Shown piece by piece: positions 1 through 64,000 of a DNA stretch of 64,000 nucleotides. The position numbers were made by a program, and so were the translations under genes. The notes under the pieces are model-generated. The model made no database searches, was not told where the DNA came from, and saw nothing but the letters and a program-made list of their open reading frames with translations. Origin of the DNA: Phycisphaerae bacterium (GTDB taxonomy: Bacteria; Planctomycetota; Phycisphaerae; UBA1845; PWPN01); assembly GCA_030372985.1 (NCBI GenBank), contig JAUCQB010000140.1, positions 1-64,000 on the forward strand. Reading direction: 5' to 3'. Numbering within the stretch: the first letter of the stretch is position 1; the number at the start of each line of letters is the position of its first letter.

Positions 1-33
1 CCAATAAATCTTGGTTAATTAGTGTTCTCCGTT

Positions 34-819
34 CTATTCCTTCGGGTACTGGGTGTTCAACGTTGATGCCCCGTGTGCCGGAACCAGGGGGGGGGGGTTG
101 GGGCCGGGCCCGGCCACGAGGGATGCGGCGCCGCCCGCCAGGGGATGAAGGCCTCGGGTGACAGTCACCGAAAGCAACGCCGCCGGTACGCCGTGCCCAC
201 TCACATCCAGCAGGTATACGGCAATCAGGTCATCATTGACCCGGACGATGTTGAGGGCATCACCGGCCAGCTCATCGCAGGGCCGGTACGACCAGGCAAA
301 GCTCAAACCGGGGACCTCCGGCAGGTTGTCCGGCAGGAGCGTCTGTTGGACGCGTGCGGCGGCGTCGAGGTCACGTTTCATGCGCTGATTCGCGCGCGAC
401 AGCTCCTGATTCTGCCGGTCGATCTTCGCAAACGCTTCCCGCAGCTGCTGCGTCATGCTGTTGAATGCCTTGGAGAAGCCCCCCATGAAATCGATGTGCT
501 GGCTCAGGTCGCCTCCGGCGATCTGTTGCGTTTTCCAGGTCAAGTGGCGGAGGTTCGCGTGAAGATTCTTGAACGACTGAAGGATGTGCATCCTGCCCGC
601 GGGCACGTCGAAGTCGAGCTCTCCTCGCGACAGGGCGGACATGGCGTCGGCGAGAGCGCGGTATTCGGTGGCGAACCGATTGGCATACTCCGCGACCTGT
701 CTGATCTCGTTTTCCGGATAATCCTTCGGCAGAACGACCGGCTCAGGGATCTCCCCCTTTAGAATGCGGTAAAACAGCTCCGTGATCCGGTCGATGTCCT
801 CTTCCCTTGCCTCTAACAT
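34..819 (-). CDS. SpoIIE/PP2C-type serine phosphatase with HAMP-like region, C-terminus truncated or frameshifted
   Basis: ARVQQTLLPDNLPEVPGLSFAWSYRPCDELAGD...LLDVSGHGVPAALLSVTVTR is typical of RsbU/SpoIIE phosphatases; the domain breaks off at an 11-G run near 88-98. Confidence 0.75.
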   Translation of the reverse strand: MLEAREEDIDRITELFYRILKGEIPEPVVLPKDYPENEIRQVAEYANRFATEYRALADAMSALSRGELDFDVPAGRMHILQSFKNLHANLRHLTWKTQQIAGGDLSQHIDFMGGFSKAFNSMTQQLREAFAKIDRQNQELSRANQRMKRDLDAAARVQQTLLPDNLPEVPGLSFAWSYRPCDELAGDALNIVRVNDDLIAVYLLDVSGHGVPAALLSVTVTRGLHPLAGGAASLVAGPGPNPPPLVPAHGASTLNTQYPKE

Positions 820-829
820 GGAGCGGCCT

Positions 830-1393
830 CTATGACGCAGCCTTCACGTCGAAGCGGCAGACCCGGTCGCCCGAGCACCAGCAGTCCACCTCCTTGACGA
901 GGAATGTCCTGCCGGTGTGGGCCGAGAGCAACCCGCTGATGAATCCCTCGTCGTAAGTGCAGATCTGCTCGTCGCACGCTGGCAGACCAGAACAGTCGAG
1001 ATCCTCGGCAACGGTCAAGGTGAAGGTCAGGTTCTCCACATCCCCTTTCTCGATCCGCAGGATGCCGATGCCCATTTCTCTCAGCACGTCCTGAAGCTGG
1101 GCAACGAAGTCGCTGAACGAGTCCCGCTTCGTGATGAGGTTCTCGTAGAAATGTCTTCCGGCGAGCTCGCCGGCAGCGTAGAAAACGCGATCCGCCGCCT
1201 CCACACCGTGCGCCCTGATGAGCACGTCCCGGAGCGTGAACTGCATGAGGCGGTAAACGGCAACGTGCGTGGTGAAACCCAGGTTGGGTCGCCCGGTGTC
1301 GATCCGTCCGAGCATCGCCCATTCAAAAACCGGTTTGGTTCGCTCCTCTTTGAACATTTGCTGCGTCTCCTTCTGAATCATTCTCAGACGCAC
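830..1393 (-). CDS. V4R (4-vinyl reductase) domain sensor protein
   Basis: AAGELAGRHF...CSGLPACDEQICTYDEGFISGLLSAHTGRTFLVKEVDCWCSGDRVCRFDV matches V4R C-terminal pattern. Confidence 0.7.
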   Translation of the reverse strand: MRLRMIQKETQQMFKEERTKPVFEWAMLGRIDTGRPNLGFTTHVAVYRLMQFTLRDVLIRAHGVEAADRVFYAAGELAGRHFYENLITKRDSFSDFVAQLQDVLREMGIGILRIEKGDVENLTFTLTVAEDLDCSGLPACDEQICTYDEGFISGLLSAHTGRTFLVKEVDCWCSGDRVCRFDVKAAS

Positions 1394-1620
1394 ACGCGTC
1401 GAAAGCCGCCGTGGATCATTCCCACCGAGTACTACGGCTGGGCCACTGTTCTCAGGACGATCTGCCCCGTGGCAAAGCCACGAGCAAACGCTGTGCCGCT
1501 CGATGTCCGAAGGCGATAAACGACGTTAGTCCTTCTGCCGCAAGAGGTTATGACCAAACACCCGGCGTGGACAATCACGAGCGGAGCAGGTGATTCTCCG
1601 GGATGTCGGAGTTTCATCCG

Positions 1621-3597
1621 TCATTTCGTGGGCACGCCCTCGCGGCGGATGCCGAGCTTTGCCATGCGACTCTCAAGAGTTGTGGGTTTGAGCCCGAGGA
1701 TTTCCGCCGCACCGTTCTTTCCGCGAATGCGCCAACCGGTCATGTCCAGTACCTGGCGGATGTGCTTCTGTTCGTTTTCCCTCATGGTCAGACGTCGCGT
1801 CGAAGGGGATGTCGTTCCGCCGGGCGGTTCGATCCACAGCTTGGCCCCCTTCGCCACGATCATGGCCCGTTCGATCACGTTTCGCAGTTCGCGCACGTTG
1901 CCCGGCCAGTGGTAACGCTGGAGTGCCTCTATGCTTTCCTTGGCAATGGAGTCGATGGTCTTGCCGAATCGTGTCGCGAACTCCTTCACGAACGCACTGA
2001 CCAGCACCATGATATCCTCGCGCCGTTCACGGAGCGGTGGCACCGTGATGGGGAACACGTTCAGCCGGTAATAGAGATCTTCTCGGAATCGCCCCTCGTG
2101 GACCGCTTTCTCAAGATCCCGGTTTGTAGCGGTGATGATGCGGACGTCCACGTCGATGGTCTTGGAGCTGCCGAGCCGCTCGATCTGCTTCTCCTGCAGG
2201 GCACGCAGCAGCTTCGCCTGGACTTCCGGCGGCAGGTCGCCGATTTCGTCAAGGAAGAGCGTGGATCCGTTGGCCATCTCGAACCGGCCCACCTGTTTCG
2301 ACAACGCCCCGGTGTAGGCCCCTTTCTCGCGGCCAAACAACTCGCTCTCAAGCAACGACGCAGGAATCGCCGCGCAGTTGACGCGCACCATCGTTCGACT
2401 GCGGCGAGGACTCATATCGTGAATGGCCGAGGCGATCAGTTCCTTGCCCGTGCCGGTCTCACCCAGCAGGAGAACCGTGGAATCCGTGAGTGCCACCTGC
2501 TCGGCCTGCGCCAGGACGTGCCTCAGCGCCCGGCTCTGGCCGACAATGCGGCCGTGTGCGTGCAAATCCTCCACCTCGCTGCGCAGACAGACATTCTCCT
2601 GCTGCAACTGATCGCGGAGTTGCCTGACTTCATCGTAGGCCTGCCGCAGCCTCTCCTCTGACCGCTTGCGCTCGGTGATGTCGGTATGCGAACCCGCCAT
2701 CCGGTACGGTCGTCCCTTGGCGTCCCTGAACGCCCTGCCGCGGGCGAGGATCCACCGGTAGCGCCCGTCCTTGCCGCGCAGACGATGCTCCAGCTCGTAT
2801 GTGGAGGCTTGGGCCGCGAGGTAGTCACGCAGAGCGGCTGTTACCCTGTCACGATCATCCGGATGCAACAACGCCTCCCAAGAGACAAAGGTATTTGCCA
2901 CTTCATGATCTTCGTAGCCGAGCATGGCTTTCCATCGCGGCGAGAAGTAGACCTCATCGCTCAGGATATCCCAGTCCCACAACCCATCGTTGGCGCCTTC
3001 GACGGCCAGAGCGAACCGCTCACGGCTCTGTCGCAGCGCCCTGTCGCTGCGTGCGCGGGCGATCGCATTGGCGAAGACCTCGGCCACGAGTTGAAGCCTT
3101 TTCACCAGACCTTCCGGCCAGCCTTCACGCTCTCGGGCCGACGCGAAGGCTAATGTGCCGAACACAGACCCTCCGGTCACCAGCGGGACGATGACGGCGG
3201 AGTTGGTGCCGAACCGGCCCAACGCCTCCCTGTCGCAAGCAGCTTCCGCGGGAAGATCGTCGAGTCTTGAGACCACGACCGTTTTTCCCCGCAGGACCTG
3301 TTCCAGCAGCCAGGGAACCAGCGTTCTGGCATTGGCCGGCGCCGGGGTGTGCGGCATCTCCTGACGCTGATAAACGTGGGTCAGCAGGAGCGTGTCAGGA
3401 TCTTCCTCACCTTGCTGCCATAAGGCGGAGCGATCGAGACCGAGGTGTTCGCAGATCCTGCGTTGGGTGTCCTTGATCTCGTGGTCCACCTGTTCAGACG
3501 GCAGGTTGATGAATCGTGCCGAGAGCTCGATCAGCAGCGATTCGATGCGCTCGCCGCTGTCCGACCGCATGTCTGACTGGGTATCTGATTGAGTCAT
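1621..3597 (-). CDS. Sigma-54-dependent transcriptional activator with GAF and PAS/PAC sensor domains
   Basis: GETGTGKELIASAIHDMSPR, ESELFGREKGAYTGA, GSTLFLDEIGDLP, C-terminal Fis-like HTH; start placed at MTQSDTQSD rather than ORF-track start at 3936. Confidence 0.9.
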   Translation of the reverse strand: MTQSDTQSDMRSDSGERIESLLIELSARFINLPSEQVDHEIKDTQRRICEHLGLDRSALWQQGEEDPDTLLLTHVYQRQEMPHTPAPANARTLVPWLLEQVLRGKTVVVSRLDDLPAEAACDREALGRFGTNSAVIVPLVTGGSVFGTLAFASAREREGWPEGLVKRLQLVAEVFANAIARARSDRALRQSRERFALAVEGANDGLWDWDILSDEVYFSPRWKAMLGYEDHEVANTFVSWEALLHPDDRDRVTAALRDYLAAQASTYELEHRLRGKDGRYRWILARGRAFRDAKGRPYRMAGSHTDITERKRSEERLRQAYDEVRQLRDQLQQENVCLRSEVEDLHAHGRIVGQSRALRHVLAQAEQVALTDSTVLLLGETGTGKELIASAIHDMSPRRSRTMVRVNCAAIPASLLESELFGREKGAYTGALSKQVGRFEMANGSTLFLDEIGDLPPEVQAKLLRALQEKQIERLGSSKTIDVDVRIITATNRDLEKAVHEGRFREDLYYRLNVFPITVPPLRERREDIMVLVSAFVKEFATRFGKTIDSIAKESIEALQRYHWPGNVRELRNVIERAMIVAKGAKLWIEPPGGTTSPSTRRLTMRENEQKHIRQVLDMTGWRIRGKNGAAEILGLKPTTLESRMAKLGIRREGVPTK

Positions 3598-3937
3598 CGG
3601 GATTTCCCCGCACAGGTGATCAGTTCGCTTCGCGCCCGATGCCGACGATGGATCACCACGCCGGCGGTCGATATCGAGATACCCGGCATCGCCTTCGCCC
3701 GTTCTCGCCATCCATCGCTCCCCCCGCGTCATGTCCGGCGCGCCGGGTCGGGCCAGCCAGTCGCGCAGCATCATAACGGGGAATCTCTGAAAACGACATC
3801 TCTCGGACCGGAGGCCGCCTTTCGATACCACGAAATACCGTATGGTCCTCCGACATTTCGGGGTCCCGGCGAAGCAAGCCGGGCTCAGGTCTGGATTCGA
3901 CGCTACATAACATCTTGTGAAACAAGCGGTTATCATA

Positions 3938-4240
3938 GACCAGGCTTGCTTCGCTGTTCATGGCATGCCGTTTGCCCTCTAGATCGCCCGTCGAGCACAC
4001 CCGGCGGATTTGGTCTGTCGTGCGCGGCTTGAAGGGCAGCACGATCACGCCCTTCGACATGGTGGTGCTCAACGGTCTGGACCGCTTTCATCTGGTGGGG
4101 GATCTGATCGATCGGCCGCCGCAATGAGGTGTTCGGGCCGCCGTCTTCAAGCAGGCGATCCGTGAGAGCTGATCGAGCACAGGCCACACATGGCCCGGTA
4201 CGGCGATGACATGCCGGCCATCAGCGGCTGGAAGCGGGGG
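3938..4240 (+). pseudogene. Decayed phosphoketolase C-terminal fragment
   Basis: [35 protein letters not shown] then GVRAAVFKQAIRES* then (shifted frame) LIEHRPHMARYGDDMPAISGWKRG; preceded by [14 protein letters not shown]. Confidence 0.75.
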
Positions 4241-6182
4241 CTGGAGCATCCGTTTGGCGGGAGGGCCACTTCCACCGAAAGGGACCGTTTGTGAAGAGAA
4301 CGCAGCGGAGGCATCATTGACCCGGCACGGCGACCCGCAAGACCATGCACCGGCGAACAGGCCGATACGAGAACGCGGCCTGGGTGTTGCGAGCGATCTG
4401 CGCGGCCGGATCGGCCCGGCTGTGCGGTTTGCGTTGGCCTTCGAGTTGCTCCGTTGGCTGGTCCTGGTTCCCTTGGGAGCCGGCTTACTGCGGCTCGCCC
4501 TGGAACGCTGGGGACGATGCTCGGTCGGTAACTTTGAGATCATCGCCTTCTTCACGTCTCCGCCCGGTCTGGCCGGCCTCCTGGGAATGGGCACAGTCGG
4601 ACTGACGACCCTGTATCTCGAGATTGCCGGGCTCATCCTGTTGTTGGCTGATCGACGTGCCACCTGGTGGGGGGTCTTCCAAACGCTCGGGAAACACTTT
4701 CTCCCTCTGCTCGGTCTCGGTCTGAGACAACTCGCGATCCTGATTCTGCTCGCAGCCCCGTTTCTGGCGGCGATCGGCGTTGTCTTGACGACGCTGTGGC
4801 AAGGCCGAGACCTGAACGGGCTGATTGTGCTGAAGCCGCCGGTGTTCTGGATTGCAGTGGCAGTGGGCGCCTGCCTGGCGGCGATCTGCGCCCTGATCGG
4901 CGGATACCTCATGCTCCGCTGGCTGCTGGCGTTGCCTGCCGTCCTGTTCGAGCCGGATGCCCGAGGCCGCAGGGCCTTGGTCCTCAGCGTCCGGCGGATG
5001 CGCGGTCGGCTTGTTTCCGTGTTCGGCCTCCTGCTTGCGTGGCTGGCGGTTGTGGTTCTGTTGTCAGCCGTGTTGATGAGTGCACTGCGGTCTGGCTCGG
5101 ACCGGTTGCTCGACCATGTGGGGCTGTCGTTGCCGGTCCTGCTGCCGGTCACGGCGATTGTGCTGATTGTGCACGGCATCGTTGCGATGCTTTTGTCTGT
5201 CCTGAGCAGCACCAGCTTTGCTTCCCTCGTGCTGGTCCTGTACCGGGAGGCCGTCGGCATGCCGCCGCCGGACCAGTGTCCCGTTCAACCGGCGATGAGC
5301 AAGCCCGGCGGGTTGCCTGTCCGATGGTGGATCGCAGGTGGTTCCGTCGCGGTCGTCGCAGCAGTGGGGCTTGTGTGCTGCGCCCTGCTGGGGCGTGTAC
5401 GCACGCACGAACACCTGGAGATCACCGCCCATCGCGGAGGTGCGGCCGTCGCCCCGGAGAACACGGCGGCGGCAATTCGCAAGGCAATCGAGGCCCAGGC
5501 CGATTGGGCGGAGATCGATGTGCAGCAGACCGTGGACGGTGCCATTGTTGTTTTGCATGACACCGACCTGGCCCGCGTGGGCGGTCTGCGACAACGCGTG
5601 GCGGACAGCACGTTGGCGCAGATCAAGTCCATAGATGCCGGGAGCGACTTCGGCGGCGAGTTTCAGGGTGAACGCGTGCCAACGCTGGACGAGCTGATTG
5701 CCGCCGCCGGCGAAAGGATCCGCCTCAACATCGAACTCAAGGCGGACAGGCCGGAGGCCATGGCTCCCTTGGTGCGAGCCGTACTGAATTCGGTGCGTCA
5801 GGCCGGGATTCTCCGCCGCTGCCGGTTGTGTTCTCAGTCGTACGACGGCCTTCGACTTGCTAGGCAAATGGAACCCGGGCTTCAGGTCGGATTCATCGCC
5901 GGAGCGAAACTCGGCGACCTCTCCAGACTCGATGTCGACTTCCTCATGGTGTCCCAGCGGTTGGCGACGCGAAAGCTTGTGGAAGCGGCCGGGACGCGGC
6001 ACATGGAGGTGCACGCCTGGACCATCAACGACCCTCAATTGCTCATCCCGCTTCTCGATCGGGGTGTAGCCAATATCATCACCGACAATCCGGCGGCCAT
6101 GCGGCGCCGACTGGAGGAGGTTCAACAACTGAATGCGGCCGAAAGGCTGCTGCTCCGAGCCCGGAACGCCCTGGCCGACTGA
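4206..6182 (+). CDS. Glycerophosphodiester phosphodiesterase with N-terminal multi-TM domain (true start probably downstream of 4206)
   Basis: ITAHRGGAAVAPENTAAAIRKAIEAQADWAEIDVQQTVDGAIVVLHDTDLARV is the GDPD signature; N-terminal half hydrophobic. Confidence 0.88.
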   Translation: MTCRPSAAGSGGWSIRLAGGPLPPKGTVCEENAAEASLTRHGDPQDHAPANRPIRERGLGVASDLRGRIGPAVRFALAFELLRWLVLVPLGAGLLRLALERWGRCSVGNFEIIAFFTSPPGLAGLLGMGTVGLTTLYLEIAGLILLLADRRATWWGVFQTLGKHFLPLLGLGLRQLAILILLAAPFLAAIGVVLTTLWQGRDLNGLIVLKPPVFWIAVAVGACLAAICALIGGYLMLRWLLALPAVLFEPDARGRRALVLSVRRMRGRLVSVFGLLLAWLAVVVLLSAVLMSALRSGSDRLLDHVGLSLPVLLPVTAIVLIVHGIVAMLLSVLSSTSFASLVLVLYREAVGMPPPDQCPVQPAMSKPGGLPVRWWIAGGSVAVVAAVGLVCCALLGRVRTHEHLEITAHRGGAAVAPENTAAAIRKAIEAQADWAEIDVQQTVDGAIVVLHDTDLARVGGLRQRVADSTLAQIKSIDAGSDFGGEFQGERVPTLDELIAAAGERIRLNIELKADRPEAMAPLVRAVLNSVRQAGILRRCRLCSQSYDGLRLARQMEPGLQVGFIAGAKLGDLSRLDVDFLMVSQRLATRKLVEAAGTRHMEVHAWTINDPQLLIPLLDRGVANIITDNPAAMRRRLEEVQQLNAAERLLLRARNALAD

Positions 6183-6352
6183 TTCGTACCGCGGCTGTTG
6201 GGTGGACGGTGCAAGTGCAGAGTGAGAAGTGACGAGGATGTTATCTGACGGGATCATCAACACACGGGCGGTTTTCGAGCTTTCAGGGGAAGCGTGATGA
6301 CACCACGAAGGCACCAGACCGTCTGGGTCGCGTCGAGCCAACGGGCCGGGCC

Positions 6353-8473
6353 TTGCCCGCACCGGAGGCGAAGGGAATAGCCGTGATACCTGTACAGACC
6401 GGCCGGAGTTCACCTCTCGGCGCCACCATAGCTGACGGCGGCGTCAACTTCAGCGTGTTTTCTCGAAACGCAAGAGGCGTGGAGTTGCTGTTCTTTGATC
6501 GCAAGGACGACGCGAAGCCCGCTCGCGTGATTCCCATTGATCCCTTGACCAACCGCACTTACCACTACTGGCACGCGTTCGTGCCGGGCGTGGGCCCGGG
6601 GCAAATCTACGGCTATCGGGTCGACGGCCCGTTTGATCCCGCCGGCGGGATGCGATTTGATCCCTTCAAGGTCCTTCTGGATCCCTACGGACGCGGCGTG
6701 GTGGTCCCGAAGAACTACAGCCGGCAAGCCGCTCGCGCGGAGGGTGACAACGCCGCGACAGCCATGAAGAGCGTGGTGGTCGATCCAGGCACGTATGACT
6801 GGGAAGGCGATATGCCGCTGAAACGCCTATCCGCGCGAACCATCATCTACGAGATGCACGTGCGCGGTTTCACGCGGCATCCCAACTCCGGCGTTCCGGC
6901 GAAGACCCGCGGCACGTTCGCCGGGCTGGTCGAGAAGATTCCGTACCTGCAGCAACTCGGCATCACCGCGGTCGAGCTCCTGCCTGTGTTCCAGTTCGAT
7001 GCCCAGCATGCACCGCCCGGACTGATCAACTACTGGGGTTATCAGCCGGTCTCGTTTTTTGCACCGCATCAGGCGTACAGCTCGCGTCAGGACCCCCTTG
7101 GACCCGTAAACGAGTTTCGCGACATGGTCAAGGCCTTGCACCGGGCCGGCATCGAGGTCATTCTCGACGTTGTGTTCAACCACACCGCGGAAAGTGACCA
7201 CACCGGGCCGACGCTCAGTTTTCGAGGGCTGGACAACAGCACGTACTATATCCTCGAAGAGGACCGCTCGCGTTACGCCAACTACAGCGGCTGCGGAAAC
7301 ACGCTTAACGCCAACCACTCGATTGTCCGGCGGATGATCGTGGACAGTCTTCGGTACTGGGTTGAACAGATGCACGTCGACGGCTTCCGGTTCGATCTCG
7401 CGTCGATCCTGGCACGAGATGCGTCGGGCCACGTGATGTCCAACCCGCCGGTACTGTGGGACATCGAGTCGGATCCGACGCTGGCGGGCACGAAGATCAT
7501 TGCGGAGGCCTGGGACGCAGCCGGCCTGTATCAGGTGGGCAGCTTCATCGGTGACAGTTGGAGGGAGTGGAACGGCCGGTTTCGCGATGATATTCGGGGC
7601 TTTTTCCGGTGTGATCGGGGCTCGGTGACGCGCCTGGCCGACCGGTTGCTGGGCAGCCCCGAAGTCTACGGCCACAAGCAGCGCGAGCCCGAGCAGAGCG
7701 TCAACTTCGTCACCTGCCACGACGGCTTCACGCTCAACGACCTCGTCTCCTACAGCCGGAAGCACAACGAGGCGAACGGTGAGAACAACCGCGACGGCGG
7801 CGACGATGATCGGAGCTGTAACTGCGGCATCGAGGGGCCGACCGAAGACCCCGCGGTGCAGCGGCTGCGCAACCGCCAGGTGAAAAACCTTTTGACCGTG
7901 ACGATGCTCTCGCTGGGTGTGCCGATGATCCTGATGGGAGATGAGGTGCGGCGCACGCAGCGGGGCAACAACAACGCGTACTGCCATGACGACGAAACGA
8001 GTTGGTTCGACTGGTCGCTGCTGAACGCGCACGCGGATGTGCACCGATTCGTGCAACTGCTTGCGGCACGTCGCCTGCTGCGCGATACGCAACACGAGCA
8101 CCGGCGGCTGAGTCTGAATGAACTGCTTCACCAGGCGAAGGGCGGCTGGCACGGTGTGAGACTCGGCCAACCGGACTGGGGCGACTGTTCTCACAGTCTG
8201 GCGTTCCACGCGGAGATGCCAGCGGAGGGCTTGTTCCTGTACATGATCCTGAACGCGTATTGGGAACCGCTGGACTTTGAGTTGCCGCCCGTGGACAACG
8301 GCGAGCGACACCCTTGGTGCAGATGGATCGACACCGCCCTCGATTCGCCGCACGACATTGTCGGCTGGCGGTCGTCGCCGCCGGTTCCAGGCTATATCTA
8401 TCGAGCCGAGGCGAGATCCGTAGTGGTGCTTTTCGCACACGTTGTGACCCGGACTGAGGCGTCCGACTCGTGA
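6353..8473 (+). CDS. glgX: Glycogen debranching enzyme GlgX (isoamylase family)
   Basis: GVNFSVFSRNARGVELLFFD, YEMHVRGFTRHPNSGV, ILDVVFNHTAESD, VDGFRFDLASIL, RRTQRGNNNAYCHDDETSWFDW. Confidence 0.93.
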   Translation: MPAPEAKGIAVIPVQTGRSSPLGATIADGGVNFSVFSRNARGVELLFFDRKDDAKPARVIPIDPLTNRTYHYWHAFVPGVGPGQIYGYRVDGPFDPAGGMRFDPFKVLLDPYGRGVVVPKNYSRQAARAEGDNAATAMKSVVVDPGTYDWEGDMPLKRLSARTIIYEMHVRGFTRHPNSGVPAKTRGTFAGLVEKIPYLQQLGITAVELLPVFQFDAQHAPPGLINYWGYQPVSFFAPHQAYSSRQDPLGPVNEFRDMVKALHRAGIEVILDVVFNHTAESDHTGPTLSFRGLDNSTYYILEEDRSRYANYSGCGNTLNANHSIVRRMIVDSLRYWVEQMHVDGFRFDLASILARDASGHVMSNPPVLWDIESDPTLAGTKIIAEAWDAAGLYQVGSFIGDSWREWNGRFRDDIRGFFRCDRGSVTRLADRLLGSPEVYGHKQREPEQSVNFVTCHDGFTLNDLVSYSRKHNEANGENNRDGGDDDRSCNCGIEGPTEDPAVQRLRNRQVKNLLTVTMLSLGVPMILMGDEVRRTQRGNNNAYCHDDETSWFDWSLLNAHADVHRFVQLLAARRLLRDTQHEHRRLSLNELLHQAKGGWHGVRLGQPDWGDCSHSLAFHAEMPAEGLFLYMILNAYWEPLDFELPPVDNGERHPWCRWIDTALDSPHDIVGWRSSPPVPGYIYRAEARSVVVLFAHVVTRTEASDS

Positions 8474-8535
8474 TGGGGCTGCTACCTCTGATATGATGGG
8501 CCGGCCGGCTTCCGGCGGCCAGGAGACAAGACAAC

Positions 8536-9759
8536 ATGACCACTTCCCATGCCAGGCTCGGTCGGTTTGAGCTGTTCACGATCATTGTCCTGTCGATCGC
8601 CACAGGTTGCGGGATGCCGACTCGCCGGCACGCAGTCCCAGCGGATGCCCAGGACCGGGCGGTGATCCATGGCCTGCCGCGGTCGGTGCGCACTTGGGGC
8701 GCTGTCGTGGACCCGGAGTTCCAGCAAGAGCTGCTCGAATCGCTGCAACGCGAACAGGCGTACCGCGCCAGTTGCGGTCAAACCGGCCCGCTGCCTCCGG
8801 CCCAATTCCTGGCGATCTCCGGCGGCGGCGCGAACGGCGCCTTCACCGCCGGGCTGCTCAACGGCTGGACCGCCGCCGGTAACCGCCCGCGGTTCAAGGC
8901 CGTCACCGGAATCAGCACCGGGGCCCTGATCGCTCCGTTCGTGTTCCTGGGGCCGGAGTACGACGCGACTCTGCGGCAGTTCTACACGGGAGTCGCGACA
9001 AAGGACATCCTGACGCCGCGCAACAAGCTGGCCGCTCTCTTTGATGACGCGCTGGCGGACAACGCACCGCTCCGAAAGCTGGTCGCAGGCCTGGTCGATC
9101 AGAAGCTGCTGGACGGCATCGGCGAGGAGTATTGCAGGGGCCGTCTCCTGCTCATCGGAACCACGAACCTGGATGCCCAGCGGGAGGTGGTCTGGAACGT
9201 CGGAGCCATCGCCGTCAGCGGCTATCCGCACGCCCTGGAATTGGTGCGAGACATTATGATCGCTTCTGCGGCCATTCCCGCGGCCTTCCCGCCGGTGATG
9301 ATTGACGTTGAGGTTGACGGGCAGCACTACCAGGAGATGCATGTGGATGGCGGGACGGTCACGCAGGTGTTCCTCTACCCGCCTTCGCTGAAGGTCAGGG
9401 AGGTCGCCGAGGCCGCGGGCGTCGAGCGCGAGCGCCGTGTCTACATCATCCGCAACGCTCGACTCGAACCCGATTGGGCGGACACGCCGCGCCGCACACT
9501 CAGCATCGCCGGCCGCGCGGTCTCCTCGTTGATTGCCACCCAGGGTATCGGCGACCTGTACCGGACCTATGTAAATGCTCAGCGCGACGGGATCGACTAC
9601 AACCTGGTATGCATCCCCGATGCTTTCAGGCTCCAGGCCAAGGAGCCCTTTGACCGGGAGTATATGCAGAAGCTGTTCGACGTCGGATTCGAGATGGGAC
9701 GCAAGGGCGGATTCTGGAAGAAGGTACCGCCCGCGTTTGAAGCCAAGTCACGAAGCTGA
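8536..9759 (+). CDS. Patatin-like phospholipase, probable lipoprotein
   Basis: ISGGGANGAFTAGLLNGW, TGISTGALIAPF (GxSxG), DGGTVTQVF; N-terminal hydrophobic segment ending TGCG. Confidence 0.85.
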   Translation: MTTSHARLGRFELFTIIVLSIATGCGMPTRRHAVPADAQDRAVIHGLPRSVRTWGAVVDPEFQQELLESLQREQAYRASCGQTGPLPPAQFLAISGGGANGAFTAGLLNGWTAAGNRPRFKAVTGISTGALIAPFVFLGPEYDATLRQFYTGVATKDILTPRNKLAALFDDALADNAPLRKLVAGLVDQKLLDGIGEEYCRGRLLLIGTTNLDAQREVVWNVGAIAVSGYPHALELVRDIMIASAAIPAAFPPVMIDVEVDGQHYQEMHVDGGTVTQVFLYPPSLKVREVAEAAGVERERRVYIIRNARLEPDWADTPRRTLSIAGRAVSSLIATQGIGDLYRTYVNAQRDGIDYNLVCIPDAFRLQAKEPFDREYMQKLFDVGFEMGRKGGFWKKVPPAFEAKSRS

Positions 9760-9807
9760 CCGGCGTACCGGCCGGAGAAGCCTGCAGCGTGAGAGACAGG
9801 TTGGGTT

Positions 9808-11160
9808 TTGAGAACAGGAGCCTGCACGATGATTGGCGGAACAACGCTATGGTTTGGAGGGATCGGACGTCTCGTTGCCTTGTCGGGTGTCGTGTTGCTG
9901 GGAGCACTCAGCGTCGGATGCAGCCAGCAGATGCCGGACCGCGCGGAACGGATGACTCGCGGCTACATCTACTACCTTGATGGCGCGGGGGGTGGCGGCC
10001 TGTTCTCCAACTGGAGCGGCGGCCTGAGAAAGGGAATGCTCGACGCCGGTTACAACGGGGCTGCCGAGATCTTCCGGTGGAACACCGGCCTGGGCGTCGT
10101 GGCGGACCAGGATGCGAGCGTCGATTACAAGAGAGGCAAGGCATCGGAATGCGCGCAGAGTATCCAGCGGTACACCAGGGAGCACCCCGGAGCTCCGGTC
10201 ACGCTGATCGGCCTGTCCGCCGGGACGGCCGTGACCGTTTTCGTTCTGGAGGCCCTTCCGCCGAGTTGCCCCGTGGAAGACGTCATTCTCTGCGGCGCAT
10301 CGATCAGTGCGGATTATGATCTCACTCGCGCGCTTCAGCGCGTCCGCAACCGAATGTACGTGTTCACCTCGGAGAAGGACGGCGTGCTGGCATTCCTCGT
10401 CCCGATGGCGGGAACGGCCGATCGGCGGGCGGGCAGTGTCCCGTCGGCCGGCCTGCGAGGTTTTCAGATGCCTGCCCGCGCGTCCGCGGAAACGCGTGCC
10501 CAGTATGCCAAAGTCGCGTACATCCAGTGGCGGCCGGAGTTCACGCAATACGGTGACTTCGGCGGGCACACGGACGCGCTCAAGGCACCCTTCGTGCAGC
10601 ACCACATGGCTCCCCTGATCATGGCCGGCATGGCCCGCCGGGTCCAGGTTGCCTCAGCGGCCGGAAAGGTGCGCAACCCGGATTACGAGCGATGGGCGCG
10701 CTTGAAGCCCGGAGCCTCGACGACCTTCGAGGGCTATCAGATCGCCGACGGCGTGAAGCAGCAGTTACGCATGACCGCCAGGCTGGTCTCCAAGCACGAG
10801 GACCGGTTGCTCGTCGAACGCACCTATGTACCCCTCGGCGGGCAGACCGAGCCCTTGCGTGTGCAGCAATTCCTTGTGGAGGCCATGATCGACCCGGCGG
10901 AACACCCGTTCACCAGCCCGACGGCGAAGATCTCGGAGTTGCCGGCCGAGACGCTCACGATCGGCGGCCAGTCGTTGAGCTGCCGGGTCAGGACGATACA
11001 GGCGGCGGGTGAGTTCCCCGAATACGGCCGAGGTGTCTGGGCCACGGTCGCCCAGAACGAGACAATCCCCGGCGGGATGGCCAGGGTCTGGCTCAAGTCC
11101 AGCAAAGGTAACCAGCCATTCGAGTTCCGCGGCGATGTCGTCGCCTATGAAACGCGGTAG
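9808..11160 (+). CDS. Putative alpha/beta-hydrolase-like lipoprotein
   Basis: Signal/lipobox-like LLGALSVGCSQ; VTLIGLSAGTAVTVFV nucleophile-elbow motif. Confidence 0.55.
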   Translation: MRTGACTMIGGTTLWFGGIGRLVALSGVVLLGALSVGCSQQMPDRAERMTRGYIYYLDGAGGGGLFSNWSGGLRKGMLDAGYNGAAEIFRWNTGLGVVADQDASVDYKRGKASECAQSIQRYTREHPGAPVTLIGLSAGTAVTVFVLEALPPSCPVEDVILCGASISADYDLTRALQRVRNRMYVFTSEKDGVLAFLVPMAGTADRRAGSVPSAGLRGFQMPARASAETRAQYAKVAYIQWRPEFTQYGDFGGHTDALKAPFVQHHMAPLIMAGMARRVQVASAAGKVRNPDYERWARLKPGASTTFEGYQIADGVKQQLRMTARLVSKHEDRLLVERTYVPLGGQTEPLRVQQFLVEAMIDPAEHPFTSPTAKISELPAETLTIGGQSLSCRVRTIQAAGEFPEYGRGVWATVAQNETIPGGMARVWLKSSKGNQPFEFRGDVVAYETR

Positions 11161-11187
11161 GTCGTGTCCGGCTGATCCTTGACTCGC

Positions 11188-11206
11188 AGGACCGCACGTC
11201 CTGCCT
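11188..11206. terminator. Hairpin GCAGGAC-CGCAC-GTCCTGC after the 9808 gene
   Basis: Perfect 7-bp inverted repeat just downstream of the stop at 11160; no U-run. Confidence 0.35.
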
Positions 11207-11750
11207 GCCCTGTTCGTCGTTGCCGGGATCGCTGTCCCGGTGTCTGCTGATCACTCTGCGCGGGCAGCCTGTCGGCCCTTGTGACCGGCTCCGAAGCTCT
11301 TTGACAAGGCGGCCCCGCCGAAGCCTTCAGTCACCTCGGTCGTCCTCCCGGCCTTTGAGTTGGACGCTTGCGAGGGTTAGAGCCTAGGGCCAGCTTCGCC
11401 ACGGGGATGCCTGTCACCGAACCTGATTTGCGCCAAACGAACCCCGACTCATTCTGCCGTAACCCGTTTCCAGATAAAGACATATCTTTAATAGCGGGCA
11501 TTCTTCCGAGGCGCGATTCCGTCGCGACTGGCTGGTTGATCGGGTGGTACAGGATAAGATATCTTCTTGCGGACAAACCATCGAACGATTCTCTCCGGTG
11601 TCGGACGAAAACACGATGGGCTTGCTGAAGCTTTCGGTTGCTGCTGACCGAGTGGGCGAAGGAATTGTAGCCCGCACCGCACGTTGCGGCGTTTGTCAGA
11701 GCACGCGCTGGCCGGTTAGAGTGCGTGTCGGCAAAGAGGAACCGCAACGC

Positions 11751-12401
11751 ATGACGAACAACGATCAGTCCTTCGGGATGTCTCCGGCGACGGACAAACC
11801 GGCCGTGCCGCGATGGCACCTTCACCGGCGCATGTACGATTGGGTGCTCCACTGGGCGGACACGCCCTACGGCGCGATCGCCCTTTTCTGCCTCGCCTTT
11901 GCCGAGTCCAGTTTCTTCCCGGTGCCGCCGGATGTGCTTCTGATCGCGCTGGTTCTCGGATCGCGCGGGCGATGGTTCCGTTTCGCGGTGATCTGCACGC
12001 TGGCCAGCGTCATCGGAGGCCTGGCGGGCTACGGGATCGGGCTTGCGTTCATGGACACGATTGGGGTGCGGATCATCGCCTTCTATCAGGCCGAGTCCTA
12101 TTACCAGCAGGTGACGCAGTGGTATCAGCAGTACGACTATTGGATCGTATTCATCGCCGCCCTGACGCCGATCCCCTACAAGGTGTTCACGATCGCCTCC
12201 GGCGCGTTCCATATGAACCTGCTGGGGTTCGCGCTCGTCTCAATCGTGGGCCGCGGCGCGAGGTTTTTCGCCGTCGCCGCGCTGCTGTATTTCTTCGGTC
12301 CGCCGATGAAGCGGTTCATCGATCGCTATTTCAATCTGCTCTGCGTCGTGTTCGTGATCCTGCTGGTTGGCGGTTTCGCTGTCATCAAGTACATTCGGTG
12401 A
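11751..12401 (+). CDS. YqaA/DedA-family (VTT domain) membrane protein
   Basis: ALFCLAFAESSFFPVPPDVLLIALVLG, YWIVFIAALTPIPYKVFTIASGAFHMNLLGF; start at MTNNDQSF. Confidence 0.85.
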   Translation: MTNNDQSFGMSPATDKPAVPRWHLHRRMYDWVLHWADTPYGAIALFCLAFAESSFFPVPPDVLLIALVLGSRGRWFRFAVICTLASVIGGLAGYGIGLAFMDTIGVRIIAFYQAESYYQQVTQWYQQYDYWIVFIAALTPIPYKVFTIASGAFHMNLLGFALVSIVGRGARFFAVAALLYFFGPPMKRFIDRYFNLLCVVFVILLVGGFAVIKYIR

Positions 12402-12457
12402 TCAGAGAGCGGCAGGCATCGAGGCGATGATCGAGCCTGCCCCAGCGGGGTCAAAGG

Positions 12458-13531
12458 GTGCCTGTCGCTTGCGGCCTGAACCTGGTCACATCGATGACGA
12501 GAGGACCATGCATGAACAAAGACCACTGCCGGCGTGCCGCATGTTTGCGGCATGTCTCACGAACGATGTTGGTGATTGTCGCTCTTGCCTGCGGCTGCAG
12601 CGGCGATACGCGGCTCGGAGGGCTTGCGGTGAATTCGCAGCGCGATGAAGCAGGGCGGGTGTCCGAAGGGCCACCTGAGGCCCGGAAGAAGTCTGGAGCA
12701 CGCCAAGTGCGCGTCGCCGCCATCCAGATGCTGCCTGCGACCGGCGAGCCCAAGGCGAACGTCGAGCGGGCCGCCCGGCTTGTTCGCGAGGCCGTTGAGA
12801 AACGCGGCGCCCAGCTCATCATCCTGCCCGAGACCACTCTGACAGGCTACGCATCGCCGTCCGACAAGGATATGACTCTCGCTCGGACCCGCAAAATGGC
12901 TGAGCCGGTTCCCGGCCCATCGGTGAACCACTTCGCCCGGCTCGCGGCGGAACTCAAGGTCTACATCATCTGGGGCCTGCACGAGCGATCCGACGACAAG
13001 TACTACAACGCCGCGGTGCTGCTCTCACCGAAAGGCGAGATCCTCGGCACCTATCGCAAGGTGCACATCAACAAGTATGAGAGCCACATGGGCTGGACCA
13101 ACGGCGATCGTTTCCAGGTCTGGTCCTGCGAGATCGATGGTGTTTCGTTCAACCTGGGCATCATGATCTGCTTCGACCGCGAGGTGCCCGAGGCCGCTCG
13201 TTGCCTGACCGTGTTTGGGGCGGACATCATCGCGATTCCGCAGGCAACCGGCTGCACCTGCGATATACCGATCCATCGCGACCAACTTCGCGTGCGGGCC
13301 TACGAAAACGAGGTGTATATCGCGATGGCCAACTGGGCCGGACCGGTGTTCAAAGGCCACAGCATGATCATCAGCCCGAGCGGTGAGGTGATCCGGCTCG
13401 GCACGCGCGACGAGGAGATCCTTGACGCCGTGCTCGATCTGGATGCTCTCAAGAAGCACCACGAGAACGGCATCTACGGTCTGCATCACCGCCGACCGGA
13501 GGCGTACGGGCCGCTGCTGGAGCGGCAATGA
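12458..13531 (+). CDS. Carbon-nitrogen hydrolase (nitrilase superfamily), exported or membrane-anchored
   Basis: LIILPETTLTGY (E), YRKVHINKYE (K), LGIMICFDREVPEAAR (C) catalytic triad; N-terminal hydrophobic segment. Confidence 0.85.
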   Translation: MPVACGLNLVTSMTRGPCMNKDHCRRAACLRHVSRTMLVIVALACGCSGDTRLGGLAVNSQRDEAGRVSEGPPEARKKSGARQVRVAAIQMLPATGEPKANVERAARLVREAVEKRGAQLIILPETTLTGYASPSDKDMTLARTRKMAEPVPGPSVNHFARLAAELKVYIIWGLHERSDDKYYNAAVLLSPKGEILGTYRKVHINKYESHMGWTNGDRFQVWSCEIDGVSFNLGIMICFDREVPEAARCLTVFGADIIAIPQATGCTCDIPIHRDQLRVRAYENEVYIAMANWAGPVFKGHSMIISPSGEVIRLGTRDEEILDAVLDLDALKKHHENGIYGLHHRRPEAYGPLLERQ

Positions 13532-13553
13532 GGATGGGAATCCTCGCCGCAGA

Positions 13554-13577
13554 GGCCCCAGATAGGAATCTGGGGCC
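13554..13577. terminator. Bidirectional terminator-like hairpin between convergent genes
   Basis: GGCCCCAGAT-AGGA-ATCTGGGGCC perfect 10-bp stem between stops at 13531 (+) and 13603 (-). Confidence 0.6.
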
Positions 13578-13602
13578 AGCGGGGGGAATCTGGGGCCAGC
13601 GG
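13565..13602 (+). repeat. Two-copy direct repeat GGAATCTGGGGCCAGCGG (period 20)
   Basis: Copies at 13565-13582 and 13585-13602. Confidence 0.8.
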
Positions 13603-16002
13603 CTATTCAGTTGTCTCGTAGGCCTTGTCTCCGATCACCACGATGACCTTGCTGCCCAGGGCAAAGCACTTGCCCAAGTCCGGATGGGCGGCGACCAGTT
13701 CGAAGTACTCCTTGCTGAAGGCCTTGACCATGGTCGTTTGCAGTTCCTTCTTGTATCGGCTGTCGACCCACTTCTCGCCGTCGCGGTAGAAGGTGCGCGA
13801 GCCGACGTATTGCATCACCTGCTCACCCTCTCGGCCGCTCACTCGACCGGCCGCGCCGTACCCGCCACCCATGCCGTAGATAGCAGGCTGACTGGAGGGC
13901 CGGCCGGCAGAGGCCGCTACGCCCCCGTCGGCAAGGCTGTATGACCAATCGCCGTGCGAGTACCTGTCCACCTCGACCCTCTCAGCAGCCGCAAGCCTGT
14001 TGGTTTCCTTCGACATTGCCACCGCGCCTGGCCCAGTCTCGACGCCCAATTTGCTCCTTGCGCCGCCGCTCTTCAGGTCCTCCAGCAACTGTGGCCGTGC
14101 CGCCGCCAGCCTGCGGTGCAGTGTCAGGCCTTCAATCCGGTCGCCCTCGCCGCGGGCGATTCGGCCCTGGTCTTCCTCCATGATCAGCATCGAGGTGTAC
14201 GGGGTGACGATGCCGAACCGCTTGGCCAACTGAACGACCTCCTCGCGGACCTCCTTGTTCTCGCCGTGCAGCCGGATTTCATCGAGCAGGTAGCCAACCT
14301 TGCGTGTCGCCCACAGCCGCGGCAGGTATTCCTGCCCCGCATCGGTCTGCGGGAACGACTCCTCCCACGACCTCTTCAGCTCCTCGTCGCCGCAGCGGCC
14401 GGCCAGCTCAACCTTGCCTTTTCCGGGGTTGTCGTAACGGCCGAAGATGACCAGTTCGCCACCCTTGAACAAATCGGGCAGGACCTTGGGATACGTGTCA
14501 TGCACGCCCAGCGCGCTGTCGAAGGTCAACTTCAGGTCGCTGAGCACCGGATTGGCGATCGTGCCGTAGAAGTTCGAGAGCTTGAGCTCCAGATCCTCGT
14601 TTTCGGCGACGTAGTCGCGTGAGCCGTGGTTGTCCTCCGCCAGCTTGTCGAGCAGCTTGGTGTTAACGTCGTTCCCCACGCCGAACACGAAGAGCCGAAC
14701 ACCGCCTGCATTGGCCTTCTTCACGTTCTCAAGTATCCGGTCAATGTTGGTTTCGCCGATGGTCGGCAGGCCGTCGGTAAGGAAAACGACCATATACGGC
14801 CTGCCCCTGTCCTCATCGCTGCCGCCGCGGGCCTTCAGGGCTGCGAGCAGGGCGTCATTGATTGCCGTGCCGCCGGCCGATTGCAGCTCAGCCGCGAACT
14901 GGCGGGCTGATTCGGTATTCTCCGTCTTGGCCGAAATCAGGGTCTCTTTGTAAGGCCGAGCCTCCGTTGAGAAGGCCACGATGTTGAAACGATCGTCCGC
15001 GTTGAGGTTCGCCAGGCAGTAACGCAGAGCCTCGCGGGCCTGCTGGATCTTCTTGCCGGCCATGCTGCCTGAGGTGTCGATGACGAAGCAGATGTCCTTG
15101 GCCACCACCTTGCGGGGCCGCGCGCCTTCGCCGGGGATAATCCGGGCCATGAAGTAGCCTTCTTCACCCGCCTGCCGGTGAGCCAGCATGACGAAGGCAA
15201 AATCCTCGTTGCTGGTCTTGTAGCTGACCACGAAGTCCTTGTCCGGCAGTACGTTAGAGGCCTCGTAGCCCACGCTGGCCTCGTTTGTCCCTTTCCGATC
15301 GATGCTCGCCTGGTGCGAGGGGCAGAACACGGTGGCCAATGGCTGGCGGGTTTTGATGCGGGCCCGAATGGCGACCTGGCTGATCGGAGCTGACGAGTAC
15401 TTCTCGGTGTTGAGCGGGTAACGGTAGTTCGCCAGGCCGTTCGTGGCGGTGATGACCTGCGAGTATTCGAGCTTGATACGCACATCCCCCTTGGCTGGAA
15501 TCGGGAACACGCGAGCTTTGTACATCCGGCTGCCGACGTACTCGAGCAGGGCCGGGTCCTTCATCTTGCTGACGATCTCCTCGTAGATCTGGCGGGCCTT
15601 GTCTTTGTCGAGGACCTCGGCCTGCACCTCCTTGTCGCCGATCATCATGCTGAACTTCTGGACGGCCACGTCGTCGGCCATTGGGAAGATGTAAGTGCCT
15701 TCGAGCTGAACGTTGTTGGGATTGTGGAAAGTCTGGTCGATGCGCGTGATGCCGACGCTCTCGGTGAGCTCGGCCTCGACCAGGTGATTCTTCACCTGCA
15801 GGGGCATGTGATACCGCCAGGGCGTTGGCCGCGGCATGGGGTGTGGATGAGGCCAGGGCAGCCGGCGGATCTCCTCGGCGCTGCGATCATCGACCACGAT
15901 GAAACCGTCGGCCATCGCCCGAGGGACGGGACCGGCGGCAGCAAGCGCGAACAAGGCAAACAGTGAGGTCACAATGCCGAGAGATTTGACCGAGGTCGTC
16001 AT
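13603..16002 (-). CDS. VIT and von Willebrand factor type A domain protein, secreted
   Basis: VEAELTESVGITRIDQTFHNPNNVQLEGTYIFPM (VIT); DICFVIDTSGSMAGKKIQQAREAL (VWA MIDAS). Confidence 0.92.
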   Translation of the reverse strand: MTTSVKSLGIVTSLFALFALAAAGPVPRAMADGFIVVDDRSAEEIRRLPWPHPHPMPRPTPWRYHMPLQVKNHLVEAELTESVGITRIDQTFHNPNNVQLEGTYIFPMADDVAVQKFSMMIGDKEVQAEVLDKDKARQIYEEIVSKMKDPALLEYVGSRMYKARVFPIPAKGDVRIKLEYSQVITATNGLANYRYPLNTEKYSSAPISQVAIRARIKTRQPLATVFCPSHQASIDRKGTNEASVGYEASNVLPDKDFVVSYKTSNEDFAFVMLAHRQAGEEGYFMARIIPGEGARPRKVVAKDICFVIDTSGSMAGKKIQQAREALRYCLANLNADDRFNIVAFSTEARPYKETLISAKTENTESARQFAAELQSAGGTAINDALLAALKARGGSDEDRGRPYMVVFLTDGLPTIGETNIDRILENVKKANAGGVRLFVFGVGNDVNTKLLDKLAEDNHGSRDYVAENEDLELKLSNFYGTIANPVLSDLKLTFDSALGVHDTYPKVLPDLFKGGELVIFGRYDNPGKGKVELAGRCGDEELKRSWEESFPQTDAGQEYLPRLWATRKVGYLLDEIRLHGENKEVREEVVQLAKRFGIVTPYTSMLIMEEDQGRIARGEGDRIEGLTLHRRLAAARPQLLEDLKSGGARSKLGVETGPGAVAMSKETNRLAAAERVEVDRYSHGDWSYSLADGGVAASAGRPSSQPAIYGMGGGYGAAGRVSGREGEQVMQYVGSRTFYRDGEKWVDSRYKKELQTTMVKAFSKEYFELVAAHPDLGKCFALGSKVIVVIGDKAYETTE

Positions 16003-16250
16003 GACGTGTTCCTCCGTTTCTGGGCAAGACAGTCGGCCGATGAGAGACCTGTGTGGGGTGCCTGTCAGGGGCTCTCCTGCATGTCCTGGGTGACCCGCGG
16101 CATGGGGGCATACCCAGCCCCGTGCGGTTATGAGCCCTACACCGGATTCTACCCTTCAGCCAGCCGTTTAGACGCAAACTTGCCGGAAAAGTTCCTTCAT
16201 TCCACTCTCGGGGGATGGACGGGGTATCAATGATCGGATACATGGAGGAT

Positions 16251-16297
16251 TCGGCACGAGGTCTCATCGCACCGGCTGTCGTGCCGAGCGGCGTTTT
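16251..16297 (+). promoter_or_regulatory. Hairpin plus T-tract upstream of ECF sigma gene (attenuator/terminator-like)
   Basis: TCGGCACGA (16251-16259) ... TCGTGCCGA (16279-16287) followed by GCGGCGTTTTT. Confidence 0.45.
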
Positions 16298-16321
16298 TGG
16301 GGGGGTGTCAGGAGTGTTTCC

Positions 16322-16876
16322 GTGGGTTCCCTGCCTCCGCCCGACCCCCGAAGCGACGAGGCGTTGATCCGGGCGATCAACCGGGGCGACGCCGCAGCCT
16401 TCGAGGCTCTGTACTACCGCTATCGTGACTGGGTGGTGAGGCTGGCGACCCGGTTCACCGGCCGAACCGATGACGCCCTGGATGTCCTCCAGGAGACTTT
16501 CGCCTACCTGCTCCGCAAAACGCCGAGTCTCCGTCTTACGGCCAGGATGACGACGTTCCTCTACCCGGTCGTCAAGCATCTCAGCCTGGCTGCTCGCCGA
16601 AGAAACTGCCGTTCGCTCGGTTGCGAGCTGGAAGCCGACGTCCCTGCCCCGCCGCCGTCCGAAACCGAGGGGCTTCGAAGCGGCTTGGCCGAGGTGATGG
16701 CCGCCTTGTCCCCGGACCAGCGGGAGGTCGTTCTCATGCGTTTCGTTGACGACATGAGCCTGGCGGAAATCGCCGGGGCGCTGCGGATGCCGATCGGAAC
16801 CGTCAAGTCCAAGCTGCACCGGGCTTTAGAGCGATTGCAGAGTGATCCTCGTACGCGGGCCTACTTTCAGCGATAA
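16322..16876 (+). CDS. ECF-type RNA polymerase sigma factor (GTG start)
   Basis: DEALIRAINRGDAAAFEALYYRYRDWVVRLA...VLQETF...LSPDQREVVLMRFVDDMSLAEIAGALRMPIGTVKSKLHRALERL. Confidence 0.9.
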   Translation: MGSLPPPDPRSDEALIRAINRGDAAAFEALYYRYRDWVVRLATRFTGRTDDALDVLQETFAYLLRKTPSLRLTARMTTFLYPVVKHLSLAARRRNCRSLGCELEADVPAPPPSETEGLRSGLAEVMAALSPDQREVVLMRFVDDMSLAEIAGALRMPIGTVKSKLHRALERLQSDPRTRAYFQR

Positions 16877-17284
16877 AGATTGACTGCGCAAAGAAGGCCA
16901 TGTCACCGCACTTGATGCCCGTCTGTCGCCGGCCGCTGAGCCGATGGTCCGGGTGTTTCAGGACCGACAAAGGCGCCCGGGATGCGGCATTGAGTGGATT
17001 GGATTGCGAAAAGGAGTACGATCACTCGGCCCGCGAGACTGATAACCAGTGGTCACCGTATGGCGGGCGGCGTTTGTCTGGCAGCCGCGGGCCGGATCAG
17101 GTGTATATGATCTCTGGTCAGAGAGCCTTCGCGATGTCCTGGCCGGGTCGCCCGGCGACGGCAGGGTCGAAGAGCGACACGGTTTCCATCCGGCACCTGG
17201 AAGGGTCGAGCCTGACCCTGGTAATGAGGATATGCCGAAATTCGCCGAACGGCTGGTGACGCCCGTCTGGATGATGGGGCCCAG

Positions 17285-18061
17285 GTGCTGTGGATGCATC
17301 GCAAGCGGCAATTGAAGTCTGAGGTTGGATCACAGATGTCCGAGGAGGATCGACAATCAGGGTCTTACAGGTGGCGGCGGAGGGTCGCAGCGTTTCTGCT
17401 GGTGAGTTGCGCGTGTCTGAGCACCTGCGATCGCCAGCAACCTGATCCGTCGAGTGTTGCACTGGCTCGGGCAGCATCGCCTAGAGAGGTCTACGAGCAA
17501 CTTCGGAAATGGTACGTTTCACGTTCGTACGGGAACATGACGCCGTGGGTCCATCCGGACAGCAGTGACGATCTTATTGAACTCATGATCGCCGTGGACG
17601 AGATGATGACCGCCAACACCGCGGCGCAAGTGGCGCTGGGCCAGTACTGTCCAGATGTGGATCCCCGATCGTTTGATATGTCAAAGCTCGCCTATTTCCT
17701 GGAACTGTTCGCGCGGGATGCCGCGTTTACCAGCGAAACCATTCACGGGGACCGGGCGGTGGTTGCGGTCCAGGTGGCCGGACGACTGCCGCTGCGGAAC
17801 CTGGAATTCTGTCGGCACGAAGGGCGGTGGGTCTACATGCCGGGGGAGGTGAATCGCGAGCTGGTGCAAGGGATCCGCGATCTGGCCAAGGGGTTGACGC
17901 GATTCGCGGGTGCGATCGCGACAGGCGCCCGGACACCACAGCAGTTGAACAGCGAGTTCCGGTATCGCGTCGCGTCCAGGTTCGACGTGTTCATGCCCGA
18001 GGCGGTCCCGACAACCGCGCCCTCTCAGCGGAATGTTGCGGCGGCCAGCCTGCCTTCCTGA
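17285..18061 (+). CDS. Hypothetical exported protein
   Basis: Hydrophobic N-terminal segment RVAAFLLVSCACLSTC; no recognised family. Confidence 0.5.
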   Translation: MLWMHRKRQLKSEVGSQMSEEDRQSGSYRWRRRVAAFLLVSCACLSTCDRQQPDPSSVALARAASPREVYEQLRKWYVSRSYGNMTPWVHPDSSDDLIELMIAVDEMMTANTAAQVALGQYCPDVDPRSFDMSKLAYFLELFARDAAFTSETIHGDRAVVAVQVAGRLPLRNLEFCRHEGRWVYMPGEVNRELVQGIRDLAKGLTRFAGAIATGARTPQQLNSEFRYRVASRFDVFMPEAVPTTAPSQRNVAAASLPS

Positions 18062-18071
18062 GCACCGGCGA

Positions 18072-19406
18072 TCAGCCCGGTCGCATCTCGCGCTTGACCG
18101 GGTCGTAAAGATGACGTCGGCCGGTTTCGAGGGCAGCGGCGGCCATGATCGTGGCCACGGCGTGCTGATGCCCGTACTCGATGTCGGCGTTCGGCTGCTT
18201 CCGCGAGCGAATGCAGTCGATCCAGTTGCCCATGTGCGACTCGTTCGGCTCGGCCTGGATTGCGCGACTCTTGGCCTTGGCGGCGCTGACCTTGCCTTCG
18301 TCCGAGATGGTCCATTTCTCCAGATCCATGGTGCCTTCCGTGCCGCACAGATGGAAGTGCACGCCAAAGCTGTTGCCCAGGCCCATGCCCCAACTCATCA
18401 GGAAGCCCTCGGGGTAATCAAGCAGCGCGTGGAATGTGTCGGTGTGCTCGCGTCCGTCCTTCCATACGTAGATGCCGCCGTGGGCGACCGCGCTCGTCGG
18501 GTATTTCGAGCCGGTGACCATGTGAACGGAGTCGGAATAGTGAGCCATCCAGAGACCGGACAGGCCGTTGGTGCACAGCTTGTAGAAGTGCCACTGGCGG
18601 AGCAGGCTGGGATCAAAGGGGCGCTTCGGCCGGTTGAACAGGAAGGCGTCCCAGTCAACGTCGCTCTGTTTGCAGTCGCTGTAGGGTCGGGCCCAGCGCG
18701 GGTGGTTCACGTTCATCGCCGCCGAGATGCGGTTGAGTCTGCCGAGGACGCCGGTGGCAAACTCCTTGGCCGCCGCCTTGAAGCGGCCCTCGCTGCGGCG
18801 CTGGGTACCCACCTGGACGACCCGTTCGTATTTCCGGGCAAGATCGAGAGCCTCGTTGGCTTTGCTGATTTCCATCGACATCGGCTTTTCCACGTAGACG
18901 TCCTTGCCGGCCTTCAGGGCCTCGATCATGATCGGCGTATGGCCGAAGTCGGGCGTGGCGATCACGACCGCATCGACATCATCCAGGGCCAGAATATCGC
19001 CGAATCGCGTGGAGGTCCACGGCTGCTTGCCGGACCACTCCTTGGCCTTGGCGGCGGCGTTGTTGAGATTGACCTTCCAGACATCGCAGACGGCCGTAAT
19101 CTCGGCATTGCGATCCTGGGCTACGGCACGGATGTCCTGCATGAGCTGACTGCCCCGTCCACCGCAGCCGATGATGCCGATGGAAACCCGGTCGTTGGGG
19201 CCGATTCGACGGCTCTTGGCCGCAGACGCTCCCGCGGCCAGACCGGTGCTCCCGGTCGCCGCGCAACCGCCCGTTGCTCCCAGACCGGCGATGGCCAACG
19301 CGCCGCCGATCGCACCGGCGGCACCGGCTGACTTCTTCAGAAACGCCCGGCGAGGCATGCATGACGAGTCCGAGGAGCTGGGACCATTCTGATTGTCCAA
19401 TGACAT
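18072..19406 (-). CDS. Gfo/Idh/MocA family oxidoreductase with Tat-like signal
   Basis: RRAFLKKSAGAAGAIGGALAIAGLG; VSIGIIGCGGRGSQLM; AVVIATPDFGHTPIMIEALKAGKDVYVEKPMSMEISKANE. Confidence 0.93.
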   Translation of the reverse strand: MSLDNQNGPSSSDSSCMPRRAFLKKSAGAAGAIGGALAIAGLGATGGCAATGSTGLAAGASAAKSRRIGPNDRVSIGIIGCGGRGSQLMQDIRAVAQDRNAEITAVCDVWKVNLNNAAAKAKEWSGKQPWTSTRFGDILALDDVDAVVIATPDFGHTPIMIEALKAGKDVYVEKPMSMEISKANEALDLARKYERVVQVGTQRRSEGRFKAAAKEFATGVLGRLNRISAAMNVNHPRWARPYSDCKQSDVDWDAFLFNRPKRPFDPSLLRQWHFYKLCTNGLSGLWMAHYSDSVHMVTGSKYPTSAVAHGGIYVWKDGREHTDTFHALLDYPEGFLMSWGMGLGNSFGVHFHLCGTEGTMDLEKWTISDEGKVSAAKAKSRAIQAEPNESHMGNWIDCIRSRKQPNADIEYGHQHAVATIMAAAALETGRRHLYDPVKREMRPG

Positions 19407-19654
19407 GGCTGTTCCTCCACTGCGAATAGACTGTGCGACCCGGCCAGAACCTCGACCGGTGACGCGGCAGTGTACCAGATTCTGGCAAGATGGGCCACGA
19501 CTGGACAGCCACTGAGTTGCTGCGAGACTGGATCGCCGCCAGCATGCTTTTGATCGATATGCCGGATAGCGGTATCATCTGCGCTTCGCAACCCTCGGAG
19601 TCTGCGATCCTAACATCGTTGACCCGTGCGGATATGGCTTGAAGAGAGGCAGTC

Positions 19655-22540
19655 ATGAGTTCGGAACGCGGGCGTTATGACTTCGCCGCCATCGAGGCGA
19701 AGTGGCAGAAGTACTGGATCGAGCAGAAGACCTTCCGCACTCCCCAGCCGGGTGATGCGGATTTCGACCCGGCCAAGCCGAAGTTCTACGTGCTGGACAT
19801 GTTCCCGTACCCCAGCGGTGTGGGCCTGCATGTCGGTCACCCTCTCGGCTACATTGCCACGGACATCTGCGCCCGATTCCTGCGCATGCGCGGTCACAAC
19901 GTTCTGCACCCAATGGGTTATGACGCCTTCGGTCTTCCGGCCGAGCAATTCGCCGTCGAACACGGCGTGCCGCCGCGAGAGACGACGCAGAAGAACATCG
20001 ACAACATGCGGGCCCAGATGCAGCGCCTCGGCCTGGGCTACGACTGGGACCGCGAGCTGGCCACTACCGACGTCGAGTTCTACAAGTGGACGCAGTGGAT
20101 CTTCCTCAAGCTGTTCAACAGTTGGTACGATGCCGAGGCGGACGCCGCCCGGCCGATCGGCGAGCTAATCCACAAGCTGGAGCAGGGTACGCTTGCAGTG
20201 ACTCCGGACGGCGAAGTCGCGACCTGGCCGACCACCTCCGCAATCACGGGTTGCCCGGTCGGGCTGAGCAAGTGGGAGGAACTGTCGCCGGAGGAGCGCC
20301 GGGCCGTCATCGACGGGCAACGTCTGGCCTACATCGACGAGATCCCGGTCAACTGGTGCCCGGCCCTGGGGACGGTGCTGGCCAATGAGGAGGTCACCAA
20401 CGAAGGCCGCAGCGACCGAGGCAATCACCCGGTTTACCGGCGACCCTTGCGGCAGTGGATGCTGCGGATCACCAAATACGCCGACCGGCTGGAGCGCGAC
20501 CTGGACACGGTCGACTGGCCCGAGGCGATCAAGCTCATGCAGCGCAACTGGATCGGCCGCAGCGAAGGGGCGGAGGTCGACTTCGCCGTCGACGGCGCCG
20601 AGGAGGTCATTCGCGTCTACACGACCCGGCCGGACACGCTGTTCGGGGCGACCTACATGGTGTTGGCGCCGGAGCACGAGCTGGTCGCCCAGATCACGAC
20701 GCGGCAGCAGCGGGCGGCCGTGCAATCGTATGTCGAGGAGGCCAAACGCAAGTCCGAGCTCGATCGCACCGCCGATACCAAGGAGAAGACCGGTGTTTTC
20801 ACGGGTGCCTATGCGATCAACCCGGTCAACAACGAGAAGATTCCGATCTGGGTGGCCGACTACGTGCTGATGGGTTACGGCACCGGGGCGATCATGGCCG
20901 TGCCGGCCCATGACACCCGCGATTACGAGTTCGCCCAGAAGTTCAACCTGCCGATCGTGCAGGTTGTGCAGCCGCCGGGCGGCGAGGACTGGCGCGGCTT
21001 CGTCGGGGACGGCATCGCAGTCAACTCCGGCGAGTTCAATGGCCTGCCGACCGCTGACTTCAAGAGGCGGATCACCGCACGGCTGGAAGAAAAGGGTTTG
21101 GGCAAGGGGGCGGTCAACTACAAGCTGCGAGACTGGCTGTTCAGCCGCCAGCGCTACTGGGGCGAGCCGTTCCCCATCGTACACGACCCGAAGACCGACG
21201 AAGTGTTGGCGCTGGACGAGAGTGAGCTGCCCGTGGAACTGCCGGCGATCGACGACTATCGCCCCGAGGCCTCGGACGACCCCAACGCTCCGCCCGCGCC
21301 TCCGCTCGGGCGAGCGAAGGACTGGGTCAACGTGCGCGGCTACGTGACCGATGCCGGCACGGTCAGGCTGCTCAGGCCCGGTCAGTCTCCGCCGGCCGGA
21401 ATCGAAGTGCGGGAGTTCCGCCGCGAGTTGAACACCATGCCGCAATGGGCGGGCTCCTGCTGGTACTATCTGCGGTATCTGGACAACCGCAACCACCGGG
21501 CATTCGTCGATCCGCACATTGAGCACTACTGGATGGCTCCAAAGAGCCGTCCGGGAGCGCCGCCGTGCGGCGGTGTCGATCTGTATGTCGGCGGCGCCGA
21601 GCACGCCGTGCTGCATCTGCTCTATTCGCGGTTCTGGCACAAGGTGCTTTTCGATCTGGGCTGCGTCAGTTCGCCCGAGCCGTTCGGGCGGCTCTTCAAC
21701 CAGGGGTACATCCAGGCCTATGCGTACCAGGATGGTCGCGGCATGTACGTCGATGTTCGGGAGGTTGAGGAGCGGGGCGAGGGAAAAGACGCCCGGTTCG
21801 TGCGGCGATCCATCGGTGAGGTTCTTTCTCGAAGCCTGGGAAAGATGGGCAAGAGCCTCAAGAACGCTGTGGCTCCCGACGACATCTGCCGGGAATACGG
21901 CACTGATACCCTGCGGATCTACGAGATGTACATGGGTCCGCTGGAGGCGAGCAAGCCGTGGAATGCCCGTGACATCGTTGGCATGAGCCGATTTCTGCTG
22001 GCGGTCTGGCGGAGGTTTATTGCCGAGGACGGATCGCTGAAGGTGACGGATGCCCCGGCCGAGGATTCGTTGCGGCGCCTGCTGCATCGGACGGTCCGGA
22101 AAGTGACCGGCGACATGCAGGCCTTGCGATTCAACACCGCGATCGCCGCCCTGATTGAGCTGAACAACGCGATGAAGAGCGACTCGCTGCCTCGCGAAGT
22201 GGCCGAGCCGTTCCTCAAGCTGCTGTCCCCGATTGCCCCGCATCTGTGCGAGGAGCTGTGGCAGCGGACGGTCGGATCGGCCTGGCAGCGGTCCATCGCG
22301 TTCGAGGAGTGGCCGACTTATGACGAGGCCCTCTGCGTTGAGGCGGAAATCGAGATCCCGGTGCAGATCAGCGGGAAGGTCCGTTCGCGCATCAGGCTGC
22401 CGGCCGACCAGGCCCAGTCCGAGTCCGCCATGCAGGCCGCGGCCATGGCCGACGAGCAGGTCCGGAAGTTCCTGGCCGGCAAGACCGTCCGCAAGGTGAT
22501 CTGCATTCCCGGCCGGATGGTCAATATCGTAGCAAATTGA
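19655..22540 (+). CDS. leuS: Leucyl-tRNA synthetase
   Basis: [26 protein letters not shown] (HIGH region), [32 protein letters not shown] (KMSKS-type), editing domain. Confidence 0.97.
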
Positions 22541-22620
22541 GCTGCAACCATCGGCCTCGGGCGCGAACCCGTGACTTCCGTGTGGGGCACCGAACTGCTA
22601 CAATGGGGCGGAGGTGCATC

Positions 22621-23271
22621 ATGCTGACACTTGATGCCAAGCACATCCGGGAGCTGCGAGAAGACCTCCAGCATCTTTCTCCGCCCTATCTGCTGCGCAA
22701 ATACGAGGCGACAATCGAGGACTACGAAGAGCTGGCCCACGAAGACCTGCGATGTGAGTACGTTGATGGAGTGCTGATTGTGCATTCATCCGCATCCGTT
22801 CAACATGAACAACGACTGATGTTCCTCGGAACGCTGCTCAACGCCTTCGCCTCGAATCGCAGCCTCGGCGTATTGCAGGGCTCGAACGCAGTGATGCAGC
22901 TTGGCGAACGGCGGTTTTGCCCGGACATGTCTTTTCTGGCGGCCGAGCACACAGATCGCATCCGCGGGACGCGGGTCGTCGGGCCGATGGACCTGGTTGT
23001 CGAGATGGTCTCCACAAGTACACGGGAGTACGACCTGGGCGAGAAGCGCGCCGCCTATCATCAGCGCCGGATCCCGGAGATCTGGTTCATCGACGCGGAC
23101 CACAAGCAGGTTCAGGTGGACATGCTCGAAGGCGAAGTCTACCTGACCAACACGTTCACCAACGGACGGTTCGCCAGTCGCATCTTGCCGGGCATTTCGA
23201 TCGAGGTAGACTGGTTCTGGACGGAGCCGCTGCCCAATCCACTGGAATGTCTCAAGATTGCGACCGGGTGA
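22621..23271 (+). CDS. Uma2 family endonuclease-like protein (DUF820)
   Basis: YEELAHEDLRCEYVDGVLIVHSSASVQHEQ...RRFCPDMSFL...GPMDLVVEMVSTSTREYDLGEKRAAYHQRRIPEIWFIDADHKQV. Confidence 0.85.
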   Translation: MLTLDAKHIRELREDLQHLSPPYLLRKYEATIEDYEELAHEDLRCEYVDGVLIVHSSASVQHEQRLMFLGTLLNAFASNRSLGVLQGSNAVMQLGERRFCPDMSFLAAEHTDRIRGTRVVGPMDLVVEMVSTSTREYDLGEKRAAYHQRRIPEIWFIDADHKQVQVDMLEGEVYLTNTFTNGRFASRILPGISIEVDWFWTEPLPNPLECLKIATG

Positions 23272-23355
23272 CGAGCACCTTGAGGCGGCAAGGTCTGGAG
23301 CTGATGAACGAAGATCGTCTTCGCCGCCGCGTCTGTAATGTGTGCCGAGGCACCC

Positions 23356-23925
23356 ATGCCCGTTGAGGTGGAAGCCAAGATCAAGGTGGACTCGCACGCG
23401 GCCGTGCTGGAACGGCTCTCATCGCTGCGAGCCATGCGGATCTGCCGGGTGTTGGAGACTAATCACATCTTCGACAATCCGGATCGTTCCCTGCTGTCGA
23501 GCGGACGCGGCCTGCGGGTACGCATCTGCCTAGCCGAGGACGGCAATGACCCGCCCACCACGTTGACCTACAAGGGGCCTCGCATCCAGGGGCCGCTGAA
23601 GACCCGCGAGGAGATCGAGATCGCAACGGACGACGGCGAGGCCTGCAAAGAGTTGGTCGAGGCTCTGGGCTTTGTCGAGGTGCTGTGCTTCGAAAAACGG
23701 CGTGAAACCTGGCGGCTGGGCGACTGCACGGTCGAACTGGACGAGGTTCCCCACCTGGGCCGCTACGTCGAAATCGAGGGGCCTGATGAGGCTGCCGTCG
23801 TGCAGGCCCAGCGGGCTCTGGGCTTCGGCGACTGCCAGACCGTCCGGCAGAGCTACATCTCGCTGCTGGTCGAGCATTGCCGCAAGAACGGCCTGGCGAT
23901 CGACCGCATCACCTTTGCTTCTTGA
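23356..23925 (+). CDS. Class IV adenylate cyclase / CYTH domain protein
   Basis: MPVEVEAKIKVD (ExExK), TLTYKGPRIQGPLKTREEIE, CTVELDEVPHLGRYVEIEGP. Confidence 0.87.
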   Translation: MPVEVEAKIKVDSHAAVLERLSSLRAMRICRVLETNHIFDNPDRSLLSSGRGLRVRICLAEDGNDPPTTLTYKGPRIQGPLKTREEIEIATDDGEACKELVEALGFVEVLCFEKRRETWRLGDCTVELDEVPHLGRYVEIEGPDEAAVVQAQRALGFGDCQTVRQSYISLLVEHCRKNGLAIDRITFAS

Positions 23926-23982
23926 AGTTGTTTTGCGGATACTGACGGCGGTTCGTGCAAGGATCACTCAACGTAGCAGACC

Positions 23983-24447
23983 ATGTCCGATACCAATGCG
24001 GTCAAATGGCTCCGATCCCAGGGTGTAACGTTCGAGGTGCTCGAATACACCTTCACCGAGGTGGGGGCCGACCATGCGGCTGAGGCCGTGGGCCGTCCGC
24101 TCGAATCCTGCTGCAAGACGCTGGTCGTCAAGGCCGTGGGCAAGTCCTTCTGGGTGGCCATCGTCCCCGGCGACCAGCGATTCGACACCCGCAAGATGGC
24201 CAAGGCGATCGGTGTGGCCGAGGCGGAACTGGCCGAGCATGATGAGGCCGAGAAGATCACCGGCTACCAGGTCGGCGGCATTTCACCGTTCGCCATGCGG
24301 CGCCAGTTGCCCGTGGTCATCGAGGACTCGCTGCTGGCCCTGGACAGGATCATCGTCAATGGCGGGCGTCGCGGAGTGCTGGTCGAGATGGCCACGCAAG
24401 ACGTCGTGCGTCTTCTCAACGCCAGGCCCGCTGACATCTGCGCGTAG
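23983..24447 (+). CDS. ybaK: YbaK/EbsC-type Cys-tRNA(Pro) deacylase
   Basis: CCKTLVVKAVGKSFWVAIVPGDQRFDTRKMAKAIG...GYQVGGISPFAMRRQLPVVIEDSLLALDRIIVNGGRRG. Confidence 0.88.
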   Translation: MSDTNAVKWLRSQGVTFEVLEYTFTEVGADHAAEAVGRPLESCCKTLVVKAVGKSFWVAIVPGDQRFDTRKMAKAIGVAEAELAEHDEAEKITGYQVGGISPFAMRRQLPVVIEDSLLALDRIIVNGGRRGVLVEMATQDVVRLLNARPADICA

Positions 24448-24520
24448 CACCCGGTCAGCTCACAACGGACATGGCCAAATGGCGTCGCCGGTCGCAAGCA
24501 TGCCCCTGCTCGATGACCGG

Positions 24521-26428
24521 TCAATTGGACAGCCCGGTGACCTCCGGAATCCACACGGTCATTTCGCCCGGTGCGCGGTTGTCCCAGACGCAGTAGGGCA
24601 CGGCGGTCAGCTCGACCGGTTCGGCCTGCGCCGGTGTGGGCAGATAGAGCTTGTCCTTCCAGTCGCGAGCCGGGTACTTGAGACCCCTGGCTTTGACCGT
24701 CAGGATACCGCCGAGCATGTCGGGCTCGAACTCGGTCTTGAGTTCAGAGTCTCGCGGCAGAACCAGGTCAAACACCTTGCCGCCGTTGTCGACCGCTTCC
24801 AGACAGAAGACCATCGGACCGCGTTGCAGGGCGATTCGCCCGCGGTTCGCGGCCACGTTCGGATGAGCCTGGATTCGCCGGACCGGCATCGGCATGTCCA
24901 TCTCGATTGCATCGCCGGTGTTCCACTGTTGCCGGATCACCGCATATCCCTTGTCCATGGTCGGGTTGGCGATCGCCGTTCCGTTCACACTGACCGTGGC
25001 CTTCTCGCACCATTCGGGCACGCGGAGGTTCACTGCAAACTCGGCCGGCGTCTTGGGGGCGACGTTGATCTTCACTCTGCCGTCCCACGGATACTTCGTG
25101 TCAACCGCCAGCTTGACCTCGCCGGACTTGAGCGGAATGGTTGCCTCGCCCGCCATGTACAGGTTCACCCAGATGCCGTCGTCGGACCGGGCATAGGCGT
25201 AGCCCGGCACCTGCGGCATGACTCGAACGATGTTCGTCGGGCAGCAGGCACAGCCATACCACGGCTTGCGGTGGTGCTCGCCCTTGCTCGATAGCGGGTT
25301 CACATAGAAATAGGTGTCGCCCTTGAGCGAAACTGAAGATGGAAACGCATTGTACAGTTCTCGCTCGAGGACGTCGGCGAAGCGGCTTTCGCCGTGCAGG
25401 ATCAACATCCGGTGAGCCCAGAACGCCAGGCCGATGCCGGCGCAGGTCTCGGCGTATGCCGAGTCGTTGGGCAGTTCGTAGGCCCCGCCGAAGGCCTCGC
25501 CTTCGTGCCGGGCTCCGACGCCACCGGTGACATAAAGCTTGCGCGTCACGACGTCGTGCCAGATGGTGTCGAGAGTCTGCAGATATTCTTTGTCGCCGAT
25601 GATCGCCGCGACGTCGGTCACACCCGAGTAGAGATACATCGCCCGAACCGCGTGGCCGACGATCTCCTTCTGCTGCTTGATCGGGATGTGGTCCTGAAGG
25701 TACTCCGACTTCGGCGCGGGCTTGGTGCCGCGGGCGGCGAGGAAGTACTCGGCCAGCTTCAGATACCGATCCTCGCCGGTCTTGCGGTACAGCTTGACCA
25801 GGCCCAGTTCGATCTCCTCGTGGCCGGGCACGCCGTGCCGCTTGTCAAAACCGAAAATGCCCTCGATGTGGTGTATGAACTTGCGGGCGACGTCCAGGAA
25901 GTCGGTCCTGCCGGTCGCGTCAGCCCAGGCCACGGCCGCCTCGGTCATGTGCCCGGCACAGTAGAGTTCGTGCATCTTTGGCAGATCAGTCCAGCGCTTG
26001 TCCGGCTCCATCACGGTGTAATAGGCGTTGAGGTAGCCGTCGGGCTGCTGGGCGGCGGCGATCCTGGCGATGATCGCGGCGATACGGGCCTCCATGTCCT
26101 TGTCCGGATGAGCGGCCAGGATGTGGGCCGCCCCTTCCAGCACCTTGTAGACGTCCGAGTCGTTGAAATAGGCGCCTTCGTACTTGCCCTCCATCTTGCC
26201 GGCCGCCTTGTCGAAGTTGGAGATCCGGCCGGTCTCCTCGCACATCTTGATATTGTGCGGCAGCGTGACCGTCCGGTTGACCTCAAGCCGCGGAGCCCAG
26301 AACGAATCGCTCAGCTTCACCTGCGTCGGCGACACCGCCTTTAATCTGGCGACCCCTGTCTCGCCGGCAGACGCCATGGACACCACGCAAGCCGCCGCCA
26401 CTGTCGCAAAGATCATCCTGAACTCCAT
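24521..26428 (-). CDS. Glycoside hydrolase family 127 (beta-L-arabinofuranosidase-like), secreted
   Basis: LSDSFWAPRLEVNRTVTLPHNIKMCEETGRISNFDKAAG; HGESRFADVLERELYNAF; KPWYGCACCPTNIVRVMPQ; start placed at MEFRMIFATVAAACVVSMASAG. Confidence 0.9.
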   Translation of the reverse strand: MEFRMIFATVAAACVVSMASAGETGVARLKAVSPTQVKLSDSFWAPRLEVNRTVTLPHNIKMCEETGRISNFDKAAGKMEGKYEGAYFNDSDVYKVLEGAAHILAAHPDKDMEARIAAIIARIAAAQQPDGYLNAYYTVMEPDKRWTDLPKMHELYCAGHMTEAAVAWADATGRTDFLDVARKFIHHIEGIFGFDKRHGVPGHEEIELGLVKLYRKTGEDRYLKLAEYFLAARGTKPAPKSEYLQDHIPIKQQKEIVGHAVRAMYLYSGVTDVAAIIGDKEYLQTLDTIWHDVVTRKLYVTGGVGARHEGEAFGGAYELPNDSAYAETCAGIGLAFWAHRMLILHGESRFADVLERELYNAFPSSVSLKGDTYFYVNPLSSKGEHHRKPWYGCACCPTNIVRVMPQVPGYAYARSDDGIWVNLYMAGEATIPLKSGEVKLAVDTKYPWDGRVKINVAPKTPAEFAVNLRVPEWCEKATVSVNGTAIANPTMDKGYAVIRQQWNTGDAIEMDMPMPVRRIQAHPNVAANRGRIALQRGPMVFCLEAVDNGGKVFDLVLPRDSELKTEFEPDMLGGILTVKARGLKYPARDWKDKLYLPTPAQAEPVELTAVPYCVWDNRAPGEMTVWIPEVTGLSN

Positions 26429-26520
26429 GTCGCACCTCGTCTGGCTGAAACAGAACCGCAGTCTCGCGAAAGTGGTAGGATATACGAAATGGTCGCGACA
26501 AGCGAGATTGACCTGAGTCG

Positions 26521-27696
26521 CTATGTCGGCTCGGCGGAGGGGCAGGCGAATCGCCGGGTAAGGCAACGGCCGATCCGGACGGCGTGGGCCACGAGGGGCC
26601 AGCCGGGGTGGCGGCCACGGTAGAGCTGGGCCAGGTGCGACCGGGCGGGCAGGAGCACGGCGCGCAAATAACCCAGCCTGAAACGGAGGCCGGGCGTACA
26701 GAGCATGTTCACCGCAAGGGCGGCCAGCGGATGCGTTGCGTCGCGCGGACTCTGGGCCAGAGCGAGCCGGTCCCTCCACCCGGCGCGACAACTGCTCAAC
26801 GCGAGGAGCGTTCGCCGAAGGTAAACGGAGGACTCGCCGAAGAGCCGGTCAACCTGCTCCAAGGCAAGGCGGACCGGCCAGCCGAGCTTCCACTTGCGGC
26901 ACTTGTCGGCCATCGATTCGACGTCCATGCGGTCGCCGTATCGATCCAGCCAGAGCTTCAGGTCATAGAGCCATTTCAGTTCTGCCGCATCATGGCAGGC
27001 TGCATGCACTGCCAGGTGAATGAGCATGTTCTCCACGTTGGGGATCTGCACCGTCAGCCGTCCATAGCTGACGGACATGGGCTCATCCCACATGGCGTCA
27101 TCCGGCAGCGTCACCGCATAGCGCAGCGGACGGAACGGCCGGACGTGCAGGTCGATCTTCACCTCCGGCCGGCAGGGGAGCAGGTATTCCCGTTCATAGT
27201 AGTAGCGAGGATAGAAGTCCTCGCGGAGCAGGTCGAGGCCCGGACGGCAGCCGACAGTTCTCAACGCCGCATCGGCCCGGCCGGCGTCAACAGGCCGTAT
27301 CAGCAGATCGACGTCCGTCATCGGCCGCAGCCCCGGCCCGTCGTAGAGCGCGGCGTTGAGCGCCGCACCCTTGAGTACCAGAAAGGCTACGCCGGCCTTC
27401 TGCAGGCATTCGAGGGCGGGTTCGGCTCTCTCCAGCCCATAGGCGGTTGCCGCCGCCACGTGTTGCCTGTAGGAATCGAGCTGAATCGCCGCCGACCGGG
27501 GAATCTCCACATCTCGGGCGGCCATGTTCCGCGCGACCGCCCCGCCCACACCCGAGGAGCAGGCGTGGTCCACAACCTGGCCCCACAGGCCGTTGCGCCA
27601 GAACGCCTCGACGACCATGAAAGCCCGGTCCGTGAGGCAATCCGCCACCAGCCGGTTGAGGCGATCGACAGGAGCGTCTGAGATGCCGTACGCCAC
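26521..27696 (-). CDS. PF14907-like uncharacterised nucleotidyltransferase
   Basis: AFLVLKGAALNAALYDGPGLRPMTDVDLLIRPVDAGRA; GTG start with GGAGG upstream, overlapping the previous gene's end region. Confidence 0.75.
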   Translation of the reverse strand: MAYGISDAPVDRLNRLVADCLTDRAFMVVEAFWRNGLWGQVVDHACSSGVGGAVARNMAARDVEIPRSAAIQLDSYRQHVAAATAYGLERAEPALECLQKAGVAFLVLKGAALNAALYDGPGLRPMTDVDLLIRPVDAGRADAALRTVGCRPGLDLLREDFYPRYYYEREYLLPCRPEVKIDLHVRPFRPLRYAVTLPDDAMWDEPMSVSYGRLTVQIPNVENMLIHLAVHAACHDAAELKWLYDLKLWLDRYGDRMDVESMADKCRKWKLGWPVRLALEQVDRLFGESSVYLRRTLLALSSCRAGWRDRLALAQSPRDATHPLAALAVNMLCTPGLRFRLGYLRAVLLPARSHLAQLYRGRHPGWPLVAHAVRIGRCLTRRFACPSAEPT

Positions 27697-27697
27697 C

Positions 27698-28654
27698 TTA
27701 TACCTCCGCCCCGGCTTGGCGGCTGAAGAAGGTCTCAACCAGGTCGCACGTCGTTGCGAGATGACCGCAGCGAAGGTGGTAGCAGCCAGCCTTTTCCACG
27801 ACGTCGGCCAGCAGATGAAAGCCCGGGGCCCGGAACTTCCCGAAGTTGAAAGAGCAGCGCGTCAGCTCGAACACCATGTGGGCCCGCGACACGCGTTCGA
27901 TCACCGGCGTGGTCGAGTGATTGACCTCGGGGAGAATGATCATTCCCACGCGGCAGCGGCCTGAAACCACGTCGGGGCGGATCTTGAGCGGATTGAGCAT
28001 GGCTACCCGCCCTTTTTCGCCCTTGTAGTAAACGCGGTCGGCATCGATCGGCAGTCGCATCCGTCGCAGGGTGTCGAAAGACCCGGCCTTGACGCACAAG
28101 GCCTTGGGGTAGGGCTCAACCAGCCGGGTGTCGGGATCGAGCAGAGCGAATTCATCGGACAGATAAGACCAGCCCCGGCTGAGCAGGGCGGCCGCCAGCG
28201 TGGTCTTGCCCTGACCAGGCTGCCCCGGACAGGCGATCGCCACCCCGTCGCGGGCCACTACCGAGGCGTGAATCTGCAGATACTGCGGTAATCGCGTGGC
28301 GACCATGGTGTTGATGGCCCATTCCACGTGGGGGAGTATCTCGTTCTCATTGCGGACCGCGAACAGGCTTTCGCCGTTGGCCACCACGTGGTAGTAGCGC
28401 CGCAGCGATCGCGCGGACCGCTTGGCGATGACGTCGATCGCGAACTCGTCTCCGGTCGGGCTCGCGACCGCGTAGGCTCGGTACAACTCGTGGAAATCAT
28501 CCGCAACGCCCGGCACAACGCTGGTCAGCGACACGGGTACCGGCCCGATCCGGTAATGGCGGACCTCGGGCTTGGAGCCGAACAGACTGAACACGGCCCG
28601 CGATGGGGCGGGGGCGGAGGCCTGTCTCGTGTTGACGGCGGCAAGCTGGGTCAT
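27698..28654 (-). CDS. HPr kinase-related (HprK-like) protein
   Basis: ASVVARDGVAIACPGQPGQGKTTLAAALLSRGWSYLSDEFALLDPDTRLVEPYPKALCVK. Confidence 0.75.
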   Translation of the reverse strand: MTQLAAVNTRQASAPAPSRAVFSLFGSKPEVRHYRIGPVPVSLTSVVPGVADDFHELYRAYAVASPTGDEFAIDVIAKRSARSLRRYYHVVANGESLFAVRNENEILPHVEWAINTMVATRLPQYLQIHASVVARDGVAIACPGQPGQGKTTLAAALLSRGWSYLSDEFALLDPDTRLVEPYPKALCVKAGSFDTLRRMRLPIDADRVYYKGEKGRVAMLNPLKIRPDVVSGRCRVGMIILPEVNHSTTPVIERVSRAHMVFELTRCSFNFGKFRAPGFHLLADVVEKAGCYHLRCGHLATTCDLVETFFSRQAGAEV

Positions 28655-28992
28655 GGGGCCGACTCGATCAATCCGTTCTCGGTCAGGCGTGACAGGGTGG
28701 AGCGAACATCGTCGCGAATCACGGCCAACGGGTGGTCCTGTTGGGTGTTCGGCTCGAACCCCGCCGCAACCTCCAGAGTGATGTCTTCAACATCTCGATG
28801 GCCGTTACAGCAGTTCCAGATGAACCAGGCGGTACGATTAAGGTAGTGGACCGCGTGGTGAGCGGGATCGTAGAGAACGGCCTCGTCATCGAATGCGCGA
28901 CAACAAAGGCCCTCGCGCCGAATGGGCTTCCAGCGTCGCTCGTCGCTTGGAGTGTTCATCCGTGAACCAGCCGACATCTTCATGGAATCCAT
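28651..28992 (-). CDS. PqqD-like peptide-binding (RRE) protein
   Basis: EAVLYDPAHHAVHYLNRTAWFIWNCCNGHRDVEDITLEVAAGF...LAVIRDDVRSTLSRLTENGLIESAP is a typical PqqD pattern; true start may be Met at 28959; 4-bp overlap with HprK-like gene. Confidence 0.8.
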   Translation of the reverse strand: MDSMKMSAGSRMNTPSDERRWKPIRREGLCCRAFDDEAVLYDPAHHAVHYLNRTAWFIWNCCNGHRDVEDITLEVAAGFEPNTQQDHPLAVIRDDVRSTLSRLTENGLIESAP

Positions 28993-29009
28993 CGGTCGCG
29001 TCAGTTACT

Positions 29010-29228
29010 TCACGAGTAAATTCGCGACGCGCACGCCGGACGCGGCCGTAACAGCAACACCACCGGAGATACATAGGCCAGTTTGCGCACCGAACAACCG
29101 AGGAAGCGGCGCCGCGTCCCGCTCGAGTCCTGCTTTTCGGAATCAGCAGCCTCTGAGGCGCCGACCTCGACCTGCGGGTCCTCCGGCTCGGCGGGGATGA
29201 AACTGCTTTCCGATCGACGATGATCCAC
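29010..29228 (-). CDS. Small putative precursor peptide (72 aa, GTG start) of the PqqD/HprK/nucleotidyltransferase cassette
   Basis: GTG preceded by GGGAGG at 7 nt; acidic N-terminal half then RRRFLGCSVRKLAYVSPVVLLLRPRPACASRIYS; directly upstream of PqqD-like gene. Confidence 0.55.
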   Translation of the reverse strand: MDHRRSESSFIPAEPEDPQVEVGASEAADSEKQDSSGTRRRFLGCSVRKLAYVSPVVLLLRPRPACASRIYS

Positions 29229-29383
29229 CCAAAAGCCTCCCATTCTCCTGACAACCTTCGCGCAGCGCACCGCTGCCCTCCACCATGGTTATCGGCCATT
29301 CTTCGCGGGGTATGGAGTCAAAAGACGAGAGCCCGAAGCCGCGTCAACAGGACGGTAAACCGCTCTGTTATCGGACTGTTCGA

Positions 29384-29938
29384 CTACTTCACGATCTTGA
29401 GGACCTGTCTGAACACTTCGGTGCCGGCCTGGCCCATCAGTTCGAAGGTGACGCTTTCGGTGGTGGTGACAATGGCCCCTGCCTGGCGAAGCCGTTCGAT
29501 GGCCGTGTCGCGGTCATGGGGACGCCGCGATCCGACCGCGTCGGCGCAGAGGTAGGGGGTGTATCCGAGCCGCACGAGGTCCAGGGTGGTCTGCATGACG
29601 CAGACGTGGGCCTCGATGCCGACGAGAATCACGTTGGGACGCCCAAGGGACGCGAGCTTCTCGACCACCGGCTCGACACAGGCACTGAAGCGTATCTTGG
29701 TGTAAAGCGGTGTGTCGCCAAGGCACTGGAGGAGCGTCTGGCAAGTGCGGCCGATGCCTTCGGGATACTGCTCCGTGACCACCATCGGCACCTCGAGCAC
29801 CTTGGCGGCCTCGATCATGCGGCGGCAAGCCTCGACCACGGCGGCGTTGTCGTGAATCGCCGGCAACAGGCGGTCCTGAACGTCAACAACCAGCAGGAGC
29901 GCATTATCCGGCCTGATCTGGCTGAGAGGGTTGGGCAC
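29384..29938 (-). CDS. Isochorismatase family hydrolase (GTG start)
   Basis: NALLLVVDVQDRLLPAI (D), VVTEQYPEGIGRT, KIRFSAC (K), VILVGIEAHVCVMQTTLDLVRLGY (C). Confidence 0.9.
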   Translation of the reverse strand: MPNPLSQIRPDNALLLVVDVQDRLLPAIHDNAAVVEACRRMIEAAKVLEVPMVVTEQYPEGIGRTCQTLLQCLGDTPLYTKIRFSACVEPVVEKLASLGRPNVILVGIEAHVCVMQTTLDLVRLGYTPYLCADAVGSRRPHDRDTAIERLRQAGAIVTTTESVTFELMGQAGTEVFRQVLKIVK

Positions 29939-30093
29939 GGCTCGTTTCCTCCATGGGTCGGCAACACTGTAGAACACCCATGGAGCACAGTCAACGAGTC
30001 GGGCAGGCGTCGCGCGAGGCGGGTGCATCCCTGGCATGGAATCGCCGGCAGGTCTCATCCGCTGTGCCGATCTCGACCGTACCCGACCTTCCT

Positions 30094-30143
30094 CACTGCT
30101 CACAGAGCAGTGGCACACCTTTCTCACTGCTCACAAAGCAGTG
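30094..30143 (+). repeat. Two tandem copies of hairpin repeat CACTGCTCACAGAGCAGTG + GGCACA
   Basis: 30094-30112 and 30125-30143, period 31; first copy a perfect 8-bp inverted repeat. Confidence 0.9.
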
Positions 30144-30361
30144 GCACATGGCCCTGCCTTCGCAACACGACCAAAAACGGGGTGCACCCGCGTGGGCCCG
30201 GCTCGCAACCAAGCCTGACTCTGCTGCGTTCGTGCTCGCCGGAAAAGCCGCCTTGTCGCACAACGCACGGCCGAGCCTCTCCTTGCCCTCTGGACAGCCC
30301 CAATCGGCCGGGATAGCCTTTGGCCCAATCAGATGCACGTGATGATGGAAAGGATCGACCC

Positions 30362-31726
30362 ATGAGATCGTATCGCTGCTCTTGCCTGGTAATGTGCCTG
30401 ATCCTCCCGCTGTTTGCCCAGGGAGCTGAAATGGCCAAGGAATCTCCCAAGCTGAAGGATGAACGGATGCAATGGTGGCTCGATGCCCGGTTCGGCATGT
30501 TCATTCACTGGGGTACCTATTCGCTGGCCGCACGCCACGAGTGGGTGAAGAACTACGAGCGGACCCCAACCGATGTGTACCGGAAGTACTTCGAGCACTT
30601 CGACCCCGACCTCTATGACCCGCACGAGTGGGCCCGGGCGGCCAAGGGCGCGGGCATGCGCTACTTTGTCATCACCACCAAGCACCACGAGGGCTTCTGC
30701 CTGTGGGACTCCAAGTTCACCGACTACAAGGTGACCAACACGCCTTACGGCAAGGACCTGATCAAGCCGATGGTCGAGGCCTTCCGGGCCGAGGGGCTGC
30801 GGGTCGGTTTTTATTACTCGCTGCTCGATTGGCATCACCCTGATTACACCGTCGACAAATGCCACCCCATGCGTGACAACAAGGAAGAGCGCGAGAAGAA
30901 CAAGAATCGTGACATGAAGCGGTACGTGGACTACGTCGAGAACCAGTTGCGCGAGCTGCTCACGCAATTCGGCCCGATCGACTGCCTGTTCGCCGACTTC
31001 TCGTTTCCCGGTGACGACGGCAAGGGCCGCAAGGATTGGCAGTCCGAGCGCCTGCTCAAGGTTGTCCGCGAGCTCCAGCCCAACTGCCTGATCAACGATC
31101 GGCTTGACCTGCTCGATCGCCCCGACGGCTGGGATTTCCGCACGCCCGAGCAGTTCATGCCGCGATCCTGGGTCAGCATGGATGGCGTTCGCGTGCCCTG
31201 GGAGACCTGCCAGACCTTCAGCGGCTCGTGGGGCTATCACCGTGACGAAGCGACCTGGAAGAGCCCTCAGCAACTGATCGTCATGCTCATCGAGACGGTC
31301 AGCAAGGGCGGCAACCTGTTGCTCAACGTCGGTCCGACCGCCCGCGGGACGTTTGACGAACGGGCCCTGGAATGCCTGGGCTTCATGGGCGATTGGATGT
31401 GGCTCCACGGCCGGTCCATCTACGGTTGCACCGCCGCACCGGACGAGTTCAAGAAGCCCGACAACTGCCTGTTGACCTACAACCCCAAGACACGTCGACT
31501 CTACGTACACGTGCTCGTCTGGCCGATGGGCAAGCTCCACTTTGACGGCATCGCCGACAAGGTGGCCTATGCCCAGTTGCTCAACGACGCGAGCGAGGTC
31601 AAGTTCAGTCGCAGCGAAGGTGGAGCCTGGATGTCCGGACAAGGTGGTCAAAACGCCGTGACCTTTGATCTGCCCGTCCGCCAGCCGAACACTGTCGTGC
31701 CAGTGATCGAGCTGTTTCTGAAGTGA
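30362..31726 (+). CDS. Alpha-L-fucosidase (GH29-like), secreted
   Basis: MQWWLDARFGMFIHWGTYSLAARHEWVKNY; YFVITTKHHEGFCLWDSKFTDYKVTNTPYGKDL; SWGYHRDE; GGNLLLNVGPTARGTF. Confidence 0.92.
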   Translation: MRSYRCSCLVMCLILPLFAQGAEMAKESPKLKDERMQWWLDARFGMFIHWGTYSLAARHEWVKNYERTPTDVYRKYFEHFDPDLYDPHEWARAAKGAGMRYFVITTKHHEGFCLWDSKFTDYKVTNTPYGKDLIKPMVEAFRAEGLRVGFYYSLLDWHHPDYTVDKCHPMRDNKEEREKNKNRDMKRYVDYVENQLRELLTQFGPIDCLFADFSFPGDDGKGRKDWQSERLLKVVRELQPNCLINDRLDLLDRPDGWDFRTPEQFMPRSWVSMDGVRVPWETCQTFSGSWGYHRDEATWKSPQQLIVMLIETVSKGGNLLLNVGPTARGTFDERALECLGFMGDWMWLHGRSIYGCTAAPDEFKKPDNCLLTYNPKTRRLYVHVLVWPMGKLHFDGIADKVAYAQLLNDASEVKFSRSEGGAWMSGQGGQNAVTFDLPVRQPNTVVPVIELFLK

Positions 31727-31785
31727 ACGAGTGCGATCGGGACGTCGCAGCGTTCGTGGGTTTCTTTGCACGGAGTCAGGTCAAG

Positions 31786-33561
31786 ATGCGACTAACCAGC
31801 CATCCGCGTTTTCTCGCGATTCTGTCCTCGATTTCGATCATGGTCGCCGGTGCCCAGGCGGAGACGGTCATCCGGTTGCCCGGCAGCGACTTCGCCGGCG
31901 GCGGCAAGGACAAGTTCGGCGCAAGCCAGAAGGGTGAGCAAACCAACTACGTCTATGCCCACCCGACAGGGGCGTGCTCGGTCATGCAGGCCAGCTTCTC
32001 GCTGAAGGTCGTACCGGCAGAGCCGATGTTTCTGCACCTGAAGGCCTGCGACGATGACGCAGCGGCCACATGCAGAATCCGGATCACGCTCAACGGCAAG
32101 AGCCTCTGGGACGGCCCCAGCGAGTTTCGCAGCGACGCGTTTGAAGTGCGGCGGATCGCCATTCCGGCCGACGCGCTCAACGCCGGCGAAAATGAACTGG
32201 TGATCGCCAACACCGAACCCAAGGGCGAACTCGGCATACCGCCGTGGTTCATGGTCGCCGCCTGCACGGTCGCGCCGGAAAAGTACACATACGGCCCGGA
32301 CATCACCAAGGATTTCGCCGTGACGCTGCCGGCCCAGAAGCGGCCGCTGCCCGAACCGCTTCCGGACGGCCGGAAACCGGGCTTTGCCGTCCGCGGCACC
32401 AAGGGCTGGGGCTGGTTTCCCGAGCAGTACTTGGCGGAGATCCCCACGCTGGCGGCCTGCAAGATGAACTTCCTCATGAACTGCTACCTCAGCATGTGTG
32501 ATATCGAGCACTACCCGTGGGGCGACAAACGCTGTAACCGCTGGTGGGAACCGCTGCCGGAAGCGAAGAAAAAGGCATACGAGCGGATCGTCCGCGAATG
32601 CCAGAAGGCCGGCATCGATTTCTGCTTCAGCATGAACCCCAATCTGGGAGCCGAGCGCATTCTCGACTACGGCAAGGCCGAGGATGTCGACGTCCTGTGG
32701 AACCACTACCGCTGGATGCAGGAGCTGGGCGTGAAGTGGTTTAACATCGCCTTGGACGATATCTCCGAGGGCATTGATGCCTCCGGACAGGCGAAGGTGG
32801 CCAACGAGTTTCTGAAACGGCTGCGCGCCGGCGACCCAGACGCCCAGTTGATCGTCTGCCCGACGTGGTACTGGGGCGACGGCACAGACGCCAGGTACCG
32901 CCCCTATCTGGAGACGTTCGCCCGCGAGCTGGACAAGAATATCTACTTGTTCTGGACTGGTGACGCCGTGGTGATCAACCGCATTACCCGCAAGTGTGCA
33001 GAAACTTACAGGGGGATCGTGAAGCACCGGCTGATCCTGTGGGACAACTACCCGGTGAACGACAACAACCCGACCATGCACCTCGGCCCGGTGTTCGGGC
33101 GTGACCCGGATCTTTGCGAGGTCATCGACGGCTACATGAGCAACCCGCTCTGCAAGCAGAACGAGATCAACCGCATCCCGCTGATGACCTGCGCCGACTA
33201 TGCCTGCAACCCGTGGGCTTACGACCCCGCACGCTCAGTCGGCCAGGCGATTCTCCATTTCACCGATGATGCGGACCAGCGGGATCTGGTCAAGGACCTG
33301 GTTGAGGCGTATTCGGGCATGCTGTACTACGGCAAGGGCACGAGCTTCAACGCGGTCCGCGACCAGTACGCCCGCATCGCGGCGGCCCCACATTCTCGAT
33401 ATGTCGCGAGCATGTACATCGACAATGTGCAGTCGCTGGCCCGCCGGGCGGAGAGGACCTTTCCCGGCCGACTCAAGGCCGAGCGGCAGACAATCGTCGA
33501 TGACGTCACCTGGATGAAACGCGCGTTCGCCGAGAAGTACGGACCGGAGAAAGCTGAATGA
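31786..33561 (+). CDS. Beta-N-acetylglucosaminidase-like (GH84/PF07555-like) secreted protein
   Basis: GFAVRGTKGWGWF...CKMNFLMNCYL...FNIALDDISEG...LILWDNYPVND; signal peptide MRLTSHPRFLAILSSISIMVAGAQA. Confidence 0.7.
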   Translation: MRLTSHPRFLAILSSISIMVAGAQAETVIRLPGSDFAGGGKDKFGASQKGEQTNYVYAHPTGACSVMQASFSLKVVPAEPMFLHLKACDDDAAATCRIRITLNGKSLWDGPSEFRSDAFEVRRIAIPADALNAGENELVIANTEPKGELGIPPWFMVAACTVAPEKYTYGPDITKDFAVTLPAQKRPLPEPLPDGRKPGFAVRGTKGWGWFPEQYLAEIPTLAACKMNFLMNCYLSMCDIEHYPWGDKRCNRWWEPLPEAKKKAYERIVRECQKAGIDFCFSMNPNLGAERILDYGKAEDVDVLWNHYRWMQELGVKWFNIALDDISEGIDASGQAKVANEFLKRLRAGDPDAQLIVCPTWYWGDGTDARYRPYLETFARELDKNIYLFWTGDAVVINRITRKCAETYRGIVKHRLILWDNYPVNDNNPTMHLGPVFGRDPDLCEVIDGYMSNPLCKQNEINRIPLMTCADYACNPWAYDPARSVGQAILHFTDDADQRDLVKDLVEAYSGMLYYGKGTSFNAVRDQYARIAAAPHSRYVASMYIDNVQSLARRAERTFPGRLKAERQTIVDDVTWMKRAFAEKYGPEKAE

Positions 33562-34820
33562 AAGTCGGTGTCGCCCAGGTTGACATCACGCCCGAGCCGG
33601 GCTGCGAATTGTCCGGTTTCGCGGCTCGCACTCAACCGTCGATCGGCGTGCTCGACCGACTGTACGCCAAATGTCTGTACTTGGTGGAGGGCGACGAGCG
33701 ACTGCTTTGGATCCACGTGGACCTGATCGGCTTGCTGCGGGAATTCGTGCTTGATTTCCGCGAGTGGGCGGCGGCGAAACTGGGCCTCAAGGCCTCGCAG
33801 GTATTGATTTCGGCCATCCACACGCATTCCGGGCCGGCAACCGTTGAGATCTCAGAAGCAGGCCGCTACGACTCGGCGTATGTGCAATTCCTGCGTGCAC
33901 GACTGGAAGAAGCGGCCCGAGAGGCGATTGAGAACACGACGGCCTGCACACCGGTTTTCGTTGAGGGCAGATGCGATCTGGCCGTCGATCGGCGTAAGAA
34001 GGCCTCGGCCCGGACCGATCCTCGCGTGGCCGCGTTCGGATGGCGGCGCGACGATGGCAGCTTTATCGGCGCCCTGACCAACTACGCGATGCACGCCGTG
34101 GCACTGGGTCCGAGCAACCGCATGATCAGCGCGGACCTGCCAGGCCGCACGGCCGCGATCCTGTCCGAGCGACTGCCCGGCCGTCCGATCGTGCTGGCCA
34201 CCAACGGGGCCTGCGGCAACCTCAACCCGCCGTACGAGCACATCACTTCCGAACAACTGTCGGTATGGGGCGGACAAGTCGCCGACGCCACGTCGGGTTT
34301 GCTGCCTGAGGCTGTGCCCCTGACCGATTGCACCCTGCGGCTGGCGTCGCGCGTGGTACCGATCGCATTGGACGTATTGGGCGTTGATCAGATTAACGAG
34401 ATCGCCGACCGCTACATCGGCCATGCCGACAGTGTCGGCGAGTGGGGTGACCGCTATGTGCGGGCACTGGAGAAGTGGCGTCGATCGCGCACCGAGGAAG
34501 TGCGAGACGGGCAGTGCGCGGCCACGGCGGACATGGAAATCTTCGCCGTGCGACTCGGCCCGGCGGTGATGCTCGGTGTGAATGCCGAGGTTTTCAGCGC
34601 GTTCACCGACCTGGTCCGCGAGGCCACCGGGCGCAGCGTGTACACGGTCGGCTACGCCAATGGCGTGCGCGGCTACCTGCCGACGAAGGTCGCCTACGAT
34701 GAAGGTGGGTACGAGGTCGAAACCGCTCACTTTTTTTATAACAGCTTCCGCTTCAAGCCCGGTGGTCTGGAACACTTGGCCGATGAAGCTGTGCAACTGG
34801 TGCGTTCGTTCTTTGCGTGA
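33558..34820 (+). CDS. Neutral/alkaline non-lysosomal ceramidase-like protein
   Basis: MKVGVAQVDITPEPGCELSGFAAR; LISAIHTHSGPATV; FGWRRDDGSFIGALTNYAMHAVALG; NGACGNLNPPY; ATGA overlap with upstream gene. Confidence 0.75.
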   Translation: MKVGVAQVDITPEPGCELSGFAARTQPSIGVLDRLYAKCLYLVEGDERLLWIHVDLIGLLREFVLDFREWAAAKLGLKASQVLISAIHTHSGPATVEISEAGRYDSAYVQFLRARLEEAAREAIENTTACTPVFVEGRCDLAVDRRKKASARTDPRVAAFGWRRDDGSFIGALTNYAMHAVALGPSNRMISADLPGRTAAILSERLPGRPIVLATNGACGNLNPPYEHITSEQLSVWGGQVADATSGLLPEAVPLTDCTLRLASRVVPIALDVLGVDQINEIADRYIGHADSVGEWGDRYVRALEKWRRSRTEEVRDGQCAATADMEIFAVRLGPAVMLGVNAEVFSAFTDLVREATGRSVYTVGYANGVRGYLPTKVAYDEGGYEVETAHFFYNSFRFKPGGLEHLADEAVQLVRSFFA

Positions 34821-34900
34821 GCGATTGTCGGGGGGTGCGGTCCGGCGGCGCCTTCGACGAGTGCAATTTGGAGCCGGCGAATTGTGGGAAAGGTGCTGCC

Positions 34901-37900
34901 ATGGACACCCTGACTGTTCTCCTCCTGGTTGTTGTTGTGCTGTTTTTCTGTGTCATGTCACCGGCCGCTCTGATCGCAGGTGATGGCGAGCCGTTGAACC
35001 TCGCCGAGTTTGGGCAATGGATGGTATGGGCCGGTGAGAAGCTCGATCAGCCGGTCCCTGTGAAATCCCTGACGGACGCCCCGGAGAGCGCACAGGCCGT
35101 CGGCGTGCAGTGGGACGACCCTCGCGACGTGCGGGAGATCATGGCGGAGTTCGACGGCGACGCGCCGAACGATGTCGTCGTCGAATACTGGTTTCGCACA
35201 TGGCCGCCGCCTCCGCCGAGCATGCCCAATATCGAAGATGAGATCGACGATCCGTGGCAGGGCAAGTGGCTGCCGGCGGACATCAAGACGCGGATCGAGG
35301 GCAAGCGGTGCGTTTTCACGTTTGACGGTCTGGGCGAGGAAAACCCGCGGTCAGAGAACCTGCCGTGGGTAACCTACCGGCGGACGCTCAAGGTTCGTCT
35401 GGTTCTGCCGAAGGGCTCGCCGAAAGTGCAGTCCCTGGCCGTTCATTCCGATTCCGTGCTCAAGCCGCTGGCCGTTCGTGTCCAATTGGGGTGTGGTCGG
35501 AAGGGTGCGACGGTCTGGTCGGGCGGCATTGAAGTGTTCAACGGCAAGTTGAGCAACCTGACGCCCTGGCAATTCGACGAAGGCGACGACTTTGTCCCTC
35601 CGGCACTGTGGAAAGACGTTCGAATCGGAGAGAAGCCCAAAGGCATCGTCGTCAAGCTGCTGGAAAGCCAATCGCAGCTTCGCGGCTCGAACGACATCAC
35701 TGTCGTGACCATCCGGGCAACAATGAAGACAGGCGACCGGCCGATGGCGCGGTCATTTTCGTTCAGCACCCGTGATCTGGCCGCCGGGCCGATCTACGTA
35801 CCGGACATGAACGCGTACGTCACGAAGGCGGATGACCCGAAATCGTTTGACATCGTTGCTTTCGAGAAGGGCAGGAAGATCCGCGACCTGATCCCGTTGG
35901 AGCAGGAGCAGTCATACGAACGGGCAAGGAAGGAAATTCCGCCGCAGGATCCCTGGGTTCGCCAGCACGGCGACATGGTTTACCTGGTGGCGGCGGTCGA
36001 TTCGAGTTGGCAGAAGTTCGCCGTCCGCTACGACGGTAACATCTGGATTTCCCGATCGTGGACAAAGGCCTTCGGTGCCGAGGCCAAACGGCTCAAGTGG
36101 CCGGGGGACAGCATTCACCTCTGGATTGGCACGGGCGTCAACCCCTATTTCCGCGAGGACCACAAGGGCGGCATGGCGGTGGCCGAGGAGAACCTGCCGA
36201 TCATGATCAACCGGTGGGAGCGCGATGGCCTGCAGTACGAGCAAGAGTCGTTCGCCACGCTGCTCGAAGGTCCGCTGGACCCGAACGACCCGGCCCGGAG
36301 CGAGCAGACCCCGGCCGTGCTGATGATGAAGTTGACCGCCCGCAATTCGGGCTCCGAGCCGAGAACTTCGCAGCTCTGGTTCCAGACCAAACCCGACAGC
36401 CCGTTCGAGATCGCTGGAAAGCGGATCATCGCCAAGCTCGGCGACGACCCGGAGAAAGCCGAGCGAATTCTTCGGGCAGTCGTTTCCTGCCCCTCGGGAA
36501 CGGAGATGAGGTTGGAGCGGGCGGAGAAGCTTGCGTCGGACGCGGTCAATGCGGTCACTTGCCCATTTGAGGTTTCGGCCGGCGGGACACAGACGTTCTA
36601 CCTCTCGCTTCCGTTCGTCTCCGACGTTGCCGGGGCGGATGCCGACAAGCTGGAGGCACTCAGCTATGATGCCGAACGCAAACGCGTGGCCGACTACTGG
36701 CGATCGATGATCGAGCGAACCACCCGATTCAGCACGCCGGAGCCGAAGTTCAACTATCTGTCCCGCTTTGTCGTGCCGCACGTTCACATCAGCACGACGA
36801 AAGACCCCAAGAGCGGGCTGTACATGGTCCCGGCCGCCAGCTATTGCTACCGTGTCTTCGCCAACGAGGCCTGTTTCCAGGCGATGCTGCTGGATGCGCT
36901 TGGGGACACACGGCGGGCGGGGCAGTATCTGGACACCTTCGTCGCCTTACAGGGCAGCCGCATGTTCCGGGGCACGTATACGCCTCCTCATGACGCCGTT
37001 TATCACGGTGCGAAAGTCGACGACGAATACGACTACACGGCCTCGGAGTACAACCTTGACCACGGCACGGTGTTGTGGTCGCTGGCGAGGCACTACAAGT
37101 ACACCCGCGACAGGGCGTGGCTCGAGAAGACGCTACCGAGCATGTTCAGGGCGGTCGAGTGGATCGAGCGGCAGCGCAGGGCGACCATGCACGAGGATAT
37201 CCACGGGCACCGGCCGATCGAGTACGGTCTGCTGCCGGCGGGGCACCTGGAGGACAACGCGGACTGGGCTCACTGGTTCGCGATCAACGCCTACTGCGTG
37301 GCGGGCATGACCGAGATGGCCAACGCGATGGCCGACATCGGTCATCCTGACGGGGAGAAGATCGCCAGACAGGCCGCGGCGTATCGCGACGACCTGCGCT
37401 CGTCGGTGATTCGGACTGCGGAGATCTCGCCGGTGGTGAAGATGCGCGACGGCACCTATTCGCCGTACATTGCGACGAAAGCCCGGCAGCGGTTCCGCCA
37501 ATTCGGGCCGCTGCAGGCCGAGTTCTACAGTCGTTACGGCAAGCCGGAGGACGTACTGCCGTGTTTCCGGCTTTCGGGCACGCGTGAGGTGCTCTACGGG
37601 CCGATGATTCTGCTCGATTTGGGCATTTTCGAGCCGACCGAACGCATTGCCGATTGGATCCTCGACGACTGGGAGGACAACCTGACTCTTTCGGGCGAGC
37701 GGCGATTCAACGTGCACGGGATCACCGACGAGAGGCTCTGGTTCAGCCAGGGCGGGATGGTGTGGCAGTCGAACCTGCAGAACCCGATCCAGATGTATCT
37801 GAAACGCAACGAGGTGCCCGCGGCCATCCGTAACATCTACAACAACTTTGTCGCGTGCCTTTACCCCGACGTCAACACGCTGACCGAGGAATACCGCATG

Positions 37901-38314
37901 TGGAGCCGGGCCAGCGGACCGTTCTACAAGAGTCCGGATGAGGCGAGGTTCGTCAACCGCTTGCGGGACATGCTGGTGCTGGAGTCGGGCGACGACCTGT
38001 GGCTGGCCTCGGGCACGCCCCGGCGATGGCTGGCGTCGAAAGAGGGCATCCGCGTCGATGAGATCAAGTCGTATTTCGGGCCCGTGGCGTTCACGATGCA
38101 CGCCGGCGACGAACCAAACACGGTGGCGGCCACGGTCCGACCTCCGACCCGCAACGCGCCGAAAGACGTCTGGCTCTATGTTCGCGTACCTGATGCCAAG
38201 CCGATCAAGAAGGTCGAGATCAACGGCAAAGAGTGGACGGACGTGGATCTGAAACACGAACGAATTCGGCTGCCGAAGACCGGCGAGACGGTCAACGTGA
38301 TCGTGCAGTATTGA
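34901..38314 (+). CDS. Large secreted protein with six-hairpin (alpha/alpha barrel) glycosidase-like region
   Basis: Signal peptide MDTLTVLLLVVVVLFFCVMSPAALIAG; EYNLDHGTVLWSLARHYKYTRDRAWLEKTLPSMFRAVEWIERQR; exact family not recognised. Confidence 0.55.
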   Translation: MDTLTVLLLVVVVLFFCVMSPAALIAGDGEPLNLAEFGQWMVWAGEKLDQPVPVKSLTDAPESAQAVGVQWDDPRDVREIMAEFDGDAPNDVVVEYWFRTWPPPPPSMPNIEDEIDDPWQGKWLPADIKTRIEGKRCVFTFDGLGEENPRSENLPWVTYRRTLKVRLVLPKGSPKVQSLAVHSDSVLKPLAVRVQLGCGRKGATVWSGGIEVFNGKLSNLTPWQFDEGDDFVPPALWKDVRIGEKPKGIVVKLLESQSQLRGSNDITVVTIRATMKTGDRPMARSFSFSTRDLAAGPIYVPDMNAYVTKADDPKSFDIVAFEKGRKIRDLIPLEQEQSYERARKEIPPQDPWVRQHGDMVYLVAAVDSSWQKFAVRYDGNIWISRSWTKAFGAEAKRLKWPGDSIHLWIGTGVNPYFREDHKGGMAVAEENLPIMINRWERDGLQYEQESFATLLEGPLDPNDPARSEQTPAVLMMKLTARNSGSEPRTSQLWFQTKPDSPFEIAGKRIIAKLGDDPEKAERILRAVVSCPSGTEMRLERAEKLASDAVNAVTCPFEVSAGGTQTFYLSLPFVSDVAGADADKLEALSYDAERKRVADYWRSMIERTTRFSTPEPKFNYLSRFVVPHVHISTTKDPKSGLYMVPAASYCYRVFANEACFQAMLLDALGDTRRAGQYLDTFVALQGSRMFRGTYTPPHDAVYHGAKVDDEYDYTASEYNLDHGTVLWSLARHYKYTRDRAWLEKTLPSMFRAVEWIERQRRATMHEDIHGHRPIEYGLLPAGHLEDNADWAHWFAINAYCVAGMTEMANAMADIGHPDGEKIARQAAAYRDDLRSSVIRTAEISPVVKMRDGTYSPYIATKARQRFRQFGPLQAEFYSRYGKPEDVLPCFRLSGTREVLYGPMILLDLGIFEPTERIADWILDDWEDNLTLSGERRFNVHGITDERLWFSQGGMVWQSNLQNPIQMYLKRNEVPAAIRNIYNNFVACLYPDVNTLTEEYRMWSRASGPFYKSPDEARFVNRLRDMLVLESGDDLWLASGTPRRWLASKEGIRVDEIKSYFGPVAFTMHAGDEPNTVAATVRPPTRNAPKDVWLYVRVPDAKPIKKVEINGKEWTDVDLKHERIRLPKTGETVNVIVQY

Positions 38315-38364
38315 CCGACCAGGATGGCCTGGCTTCGTTGAACCCAAGCTTCTGGCCTCGTTCA

Positions 38365-40566
38365 TCACTTGCCATTCGGCATCAGCTCGATGTGGACAGG
38401 CGTCGTTGAGGTCGTCCGAATCCACACGATCAGGTCGGTGCCTTCCATTCTGTCCTGGTGGCCGACGGCGAAGTTGTCTCCGGCCTCGACCGGGACCTGA
38501 TTCAGGCAGGCCACGGCACCGGCCTTGCCCCAGTCCTTGATGACGAGCGCCAGGCTCACCAACGGCGACTCTTCGCTGGCCGCAATATCAGCCTCCAGTT
38601 TCGCGGGCTTGTCGTGGTCCTTGCAGGCCAGAACGTAAGCTCGTTCGGTGGGATCGTAGCCCTCGTTGACGAACGCGGCTGAATTGACGGTCAATTTCGG
38701 CGCCCGAAGCCACGACCTTGCCAGGGGCAGGAGTCCCTCGACTGGTTCGTCCGTCAGGCCGCAGAGCATGATCTTGGTCATCGAGTTCTCGGTGGTTTCA
38801 TAGGGGGCACTGTACTGGGTCGAGGTCCACGTGTGCGAAGGCCGGTCGGCGGCCTGCGGATACCGTGCCAGCACCGGGATCTGCGTGACCGGCCAGTGGT
38901 TTCCCCAGGGGAACGCCGAATGCTCGGACCAGCCGTCGCCGCTTGCCCGGACAATCTCAGGACCCGGCCGTCCCCGGTCGTTCTTGCCCTCGCGATCGTC
39001 AACCACGAGAAAGGGGTTGTACTTCGACGCAAGGTAGACAATCTGGACGTTCGCACCCGGAATGGTCGGGAAACCGTATCCTTTCTCGCCTGATTCCCGG
39101 CCGAACGTCTTGGTTTCGCCCTTCATGCTCGCCACCGACATGATGCGTTTGGCGTCAAGCACGTCTTCGGGTCGCTGCCCGGCGTGCAACGGCTGAATCG
39201 ACTGGCACCATTCGTGCCACCCCTTGAAGTTGCTGCTCCACATCACGACCTTGCGCACCGCCACGCCGTCGGGGTAGATCGTGTGGTATTCCTCGGACCA
39301 GTCGCCCCAACCCGTGATCTCATCAACGAACGCGAACTCGTAGTTGATGCCGACGGGTGCGTTCCGCCAGTACACGACCGCCCGCGCGTCGCTGCTTTCG
39401 AGGATCTTGACGTGCGAGTAGTGGGCGCGCTTATCCGACATCGACTCGGAGCAGCCCCGTGTCTTGCGATCGGGCCCCCGCTCCATGAACTCGTTCGTGA
39501 ACCAGTTGTCTTTCTCGGTCACCCAACAGGGCGCATAGGAGACGCCCCGCCAGAAGACCAGCCGCACGGGTGCAAACTTGAAGGCCACGACCACGTCGGG
39601 CCCGCTGCCTCGCCAGATGGCGTCCCATTCCTCGCAGTACTTCAGATGATGATAAAAGGCCCCGAAGCGATGAATGTCCTTCGGCCCCGAGGGCATGCGG
39701 CGCGGTTTCAGGTCCGGCGGCGTGCTCGGGCGATTTGCCTGAAACGCCTTTTGCACCTCGTCGGCGGTCAGGCAGCGGCCGTGGATCTTCACCTCGTCGA
39801 TGATGCCGTCGAAGGCGAAGTGGACCGGCTGATCGGCGGCCCCCCATAACGCCGAGAACATAGCAGGCTCTTTCGTGTGGTTGCGCCCGATGAGCAGATC
39901 GACGCCGTCGGCGTACATGGGCGCACCCGAAACGCGAAGCTGACCGACGTTTTCTCCGTCCACGTAGACGGCGAGCCCCGAACCCGCATCGAACGTGCCG
40001 GCCACGTGGACCCATGTCATCAGCGGGACCATCGCCTCCGACGTGCATTCCCGCCATTGCCCGCCCACGGCCATGTGCAGACCCACGCGGCCGCGGGCAT
40101 CCACGCCGAACAAATACCCGGCCGTGTGACCGGTTCGCCGGCTCACGACCGGGCACCATCCCCAAGGGTAGGCCTGGACGGCAACCCAGGCCTCAACGCT
40201 GAACGCGCGGCCCGGCTTCGGTGCGTCTTTCGCATTTCGCGTCAGACAGGTCGTGAAGCCATCGCATTTGAGCCCCGTTCCCGAGACGCCCTCGGCGAAC
40301 TTGAAGTTCCCGATCAGTTGATCGGGTGTCCGGCTCACGGCATCGACGGCCGTTCTCCCTTCGCCATCATCAAACCGCCACCACGCCAGCATGCCCTCGT
40401 CAGCGGCGAACGCCGATTGGTCAGCCGTCAACAACACGCAAGAGAGCAAGGCAATCACAAAGCCCCTTTTCGCTGTTTTGCGGGAAGCCGGCCTCGTGTC
40501 CCGCAAGTATGCCTTTCTGGCTTGTCTATATGGCATGGATTCATCTCCGTTTGCGTATTCACTCAA
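38365..40566 (-). CDS. LamG/concanavalin-like domain secreted protein
   Basis: LAWWRFDDGEGRTAVDAVSRTPDQLIGNFKFAEGVSGTGLKCDGFTTCL...FSVEAWV...WVHVAGTFDAGSGLAVYVDGENVG. Confidence 0.8.
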   Translation of the reverse strand: MSEYANGDESMPYRQARKAYLRDTRPASRKTAKRGFVIALLSCVLLTADQSAFAADEGMLAWWRFDDGEGRTAVDAVSRTPDQLIGNFKFAEGVSGTGLKCDGFTTCLTRNAKDAPKPGRAFSVEAWVAVQAYPWGWCPVVSRRTGHTAGYLFGVDARGRVGLHMAVGGQWRECTSEAMVPLMTWVHVAGTFDAGSGLAVYVDGENVGQLRVSGAPMYADGVDLLIGRNHTKEPAMFSALWGAADQPVHFAFDGIIDEVKIHGRCLTADEVQKAFQANRPSTPPDLKPRRMPSGPKDIHRFGAFYHHLKYCEEWDAIWRGSGPDVVVAFKFAPVRLVFWRGVSYAPCWVTEKDNWFTNEFMERGPDRKTRGCSESMSDKRAHYSHVKILESSDARAVVYWRNAPVGINYEFAFVDEITGWGDWSEEYHTIYPDGVAVRKVVMWSSNFKGWHEWCQSIQPLHAGQRPEDVLDAKRIMSVASMKGETKTFGRESGEKGYGFPTIPGANVQIVYLASKYNPFLVVDDREGKNDRGRPGPEIVRASGDGWSEHSAFPWGNHWPVTQIPVLARYPQAADRPSHTWTSTQYSAPYETTENSMTKIMLCGLTDEPVEGLLPLARSWLRAPKLTVNSAAFVNEGYDPTERAYVLACKDHDKPAKLEADIAASEESPLVSLALVIKDWGKAGAVACLNQVPVEAGDNFAVGHQDRMEGTDLIVWIRTTSTTPVHIELMPNGK

Positions 40567-40638
40567 TGTCGTGAGGGCTGCCTCAAGCGGCAGTCCCGAG
40601 TAAGCTTGTCGGCCGATGCCTGCGAGGGTGAGAGGCGG

Positions 40639-41490
40639 CTATACGAAATCGATCCGGCCGGGATCGGGCACCAACCCGGCGGCGTGACCGCGACGCAGCA
40701 GTTCGCGGATGGCCTCGCGGCCCGTGTCGCCGTAGTCCAGCGTCCACTGGTTGACGTACATGCCCACAAAGCGATCGGCCAGCGACTGGTTCATGTCGCG
40801 GGCGTACTGCATCGCGTGCTGGACGGCCTCGGCGCGGTGATCGAGCGAGTATTGGATACTATCCTTGATGATCCCGGCGATCTCGTGCATGTTTCGCTCG
40901 CCGAGATCGCGACGGATCGTATTGCCCCCCAGCGGCAACGGGAGGCCGGTCAGTTCTGTCCACCAGACGCCCAGGTCCACGACGCAGTGCAGCTTGTTGT
41001 TCTGGTAGGTGAGTTGGCCCTCGTGGATGATCAGACCGGCGTCGGCCTTGCCGTCGGCCACGTGGGCGAGGATCTGATCGAACATGACCACTTCGTGCTG
41101 AAAGGAATCCTTGCCGAGCAGCAGGTTGAGAGCCAGGAAGGCGGTGGTCATGTGTCCGGGTACGGCGATGCGCTTGCCCTTGAGCGCCGCGACGTCCATC
41201 GGCCGGCGAGCAACGACCATCGGGCCGTAGCCGTCGCCCATGCTCGATCCGCAGTTGGTCAGGGCATATCGGCCGGCGACATAGGGATAAGCGTGAATAC
41301 TGATCGCGGTGATGTGCAGCTCGCCGCGCATCGCCCGCTCGTTGAGCGTCTGAATGTCCTGCAGAATGTGCTCGAACCGCCATCGTCCGGAATCCACGCG
41401 TCCGGTCGCCAGCCCATAGAACATGAACGCATCATCCGGGTCCGGGCTGTGGCCGAGGAGGAGTTTGTTGGGAGATTTGTCGTCCGTCAT
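40639..41490 (-). CDS. mqnD: 1,4-dihydroxy-6-naphthoate synthase-like (futalosine menaquinone pathway)
   Basis: LLLGHSPDPDDAFMFYGLATGRVDSG; ITAISIHAYPYVAGRYALTNCGSSMGDGYGPMVVAR. Confidence 0.8.
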   Translation of the reverse strand: MTDDKSPNKLLLGHSPDPDDAFMFYGLATGRVDSGRWRFEHILQDIQTLNERAMRGELHITAISIHAYPYVAGRYALTNCGSSMGDGYGPMVVARRPMDVAALKGKRIAVPGHMTTAFLALNLLLGKDSFQHEVVMFDQILAHVADGKADAGLIIHEGQLTYQNNKLHCVVDLGVWWTELTGLPLPLGGNTIRRDLGERNMHEIAGIIKDSIQYSLDHRAEAVQHAMQYARDMNQSLADRFVGMYVNQWTLDYGDTGREAIRELLRRGHAAGLVPDPGRIDFV

Positions 41491-41514
41491 GATGAGGATC
41501 CCACTTGAGCCGGG

Positions 41515-41757
41515 TCAGCGAGTTGATGCCTCCAGGATCGTCAGGCCGACGATCTGGTTACCGCGCCGATGAACGATGATACCGTTGTCGCGCATCTCGC
41601 TGTCGGTAGCCCGCTGGGGGCGACGGAAACTCAGGTAAAGCACATCGGCTTCGGCATCGTAATCGATCCACATGCTTGTGTCAGGCAAGTCAATGAGTCT
41701 GGGCACAGCCCGAAGGACTCGACCGACGTCTTTCTTCCGCAGCATCGCTATGGCCAT
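41515..41757 (-). CDS. DUF2283 family protein
   Basis: MWIDYDAEADVLYLSFRRPQRATDSEMRDNGIIVHRRGNQIVGLTILEAS. Confidence 0.8.
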   Translation of the reverse strand: MAIAMLRKKDVGRVLRAVPRLIDLPDTSMWIDYDAEADVLYLSFRRPQRATDSEMRDNGIIVHRRGNQIVGLTILEASTR

Positions 41758-41851
41758 AACCTGTCTGTCTTCCTGGACTTCTCACGCGAATATGACGATT
41801 GCTCCTTCGCGATCCGATTAAGCGCGAGAACGTTCACACACCGTCGGCATC

Positions 41852-42211
41852 TTATGCGAAAGGGACCAGCTTAGACTTCCGGATACGCCGATCGCGTGTC
41901 ATGAGCGGAACGTCATGCACCATGCTGGTGGCTGCGATCAGTTCGTCGGCGGGATCACTCCTGAAATCCAACCGTGTTATCGCCCGACAAATATCGAGCG
42001 TGATCGGCCAGACGTGAGTCGCGGAAAGAGTTCTCAGGACCTCCGGATCATCGAGATCCATCTCGATGCGTCCAAGTTGCGTCAGTTTCACTACCTCCCA
42101 CAAGACAATGGCGGAAATCCCCCACGGCTCCCGACTGAGCAGTCGTTTCTCCTTGGCGGTCAGCTTGCCGGCCAAGGCAAACACCAGAATGTGGGTGTCA
42201 AGATTGAGCAT
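41852..42211 (-). CDS. PIN-domain toxin (VapC-like)
   Basis: MLNLDTHILVFAL...SAIVLWEVVKL...DFRSDPADELIAATSMVHDVPLMTRDRRI. Confidence 0.88.
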   Translation of the reverse strand: MLNLDTHILVFALAGKLTAKEKRLLSREPWGISAIVLWEVVKLTQLGRIEMDLDDPEVLRTLSATHVWPITLDICRAITRLDFRSDPADELIAATSMVHDVPLMTRDRRIRKSKLVPFA

Positions 42212-42416
42212 CCCAGTTCAGGCCCGTCGAAAAGATGTCACCGTGAATCCTGATCTTGCCTCGCAGGCTTCCGATCAGCGCCGAGGGCTCCGGCTCAACG
42301 CGGGTCAGTTTGGCCACAGGCTTGCCGTTCTTCGTGATGATGATGCCATCGGGGCCAACCTCATCAAGAATGGCAAGACATTTCTGCTTGAACTTGTCTG
42401 CGCCGATTTGCCTCAT
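42198..42416 (-). CDS. Phd/YefM-family antitoxin
   Basis: MRQIGADKFKQKCLAILDEVGPDGIIITKNGKPVAKLTRVEPE; overlaps toxin by 14 bp. Confidence 0.87.
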   Translation of the reverse strand: MRQIGADKFKQKCLAILDEVGPDGIIITKNGKPVAKLTRVEPEPSALIGSLRGKIRIHGDIFSTGLNWDAQS

Positions 42417-42474
42417 GCCATTAGTCTAGCTTCTCATGTAAACAGTGTCCACCGAGCCCTCGTTCACAACTCCG

Positions 42475-43386
42475 TTAATTTTGTAGGTCCAGCGTCACCT
42501 CATCCCCCTCCTTCTTGTCCGACCGCAAGGCGGCGTCGATGAAGGCGCAGATTTCGAGCGTGTCTTCGATCGGCACCGGGGGCTTCCGGGTGGTGAAGAA
42601 CTGGATCAGGGCCTTGACCAGGCCGACATAGTAGTCGCCGGCTGCCTGCACCGGCACCAGTCCGTTCTCACAGAGGACCATCGCCCCATATCCGGCCTTG
42701 CCCTTGCGGATGCCGCGCATCGAGCCCAGGCGCCCGTCCTTCCATGCCCCGACAGCCAGATCGCCGTCTTCGGTGCTCATGCACTGCACCGCCTTACATC
42801 CGCGGCCCATGATGGTGTACAGAATCTCGATCCCGTGAATGCCGTACCAGAAGAACCCGGGATTGGTGGGCTCCAGATGAGCCGGGCCGAACGCATCGCA
42901 GCCGATGACCTTGCCGTGCTTGTCGTCGGCCACGAATTGCGCAACCTTGCTGTCGTATCGCAACGAAGAGCAACTGAAGGCCGGCAGTCTCGCTTCCTTG
43001 ATGATCTTCACCATTTCTTTGGCGTCGGCCAGGCTGGCAGCGAAGGGTTTGTCGATGTAGACCGGTTTGCCGGCCTCGGCCACTGGCCGCAGCTCCCTCA
43101 GATGCCGGCGCCCGTCAACGCTCTCGAGCATCACCACGTCCACCTCCTTGAGCATCTCCTCGATGGACGCGGTCATCTTGACCTGCCATTTCTCGGACAG
43201 GCCCTTCTTATACTCGTCCACCCGGTCAGCGCTGCTCTTGAGGTCCGGGCTGAACGAAGGATGGCAGGCAACGACTCGGACTGCAGGCGTACCCTCGGCC
43301 GGCTTGGCCTCGTGAAACCGCTGGGTGAACGCCATACAGTGCGACGTGTCGCAACCGATCATCCCGACGCGAATGGTGTCTGGCAT
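42475..43386 (-). CDS. Gfo/Idh/MocA family oxidoreductase
   Basis: IRVGMIGCDTSHCMAF; VVMLESVDGRRHLRELRPVAEAGKPVYIDKPFAASLADAKEM. Confidence 0.88.
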   Translation of the reverse strand: MPDTIRVGMIGCDTSHCMAFTQRFHEAKPAEGTPAVRVVACHPSFSPDLKSSADRVDEYKKGLSEKWQVKMTASIEEMLKEVDVVMLESVDGRRHLRELRPVAEAGKPVYIDKPFAASLADAKEMVKIIKEARLPAFSCSSLRYDSKVAQFVADDKHGKVIGCDAFGPAHLEPTNPGFFWYGIHGIEILYTIMGRGCKAVQCMSTEDGDLAVGAWKDGRLGSMRGIRKGKAGYGAMVLCENGLVPVQAAGDYYVGLVKALIQFFTTRKPPVPIEDTLEICAFIDAALRSDKKEGDEVTLDLQN

Positions 43387-43530
43387 GGAGGCAAATCTCC
43401 TTTCGGTTTTCTCGTTCCGGCACTTTCATAACGGAGACCTGCGCGGAAATCCAGCGGCAACGGTTTTGACTTGGTCCGGTCTGTTTCCTATCCTGCCGCT
43501 CCAGGATCGCAAGTCTCCGTGGAGGTGTCC

Positions 43531-44409
43531 ATGCGCACACGTACCGGCGGTTTTCAGATCGGTTTTCGTCGCGGGTGGAGCGATTGGCAGAAGGACCTGC
43601 CCGCCTTGGCAGCCTGGGCCAAGAATGCGGGTTTCGAGGCCATCGATCTTGGGCACGCAAGGCCTGAGGACATCGGGCAGGTCCGCGATGCGGGCCTGCA
43701 GGTCGTGTCCGTGGATATGATTGACTGGTCGGCCCTGCTGAGCCCGGACTCCGGGAGGCGCCGTGCAGCCGTCGCCCGCAACGCGGCTTATTTCAAGGAG
43801 ATGGCCACACTGGGCGTGCGGGTCTTCTTCACTGTGGCCATTCCGGAAGACCCCTCACGGCCGGGCAAGGACAACTTCGACCTGGCCGTCGCCAGCTATG
43901 GCGAGCTGGCCCCGGTCGCCGAGAGCCTGGGGGCAACGATCGCCCTGGAAGGTTGGCCCGGCGGGCCACCCTTTGCCAATATCTGCTGTAATCCCGAAAC
44001 CTGCCGGGCCATGTTCCGCGAGGTGCCGAGCCGCGGCCTGGGCATCAACTATGACCCCTCGCACCTCATCCGCATGGGCATCGACCACTCCCGCTTCGCC
44101 GCCGAGTTCGCCGACCGCATCGCCCACGTTCACGGCAAGGATACCGAGATCATCACCGACAACCTGTATGAAATCGGCCTGTATCAGCAGTCTATCTTTC
44201 AAGAGCCGTTTTTCTGCGGCGAGTTCACGTGGCGGTACACGATCCCCGGCCACGGCGTGACCCGCTGGAGCCACATTCTGGAGATCCTGGAGAAGGCAGG
44301 CTTCGGGGGGATCGTCTCGGTCGAACTCGAGGACGCCGACTACAACGGAACCGAGTTAAGCGAGCAGGCCGGGTTGTTGGCATCCCTGAAGTACCTGGAA
44401 ACGGTGTGA
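43531..44409 (+). CDS. Sugar phosphate isomerase/epimerase family (AP endonuclease 2-like TIM barrel)
   Basis: WAKNAGFEAIDLGHARPEDIGQVRDAGLQVVSVD; LGINYDPSHLIRMGIDH; RIAHVHGKDTEI. Confidence 0.88.
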   Translation: MRTRTGGFQIGFRRGWSDWQKDLPALAAWAKNAGFEAIDLGHARPEDIGQVRDAGLQVVSVDMIDWSALLSPDSGRRRAAVARNAAYFKEMATLGVRVFFTVAIPEDPSRPGKDNFDLAVASYGELAPVAESLGATIALEGWPGGPPFANICCNPETCRAMFREVPSRGLGINYDPSHLIRMGIDHSRFAAEFADRIAHVHGKDTEIITDNLYEIGLYQQSIFQEPFFCGEFTWRYTIPGHGVTRWSHILEILEKAGFGGIVSVELEDADYNGTELSEQAGLLASLKYLETV

Positions 44410-44472
44410 CCGGGGGAATTCACATCTCTCCATGGGGAGAAGATGACGTCAAGCAGGCTCCTCCGCGGTCCC

Positions 44473-44490
44473 CCGCAGGTTTTCCTGCGG
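44473..44490. terminator. Hairpin CCGCAGG-TTTT-CCTGCGG in convergent intergenic region
   Basis: Perfect 7-bp stem, 4-nt loop between the + gene ending 44409 and the - gene ending 44646. Confidence 0.45.
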
Positions 44491-44645
44491 CGTTCAACTC
44501 AAGCCTTCCGACTTTGAACCTCTGGCGGCACCAGGATGGCGAAACGGTTCTAACTTGAAACGCGGAGTCCTTCACAGTATGGGACGGGTTTCCAGCCCGT
44601 CGTTGACCAGCAAGATGCCGGTCCGACACCTACCGGGATAGGTTG

Positions 44646-47600
44646 TCAGTCATTCCACTTCCTGACCTGATCGAGCAGGGCGACCATCTCGTTGCGTCTC
44701 TTCTCGAACAGACCGAACACGGTGAGCATTGCGATGCCCAGGGCGATGCCGCTTGCCCACCATATCCAGACCCAGCCTAAATTGCTGCCCGCGTGGTAGA
44801 TCATGGTCAGCAGTGACAGGCACAGGAACCCGGTGCCGAGCACCAGGAACGAGCGGATCCGCAATGCGATCCCGACGAAGATACCCGCCACCGACAGCAG
44901 GGCCAGAATCATCGGCAGCCAGGGCGCCTGGGCCACCCCGATCAGAAAGATGTCCGCGGTTGATGAAAGGTAGATGGTCAGCAGGCAGGCGTAATGGACG
45001 GTCCTTCGCCGCATCTCGTCGAGACGGTCGCGGTTCAGGTGCGTGGCGACGAGCACGGCTATCGCCGGCGGGACGAACCACAACTGGGGATGCTCCGTCA
45101 GGCCCAGCCCCGGCGTCCGATAGAGCAGATACCAGAGGCTGCCGGTGAACGATGAGGCCGCGACCACGGCCATCACCATCGATCGCCGCATCGCAGCCAG
45201 GATGGCGTACAAAACGCCCGTCGTGAACAGCACCACCGAGAAGTGGACCCGCGACGCGGCGATGAACAGCTCCAGCATCGACAGTGCCGGCAGAAAGATG
45301 CCTGTTCGTCCCAACGGCCGGGCCAGCACGCGCTGCCCGTATCGCTCGCAGGCTTCCTGCCCCGCCACCGCCGCAAATGCCAGAACAATGACCAGGAGCG
45401 GCCAATACTGCTCGATCACGCCGGTGAACAGCCAGGGCGTCGAAGCGCGGACGTGCAGCGTCAATACGCCGGCCAGCACCTCGGCGGCGTAAACGTAGGC
45501 CTCTTTGCGGGGAGCGTCGAGCTGCAGTGGATCGAGCCGATCGCGCGTGGCAAAGAGGATGCAGCAGACGATCATCAGTAGCAGGGCCAGGACCATGGCG
45601 ACGACGGCCGGCCGAGTCAGCGGCAGGAGGTCATCGCCGAGTATGCTCAATGCGTCAGAGGCGCAACAGTACGCCAGACCCGCGACCGCCAACGCGTATG
45701 CCATGACGATCGAACGAGCCAGGGCCGTCGCCCATGTATCGCTTGCTGCAATTTGCGTTCTGACCACGGCCAGAATCGGCGTGGCCAGGGCAACGGCCGC
45801 GATGAGACCAACCGCCCGGTGCAGTACTCCGGTCGCCATCTCCGGCGAGACCCACGACCAGGCAAACAGGATGGCAGCCGCCACCAGCAGATGCACAGCG
45901 CAGGTCTGCATAACCAGCCGCCTCGCCTCCACGGCCGTAAGCACAGCCCATGCGGCGCACAGCAGCGGCGATATGACGATCAGCATCCGCCAAACCAGGG
46001 CGGGATGGCCCCAACTGACGTGCAGGGCCAGAAGCATGGAGATCATCGCGAGAATGCTGTTGGCTGAGGGCAACCAGCCGTCGGTGGTCTGCTGGGCGGC
46101 TGTCAGCGGCCCGGTCCTCGTCCATCGTCGCCAGGCCAAGGTCATGATCACCGCGTAGCCGACCAGTCCTACCGACATCGCCCACTCCAGGTCTCGCGAC
46201 GTCATGCCCGTCTGGGCCATGACCTGGCTCATGCCCGCCAGCCCCAGAAGGTAGATGCCCGCAGGCAGTCGCGTCGATCTGGGATCGAGGCCACAGACCA
46301 GCACGATCGCCACTGCGGCCGCCCACGCCAGCCAGCCTACGACCATCATGTTGCCCGCCGGCTCTCCGATGGCCGCCAGGCAGATCGCTATCAATCCCAG
46401 GAGAGACACGGCAATGACAGAGACCGTCGCGACCCCGTGATGAAAGGCAGGCCAGCGCTCCGTGTGGCCGGAGGGGACGCGAGGCAGCACGAATCGGCGA
46501 TCGACCAGCAACCAGGCGATTCCCGCCGCCGCCAGCGCGATCACGTTGAGATTCACCAAGTCGACCAGATTCGCCCCAGAGAAGGTGGCGAGCCTGGGCC
46601 AGAAGCACCATACCCACCAGACGCTCGCCGCAAGGCAGAGCTCGACGCCGGCGAGATAGGCGAGCGCACGACGGGGCGCCCATGCGGCGGTGGTCATACA
46701 CAGCACTGACAATGCACACATGGTGCCCGTCGACCACCATGGACGCTGGGGGTCGTCAGCAGCCGCCCGCATCGCCAACAAGGTTGCCAGGAAAACGCAG
46801 ACCAGAACGCCAGTCACGGCCTGAACGCGGGCCTGGGCGCGCTCGCCGGTTGACTGCGGCGTCAACCTGCTGACCGCGGTCTCGACCGACCCCGGTATCT
46901 CCAGGCCGCACTCCGGGCATCGACTGGAAGGAGAAAGCCCTCGCAGGTTATAGCCGCATCGTGTGCAACTCAGGTCATGGTCGATCTGCCGAACCTCGCC
47001 GCTCATGTCGGCCGAGGCCGTGTCGAACGTCTCCTGCCAGCCGGCCCCGACCAGTTCGCGGGCTTGTTTGTCACCGGTCCAGAGCCTGATCGCCGCGGCC
47101 GTCACAAAACCGGTCATCGCGACGTGGAAGCAAAGCCAGTTGCCTGTGTCCAGCGGTGCCAGGGCACACGCAATGACGGGTGGTCCGTAGAGCAGCCATA
47201 CGCTCTCGCGGTGGCCCCTCCGGTTGGCCCACGATGGGCGGCACGAGGTCAACAGGGCGTATTCGACGAGAAGTGCCGCCGCAATGCCCCACAACGTACC
47301 GGTCGCGACGGTGACCGACGGCAGGAACTGCGGACTGATCCACATTCCGGTGGCCGCGACGGCAAGAAGGATGCCGACGACCACGCGGCCGGCTATCAGT
47401 GGTCCTGACGGATAGTCAGAGCGATCATCCTTCGTCTGGAACAGATCTCGCAGTACCTGCCAGAGAACGGGAATACCGGAAGAGACCATGACGTTCAATT
47501 GCACCAGCCAAATCAGAAACCCCGTGGAGAGCGGCTGCCTGGTTTGCCTGAGGATGTGCAACTCGGTCGCTGTCACGGCGGCGCACGCTAACCCGGCAGC

Positions 47601-50600
47601 CGCGACGGCATAACCGACCTGCCGCTCGCGGAGGCCGTAGCCGATTACCGACACAATCACAAGCACCACCGGGCCGATCAAGGAAACGTGCGGCCAAGGA
47701 TCCGTCAAGACGGGTGAGATCGGAAGCCTCATCGAACCGGCGGCCGCCATGTATGACGCGGTCAGTAGAACGGCCGGCAGCGCGAAGAGACAGAACAGGC
47801 ACACGCGGATGATGTCAGTGTTCCCTGATTGCCGCGCGGGTCGACAACGAGCCAGTCGCAACAGTCTGTCAGCCCAGTGGCCGCGCATCCAGAATGCGGC
47901 AGACATGGCAAGGAACACACATGCCGACAGCCAGCGCCAGGCATCGACAACCTGGTGCCGCGACTCGAACCTTGCGGCGATCAGGAGAAGTCCACATGCC
48001 GCCGCGGCAATGATCGCAAGCAAGGCCCATCTGCGCAATCCCTCCCAGATGTGAAGCAGGAGCGTCGTTGCGACGAGCGCCAGCAGAATCCAGGACCCTG
48101 CCCCGGCCGCATGAGTGTGCAGACCCAAGGCGACCCTCGATGGTGCAGCACCATGATCGACAACGAGCCCCGGCGCAATGCTCCAGCCGGCCAAAAACAC
48201 CAGTGCGAGAACCGGAAGGGCGACCAGCCAGCGATCCGTTGCTGGGAACCACGGCTCCAGCAATTGTCTTGCGGCACCACGCCAAACTGCGTCGCTTGCC
48301 GCCGGTGCTTCCTGCGTGCCTTCGCCGCTCACCCGTGGGGCAGACCACTGCAGGATCGCCAACCGGGCCACGACCAAGGCTAGGCAGAACCCGCCGATCA
48401 CCAGCAGATGCAACTGCCAGACCCATGGGTCATGCAGTGGTGACGGGAGCTCCTGATACCAGTTGAGGCTGCGAAGATGGTGTTGCATGGCAGCGCATGC
48501 TCCGGCAATCAGAGCCATTTCCGACCCGGTGAACAGGATCGGCCACAGGTTCGCAATCGCCAGGGCAGCCCACAACACGGACACCCACACCATCCGCAGC
48601 GAGAAGGCGGTGAGCGGGCTCGACGGCAGCGTGTTCAGCATCCACACAACGGCCAGCAGCGACACGGCCAAGCCAAAACTGGAGAGAGCTCTGACGTACG
48701 CACCTGTGAGATCCTCGCGAGCCCCGATGAGCCTGAGCACAACCACGACCAGGGCGCAGACGCTGGCTCCGATCAGCAATGCGGTCGGCCAGGGCAACTG
48801 TTGCAGCGGCCATGCGTAAACCGTCGCCTGAATGATCGCCATCTGAATCAGGATGCAGCCGATCCAGGCGACGCGCGTGCTCTGGAGTCGACCGGCACCC
48901 ACCATTGCGGCCGCACCGTAGGCCAGGTACACCCAGATGATGTGCTGCGCGTCTCCCGGCACACCGAAACCGAACCATGTCACCACCCCGATGCTCAGGA
49001 GTGAGAAAACCAGGGCGCTCAGGTCATATCCGAGAGCCAGTTCCCGACGTTGACGACGATGGAGCAGGGCTGCGGCCAAGGCACATGCCGCGACAGGTCC
49101 GACCAATGCCTGGCCCGTCCGGGCGGAGAACAAGGCGGCAAGCATCGCTTTCGGCTCAACCTCAGACCAGGAAACCGCGCCCCAGATCAGGTGGATGCCC
49201 AGAACCCATGCGAGCGTCAGCCAGGTTGCCACGGCCGCGTGCATGGCGGGGTGGCGGATCGACCAACAGACGGCCGCCGCGGCCAAAGCGTTCAAGAGCA
49301 TCGCGGGCAGCAGCCGTGACGGTGTCGGCCATGCCAGACCGACGCCGATCAGCATGACCGCAGCTGCGACCAGAGCGATGCTTGTGGCGGTCAGACGCAT
49401 CTGGGCGGGCACGGCGGGCGTCAGCCGACCGACCAGCAGAAGGCCGGCCACCAGTGCGGGTGCGGCAAAAGCGCAAATGAGGGGCGACAGCAGATGCAGT
49501 GTTCCGGCCGGATGCCCCGATTCACCGAGCAGCAACCCCAAGGGTACCAGGCAGGCAAACGTCTGAACCCCTAGCTGGAGGATCAGCTTCCTGGCATCGA
49601 TATCCTCGATACTTGCGGCTCGCGAGCACCGTCGCAGAGAAATGCCCATCACGATGACGTAACAGCCGACCGGCAGCAGCGAGACAGCAAGGAGTTCACC
49701 CGCCGACAATGGCGACAGAAAGCGAATGACCAGTGAGCATACCGACAGCGCCACAACGCCGGATGCGAACAGTCTTGGCGCGTCCGACATGACGACGCGA
49801 CCGGCCAGCAGTGTCAGCCAGGCGAACAGGGCCACGGCCGGCAGCTCCACGCTGAGTGTCCAGCCGCTGATCGTGGGCCCGCGCGGTGAGAAGGCGGCAA
49901 AGGCCAGCAGGTTCAGCGGCACCAGCAACGACGAGATAATCAACACGGCGTGGCCGGTCGTGGGCAGCTTCCACCGATGTTGCACGAACAGCCCCACGCC
50001 GAACAAGGCCGCGGTTACGGCCGTGAAGATCACGAACTTGAGAATGGGGATGGCCTCGATCTGAGCCCACAGACTGATGACCAGCGCCGTCGAGCAGCAG
50101 AGAATCAGAAGCCCGCCGACCAGTTCGCCCCAGCGAATGTTCTTCTCGGCCATGAATGCGGCGACAACTTCGCCGAACGGCCGGCGAGGTTCAGCCGGCA
50201 GGGGTGCCGGTTGGGTGGGCGATGGGGTGACCGGCGACAGTGTCTCCTCCCCGATCGCTCCACCTGCCGGAGGCTGTGGCGGAGTCGCAGTCTGCGCTGG
50301 TATGAGCCGAGGGGTGGCAACCTGCTTCGGAACCGCCTCGTCTTTCGTACCCAGTCCGACCCATGCTGGCGGCGTCGCTGCCGGTGGGGCAGATGCTTGC
50401 TCTTGAAGGCTTGACGGTTTCTGCCACGGCCTGGCCGCGGGTTGCTTCGGTTCCGCGGGGGCGTGTTTCTTGTCCAGATACGCACGGACGGAATGCACGT
50501 CATCAGCCAAGAGCCTCGTCAGCCGCACGTGAGTCTCGGAGTCGATCAGACCGCGGGCCCGCAGGTGTCCGAGATAGCGTGCCGTCGCCGCACGGTCATC

Positions 50601-50741
50601 ATCCAGCGTCGGCTCGAAGCTGCGCCGGTCGCTCTTGGGACGGCCGCCCCGCAGAACCCAGGCGATGGCCACCCACAGGCCGTGTCCGATCAGAGTGACG
50701 AACAGCAACACCGAGAGCAGGATGCACAAGAACTCCATCAC
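44646..50741 (-). CDS. Very large polytopic membrane protein (2031 aa) with internal CxxC...CxxC zinc ribbon
   Basis: Repeated hydrophobic segments along nearly its whole length; LSCTRCGYNLRGLSPSSRCPECGLEIPG mid-protein; cytoplasmic Pro-rich N-terminal linker. Confidence 0.8.
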   Translation of the reverse strand: MMEFLCILLSVLLFVTLIGHGLWVAIAWVLRGGRPKSDRRSFEPTLDDDRAATARYLGHLRARGLIDSETHVRLTRLLADDVHSVRAYLDKKHAPAEPKQPAARPWQKPSSLQEQASAPPAATPPAWVGLGTKDEAVPKQVATPRLIPAQTATPPQPPAGGAIGEETLSPVTPSPTQPAPLPAEPRRPFGEVVAAFMAEKNIRWGELVGGLLILCCSTALVISLWAQIEAIPILKFVIFTAVTAALFGVGLFVQHRWKLPTTGHAVLIISSLLVPLNLLAFAAFSPRGPTISGWTLSVELPAVALFAWLTLLAGRVVMSDAPRLFASGVVALSVCSLVIRFLSPLSAGELLAVSLLPVGCYVIVMGISLRRCSRAASIEDIDARKLILQLGVQTFACLVPLGLLLGESGHPAGTLHLLSPLICAFAAPALVAGLLLVGRLTPAVPAQMRLTATSIALVAAAVMLIGVGLAWPTPSRLLPAMLLNALAAAAVCWSIRHPAMHAAVATWLTLAWVLGIHLIWGAVSWSEVEPKAMLAALFSARTGQALVGPVAACALAAALLHRRQRRELALGYDLSALVFSLLSIGVVTWFGFGVPGDAQHIIWVYLAYGAAAMVGAGRLQSTRVAWIGCILIQMAIIQATVYAWPLQQLPWPTALLIGASVCALVVVVLRLIGAREDLTGAYVRALSSFGLAVSLLAVVWMLNTLPSSPLTAFSLRMVWVSVLWAALAIANLWPILFTGSEMALIAGACAAMQHHLRSLNWYQELPSPLHDPWVWQLHLLVIGGFCLALVVARLAILQWSAPRVSGEGTQEAPAASDAVWRGAARQLLEPWFPATDRWLVALPVLALVFLAGWSIAPGLVVDHGAAPSRVALGLHTHAAGAGSWILLALVATTLLLHIWEGLRRWALLAIIAAAACGLLLIAARFESRHQVVDAWRWLSACVFLAMSAAFWMRGHWADRLLRLARCRPARQSGNTDIIRVCLFCLFALPAVLLTASYMAAAGSMRLPISPVLTDPWPHVSLIGPVVLVIVSVIGYGLRERQVGYAVAAAGLACAAVTATELHILRQTRQPLSTGFLIWLVQLNVMVSSGIPVLWQVLRDLFQTKDDRSDYPSGPLIAGRVVVGILLAVAATGMWISPQFLPSVTVATGTLWGIAAALLVEYALLTSCRPSWANRRGHRESVWLLYGPPVIACALAPLDTGNWLCFHVAMTGFVTAAAIRLWTGDKQARELVGAGWQETFDTASADMSGEVRQIDHDLSCTRCGYNLRGLSPSSRCPECGLEIPGSVETAVSRLTPQSTGERAQARVQAVTGVLVCVFLATLLAMRAAADDPQRPWWSTGTMCALSVLCMTTAAWAPRRALAYLAGVELCLAASVWWVWCFWPRLATFSGANLVDLVNLNVIALAAAGIAWLLVDRRFVLPRVPSGHTERWPAFHHGVATVSVIAVSLLGLIAICLAAIGEPAGNMMVVGWLAWAAAVAIVLVCGLDPRSTRLPAGIYLLGLAGMSQVMAQTGMTSRDLEWAMSVGLVGYAVIMTLAWRRWTRTGPLTAAQQTTDGWLPSANSILAMISMLLALHVSWGHPALVWRMLIVISPLLCAAWAVLTAVEARRLVMQTCAVHLLVAAAILFAWSWVSPEMATGVLHRAVGLIAAVALATPILAVVRTQIAASDTWATALARSIVMAYALAVAGLAYCCASDALSILGDDLLPLTRPAVVAMVLALLLMIVCCILFATRDRLDPLQLDAPRKEAYVYAAEVLAGVLTLHVRASTPWLFTGVIEQYWPLLVIVLAFAAVAGQEACERYGQRVLARPLGRTGIFLPALSMLELFIAASRVHFSVVLFTTGVLYAILAAMRRSMVMAVVAASSFTGSLWYLLYRTPGLGLTEHPQLWFVPPAIAVLVATHLNRDRLDEMRRRTVHYACLLTIYLSSTADIFLIGVAQAPWLPMILALLSVAGIFVGIALRIRSFLVLGTGFLCLSLLTMIYHAGSNLGWVWIWWASGIALGIAMLTVFGLFEKRRNEMVALLDQVRKWND

Positions 50742-50867
50742 CGACTCCCGAACCGCGACGGTACACGGCTACATGAAATGCCGCCTGCTGCTGCGCGACC
50801 CTCGGGGCATGTGTGAAAACAGCCGCGAGCATTCGGTAGTATTGCTAAGCTCGGGCGGCAGGTCTCC

Positions 50868-50898
50868 GCCCTGCTTCGTCCCTGGGACTTCGCAGGGC
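50868..50898. repeat. Hairpin GCCCTGC...GTCCC/GGGAC...GCAGGGC
   Basis: Nested inverted repeats upstream of the 2031-aa gene. Confidence 0.6.
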
Positions 50899-51093
50899 TG
50901 CGACCGTGCCCTACCCTTTTCACACGCGTCCTGGGAACCCGTTGCCCGCGCCGGCGTCATATCGGGACCAAGAACCGCCCACCATCATGCCGCAATGGTA
51001 GCTCATACCAGGGTAATCCCGCAAGCCGTGGGTGCGACAAGTGCAACCGCCAGACTGTGGCGGCTGGCCGTGTGGGCAAGCGTCGTCGTGTGC

Positions 51094-51112
51094 CACTGCT
51101 GTGCCAGCAGTG
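51094..51112 (-). repeat. Inverted-orientation copy of the dispersed hairpin repeat, with covarying closing pair
   Basis: CACTGCTG-TGC-CAGCAGTG preceded by GTGTGC (flank matches other copies on opposite strand); a degenerate second copy near 51121-51145. Confidence 0.85.
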
Positions 51113-51238
51113 CCCCCAGCATTCCTCACAGAGCAGAGGCGCACGGATGAAGCCTGCCCCCGAACAAGAGATGCACCCAGGGTGTGACCGGCGAGGTGAG
51201 CCAGAGGATGCGCCCGGGGTGTGGGTTGCTGCGTGCTC

Positions 51239-52687
51239 TCAAGGCTGCTTCCAGTTGGCCTGGCGGCTCAGCGATTTTGCGTCGTGCAGCCAGTGCAGCA
51301 GGAACGCATCGGCCATGACCCAGCAGGTCATCTGCTCGGCTCCGCCATAGGTATCGAACTCGCCCTTGGCGAACATGCGGCCGTCCGCGTGCCGCGACTG
51401 CATCTTCAGTATGCGGCCGGCCCGCAGCCGCATCCAGTCGCCCGCCCGGTGGCTGAAACCCTGGTCCCAGCCGAACAGGTGCGCGTAAGCGTCGATCCAG
51501 TAGAAGATGTCGAAGCGATAGTCGCTCCAGTCGGTGCCTTCGGGGTAGTAAACCTCCACCTTGCCGGGGATATACATGGTGCCGCCCGGGGCCTTGTACG
51601 GTGGAGAAGGCCACCTCTGCTCGGCCAGTGACCGGAAGACCAGGGCGGCGTTGAAGTCGGCGCTCTGCGGTACCGGTTGACCCGCCAGCGAAAGAACGAT
51701 GAAAGCGTGCAGGTTGAGCGTGACCGTGGTCATGTAGTCGCAGTGGATGATGTTGTGGTTGACCAGGGCGCCGTCATTGCGGATGTTGTAACCTTTGAGC
51801 CACTCTTTCACCGGCCGGCCGTCGATCACCGTGGTGTTTGACTCCATGTCCTCCTGGCGAGCGAAGGCCGAAACCATCAGCTCGCTGGCGATCTCCTTCC
51901 ATCGGGGCACGCGCGGGTGTTGCGGCATCATGGCGACCGCCAATTGCAGCACCATGGCGTTCCAGGCGTTCTCCTCGGCCTTGCTGTCGCCGCCTTTGCC
52001 GTTCCAGTAAGGCACGGTGTAGCCCGGGCGAATGAACCGGTCGGCTTCGTATTCGATCATCGCCGCCGTCATGTGCCGCGTTCGCGGATCGAGGTGTTCC
52101 CAGAGCATCCAGGCGGCACGGCCGGCGAGCGTCGCCCAGAGCGCCGATTGCCAATGGTCGCCCCAGCCTTCGGCCGGGTCACCGTTGACCTTATGGACGA
52201 CGGCGACACCCCTGATCAGTCTCAGCGTCCGCAACAGGGCTTGGTCTTTCGGCATGCCGCAGGTCTTTTCGTCGTAGATGCCGGCCGCGATGGCCGTGGC
52301 AATCCCGCATGCCGCGCTGGCCGGTGGACGAACACCGGGTTCGTTCATATCGGTGATCAGGTAATGGCCGCCCTCCGGAGCCACCTTCAGCGTCTCGCCG
52401 GCCCAGGCCAGGTTGTAGCGGACGCTGTTGAGCAGCATCCGGGCGGCGGCCTGCACATCTTCGTTCCGCAGGTTCGGGGGCGCGAATCGTTCCCAGCGGA
52501 TCGGGACAACAAGGGCGGCGACGTCCTGGTCGGATGCGGCCGGCTTGCTGGCGACGGCGGCAAGACAAGGCGTCGAAACCGTTAGCAGGATTGCCAGTGA
52601 GGTCATCATGGCCGGCGGCTGGTCATTGCCGCCCCAACGGTTCGCACCGATCCGGTTGCATTTCCGGCGACGGATGCTCAAGAGCAT
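51239..52687 (-). CDS. Hypothetical secreted protein, possibly alpha/alpha-toroid
   Basis: Signal MMTSLAILLTVSTPCLAAVA; no recognised family; start may be internal Met. Confidence 0.55.
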   Translation of the reverse strand: MLLSIRRRKCNRIGANRWGGNDQPPAMMTSLAILLTVSTPCLAAVASKPAASDQDVAALVVPIRWERFAPPNLRNEDVQAAARMLLNSVRYNLAWAGETLKVAPEGGHYLITDMNEPGVRPPASAACGIATAIAAGIYDEKTCGMPKDQALLRTLRLIRGVAVVHKVNGDPAEGWGDHWQSALWATLAGRAAWMLWEHLDPRTRHMTAAMIEYEADRFIRPGYTVPYWNGKGGDSKAEENAWNAMVLQLAVAMMPQHPRVPRWKEIASELMVSAFARQEDMESNTTVIDGRPVKEWLKGYNIRNDGALVNHNIIHCDYMTTVTLNLHAFIVLSLAGQPVPQSADFNAALVFRSLAEQRWPSPPYKAPGGTMYIPGKVEVYYPEGTDWSDYRFDIFYWIDAYAHLFGWDQGFSHRAGDWMRLRAGRILKMQSRHADGRMFAKGEFDTYGGAEQMTCWVMADAFLLHWLHDAKSLSRQANWKQP

Positions 52688-52703
52688 AGTCTCTCCTCCG
52701 CAT

Positions 52704-53561
52704 TCACCCTGACGTGCCCATGCCCTGCCGCCAGCTCACGGCCGGGGTGAAGTTGAGCACGCGCTTGAGGCGGGCACAGTTGATCAGCGGGGCCGTGGCG
52801 GTCGGCGCGGGCCCGCGCCATTCGAGTCGCGGGTTGAACCTCTGCAGATACTCGGGTGTGGGCGTGGCGACCCCGATCGTCTCGGCATTGACGAAGAGCA
52901 CCTCATGCTTCAGGTCCCGGCGGTACAGAGCCACGTCGATTGCGCCGACCGCATCGGAGAAATCAAGGTAATCACCCAGCACCAGTTTCGGCGACGAGCT
53001 GCGAGTCTCCCTGGCAAACCACTTGTCGTGTCGAACGTCGATCAGAGCCGGGAACCGCAGGCAGATCGTCGGCACGCCGCTCAGCCGCGAGAAGGTCTCG
53101 GCGGTCAGCTCGTTGAGGCGTTTGCTTAAATCGTAGGCATGATTCGGCCGGCAGGGATGATCTTCATCGATCGGCAGGTATGACAGTCCGTGGTTCTCCG
53201 CCGACATCGGAAGCCCGATCGCGCACAGGCTGCTGGCCAGTACGACCATTCCCGCCCCGGCCCGGTCGGCCGCTTCGAGAACGTGATACGTTCCCTGCGT
53301 GTTGATGGCGAAAATCTCGGCCTGCGGGATCGTCGGCACCCGGCTGGGGATCGCGGCGAGATGAACCACCGCCTCGCACCCGGTGCAGGCCTCACGCACT
53401 GCCCTTGCGTCGCGGAGGTCCGCCTGAACGTAGCGAACACCCGCAGGCAGCCCTTGCGGCGGGTCGGCACGATCAAAAGCGACGATCTCGTGCGAAGCCG
53501 AAAATCGCTCCAGCACGCGAAATCCCAGTCGTCCCGCGGCACCGGTGACAAAGAGTCTCAC
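52704..53561 (-). CDS. NAD-dependent epimerase/dehydratase (GTG start)
   Basis: RLFVTGAAGRLGFRVLERF; CEAVVHLAAIPSRV; YDLSKRLNELTAE. Confidence 0.88.
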   Translation of the reverse strand: MRLFVTGAAGRLGFRVLERFSASHEIVAFDRADPPQGLPAGVRYVQADLRDARAVREACTGCEAVVHLAAIPSRVPTIPQAEIFAINTQGTYHVLEAADRAGAGMVVLASSLCAIGLPMSAENHGLSYLPIDEDHPCRPNHAYDLSKRLNELTAETFSRLSGVPTICLRFPALIDVRHDKWFARETRSSSPKLVLGDYLDFSDAVGAIDVALYRRDLKHEVLFVNAETIGVATPTPEYLQRFNPRLEWRGPAPTATAPLINCARLKRVLNFTPAVSWRQGMGTSG

Positions 53562-53565
53562 GGTT

Positions 53566-55689
53566 TCACCTCGCCGGTGTCTTGACCCCGACGAACGCGT
53601 CATCGAAATAGGCGACACCCACTTTACCCTGGGTGTGCAGATTGAGCGAAAGCCGCTCGCTGCCCTTGGGCGCCGGGCCTTCCAGCGACACCCATGTCCA
53701 GCCGCTGCGACCGGTGACCTTGCGGCTCGGTCCGAGATGCCCGACCACCCCACCGCCGTTGTCGGTGGCGTCAAAGGTGATCCATGCGGCCCCCTCGTCA
53801 TCCGGGCAGTCGGTCTTGATCCACATGCCCGCGAAGTACTTCGTGCCCACCCTGGCAGTGTTATAGTGCGTGATCTGGCGGATGACGGTTTCCTTCGGTG
53901 ATACTCGCATACTCTGCGAGAGCCGCCCGGTGTGGGCCGTCTTGTCGCTCACGCCGCCGGGGTTGGATCTCATCACATCGCCGTCGACCTTCAGCGGCTC
54001 AAATCCCAGGGCGATCCACTCCTTTCCGCCGCCGCCGCCACCGGCCTCCATGCTCGCGTTGTTCAGCATGTTTTCGCCCGGCGGCAGCTCCGCGCGCTGA
54101 CCGAGCCGCAGGTCATGCCGATTCTCCTGTTCGCTGGAGATGCGGACGTCGGCCGCTTCATACTGATAGCGTCCTTTGGCCGTGGCAAGCAGCCTGTAGC
54201 GCGCGGGAATGACGTCCTTGAGCACATACCGGCCGTTCTGGTCGGTCTTGGCTTGCCGATCACCCGGCTGGAGCGTGATTACCGCGTCGGTCACGGGTTT
54301 GTCGTCATCACCGCTGCTGACGACGCCGCTGAGCGTGGTCTTGACGGTCGCTTCCAGGGCGACGTCCGCGACGCTGTTCTTCGCCGCGGCGACCCGGACT
54401 TTCTGTTTGACGGCCTTGAAGCCGGGTTTGCCGATGCTCAGGTCATAGGAGCCGGGTTTGAGCTTGCCGAAGAAGTAGTTGCCCATCGGGTCAGACGCAA
54501 AGGGCTTTCTGCCGATACTCACTTCGGCACCGTCGAGCCGCACGCCCAGGCCGGCGACGGTGACCGTGCCGCTGATGGCGCCCGTGACGTCGGTCGGCTT
54601 GGCCAGTGCCGCGACCACCGTGTACTGGTAATGCGGCTTGGTGGGCGAGCCGTCCGGATTGATGCCGCTTTCAGGATACACGTAGTCGAACTGCTGCCAG
54701 CCCTCGTTGGAGAACTCAAAGGGAAACGCCGCCACGAGTTCGGGCCAGTTCGGGTAGTGGTCGCGGAAGGCCCGCATGGCGTAGTCCGCGCGGTTGTACT
54801 CGTCGATGATCGGGTGCCCTTCTGACTTGGTGTAAACGGCGTTGCCCAGGTTCCATCCCGTTTCGGTGATCATGACCCTGACATCGTTCCGCCCGAAATC
54901 CCGCAGCTTGGCCAGTTCCAGCAGGTACGAGTCGATGGTCAGGTCCGAACCCGGTTTGACGGTCTTGTCGTGGTGGTTGAGCGATGGCGGGCGATTCATC
55001 GGGTACGGATGACACGACCACAGGTCAAACGACTTGATGAACTCGGGGTTTGCCTTGCAGAGCTTCTCGGCCCACTCGGGGCTGGTTGCCAAGCCGCCGT
55101 TGAGGATCTTGATCCGTGAGTCGCCGATGGAGCGAATCGCCTTGGCCACCGCGACAAAGAAGTCGGCATACTCCTGAGGACTGGGCCGGCCGCTCCATTC
55201 AACTGCCAGGTTGGGCTCGTTCCACACCTCGATGTAAAGCGGGCACATATCCGTCCGCGGCAGACCGGCCACCACGCGTTTGACCGCCTGGGCGATGGAG
55301 GTGTAATCGCCCGGAGCGTCGGCCTCGGGCTTGCGCCAGCCACCGCCGCCGTAATGGCCGCCGAGCCGTAGCACGGGGATCAACTCAAGCTGGTAGCACT
55401 TGTTGACGTAGTCAATCCAGCCCTGTGGCGGCTGTCTGGTGTTCTTGTCGATATCCGCCAGCAGCGTTTTGGCATATCCCCAACGTCCGACCAGATACCG
55501 CGCCCAGCGGAGGTGTTTGTCCCCCTTCGTACCGTTAGCCCCGTCACCGACCAAAAGGTGTGCCCCGTAGAAGTTGTTCGGCAGGGCGTAGGACGACCCT
55601 GGCGGCGCGGCCTTCTCAGCGGCCAGCGCGGCCGTGGTCCACCCGGCAATCAGCAGCCATCCGACAGTACCCCTTGTCACGTGTCGCAT
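53566..55689 (-). CDS. Secreted glycoside-hydrolase-like protein with carboxypeptidase-regulatory-like repeats and C-terminal CBM-like domain
   Basis: CPLYIEVWNEPNLAVEWSGRPSPQEYADFFVAVAKAI (GH-A-like acid/base); VMITETGWNLG; two Ig-like SGTVTVAG / LSGVVSSG repeats. Confidence 0.7.
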   Translation of the reverse strand: MRHVTRGTVGWLLIAGWTTAALAAEKAAPPGSSYALPNNFYGAHLLVGDGANGTKGDKHLRWARYLVGRWGYAKTLLADIDKNTRQPPQGWIDYVNKCYQLELIPVLRLGGHYGGGGWRKPEADAPGDYTSIAQAVKRVVAGLPRTDMCPLYIEVWNEPNLAVEWSGRPSPQEYADFFVAVAKAIRSIGDSRIKILNGGLATSPEWAEKLCKANPEFIKSFDLWSCHPYPMNRPPSLNHHDKTVKPGSDLTIDSYLLELAKLRDFGRNDVRVMITETGWNLGNAVYTKSEGHPIIDEYNRADYAMRAFRDHYPNWPELVAAFPFEFSNEGWQQFDYVYPESGINPDGSPTKPHYQYTVVAALAKPTDVTGAISGTVTVAGLGVRLDGAEVSIGRKPFASDPMGNYFFGKLKPGSYDLSIGKPGFKAVKQKVRVAAAKNSVADVALEATVKTTLSGVVSSGDDDKPVTDAVITLQPGDRQAKTDQNGRYVLKDVIPARYRLLATAKGRYQYEAADVRISSEQENRHDLRLGQRAELPPGENMLNNASMEAGGGGGGKEWIALGFEPLKVDGDVMRSNPGGVSDKTAHTGRLSQSMRVSPKETVIRQITHYNTARVGTKYFAGMWIKTDCPDDEGAAWITFDATDNGGGVVGHLGPSRKVTGRSGWTWVSLEGPAPKGSERLSLNLHTQGKVGVAYFDDAFVGVKTPAR

Positions 55690-55867
55690 GCAGGTCTCTC
55701 CGGTTGCCACACACAGGACTGTTGTCTTTTCAGGATCCTCTTCCTGTCGACCATAACCCCGTCCTTGCCCTGTGGCAATCCCATTTTCTCCCGCATGTGG
55801 TATCATGAGCGGTGGGCCGAGCGGACAGGCGGTCTTGTTCCCCCCGGGTGCTTTGGGAGTTGCTGAA

Positions 55868-57406
55868 ATGAAGGCAAGCGAGCAGTCAAAAGTCAGAACC
55901 TGGGCGTTCACACTTTTGCGTGTCGCTGTCGGCTGGCACCTGCTCTACGAGGGGGTGGTGAAGCTGACGGCGAAGAACTGGACATCCGCCGAGTACCTGC
56001 GCGATGCAACCTGGATGTTCGCGGATACGTTTCGTCGCCTGGCTGACTCGCCGGAGATGCTGCGAGTCGTGGACCTCCTGAACGTCTGGGGCCTGACGCT
56101 AATCGGCCTGGCGCTGGTTCTCGGTTTCCTGACTCGTTTGTCGGCAGGGCTCGGCGCCGTGCTGATTGCGCTGTACTACTTGTCCAACCCGCCGTTCATC
56201 GGTTTGCAGGGAATGGCCGGCGAGGGCAGCTACCTCATCGTTAACAAGAACCTCGTTGAGATCGTCTGTCTTGTTGTCCTCCTGCTCCTTCCACGGACCT
56301 GGATGTACGGCATCGACCATCTGCTGGCGGCGTTCCGTGGGCGCAGGAAGCTCGCTGCCGACGCAGGCGCCGGCGGGCCGGCCCAGGTCCCCTGCACTGC
56401 ATCCGAGGACGTGCCTCCGCCGCGCAGGCAGCTGCTCAAACACCTGGTGGGCCTGCCCATTCTGGGAGCCTTCGGTTTTTCCGTGTATCAGAAGCGCGAA
56501 TACGACAGCCTGGAGGAAAAGTACCTCATCGAGGCCGGGGCCGACGGCCGGACATCGGCAACGCTGAAGTCGTTCTCCTTTTCCAGGCTGTCCGAGCTGA
56601 AAGGCACGATGAGCTTCGGCCGGATCGGGAACCTGAAGGTCAGCAGGGTGATTCTGGGGGGCAACCTTGTCGGCGGCTGGGCCCACGCCCGGGACCTGTT
56701 GTACGTCTCCGACCTGGTCATGGCCTATCACAGCGACGAGCGGGTGATCAACACCTTTCGGCTGGCCGAGAAGTGCGGCATCAACACCTTCTTGACTCAC
56801 CCCAAGCTGCTGCGAATTGTCAGGAAATACTGGCACGCGTATGGCGGCCGCATCCAGTTCATCTCCGACTGCGGCGGGGCGGATTTGCATGAAGCGGTCA
56901 GGCTCTCCATCGACGGCGGAGCCCATGCCTGCTATGTCCAGGGGGGGACGGCCGACAGGCTGGTTGAAGAGGGCAGATTTGATGAGATTCGCCGGGCTCT
57001 CGATACCATCCGGTCGCACGGACTGCCGGCGGGAATCGGGGGCCATCGCATCAAGACGGTGAGGGGCTGCGTCGAGGAGGGAATCCGGCCCGACTTCTGG
57101 ATGAAGACGCTTCACCACCACAACTACTGGTCGGCCAGGCCGGGGGAGAAAGACAACGACAACAACTTTTGCCTCGAGCCCGATGAAACGATCGCCTTGA
57201 TGAAGACGCTCGATGAACCGTGGATTGCCTTCAAAGTGCTTGCCGCCGGAGCCATCCGCCCTCAGGATGGCTTCAAGTACGCTTTCGAAAGCGGCGCGGA
57301 CTTCATCTGTGTCGGCATGTACGACTTCCAGATCGTGCAGGATGTCAACATCGCTGCCGAGGCGCTGGCCAACACGGCCAAACGCTCGAGGCCGTGGCGG
57401 GGGTAG
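55868..57406 (+). CDS. DoxX-like membrane domain fused to a C-terminal TIM-barrel-like domain
   Basis: VRTWAFTLLRVAVGWHLLYEGVVKL...FLTRLSAGLGAVLIALYYLSNPPF; then GNLKVSRVILGGNLVGGWAHARDLLYVSDLVMAYHSDERVINTFRLAEKCGINTF. Confidence 0.75.
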   Translation: MKASEQSKVRTWAFTLLRVAVGWHLLYEGVVKLTAKNWTSAEYLRDATWMFADTFRRLADSPEMLRVVDLLNVWGLTLIGLALVLGFLTRLSAGLGAVLIALYYLSNPPFIGLQGMAGEGSYLIVNKNLVEIVCLVVLLLLPRTWMYGIDHLLAAFRGRRKLAADAGAGGPAQVPCTASEDVPPPRRQLLKHLVGLPILGAFGFSVYQKREYDSLEEKYLIEAGADGRTSATLKSFSFSRLSELKGTMSFGRIGNLKVSRVILGGNLVGGWAHARDLLYVSDLVMAYHSDERVINTFRLAEKCGINTFLTHPKLLRIVRKYWHAYGGRIQFISDCGGADLHEAVRLSIDGGAHACYVQGGTADRLVEEGRFDEIRRALDTIRSHGLPAGIGGHRIKTVRGCVEEGIRPDFWMKTLHHHNYWSARPGEKDNDNNFCLEPDETIALMKTLDEPWIAFKVLAAGAIRPQDGFKYAFESGADFICVGMYDFQIVQDVNIAAEALANTAKRSRPWRG

Positions 57407-57421
57407 CAGGGGTGTCGGAGG

Positions 57422-58430
57422 TCACCCCGATGCGGGAAACGCAGAGGAGGGTTTGTCGGCGAGGACTCCATTTTCCTTCTTGATCAGGAATAAGGCTGCC
57501 AACCCCTTTCGCTCGGCGAGATCAAATCCTTCCTCCGGTCCCAGAACCATCAGCGCGGTTGCCCAGGCATCTGCCAACGCACAATCGGTGTGGATGACGG
57601 TGACCGAGGCAAGGTTGTGTTCCACCGGCCGGCACGTTCGCGGGTCGATGGTGTGGGATATTCGCCGCCCGTCCCGGAGGTAGAAAACGCGGTAGTCTCC
57701 TGAGGTTGCGGCGGATCGATCGGCCAGTTCGATCACGCGATGCACCGCAGGGGCACCGGTGATTGGTCGCTCGATCGCGATGCGCCATGGTTTGTTGGAG
57801 GCGCTGCTGCCTTTTGCCCGCACTTCGCCGCCGATTTCGACCATGTAGTTGTGGATGTCCGACTCGTCGAGCAGCCCGGCGATGCAGTCAACTGCGTACC
57901 CTTTGGCGATCCCTGAAAGGTCGCACCGGATATCGTCTCTGTTCTTGCACACAGTTCGGGCAACAGGGTCAAGTTCGAGAAATCGGTATCCGATCCGCGC
58001 CCGGAGGAGATCGCCCTCATTGTCCCGCGGGGCAGAAGCTCGAAATTCGCCAGGGCCGAACCCGTAAGCCTCGACCGCGGGACCGACCGTGACGTCGAAT
58101 GCGCCGCAGGTTTCTTCACTGACTCGCAGTGCCAGCCGAAGAACATGAGAAAGATCTTCCGAGATTCGCATGGGCGAGGCCGACGGGTGATGATTGAGTT
58201 GCGCAATCTCGGAATCGGGCAGATACGGCGACATCCGGCCGACGATCTGGTTGAGCCGGCTCTCGATGGCCCGGTGAAGCTCACCTGAGGAGGGTGAACG
58301 CCTGGACGCGATGTACTTGATGACGTAACGCGTGCCCATCGTGGCGCCGATCAGGCGCTGTTTGTCCCGGCGTCGAAATGGGAGCCATCGTGGCAAGGCC
58401 GGACCCCGAACTGCCGGCAAAAGAGACGCA
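57422..58430 (-). CDS. apbE: FAD:protein FMN transferase (ApbE family); start uncertain
   Basis: ATMGTRYVIKYIAS; DSEIAQLNHHPSASP; GAFDVTVGPAVEAYGFG; DLSGIAKGYAVDCIAGLLDE; IGGEVRAKG; HTIDPRTCRPVEHNLASVTVIHTDCALADAWATALMVLG. Confidence 0.88.
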
Positions 58431-58675
58431 CTTCGACTGGCGGCAATACCTGTGGTGCGGCCGGCGCCAGTGAGTGTATCGTCCCGCTCGCGGAAGGAGC
58501 AGTATGGACAGGATGGCGGATGCTTGGGCTCCAGAGCCCCGGCAACGAACCACCGCCAAGTGTGTTGCCTGGCCTCCTGCACTTGATTGCCGCCAGCCCA
58601 GCCGCTAAGCTGTCGCATCCGCTGTCGGTCATCGGGGCCAAGCGTCCTTAACGTTATATTTCGCAGGTAATTAGG

Positions 58676-60610
58676 ATGAGCAATCCGTTGGAATCCCGCG
58701 TCATCGAGTTGGGCAAGCACGTTGTGAGAATGACCACTGCCGCCGGTTCGGGGCATCCGTCGAGCGCTTTGTCGCTCGGGCACATCGTCGGGACGCTGAT
58801 GTACGAACAGATGCGCTATGACCCGGGCAACCCCTGGAACCCGGCCAGCGACCGGCTGGTTCTCAGCGAAGGGCATTCGGTGCCCATCGTGTATGCCACC
58901 TACGCGGATCTGGGCGGGGTGGTGGGCAAATCGCCGGCCGCCAAGCGGGCCCTGACGCTCGATGATCTTAAGACCCTTCGCGAACTCGACAGCGTTCTTG
59001 ACGGTCACCCCAACCCGGCCGAAGGGTTCCCGTTTTTCGACGCGGCCACGGGTTCGCTTGGGCAGGGCCTGTCGGTCGGAGCCGGCCTGGCGCTCGGTGC
59101 CCGGCTCTGCAAGATCGACAAGCGGATCTTCGTGATCATCGGCGACGGTGAGTCGCGGGAAGGGCAGATCTGGGAGGCGCTCGACTTCATCATCGACCAC
59201 AAGCTGGTCAACGTCTGCCCGATCTTCAACTGCAACGGCCAGGGCCAGGCGGATTACGTCTCCAAGCAGCAGTCGGCCGACGTGCTGGTCGGCAAGCTCA
59301 AGGCTTTTGGCTATGACGTGCAGGACGTCGACGGCCACAAGATGGACCAGATCGCTGCGGCGGTCGCCAAGGTCGGCAAAGGCTCGATGCCGATCGCAAT
59401 CGTGGCCCGCACGCAGAAAGGTTGGGGCGTTGATTCCCTCAAGGATAAGTCCAACCATGGCAAGCCGCTGACGGCCGCGCAGGTCGCCGACGCTGAGGCC
59501 AGCCTGGACAGAGTGGCGGCCGGACTAAAGCCCTCCAAGGCGTCCGGCCCGGCCCCCAAACCGCCGATGCCGCCCTCGGCTAATGGCCCGGCCAACAAGG
59601 ACAAGATCGCCGTCATGCCTTTCGCCGAGGCGGTCGCCAAGACCGGCATGGCCGAAGCGGTAGCCAAGAATAAGCTCTCGACGCGGCGAGCCTACGGTGC
59701 GGCCCTGGTCGCACTCGGTCATGCCGACGAACGTATCGTTGCTCTCGACGGCGACGTCAGCAACTCGACTTTCGCCAATCTTTTCGGCAAGACGTTCCCG
59801 AATCGCTTCTTCGAGTGCAAGATTGCCGAGCAGAACATGATCTCGGTGGCCGCGGGTCTCTCGGCCGCCGGCTATATTCCGTTTGCCAGCAGTTTCGCCA
59901 AGTTTCTGGCTCGCGGCTATGACCAGTTGGAGATGGCCGCGATTACCCGAGCAAACGTCAAGCTCGTCGGTTCGCACGCCGGCTGTTCGCTGGGCGCCGA
60001 CGGCCCCAGCCAGATGAGTCTGCCTGACTTGGCCTACTTTCGTGCGTACACCAGCGCGGACGACGGTCGGGGCAATCCGGCGCTGACCTTCTTCCATCCG
60101 GCCGACGCCGTGGCTGCGTACCGCCTGACCGAGATGGCGGCTAACATCAACGGCCTGTGCTATGTCCGAACCCACCGACCGGACGTCCCCCTGATCTATC
60201 CGCAGGATGCGACCTTCAAGCGTGGCGGCTGTGGCAAGCTGGCCGAGGGTAACGCGGTGACGGTCGTCGGCAGCGGGTATATGACCACGCTGGCCCTGGC
60301 GGCGGTTCGCGAACTGGAGAAGGCCGGCGTCAAGTGCAACCTGTTCGACGCCTACTGCCTGCCGATGGATGCCGAGCCGATCCTGTCGGCCGCGCGCAAG
60401 GCCAACGGAGTGATCCTGACGGTCGAGGACAATTTCGCCGGCGGGTTCAATGCCGCCCTGGCCGAGGCGGCCGCTCGCAGCGGCGATGTGAAGGTTTTCG
60501 CCATGACCTGCCCGCGGATTCCCAAGTCCGGCAAGGACGGCGACGTCGTCCTGGCCTCTCTCGGCCTCGGTGTGAAGAACATCGTGGCGAGGGCCAAAGA
60601 ACTAGGGTAG
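58676..60610 (+). CDS. tkt: Transketolase
   Basis: MTTAAGSGHPSSALSLGHI; RLVLSEGHSVPIVYATYADLGG; GSLGQGLSVGAGLALGARL; GDGESREGQIWEALDF; SQMSLPDLAYFRAY. Confidence 0.93.
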   Translation: MSNPLESRVIELGKHVVRMTTAAGSGHPSSALSLGHIVGTLMYEQMRYDPGNPWNPASDRLVLSEGHSVPIVYATYADLGGVVGKSPAAKRALTLDDLKTLRELDSVLDGHPNPAEGFPFFDAATGSLGQGLSVGAGLALGARLCKIDKRIFVIIGDGESREGQIWEALDFIIDHKLVNVCPIFNCNGQGQADYVSKQQSADVLVGKLKAFGYDVQDVDGHKMDQIAAAVAKVGKGSMPIAIVARTQKGWGVDSLKDKSNHGKPLTAAQVADAEASLDRVAAGLKPSKASGPAPKPPMPPSANGPANKDKIAVMPFAEAVAKTGMAEAVAKNKLSTRRAYGAALVALGHADERIVALDGDVSNSTFANLFGKTFPNRFFECKIAEQNMISVAAGLSAAGYIPFASSFAKFLARGYDQLEMAAITRANVKLVGSHAGCSLGADGPSQMSLPDLAYFRAYTSADDGRGNPALTFFHPADAVAAYRLTEMAANINGLCYVRTHRPDVPLIYPQDATFKRGGCGKLAEGNAVTVVGSGYMTTLALAAVRELEKAGVKCNLFDAYCLPMDAEPILSAARKANGVILTVEDNFAGGFNAALAEAAARSGDVKVFAMTCPRIPKSGKDGDVVLASLGLGVKNIVARAKELG

Positions 60611-60637
60611 GGCATGGTCGAGGTCGCCAAAGCGGCC

Positions 60638-60670
60638 GAGACCTGCCTTCGTTTTCAAGCGGCAGGTCTC
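60638..60670. repeat. Inverted repeat GAGACCTGCC...GGCAGGTCTC
   Basis: Perfect 10-bp arms just downstream of transketolase; flanked by outer GTAGGGCA/TGCCCTAC arms. Confidence 0.7.
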
Positions 60671-60707
60671 GCTTCGCTCGACGCTGCCCTACTTGAGAAA
60701 CGCGAAC

Positions 60708-60740
60708 GGGCCTCCCTCTGGCACAAGCGGCGGGAGGCCC
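60708..60740 (+). terminator. Candidate intrinsic terminator of transketolase
   Basis: GGGCCTCCC...GGGAGGCCC perfect 9-bp stem followed by TTATTCTCTT. Confidence 0.5.
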
Positions 60741-60828
60741 TTATTCTCTTCGCGAGTGTGCTGTTTGTGTGTGCCGCTGCCGATTTCGGCGAGCCTGGTC
60801 GAGCTGTGTCGGCAGTGCGAGAAAACCC

Positions 60829-60847
60829 CACTGCTCACAGAGCAGTG
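60829..60847 (+). repeat. Copy of dispersed hairpin repeat CACTGCTCACAGAGCAGTG + GGCACA
   Basis: Identical 19-mer and GGCACAC flank to 30094-30112; 40 bp upstream of the 60888 start. Confidence 0.9.
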
Positions 60848-60887
60848 GCACACGATTGCCGACTCGCCGCAACGGAGGACCCAAGCC

Positions 60888-62951
60888 ATGTTCGGTGCGC
60901 TATTCATGTCCTGTGTGGTGTCGATCGCTGCAGCCCAAACGCCACCCGCCGCGGAGTGGTATGTGGCCGCCAACGGCAATGACCAATGGTCGGGCCGGCT
61001 TGCTGCGCCGAACGACCAGAAAACCGATGGACCATTCGAGACGCTGGAGCGGGCCAGGGACGAGATTCGCAAGATGAGGAAGAAGCCGGGTGAGTCGCCG
61101 GCCGGCATCACCGTCTGGATTCGCGGCGGGGATTACCGTCTCGACAAGACCTTCGAGCTTGTGGCCGAGGACAACGGCAGCGAGACGATGCCGATCGCGT
61201 ACCGGGCCTACAAGGATGAGAAGGTGCGTCTGCTGGGTGGCAGGAAGGTCACCGGTTTCAAGCCTGTGACCGACCAGGCGGTTCTGGACCGGCTCGAACC
61301 GGCCGCCCGCGGCAAGGTCATGCAGGCCGATCTCAAAGCCGCCGGTGTGACCGACTTTGGCGATCCCGTGGCCGCGGCCAAGCGCATCGAATTGTTCTTT
61401 GCCGGCAAGCCGATGCAGTTGTCGCGATGGCCGAACGAGGGCTTCACCAAGATCGTCGACGTCGTGGGCGGCAAGCCGATCAAGGTCCACGGGAAAGAAG
61501 GCGATTCCGTCGGCAAGTTTGCCTACGAGGGCGATCGCCCCAAGCGCTGGACCGGCGAGAGCGACATCTGGCTGCACGGTTACTGGTTCTGGGATTGGGC
61601 CGACGCGTACCAGAAGGTTGAATCGATCGACACGGATAAGCGCGTCATCAAACTGGTCACGCCGTATCACAACTACGGCTATCGCAAGGAACAGCGATAC
61701 TATGCGATCAATCTTCTCTCGGAGATCGACAGCCCGGGCGAATGGTACGTGGATCGCAAGGGCGGCACCCTCTACTTCTGGCCGCCGGCGGACGTGGCGA
61801 CAAACGAGACGTATGTCTCGGTTCTCGGGACGGCCGTCAGCATGGACAACGTCACCGATGTGACTTTCCGCGGACTGATCATCGAGTACATCCGTGGCAC
61901 GGCAATCACCATCAAGGAGGGCAGGCGGGACCTCATCGCCGCTTGCACGCTGCGCAACATCGGCGGCCAGGCGGTGGTGGTCAGCGGCGGCGAAAAGCAC
62001 GGCGTGGCCGGTTGCGATATCTGCGACACCGGCGACGGCGGCATCAGCCTCAGCGGCGGCGACCGCGCGAAGCTGATTGCGGGCGAGCACTTTGCGACCA
62101 ACAATCACATTCATCGGTACAGCCGCAACAGCAATACCTACCGCACGGCCGTCAGTCTTGCCGGCGTCGGCTGCCGGGCGGCCAACAATCTGATCCACGA
62201 TGCCCCGCACATGGCCCTGGGCCTGAGCGGTAACGAGCACGTGATTGAACTCAATGAGGTGCACCATGTGGTCATGGAAACCGACGATGCCGGGGCGTTC
62301 TACATGGGCCGCGACTGGACCTGGCGCGGGAACGTGATTCGCCACAACTACTTCCACCACATCGGCGAGTTCAAGAGCTGGGTCGGCACACAGGCCATCT
62401 ACCTCGATGACTGGGCCAGCGATGTGAAGGTCTACGGCAACATCTGCCACAAGGTGTTCAGGGCTGTGCTCGTCGGCGGCGGACGTGACAACACCGTCGA
62501 AAACAACATTCTCGTGGACTGCAACATCGGCATCCACGTCGACTCGCGCGGTCTGGGCTGGGCTAAATCCTACTTCGACCAGAGGGACAACACGCTCACT
62601 GAGCGGCTCAATGCGATTCCCTACAAGGACACGCCATGGAGCACGCGGTACCCGCAACTGCTCACGCTCTACCAGGATGAGCCAGCCTTGGCCAAGTACA
62701 ACAAGCTGGTGCGCAACGTGATGGTCGGCTGCGCCAAGCCCATCGACCTGCACGACAAGCTCACCGACAAGATCGTGACCATGCAGGACAACTCCATCGA
62801 CACGGAGATGTACCTGAAGGACAGAGAGGCCAACCGCTTTCAGCTCAAACCCGACTCGCCCATGTGGGCCAAGGGTTTCCAGCGCATCCCGGTGGAGAAG
62901 ATCGGGCTGCAGAAGGATGAGTACCGGCCCGCGCTGCCAGAAGCGCAATGA
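60888..62951 (+). CDS. Secreted right-handed parallel beta-helix protein
   Basis: EWYVAANGNDQWSGRLAAPNDQKTDGPFETLERARDEIRKM; repeated NLIHDAPHMALGLSGNEHVIELNEVHHV / NNILVDCNIGIHVDSR. Confidence 0.85.
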   Translation: MFGALFMSCVVSIAAAQTPPAAEWYVAANGNDQWSGRLAAPNDQKTDGPFETLERARDEIRKMRKKPGESPAGITVWIRGGDYRLDKTFELVAEDNGSETMPIAYRAYKDEKVRLLGGRKVTGFKPVTDQAVLDRLEPAARGKVMQADLKAAGVTDFGDPVAAAKRIELFFAGKPMQLSRWPNEGFTKIVDVVGGKPIKVHGKEGDSVGKFAYEGDRPKRWTGESDIWLHGYWFWDWADAYQKVESIDTDKRVIKLVTPYHNYGYRKEQRYYAINLLSEIDSPGEWYVDRKGGTLYFWPPADVATNETYVSVLGTAVSMDNVTDVTFRGLIIEYIRGTAITIKEGRRDLIAACTLRNIGGQAVVVSGGEKHGVAGCDICDTGDGGISLSGGDRAKLIAGEHFATNNHIHRYSRNSNTYRTAVSLAGVGCRAANNLIHDAPHMALGLSGNEHVIELNEVHHVVMETDDAGAFYMGRDWTWRGNVIRHNYFHHIGEFKSWVGTQAIYLDDWASDVKVYGNICHKVFRAVLVGGGRDNTVENNILVDCNIGIHVDSRGLGWAKSYFDQRDNTLTERLNAIPYKDTPWSTRYPQLLTLYQDEPALAKYNKLVRNVMVGCAKPIDLHDKLTDKIVTMQDNSIDTEMYLKDREANRFQLKPDSPMWAKGFQRIPVEKIGLQKDEYRPALPEAQ

Positions 62952-62954
62952 AGT

Positions 62955-63070
62955 GGTACCGACGCCCTCGTCGGCACTTGGGTGTTGAGCGAAGCCTCCT
63001 TGCCGGACCGATCGAGTGATCGAGGAGCACACGGTCTGCACCCGCAATGGGCCGACGAGGTCGTCGGTAC
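62955..63070. repeat. Inverted repeat GTACCGACGCCCTCGTCGGC...GCCGACGAGGTCGTCGGTAC
   Basis: Arms 62956-62975 and 63051-63070, one mismatch; arms themselves partly palindromic. Confidence 0.85.
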
Positions 63071-63230
63071 GTGTTTAGCGTGCAAGACAGCGGGTCAGGC
63101 ACTTTTTGCCGTCTTCTTGTCGCCAACGAGTCCCGCCGGACTGAGCCAACCTCTCCCAATTGCACCGCGAACCGCTTTTGGGCAAAAAGAGCCAGACCCC
63201 AGCACGCTAAACACGTACGGGCGTCGGCCC
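63049..63230. mobile_element. MITE-like element with long terminal inverted repeats, no ORF
   Basis: GGGCCGACG...GTACGTGTTTAGCGTGC (left, to 63083) versus GCACGCTAAACACGTAC...CGTCGGCCC (right, 63202-63230); inner GGGTCAGGCACTTTTTGCC/GGCAAAAAGAGCCAGACCCC also pair. Confidence 0.6.
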
Positions 63231-63348
63231 TACTTGACGGCCCGGCCCGAGCGTTGGGCCTACTGTGCCTGAAGCAGACGGTGTCCAGTGATGTAGCTGC
63301 CAACCGGGAGGCGGCGGGGCCGGGGGGTGCGGGTTGACCGGGAGGCCG

Positions 63349-63389
63349 TTCTCGGCTATTTTTCAGTTAGATTGCAAATTAGCCGATAA
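63349..63389. promoter_or_regulatory. Near-palindromic operator candidate upstream of the ATPase gene
   Basis: TTCTCGGCTATTTTTCAG-ttaga-TTGCAAATTAGCCGATAA, 14/18 arm matches, ends 11 bp before the ATG at 63401. Confidence 0.5.
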
Positions 63390-63400
63390 AGGAGCTGGCC

Positions 63401-64000
63401 ATGTACTACCCCCGAGCCATTGACGACGCCTGGCGGAAGGCCGCGGAACAGTTCCCCGTGCTGCTCCTGACCGGTCCGCGACAGGTCGGCAAGACCACCT
63501 TTTTACAGCATGTGGCCGAGCGTGGCCGCAGGTACGTGACGCTCGATGACCCGGGTATCCGGGCTCTGGCCGTCCAGGATCCGGCGCTGTTTCTGCAGCG
63601 GTTCGAGCCGCCGGTCCTGATCGACGAGATTCAGTACGCGCCGCAGTTGCTGCCCCACATCAAGATGGCAGCCGATTCTCAGCGCAAGACCGGCCTGTTC
63701 TGGCTGACGGGCTCGCAGCAGTTTCACGTGATGAAGGGTGTCTCGGAGACGTTGGCCGGCCGGGTGGCGATTGTTAATCTCCTTGGCTTCTCCTCTCGGG
63801 AACGGCACCGACTCCGGTTGGATGTCGCCCCGTTCCTGCCCACATGCCAACGGCTCAAGGAACGCGAGGGCTCACATGCGCCTTCATCGCTCAAGCACAT
63901 CTATCACGACATCTGGTTAGGCGGATTTCCCGCTCTGACCGCCGGGCCGGTGAAGGACCGCGATCTGTTCTACAGTTCGTATCTCCAGACCTATCTACAG
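63401..64000 (+). CDS. AAA ATPase with DUF4143-type organisation (partial, runs off right edge)
   Basis: MYYPRAIDDAWRKAAEQFPVLLLTGPRQVGKTTFLQHVA...YVTLDDPGIRALAVQDPALFLQRFEPPVLIDEIQYAPQLL; 200 open codons to the edge. Confidence 0.88.
   Translation, partial: MYYPRAIDDAWRKAAEQFPVLLLTGPRQVGKTTFLQHVAERGRRYVTLDDPGIRALAVQDPALFLQRFEPPVLIDEIQYAPQLLPHIKMAADSQRKTGLFWLTGSQQFHVMKGVSETLAGRVAIVNLLGFSSRERHRLRLDVAPFLPTCQRLKEREGSHAPSSLKHIYHDIWLGGFPALTAGPVKDRDLFYSSYLQTYLQ

What the first reader, a model, noticed from the sequence alone, without database searches (positions are those of the whole stretch)
26521..29243. Peptide / PqqD / HprK-like kinase / nucleotidyltransferase cassette: candidate uncharacterised RiPP-like system
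Four minus-strand genes are packed head to tail: a ~72-aa ORF, a PqqD-like RRE protein, an HprK-like P-loop protein (4-bp overlap with PqqD) and a PF14907-like nucleotidyltransferase (GTG start about 2 bp past the kinase stop). In paeninodin- and pseudomycoidin-type lasso clusters, HprK-like kinases phosphorylate the precursor's C-terminal Ser, and some clusters carry a nucleotidyltransferase as a further tailoring enzyme. Here those two enzyme types and an RRE occur with a small peptide ending in Ser, but no asparagine-synthetase-like cyclase or transglutaminase-like protease is visible nearby. This could be a non-lasso phosphopeptide pathway or a peptide-tagging system. Function is inference; gene order and motifs are seen directly.
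Basis: partly seen in the sequence, partly recalled or inferred. Interest (0 to 1): 0.85.

Follow-up and report, generated by a model that had tools for sequence, protein, structure and literature searches.

The report
Planctomycete kinase-modified peptide export cassette
A four-gene bacterial cassette appears to make a tiny peptide that a kinase modifies and that leaves the cell through its own built-in export tag; related cassettes use the same tag on small disulfide-knotted proteins resembling venom and plant knottins, a combination I found no description of.

Summary
In detail: four minus-strand genes (precursor, PqqD-type RRE, HprK-like kinase, PF14907 nucleotidyltransferase) lie head to tail at 29228-26521. 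The 72-aa ORF is real. Its last 35 residues are a conserved leader, [ST]RRxFL + YxxPx[VI] + AxA, recovered with a leave-one-out profile at E=1.6e-13, next ORF 0.31. In 61 genomes sampled around the window (own order) the leader occurs in 25 of 28 with the kinase and 0 of 33 without. YxxP starts exactly 16 residues before the AxA site, as in LppA of the linear polyphosphorylated peptides (LPP; Bacillota, 2026), where an RRE binds YxxP and an HprK-like kinase phosphorylates core Ser3. Here the leader is also a Tat-type signal. About half the related loci replace the short core (SRIYS in the window) with six-cysteine knottin-like cores, often with a VKOR-DsbA oxidase gene; kinase-precursor, PqqD-precursor and VKOR-DsbA-PqqD fusions tie the parts together. 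Most likely an LPP-like phosphopeptide system using Tat export and ordinary signal peptidase. It fails LPP membership (no LppS or LppD nearby, different leader consensus) and falls below the HPr-rel-A cut-offs. Phosphorylation, Tat use and product are inferred, not shown. New variant of a known kind; interest 0.72.

The parts
29010..29228 (-). Precursor peptide gene, 72 aa (MDHRRSESSFIPAEPEDPQVEVGASEAADSEKQDSSGTRRRFLGCSVRKLAYVSPVVLLLRPRPACA|SRIYS), GTG start
   Evidence: conserved small ORF upstream of PqqD; start supported by alignment with relatives (MDH...) and GGGAGG at 29241-29236
29100..29117 (-). Twin-arginine-like motif T-R-R-R-F-L (residues 38-43)
   Evidence: RR invariant in A2 and A3; [ST]RRx[FVIL][LVMI] in most of 51 distinct leaders
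29058..29075 (-). RRE-binding-type motif YxxPxV (residues 52-57, YVSPVV), Y at -16 from the predicted cleavage site
   Evidence: P invariant, Y nearly invariant; spacing counted; same -16 position as LppA Y-16 (PMC13381572)
29028..29036 (-). Signal-peptidase-type AxA site (A-C-A, residues 65-67)
   Evidence: Conserved A-x-A at this spacing in nearly all leaders; cleavage itself inferred
29013..29027 (-). Predicted core peptide SRIYS (residues 68-72)
   Evidence: Position by alignment; every one of 47 distinct cores has Ser within +1..+5
28651..28992 (-). PqqD-family RRE (peptide chaperone), 113 aa
   Evidence: Pfam PqqD 6.6e-13; TIGR04353 29.0 bits, below cut-off 35; conserved D42, N52, W59, C62
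27698..28654 (-). HprK-like kinase, 318 aa; H129, Walker A G-K-T (149-152) and D167-E168 intact
   Evidence: TIGR04352 4.2e-55 but below cut-off; invariant columns; aligns to HPr kinases over the H..Walker A..D region; AF2 and Foldseek
26521..27696 (-). PF14907 nucleotidyltransferase, 391 aa, LKG...RPMTDVDLLI motif, GTG start one base after the kinase stop
   Evidence: Pfam 5.7e-40; motif conserved across loci

Best explanation
The cassette makes a ribosomal peptide whose leader does two jobs. The PqqD protein (RRE) binds the leader's YxxPx[VI] motif in the cytoplasm and presents the precursor to the HprK-like kinase, which phosphorylates a Ser in the first five residues after the AxA site; the PF14907 enzyme adds a further group that depends on the phosphate. 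The same leader carries a twin-arginine motif, a hydrophobic stretch and an AxA site, so the modified precursor is exported by the cell's Tat pathway and cut by ordinary signal peptidase I, releasing a short modified peptide (SRIYS in the window). In sister loci the passenger is a knottin-like miniprotein whose three disulfides are made after export by the VKOR-DsbA gene product. Shown from sequence: gene order, leader conservation and spacing, co-occurrence, fusions, knottin cysteine pattern, presence of TatC and signal peptidase in the genome. Inferred: RRE binding, phosphorylation and its site, the nucleotidyltransferase step, Tat routing, cleavage, biological role (most likely a secreted signal or antagonistic peptide).
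For: Leader profile hits in 25 of the 28 kinase-positive genomes and in 0 of 33 kinase-negative ones, of the same 61 genomes (P 3.7e-14; not corrected for kinship); own genome has one hit, next E 1.5; 1 further hit in 294 phylum genomes, so it is not a generic Tat signal. Leave-one-out E 1.6e-13; a profile of knottin-type leaders alone still finds the window ORF at 8.3e-11. YxxP at -16 with Ser just after the site, as in LppA where S3 is phosphorylated (PMC13381572). Ser in +1..+5 in 27/27 Cys-type cores (11.6 expected, 0 of 5000 shuffles) and 20/20 short cores (17.4 expected). Kinase-precursor fusions L052, L053, L094, L107; PqqD-precursor fusions L057/L110 and L075; VKOR-DsbA-PqqD fusions L072, L077. 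VKOR-DsbA gene in 16/22 Cys-type loci and 0/21 short-core loci. TatC and signal peptidase I in the genome.
Against: No experiment. The cassette has no peptidase or transporter of its own, unlike LPP. A 5-aa product is unusual for Tat. The VKOR association rests on only about three changes on the kinase tree, so its P value (3.6e-7) is inflated by kinship. Three relatives (L035, L038, L065) have a degenerate leader with K in place of Y, and about a fifth of kinase loci show no recognised precursor, partly from contig ends. LppN showed no activity in the published system, so the nucleotidyltransferase step is a guess.
Confidence: 0.62

Rival explanations
1. The PqqD and kinase act as a quality-control chaperone for a Tat substrate: PqqD holds the Tat leader until the passenger is ready, and the kinase phosphorylates the leader or N-terminal region rather than the core, so the secreted product is unmodified.
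For: The leader is Tat-like and PqqD-type proteins bind leaders; the N-terminal part of the precursor is acidic and Ser-rich.
Against: Ser is enriched just after the AxA site at the position phosphorylated in LPP; the N-terminal part is not conserved.
Confidence: 0.17
2. The RR motif is only a basic patch for enzyme docking; export is by Sec or another exporter encoded elsewhere, and the leader is a plain RiPP leader.
For: Some leaders have V, I or M at the FL positions; LPP uses an ABC exporter; other ABC exporters exist in the genome.
Against: [ST]RRx[FL] plus h-region plus AxA at fixed spacing is the Tat signature (established knowledge); no exporter gene recurs in the neighbourhoods.
Confidence: 0.18
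3. The kinase, PqqD and nucleotidyltransferase serve another substrate (HPr-like or envelope protein), and the small ORF is an unrelated neighbour.
For: The tested precursors match no NCBIfam family; the kinase is HPr-kinase related.
Against: Precursor fused to kinase or to PqqD in several loci; 25/28 against 0/33 co-occurrence.
Confidence: 0.03

Closest known systems
LPP, linear polyphosphorylated peptides (Popov et al. 2026, Nat Commun, PMC13381572)
   Same: Discrete RRE, HprK-like kinase, NTP transferase, no cyclase; precursor with YxxPx[V] starting 16 residues before the cleavage site; Ser just after the site; leader peptidase of signal-peptidase-I type in LPP and signal-peptidase-type site here.
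   Different: No dedicated SipW-like LppS and no MsbA-like LppD near the genes; leader ends in AxA with a twin-arginine motif instead of HQxIxFET; Planctomycetota, whereas the authors call LPP restricted to Bacillota; short or knottin-like cores; VKOR-DsbA partner in the knottin loci.
HPr-rel-A system (NCBIfam TIGR04352 kinase, TIGR04353 PqqD)
   Same: The kinase is closest to TIGR04352 and the PqqD matches TIGR04353 among others; same kind of gene set.
   Different: Both window proteins score below the curated cut-offs (186.8 of 200; 29 of 35). No NCBIfam family matches the precursors tested here.
Paeninodin-type lasso peptide clusters
   Same: RRE, HprK-like kinase and NTP transferase as tailoring enzymes (PMC13381572).
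   Different: No Asn-synthetase-like cyclase on the contig and no B2 peptidase in the genome; YxxP rather than WxxP leader.
Knottins (inhibitor cystine knot peptides)
   Same: Relatives' cores have the CX(4-11)C..CC..C..C pattern; their profile matches almost only such peptides among the solved structures with E up to 1.
   Different: The window's own core has no Cys; the match is driven by the cysteines and the predicted fold has modest confidence.

Membership tests
LPP | Discrete RRE (PqqD-type) gene | tested here: met
   Pfam PqqD 6.6e-13
LPP | HprK-like kinase with intact catalytic motifs | tested here: met
LPP | NTP transferase | tested here: met
   PF14907 5.7e-40; identity of LppN with PF14907 not checked
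LPP | YxxPx[V] RRE-binding motif, Y at -16 | tested here: met
   against PMC13381572
LPP | Leader consensus YxxPxVLxHQxIxFETxxS | tested here: not met
   Window leader YVSPVVLLLRPRPACA
LPP | SipW-like signal peptidase LppS in the cluster | tested here: not met
   No Peptidase_S26 match on contig C140
LPP | MsbA-like ABC exporter LppD in the cluster | tested here: not met
   ABC_membrane only on C171 and C243
LPP | Absence of macrolactam cyclase | tested here: met
   No Asn_synthase match on C140
LPP | RRE falls in the LPP clade | not tested
   LppB sequences not held here
LPP | Polyphosphorylated core Ser | not testable with these tools
   Needs mass spectrometry
HPr-rel-A system | Kinase over the TIGR04352 cut-off (200 bits) | tested here: not met
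   186.8 bits
HPr-rel-A system | PqqD over the TIGR04353 cut-off (35 bits) | tested here: not met
   29.0 bits; relatives L077 and L072 exceed it
Paeninodin-type lasso peptide | Asn-synthetase-like cyclase nearby | tested here: not met
Paeninodin-type lasso peptide | B2 leader peptidase (PF13471) | tested here: not met
   None in the genome
SynChlorMet cassette | ScmC and ScmD over cut-off | tested here: not met
   16.1 of 125 and 34.3 of 100 bits
Knottin (relatives only) | Six cysteines in cystine-knot spacing | tested here: met
   Six invariant Cys in 22 cores; almost only cystine-knot peptides matched in the PDB
Knottin (relatives only) | Cystine-knot fold | tested here: inconclusive
   AF2 mean pLDDT 68.6; Foldseek best E 4.9 to a spider peptide
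Tat substrate | S/T-R-R-x-F-L, h-region, AxA | tested here: met
   Window TRRRFL...ACA
Tat substrate | TatC-dependent export | not testable with these tools
   TatC is present in the genome

The most novel reading that the evidence does not exclude
A RiPP-type pathway, outside the phylum where LPP is known, in which one leader is both the RRE recognition sequence and a Tat export signal, and in which an HprK-like kinase phosphorylates secreted peptides including bacterial knottins that are oxidised by a dedicated VKOR-DsbA enzyme. This would link RRE-guided modification to export of folded, disulfide-knotted miniproteins.
Probability: 0.45. Interest if true: 0.85.

Novelty: new variant of a known kind. 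Interest (0 to 1): 0.72.

Why it matters
It extends the kinase/RRE/nucleotidyltransferase peptide systems from Bacillota to Planctomycetota, offers natural experiments (fusions, short against knottin cores) to find out what the orphan PF14907 enzyme does, and points to an apparently undescribed family of bacterial knottins with a defined leader that can be searched for by a 32-residue profile. It gives testable predictions for a phylum whose secreted peptides are hardly known.

Tried and rejected
Lasso cluster: no B2 peptidase in the genome and no cyclase on the contig. Generic Tat signal: rejected because the leader profile is absent from 33 kinase-negative relatives and nearly all of 294 phylum genomes. 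Chance ORF: rejected. Literature for HPr-rel-A, SynChlorMet, bacterial knottins, or RiPP with VKOR: no papers in the open library; RRE-Finder and a 2025 structure-based RRE paper do not mention HPr kinases or Planctomycetes. PDB search with the single PqqD sequence gave nothing useful. Foldseek on the knottin model was too weak to be decisive. Promoter and terminator scan uninformative.

Full report
What is there. On the minus strand, 29228-26521, four ORFs run head to tail: a 72-aa peptide, a 113-aa PqqD-family protein, a 318-aa HprK-like kinase and a 391-aa PF14907 nucleotidyltransferase. PqqD and kinase overlap by 4 bp; the nucleotidyltransferase GTG comes one base after the kinase stop; the peptide ORF ends 17 bp before PqqD and has GGGAGG 7 nt before its GTG. 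Neighbours are ordinary (GH127, isochorismatase, alpha-L-fucosidase, aminoacyl-tRNA editing domain). The genome is a planctomycete: the nearest named matches are Planctomycetota and Phycisphaerae MAGs.

Enzymes. The kinase profile matches only HPr kinases at E<0.001 in the PDB and aligns through the His, Walker A and Asp region; H129, G149, K150, T152, D167 and E168 are invariant in 22 relatives. The AlphaFold2 model is confident (pLDDT 92) and falls in the PEPCK/HprK-type kinase fold. Kinase and PqqD score below the HPr-rel-A cut-offs, so this is a sister group, not a member by that test.

The small ORF. In 61 genomes sampled around the window (own order and family), 28 hold the kinase. Reading the loci showed a small ORF with a common C-terminal part: [ST]RRxFL, about 9 residues, YxxPx[VI], then AxA 16 residues from the Tyr. 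A profile of the 32-residue leader finds matches in 25 of the 28 kinase-positive genomes and in none of the 33 others (Fisher 3.7e-14). Some seeds come from these genomes, and kinship is not corrected for, so the informative parts are the zero in 33 genomes, a single further hit in 294 genomes of the phylum, one hit in the own genome with the next at E 1.5, and the leave-one-out test (1.6e-13 against 0.31). A profile made only of knottin-type leaders also recovers the window ORF (8.3e-11). Codon changes among close relatives are almost all synonymous in the leader, and in the 5-residue core ASPSS of L036/L039/L040 (11 synonymous, 0 nonsynonymous over three pairs).

Two kinds of core. A scan of named genomes brought the collection to 73 non-redundant kinase loci, of which 54 have a recognised precursor: 26 with short Cys-free cores, mostly 5-14 residues (window SRIYS; SGGSQLTKP; ASPSS; ASGVSATS), and 28 with Cys-rich cores, mostly with 6 or 12 cysteines. 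Two of these 28 are Mariprofundaceae loci of a different make-up. In the 22 single-knottin cores aligned, six cysteines are invariant, and their profile matches 46 PDB sequences with E up to 1, nearly all cystine-knot toxins and inhibitors. The predicted fold of one core is only moderately confident, with a weak best match to a spider peptide. In the L097/L106/L100 group the leader is conserved (23 synonymous, 2 nonsynonymous) while the core varies around fixed cysteines (18 and 24).

Partner genes. Loci with Cys-rich cores often carry a VKOR-DsbA fusion gene: 16 of 22, against 0 of 21 for short cores (P 3.6e-7). On the kinase tree the core type changes only about three times, so that P value overstates the independent evidence, though VKOR nearly always changes in the same direction. 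Fusions join kinase to precursor (L052, L053, L094, L107), PqqD to precursor (L057/L110, L075) and VKOR-DsbA to PqqD (L072, L077). One locus adds two B12 radical SAM genes between precursor and PqqD (L056). A locus from another family of the phylum has nucleotidyltransferase, precursor, PqqD and kinase with a C-P-rich core (L174).

Comparison. The closest described system is LPP (PMC13381572): RRE LppB, HprK-like LppK, NTP transferase LppN, SipW-like peptidase LppS and ABC exporter LppD; LppK phosphorylates Ser3 of the core, and the leader has YxxPxV with Tyr at -16. The window leader has Tyr at the same -16 position, and every one of 47 distinct cores has Ser within the first five residues (27/27 Cys-type against 11.6 expected by shuffling; 20/20 short against 17.4 expected). 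What is missing is LppS and LppD: no such genes lie on this contig. Instead the leader reads as a Tat signal with a signal peptidase I site, and the genome has TatC and signal peptidase I. Hence the proposal: cytoplasmic, RRE-guided phosphorylation, then Tat export, cleavage, and in the knottin loci oxidation by VKOR-DsbA. The ATP-dependent step must come before export, and Tat would allow an already modified or folded precursor to pass; this logic is inference from established knowledge of Tat.

Verdict. It works like LPP but is not filed as LPP, because LPP-defining parts were tested and not met. Phosphorylation, its site, the nucleotidyltransferase reaction, Tat dependence and function remain untested.

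Noticed in passing
L116:804-1217, L117:3931-4398, L118:3894-4304, L119:3993-4439: Mariprofundaceae loci carry a Cys-rich ORF (about 136-155 aa) starting with an RR..YxPP leader-like stretch, followed in L117 and L118 by a radical SAM/SPASM gene (a similar ORF in L119), a PqqD and an HprK-like kinase: probably a separate peptide-modification system.
   Followed up: partly
L056:8260-14496: Variant cassette: precursor, two B12-binding radical SAM proteins, PqqD, kinase, nucleotidyltransferase.
   Followed up: partly
L174:6020-10064: Cassette in another planctomycete family with a CxPxxC-rich core (QSASCQPENCHPVDCIPGDCNPGPC...).
   Followed up: partly
L175:4885-5433: A second, double-knottin precursor with no kinase found in the 11 kb fetched around it, in a genome (G027) that has the cassette on another contig: the enzymes may act in trans.
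   Followed up: no
L035, L038, L065, L098: Relatives of the window clade whose leader has K instead of the motif Tyr (KAAPVILLL, KAAPLILVL), with cores such as TSHVSS and SNHSS: RRE recognition may have shifted there.
   Followed up: no
L050, L083, L086, downstream of the cassette: Glycosyltransferase genes or similar ORFs follow the cassette in some loci (for L050), reminiscent of LPP clusters lying in polysaccharide loci.
   Followed up: no
window 24521-26428 and 30320-34820: Carbohydrate-active enzymes flank the cassette: GH127 beta-L-arabinofuranosidase-like, alpha-L-fucosidase, beta-N-acetylglucosaminidase family, and a ceramidase-like N-terminal domain.
   Followed up: no
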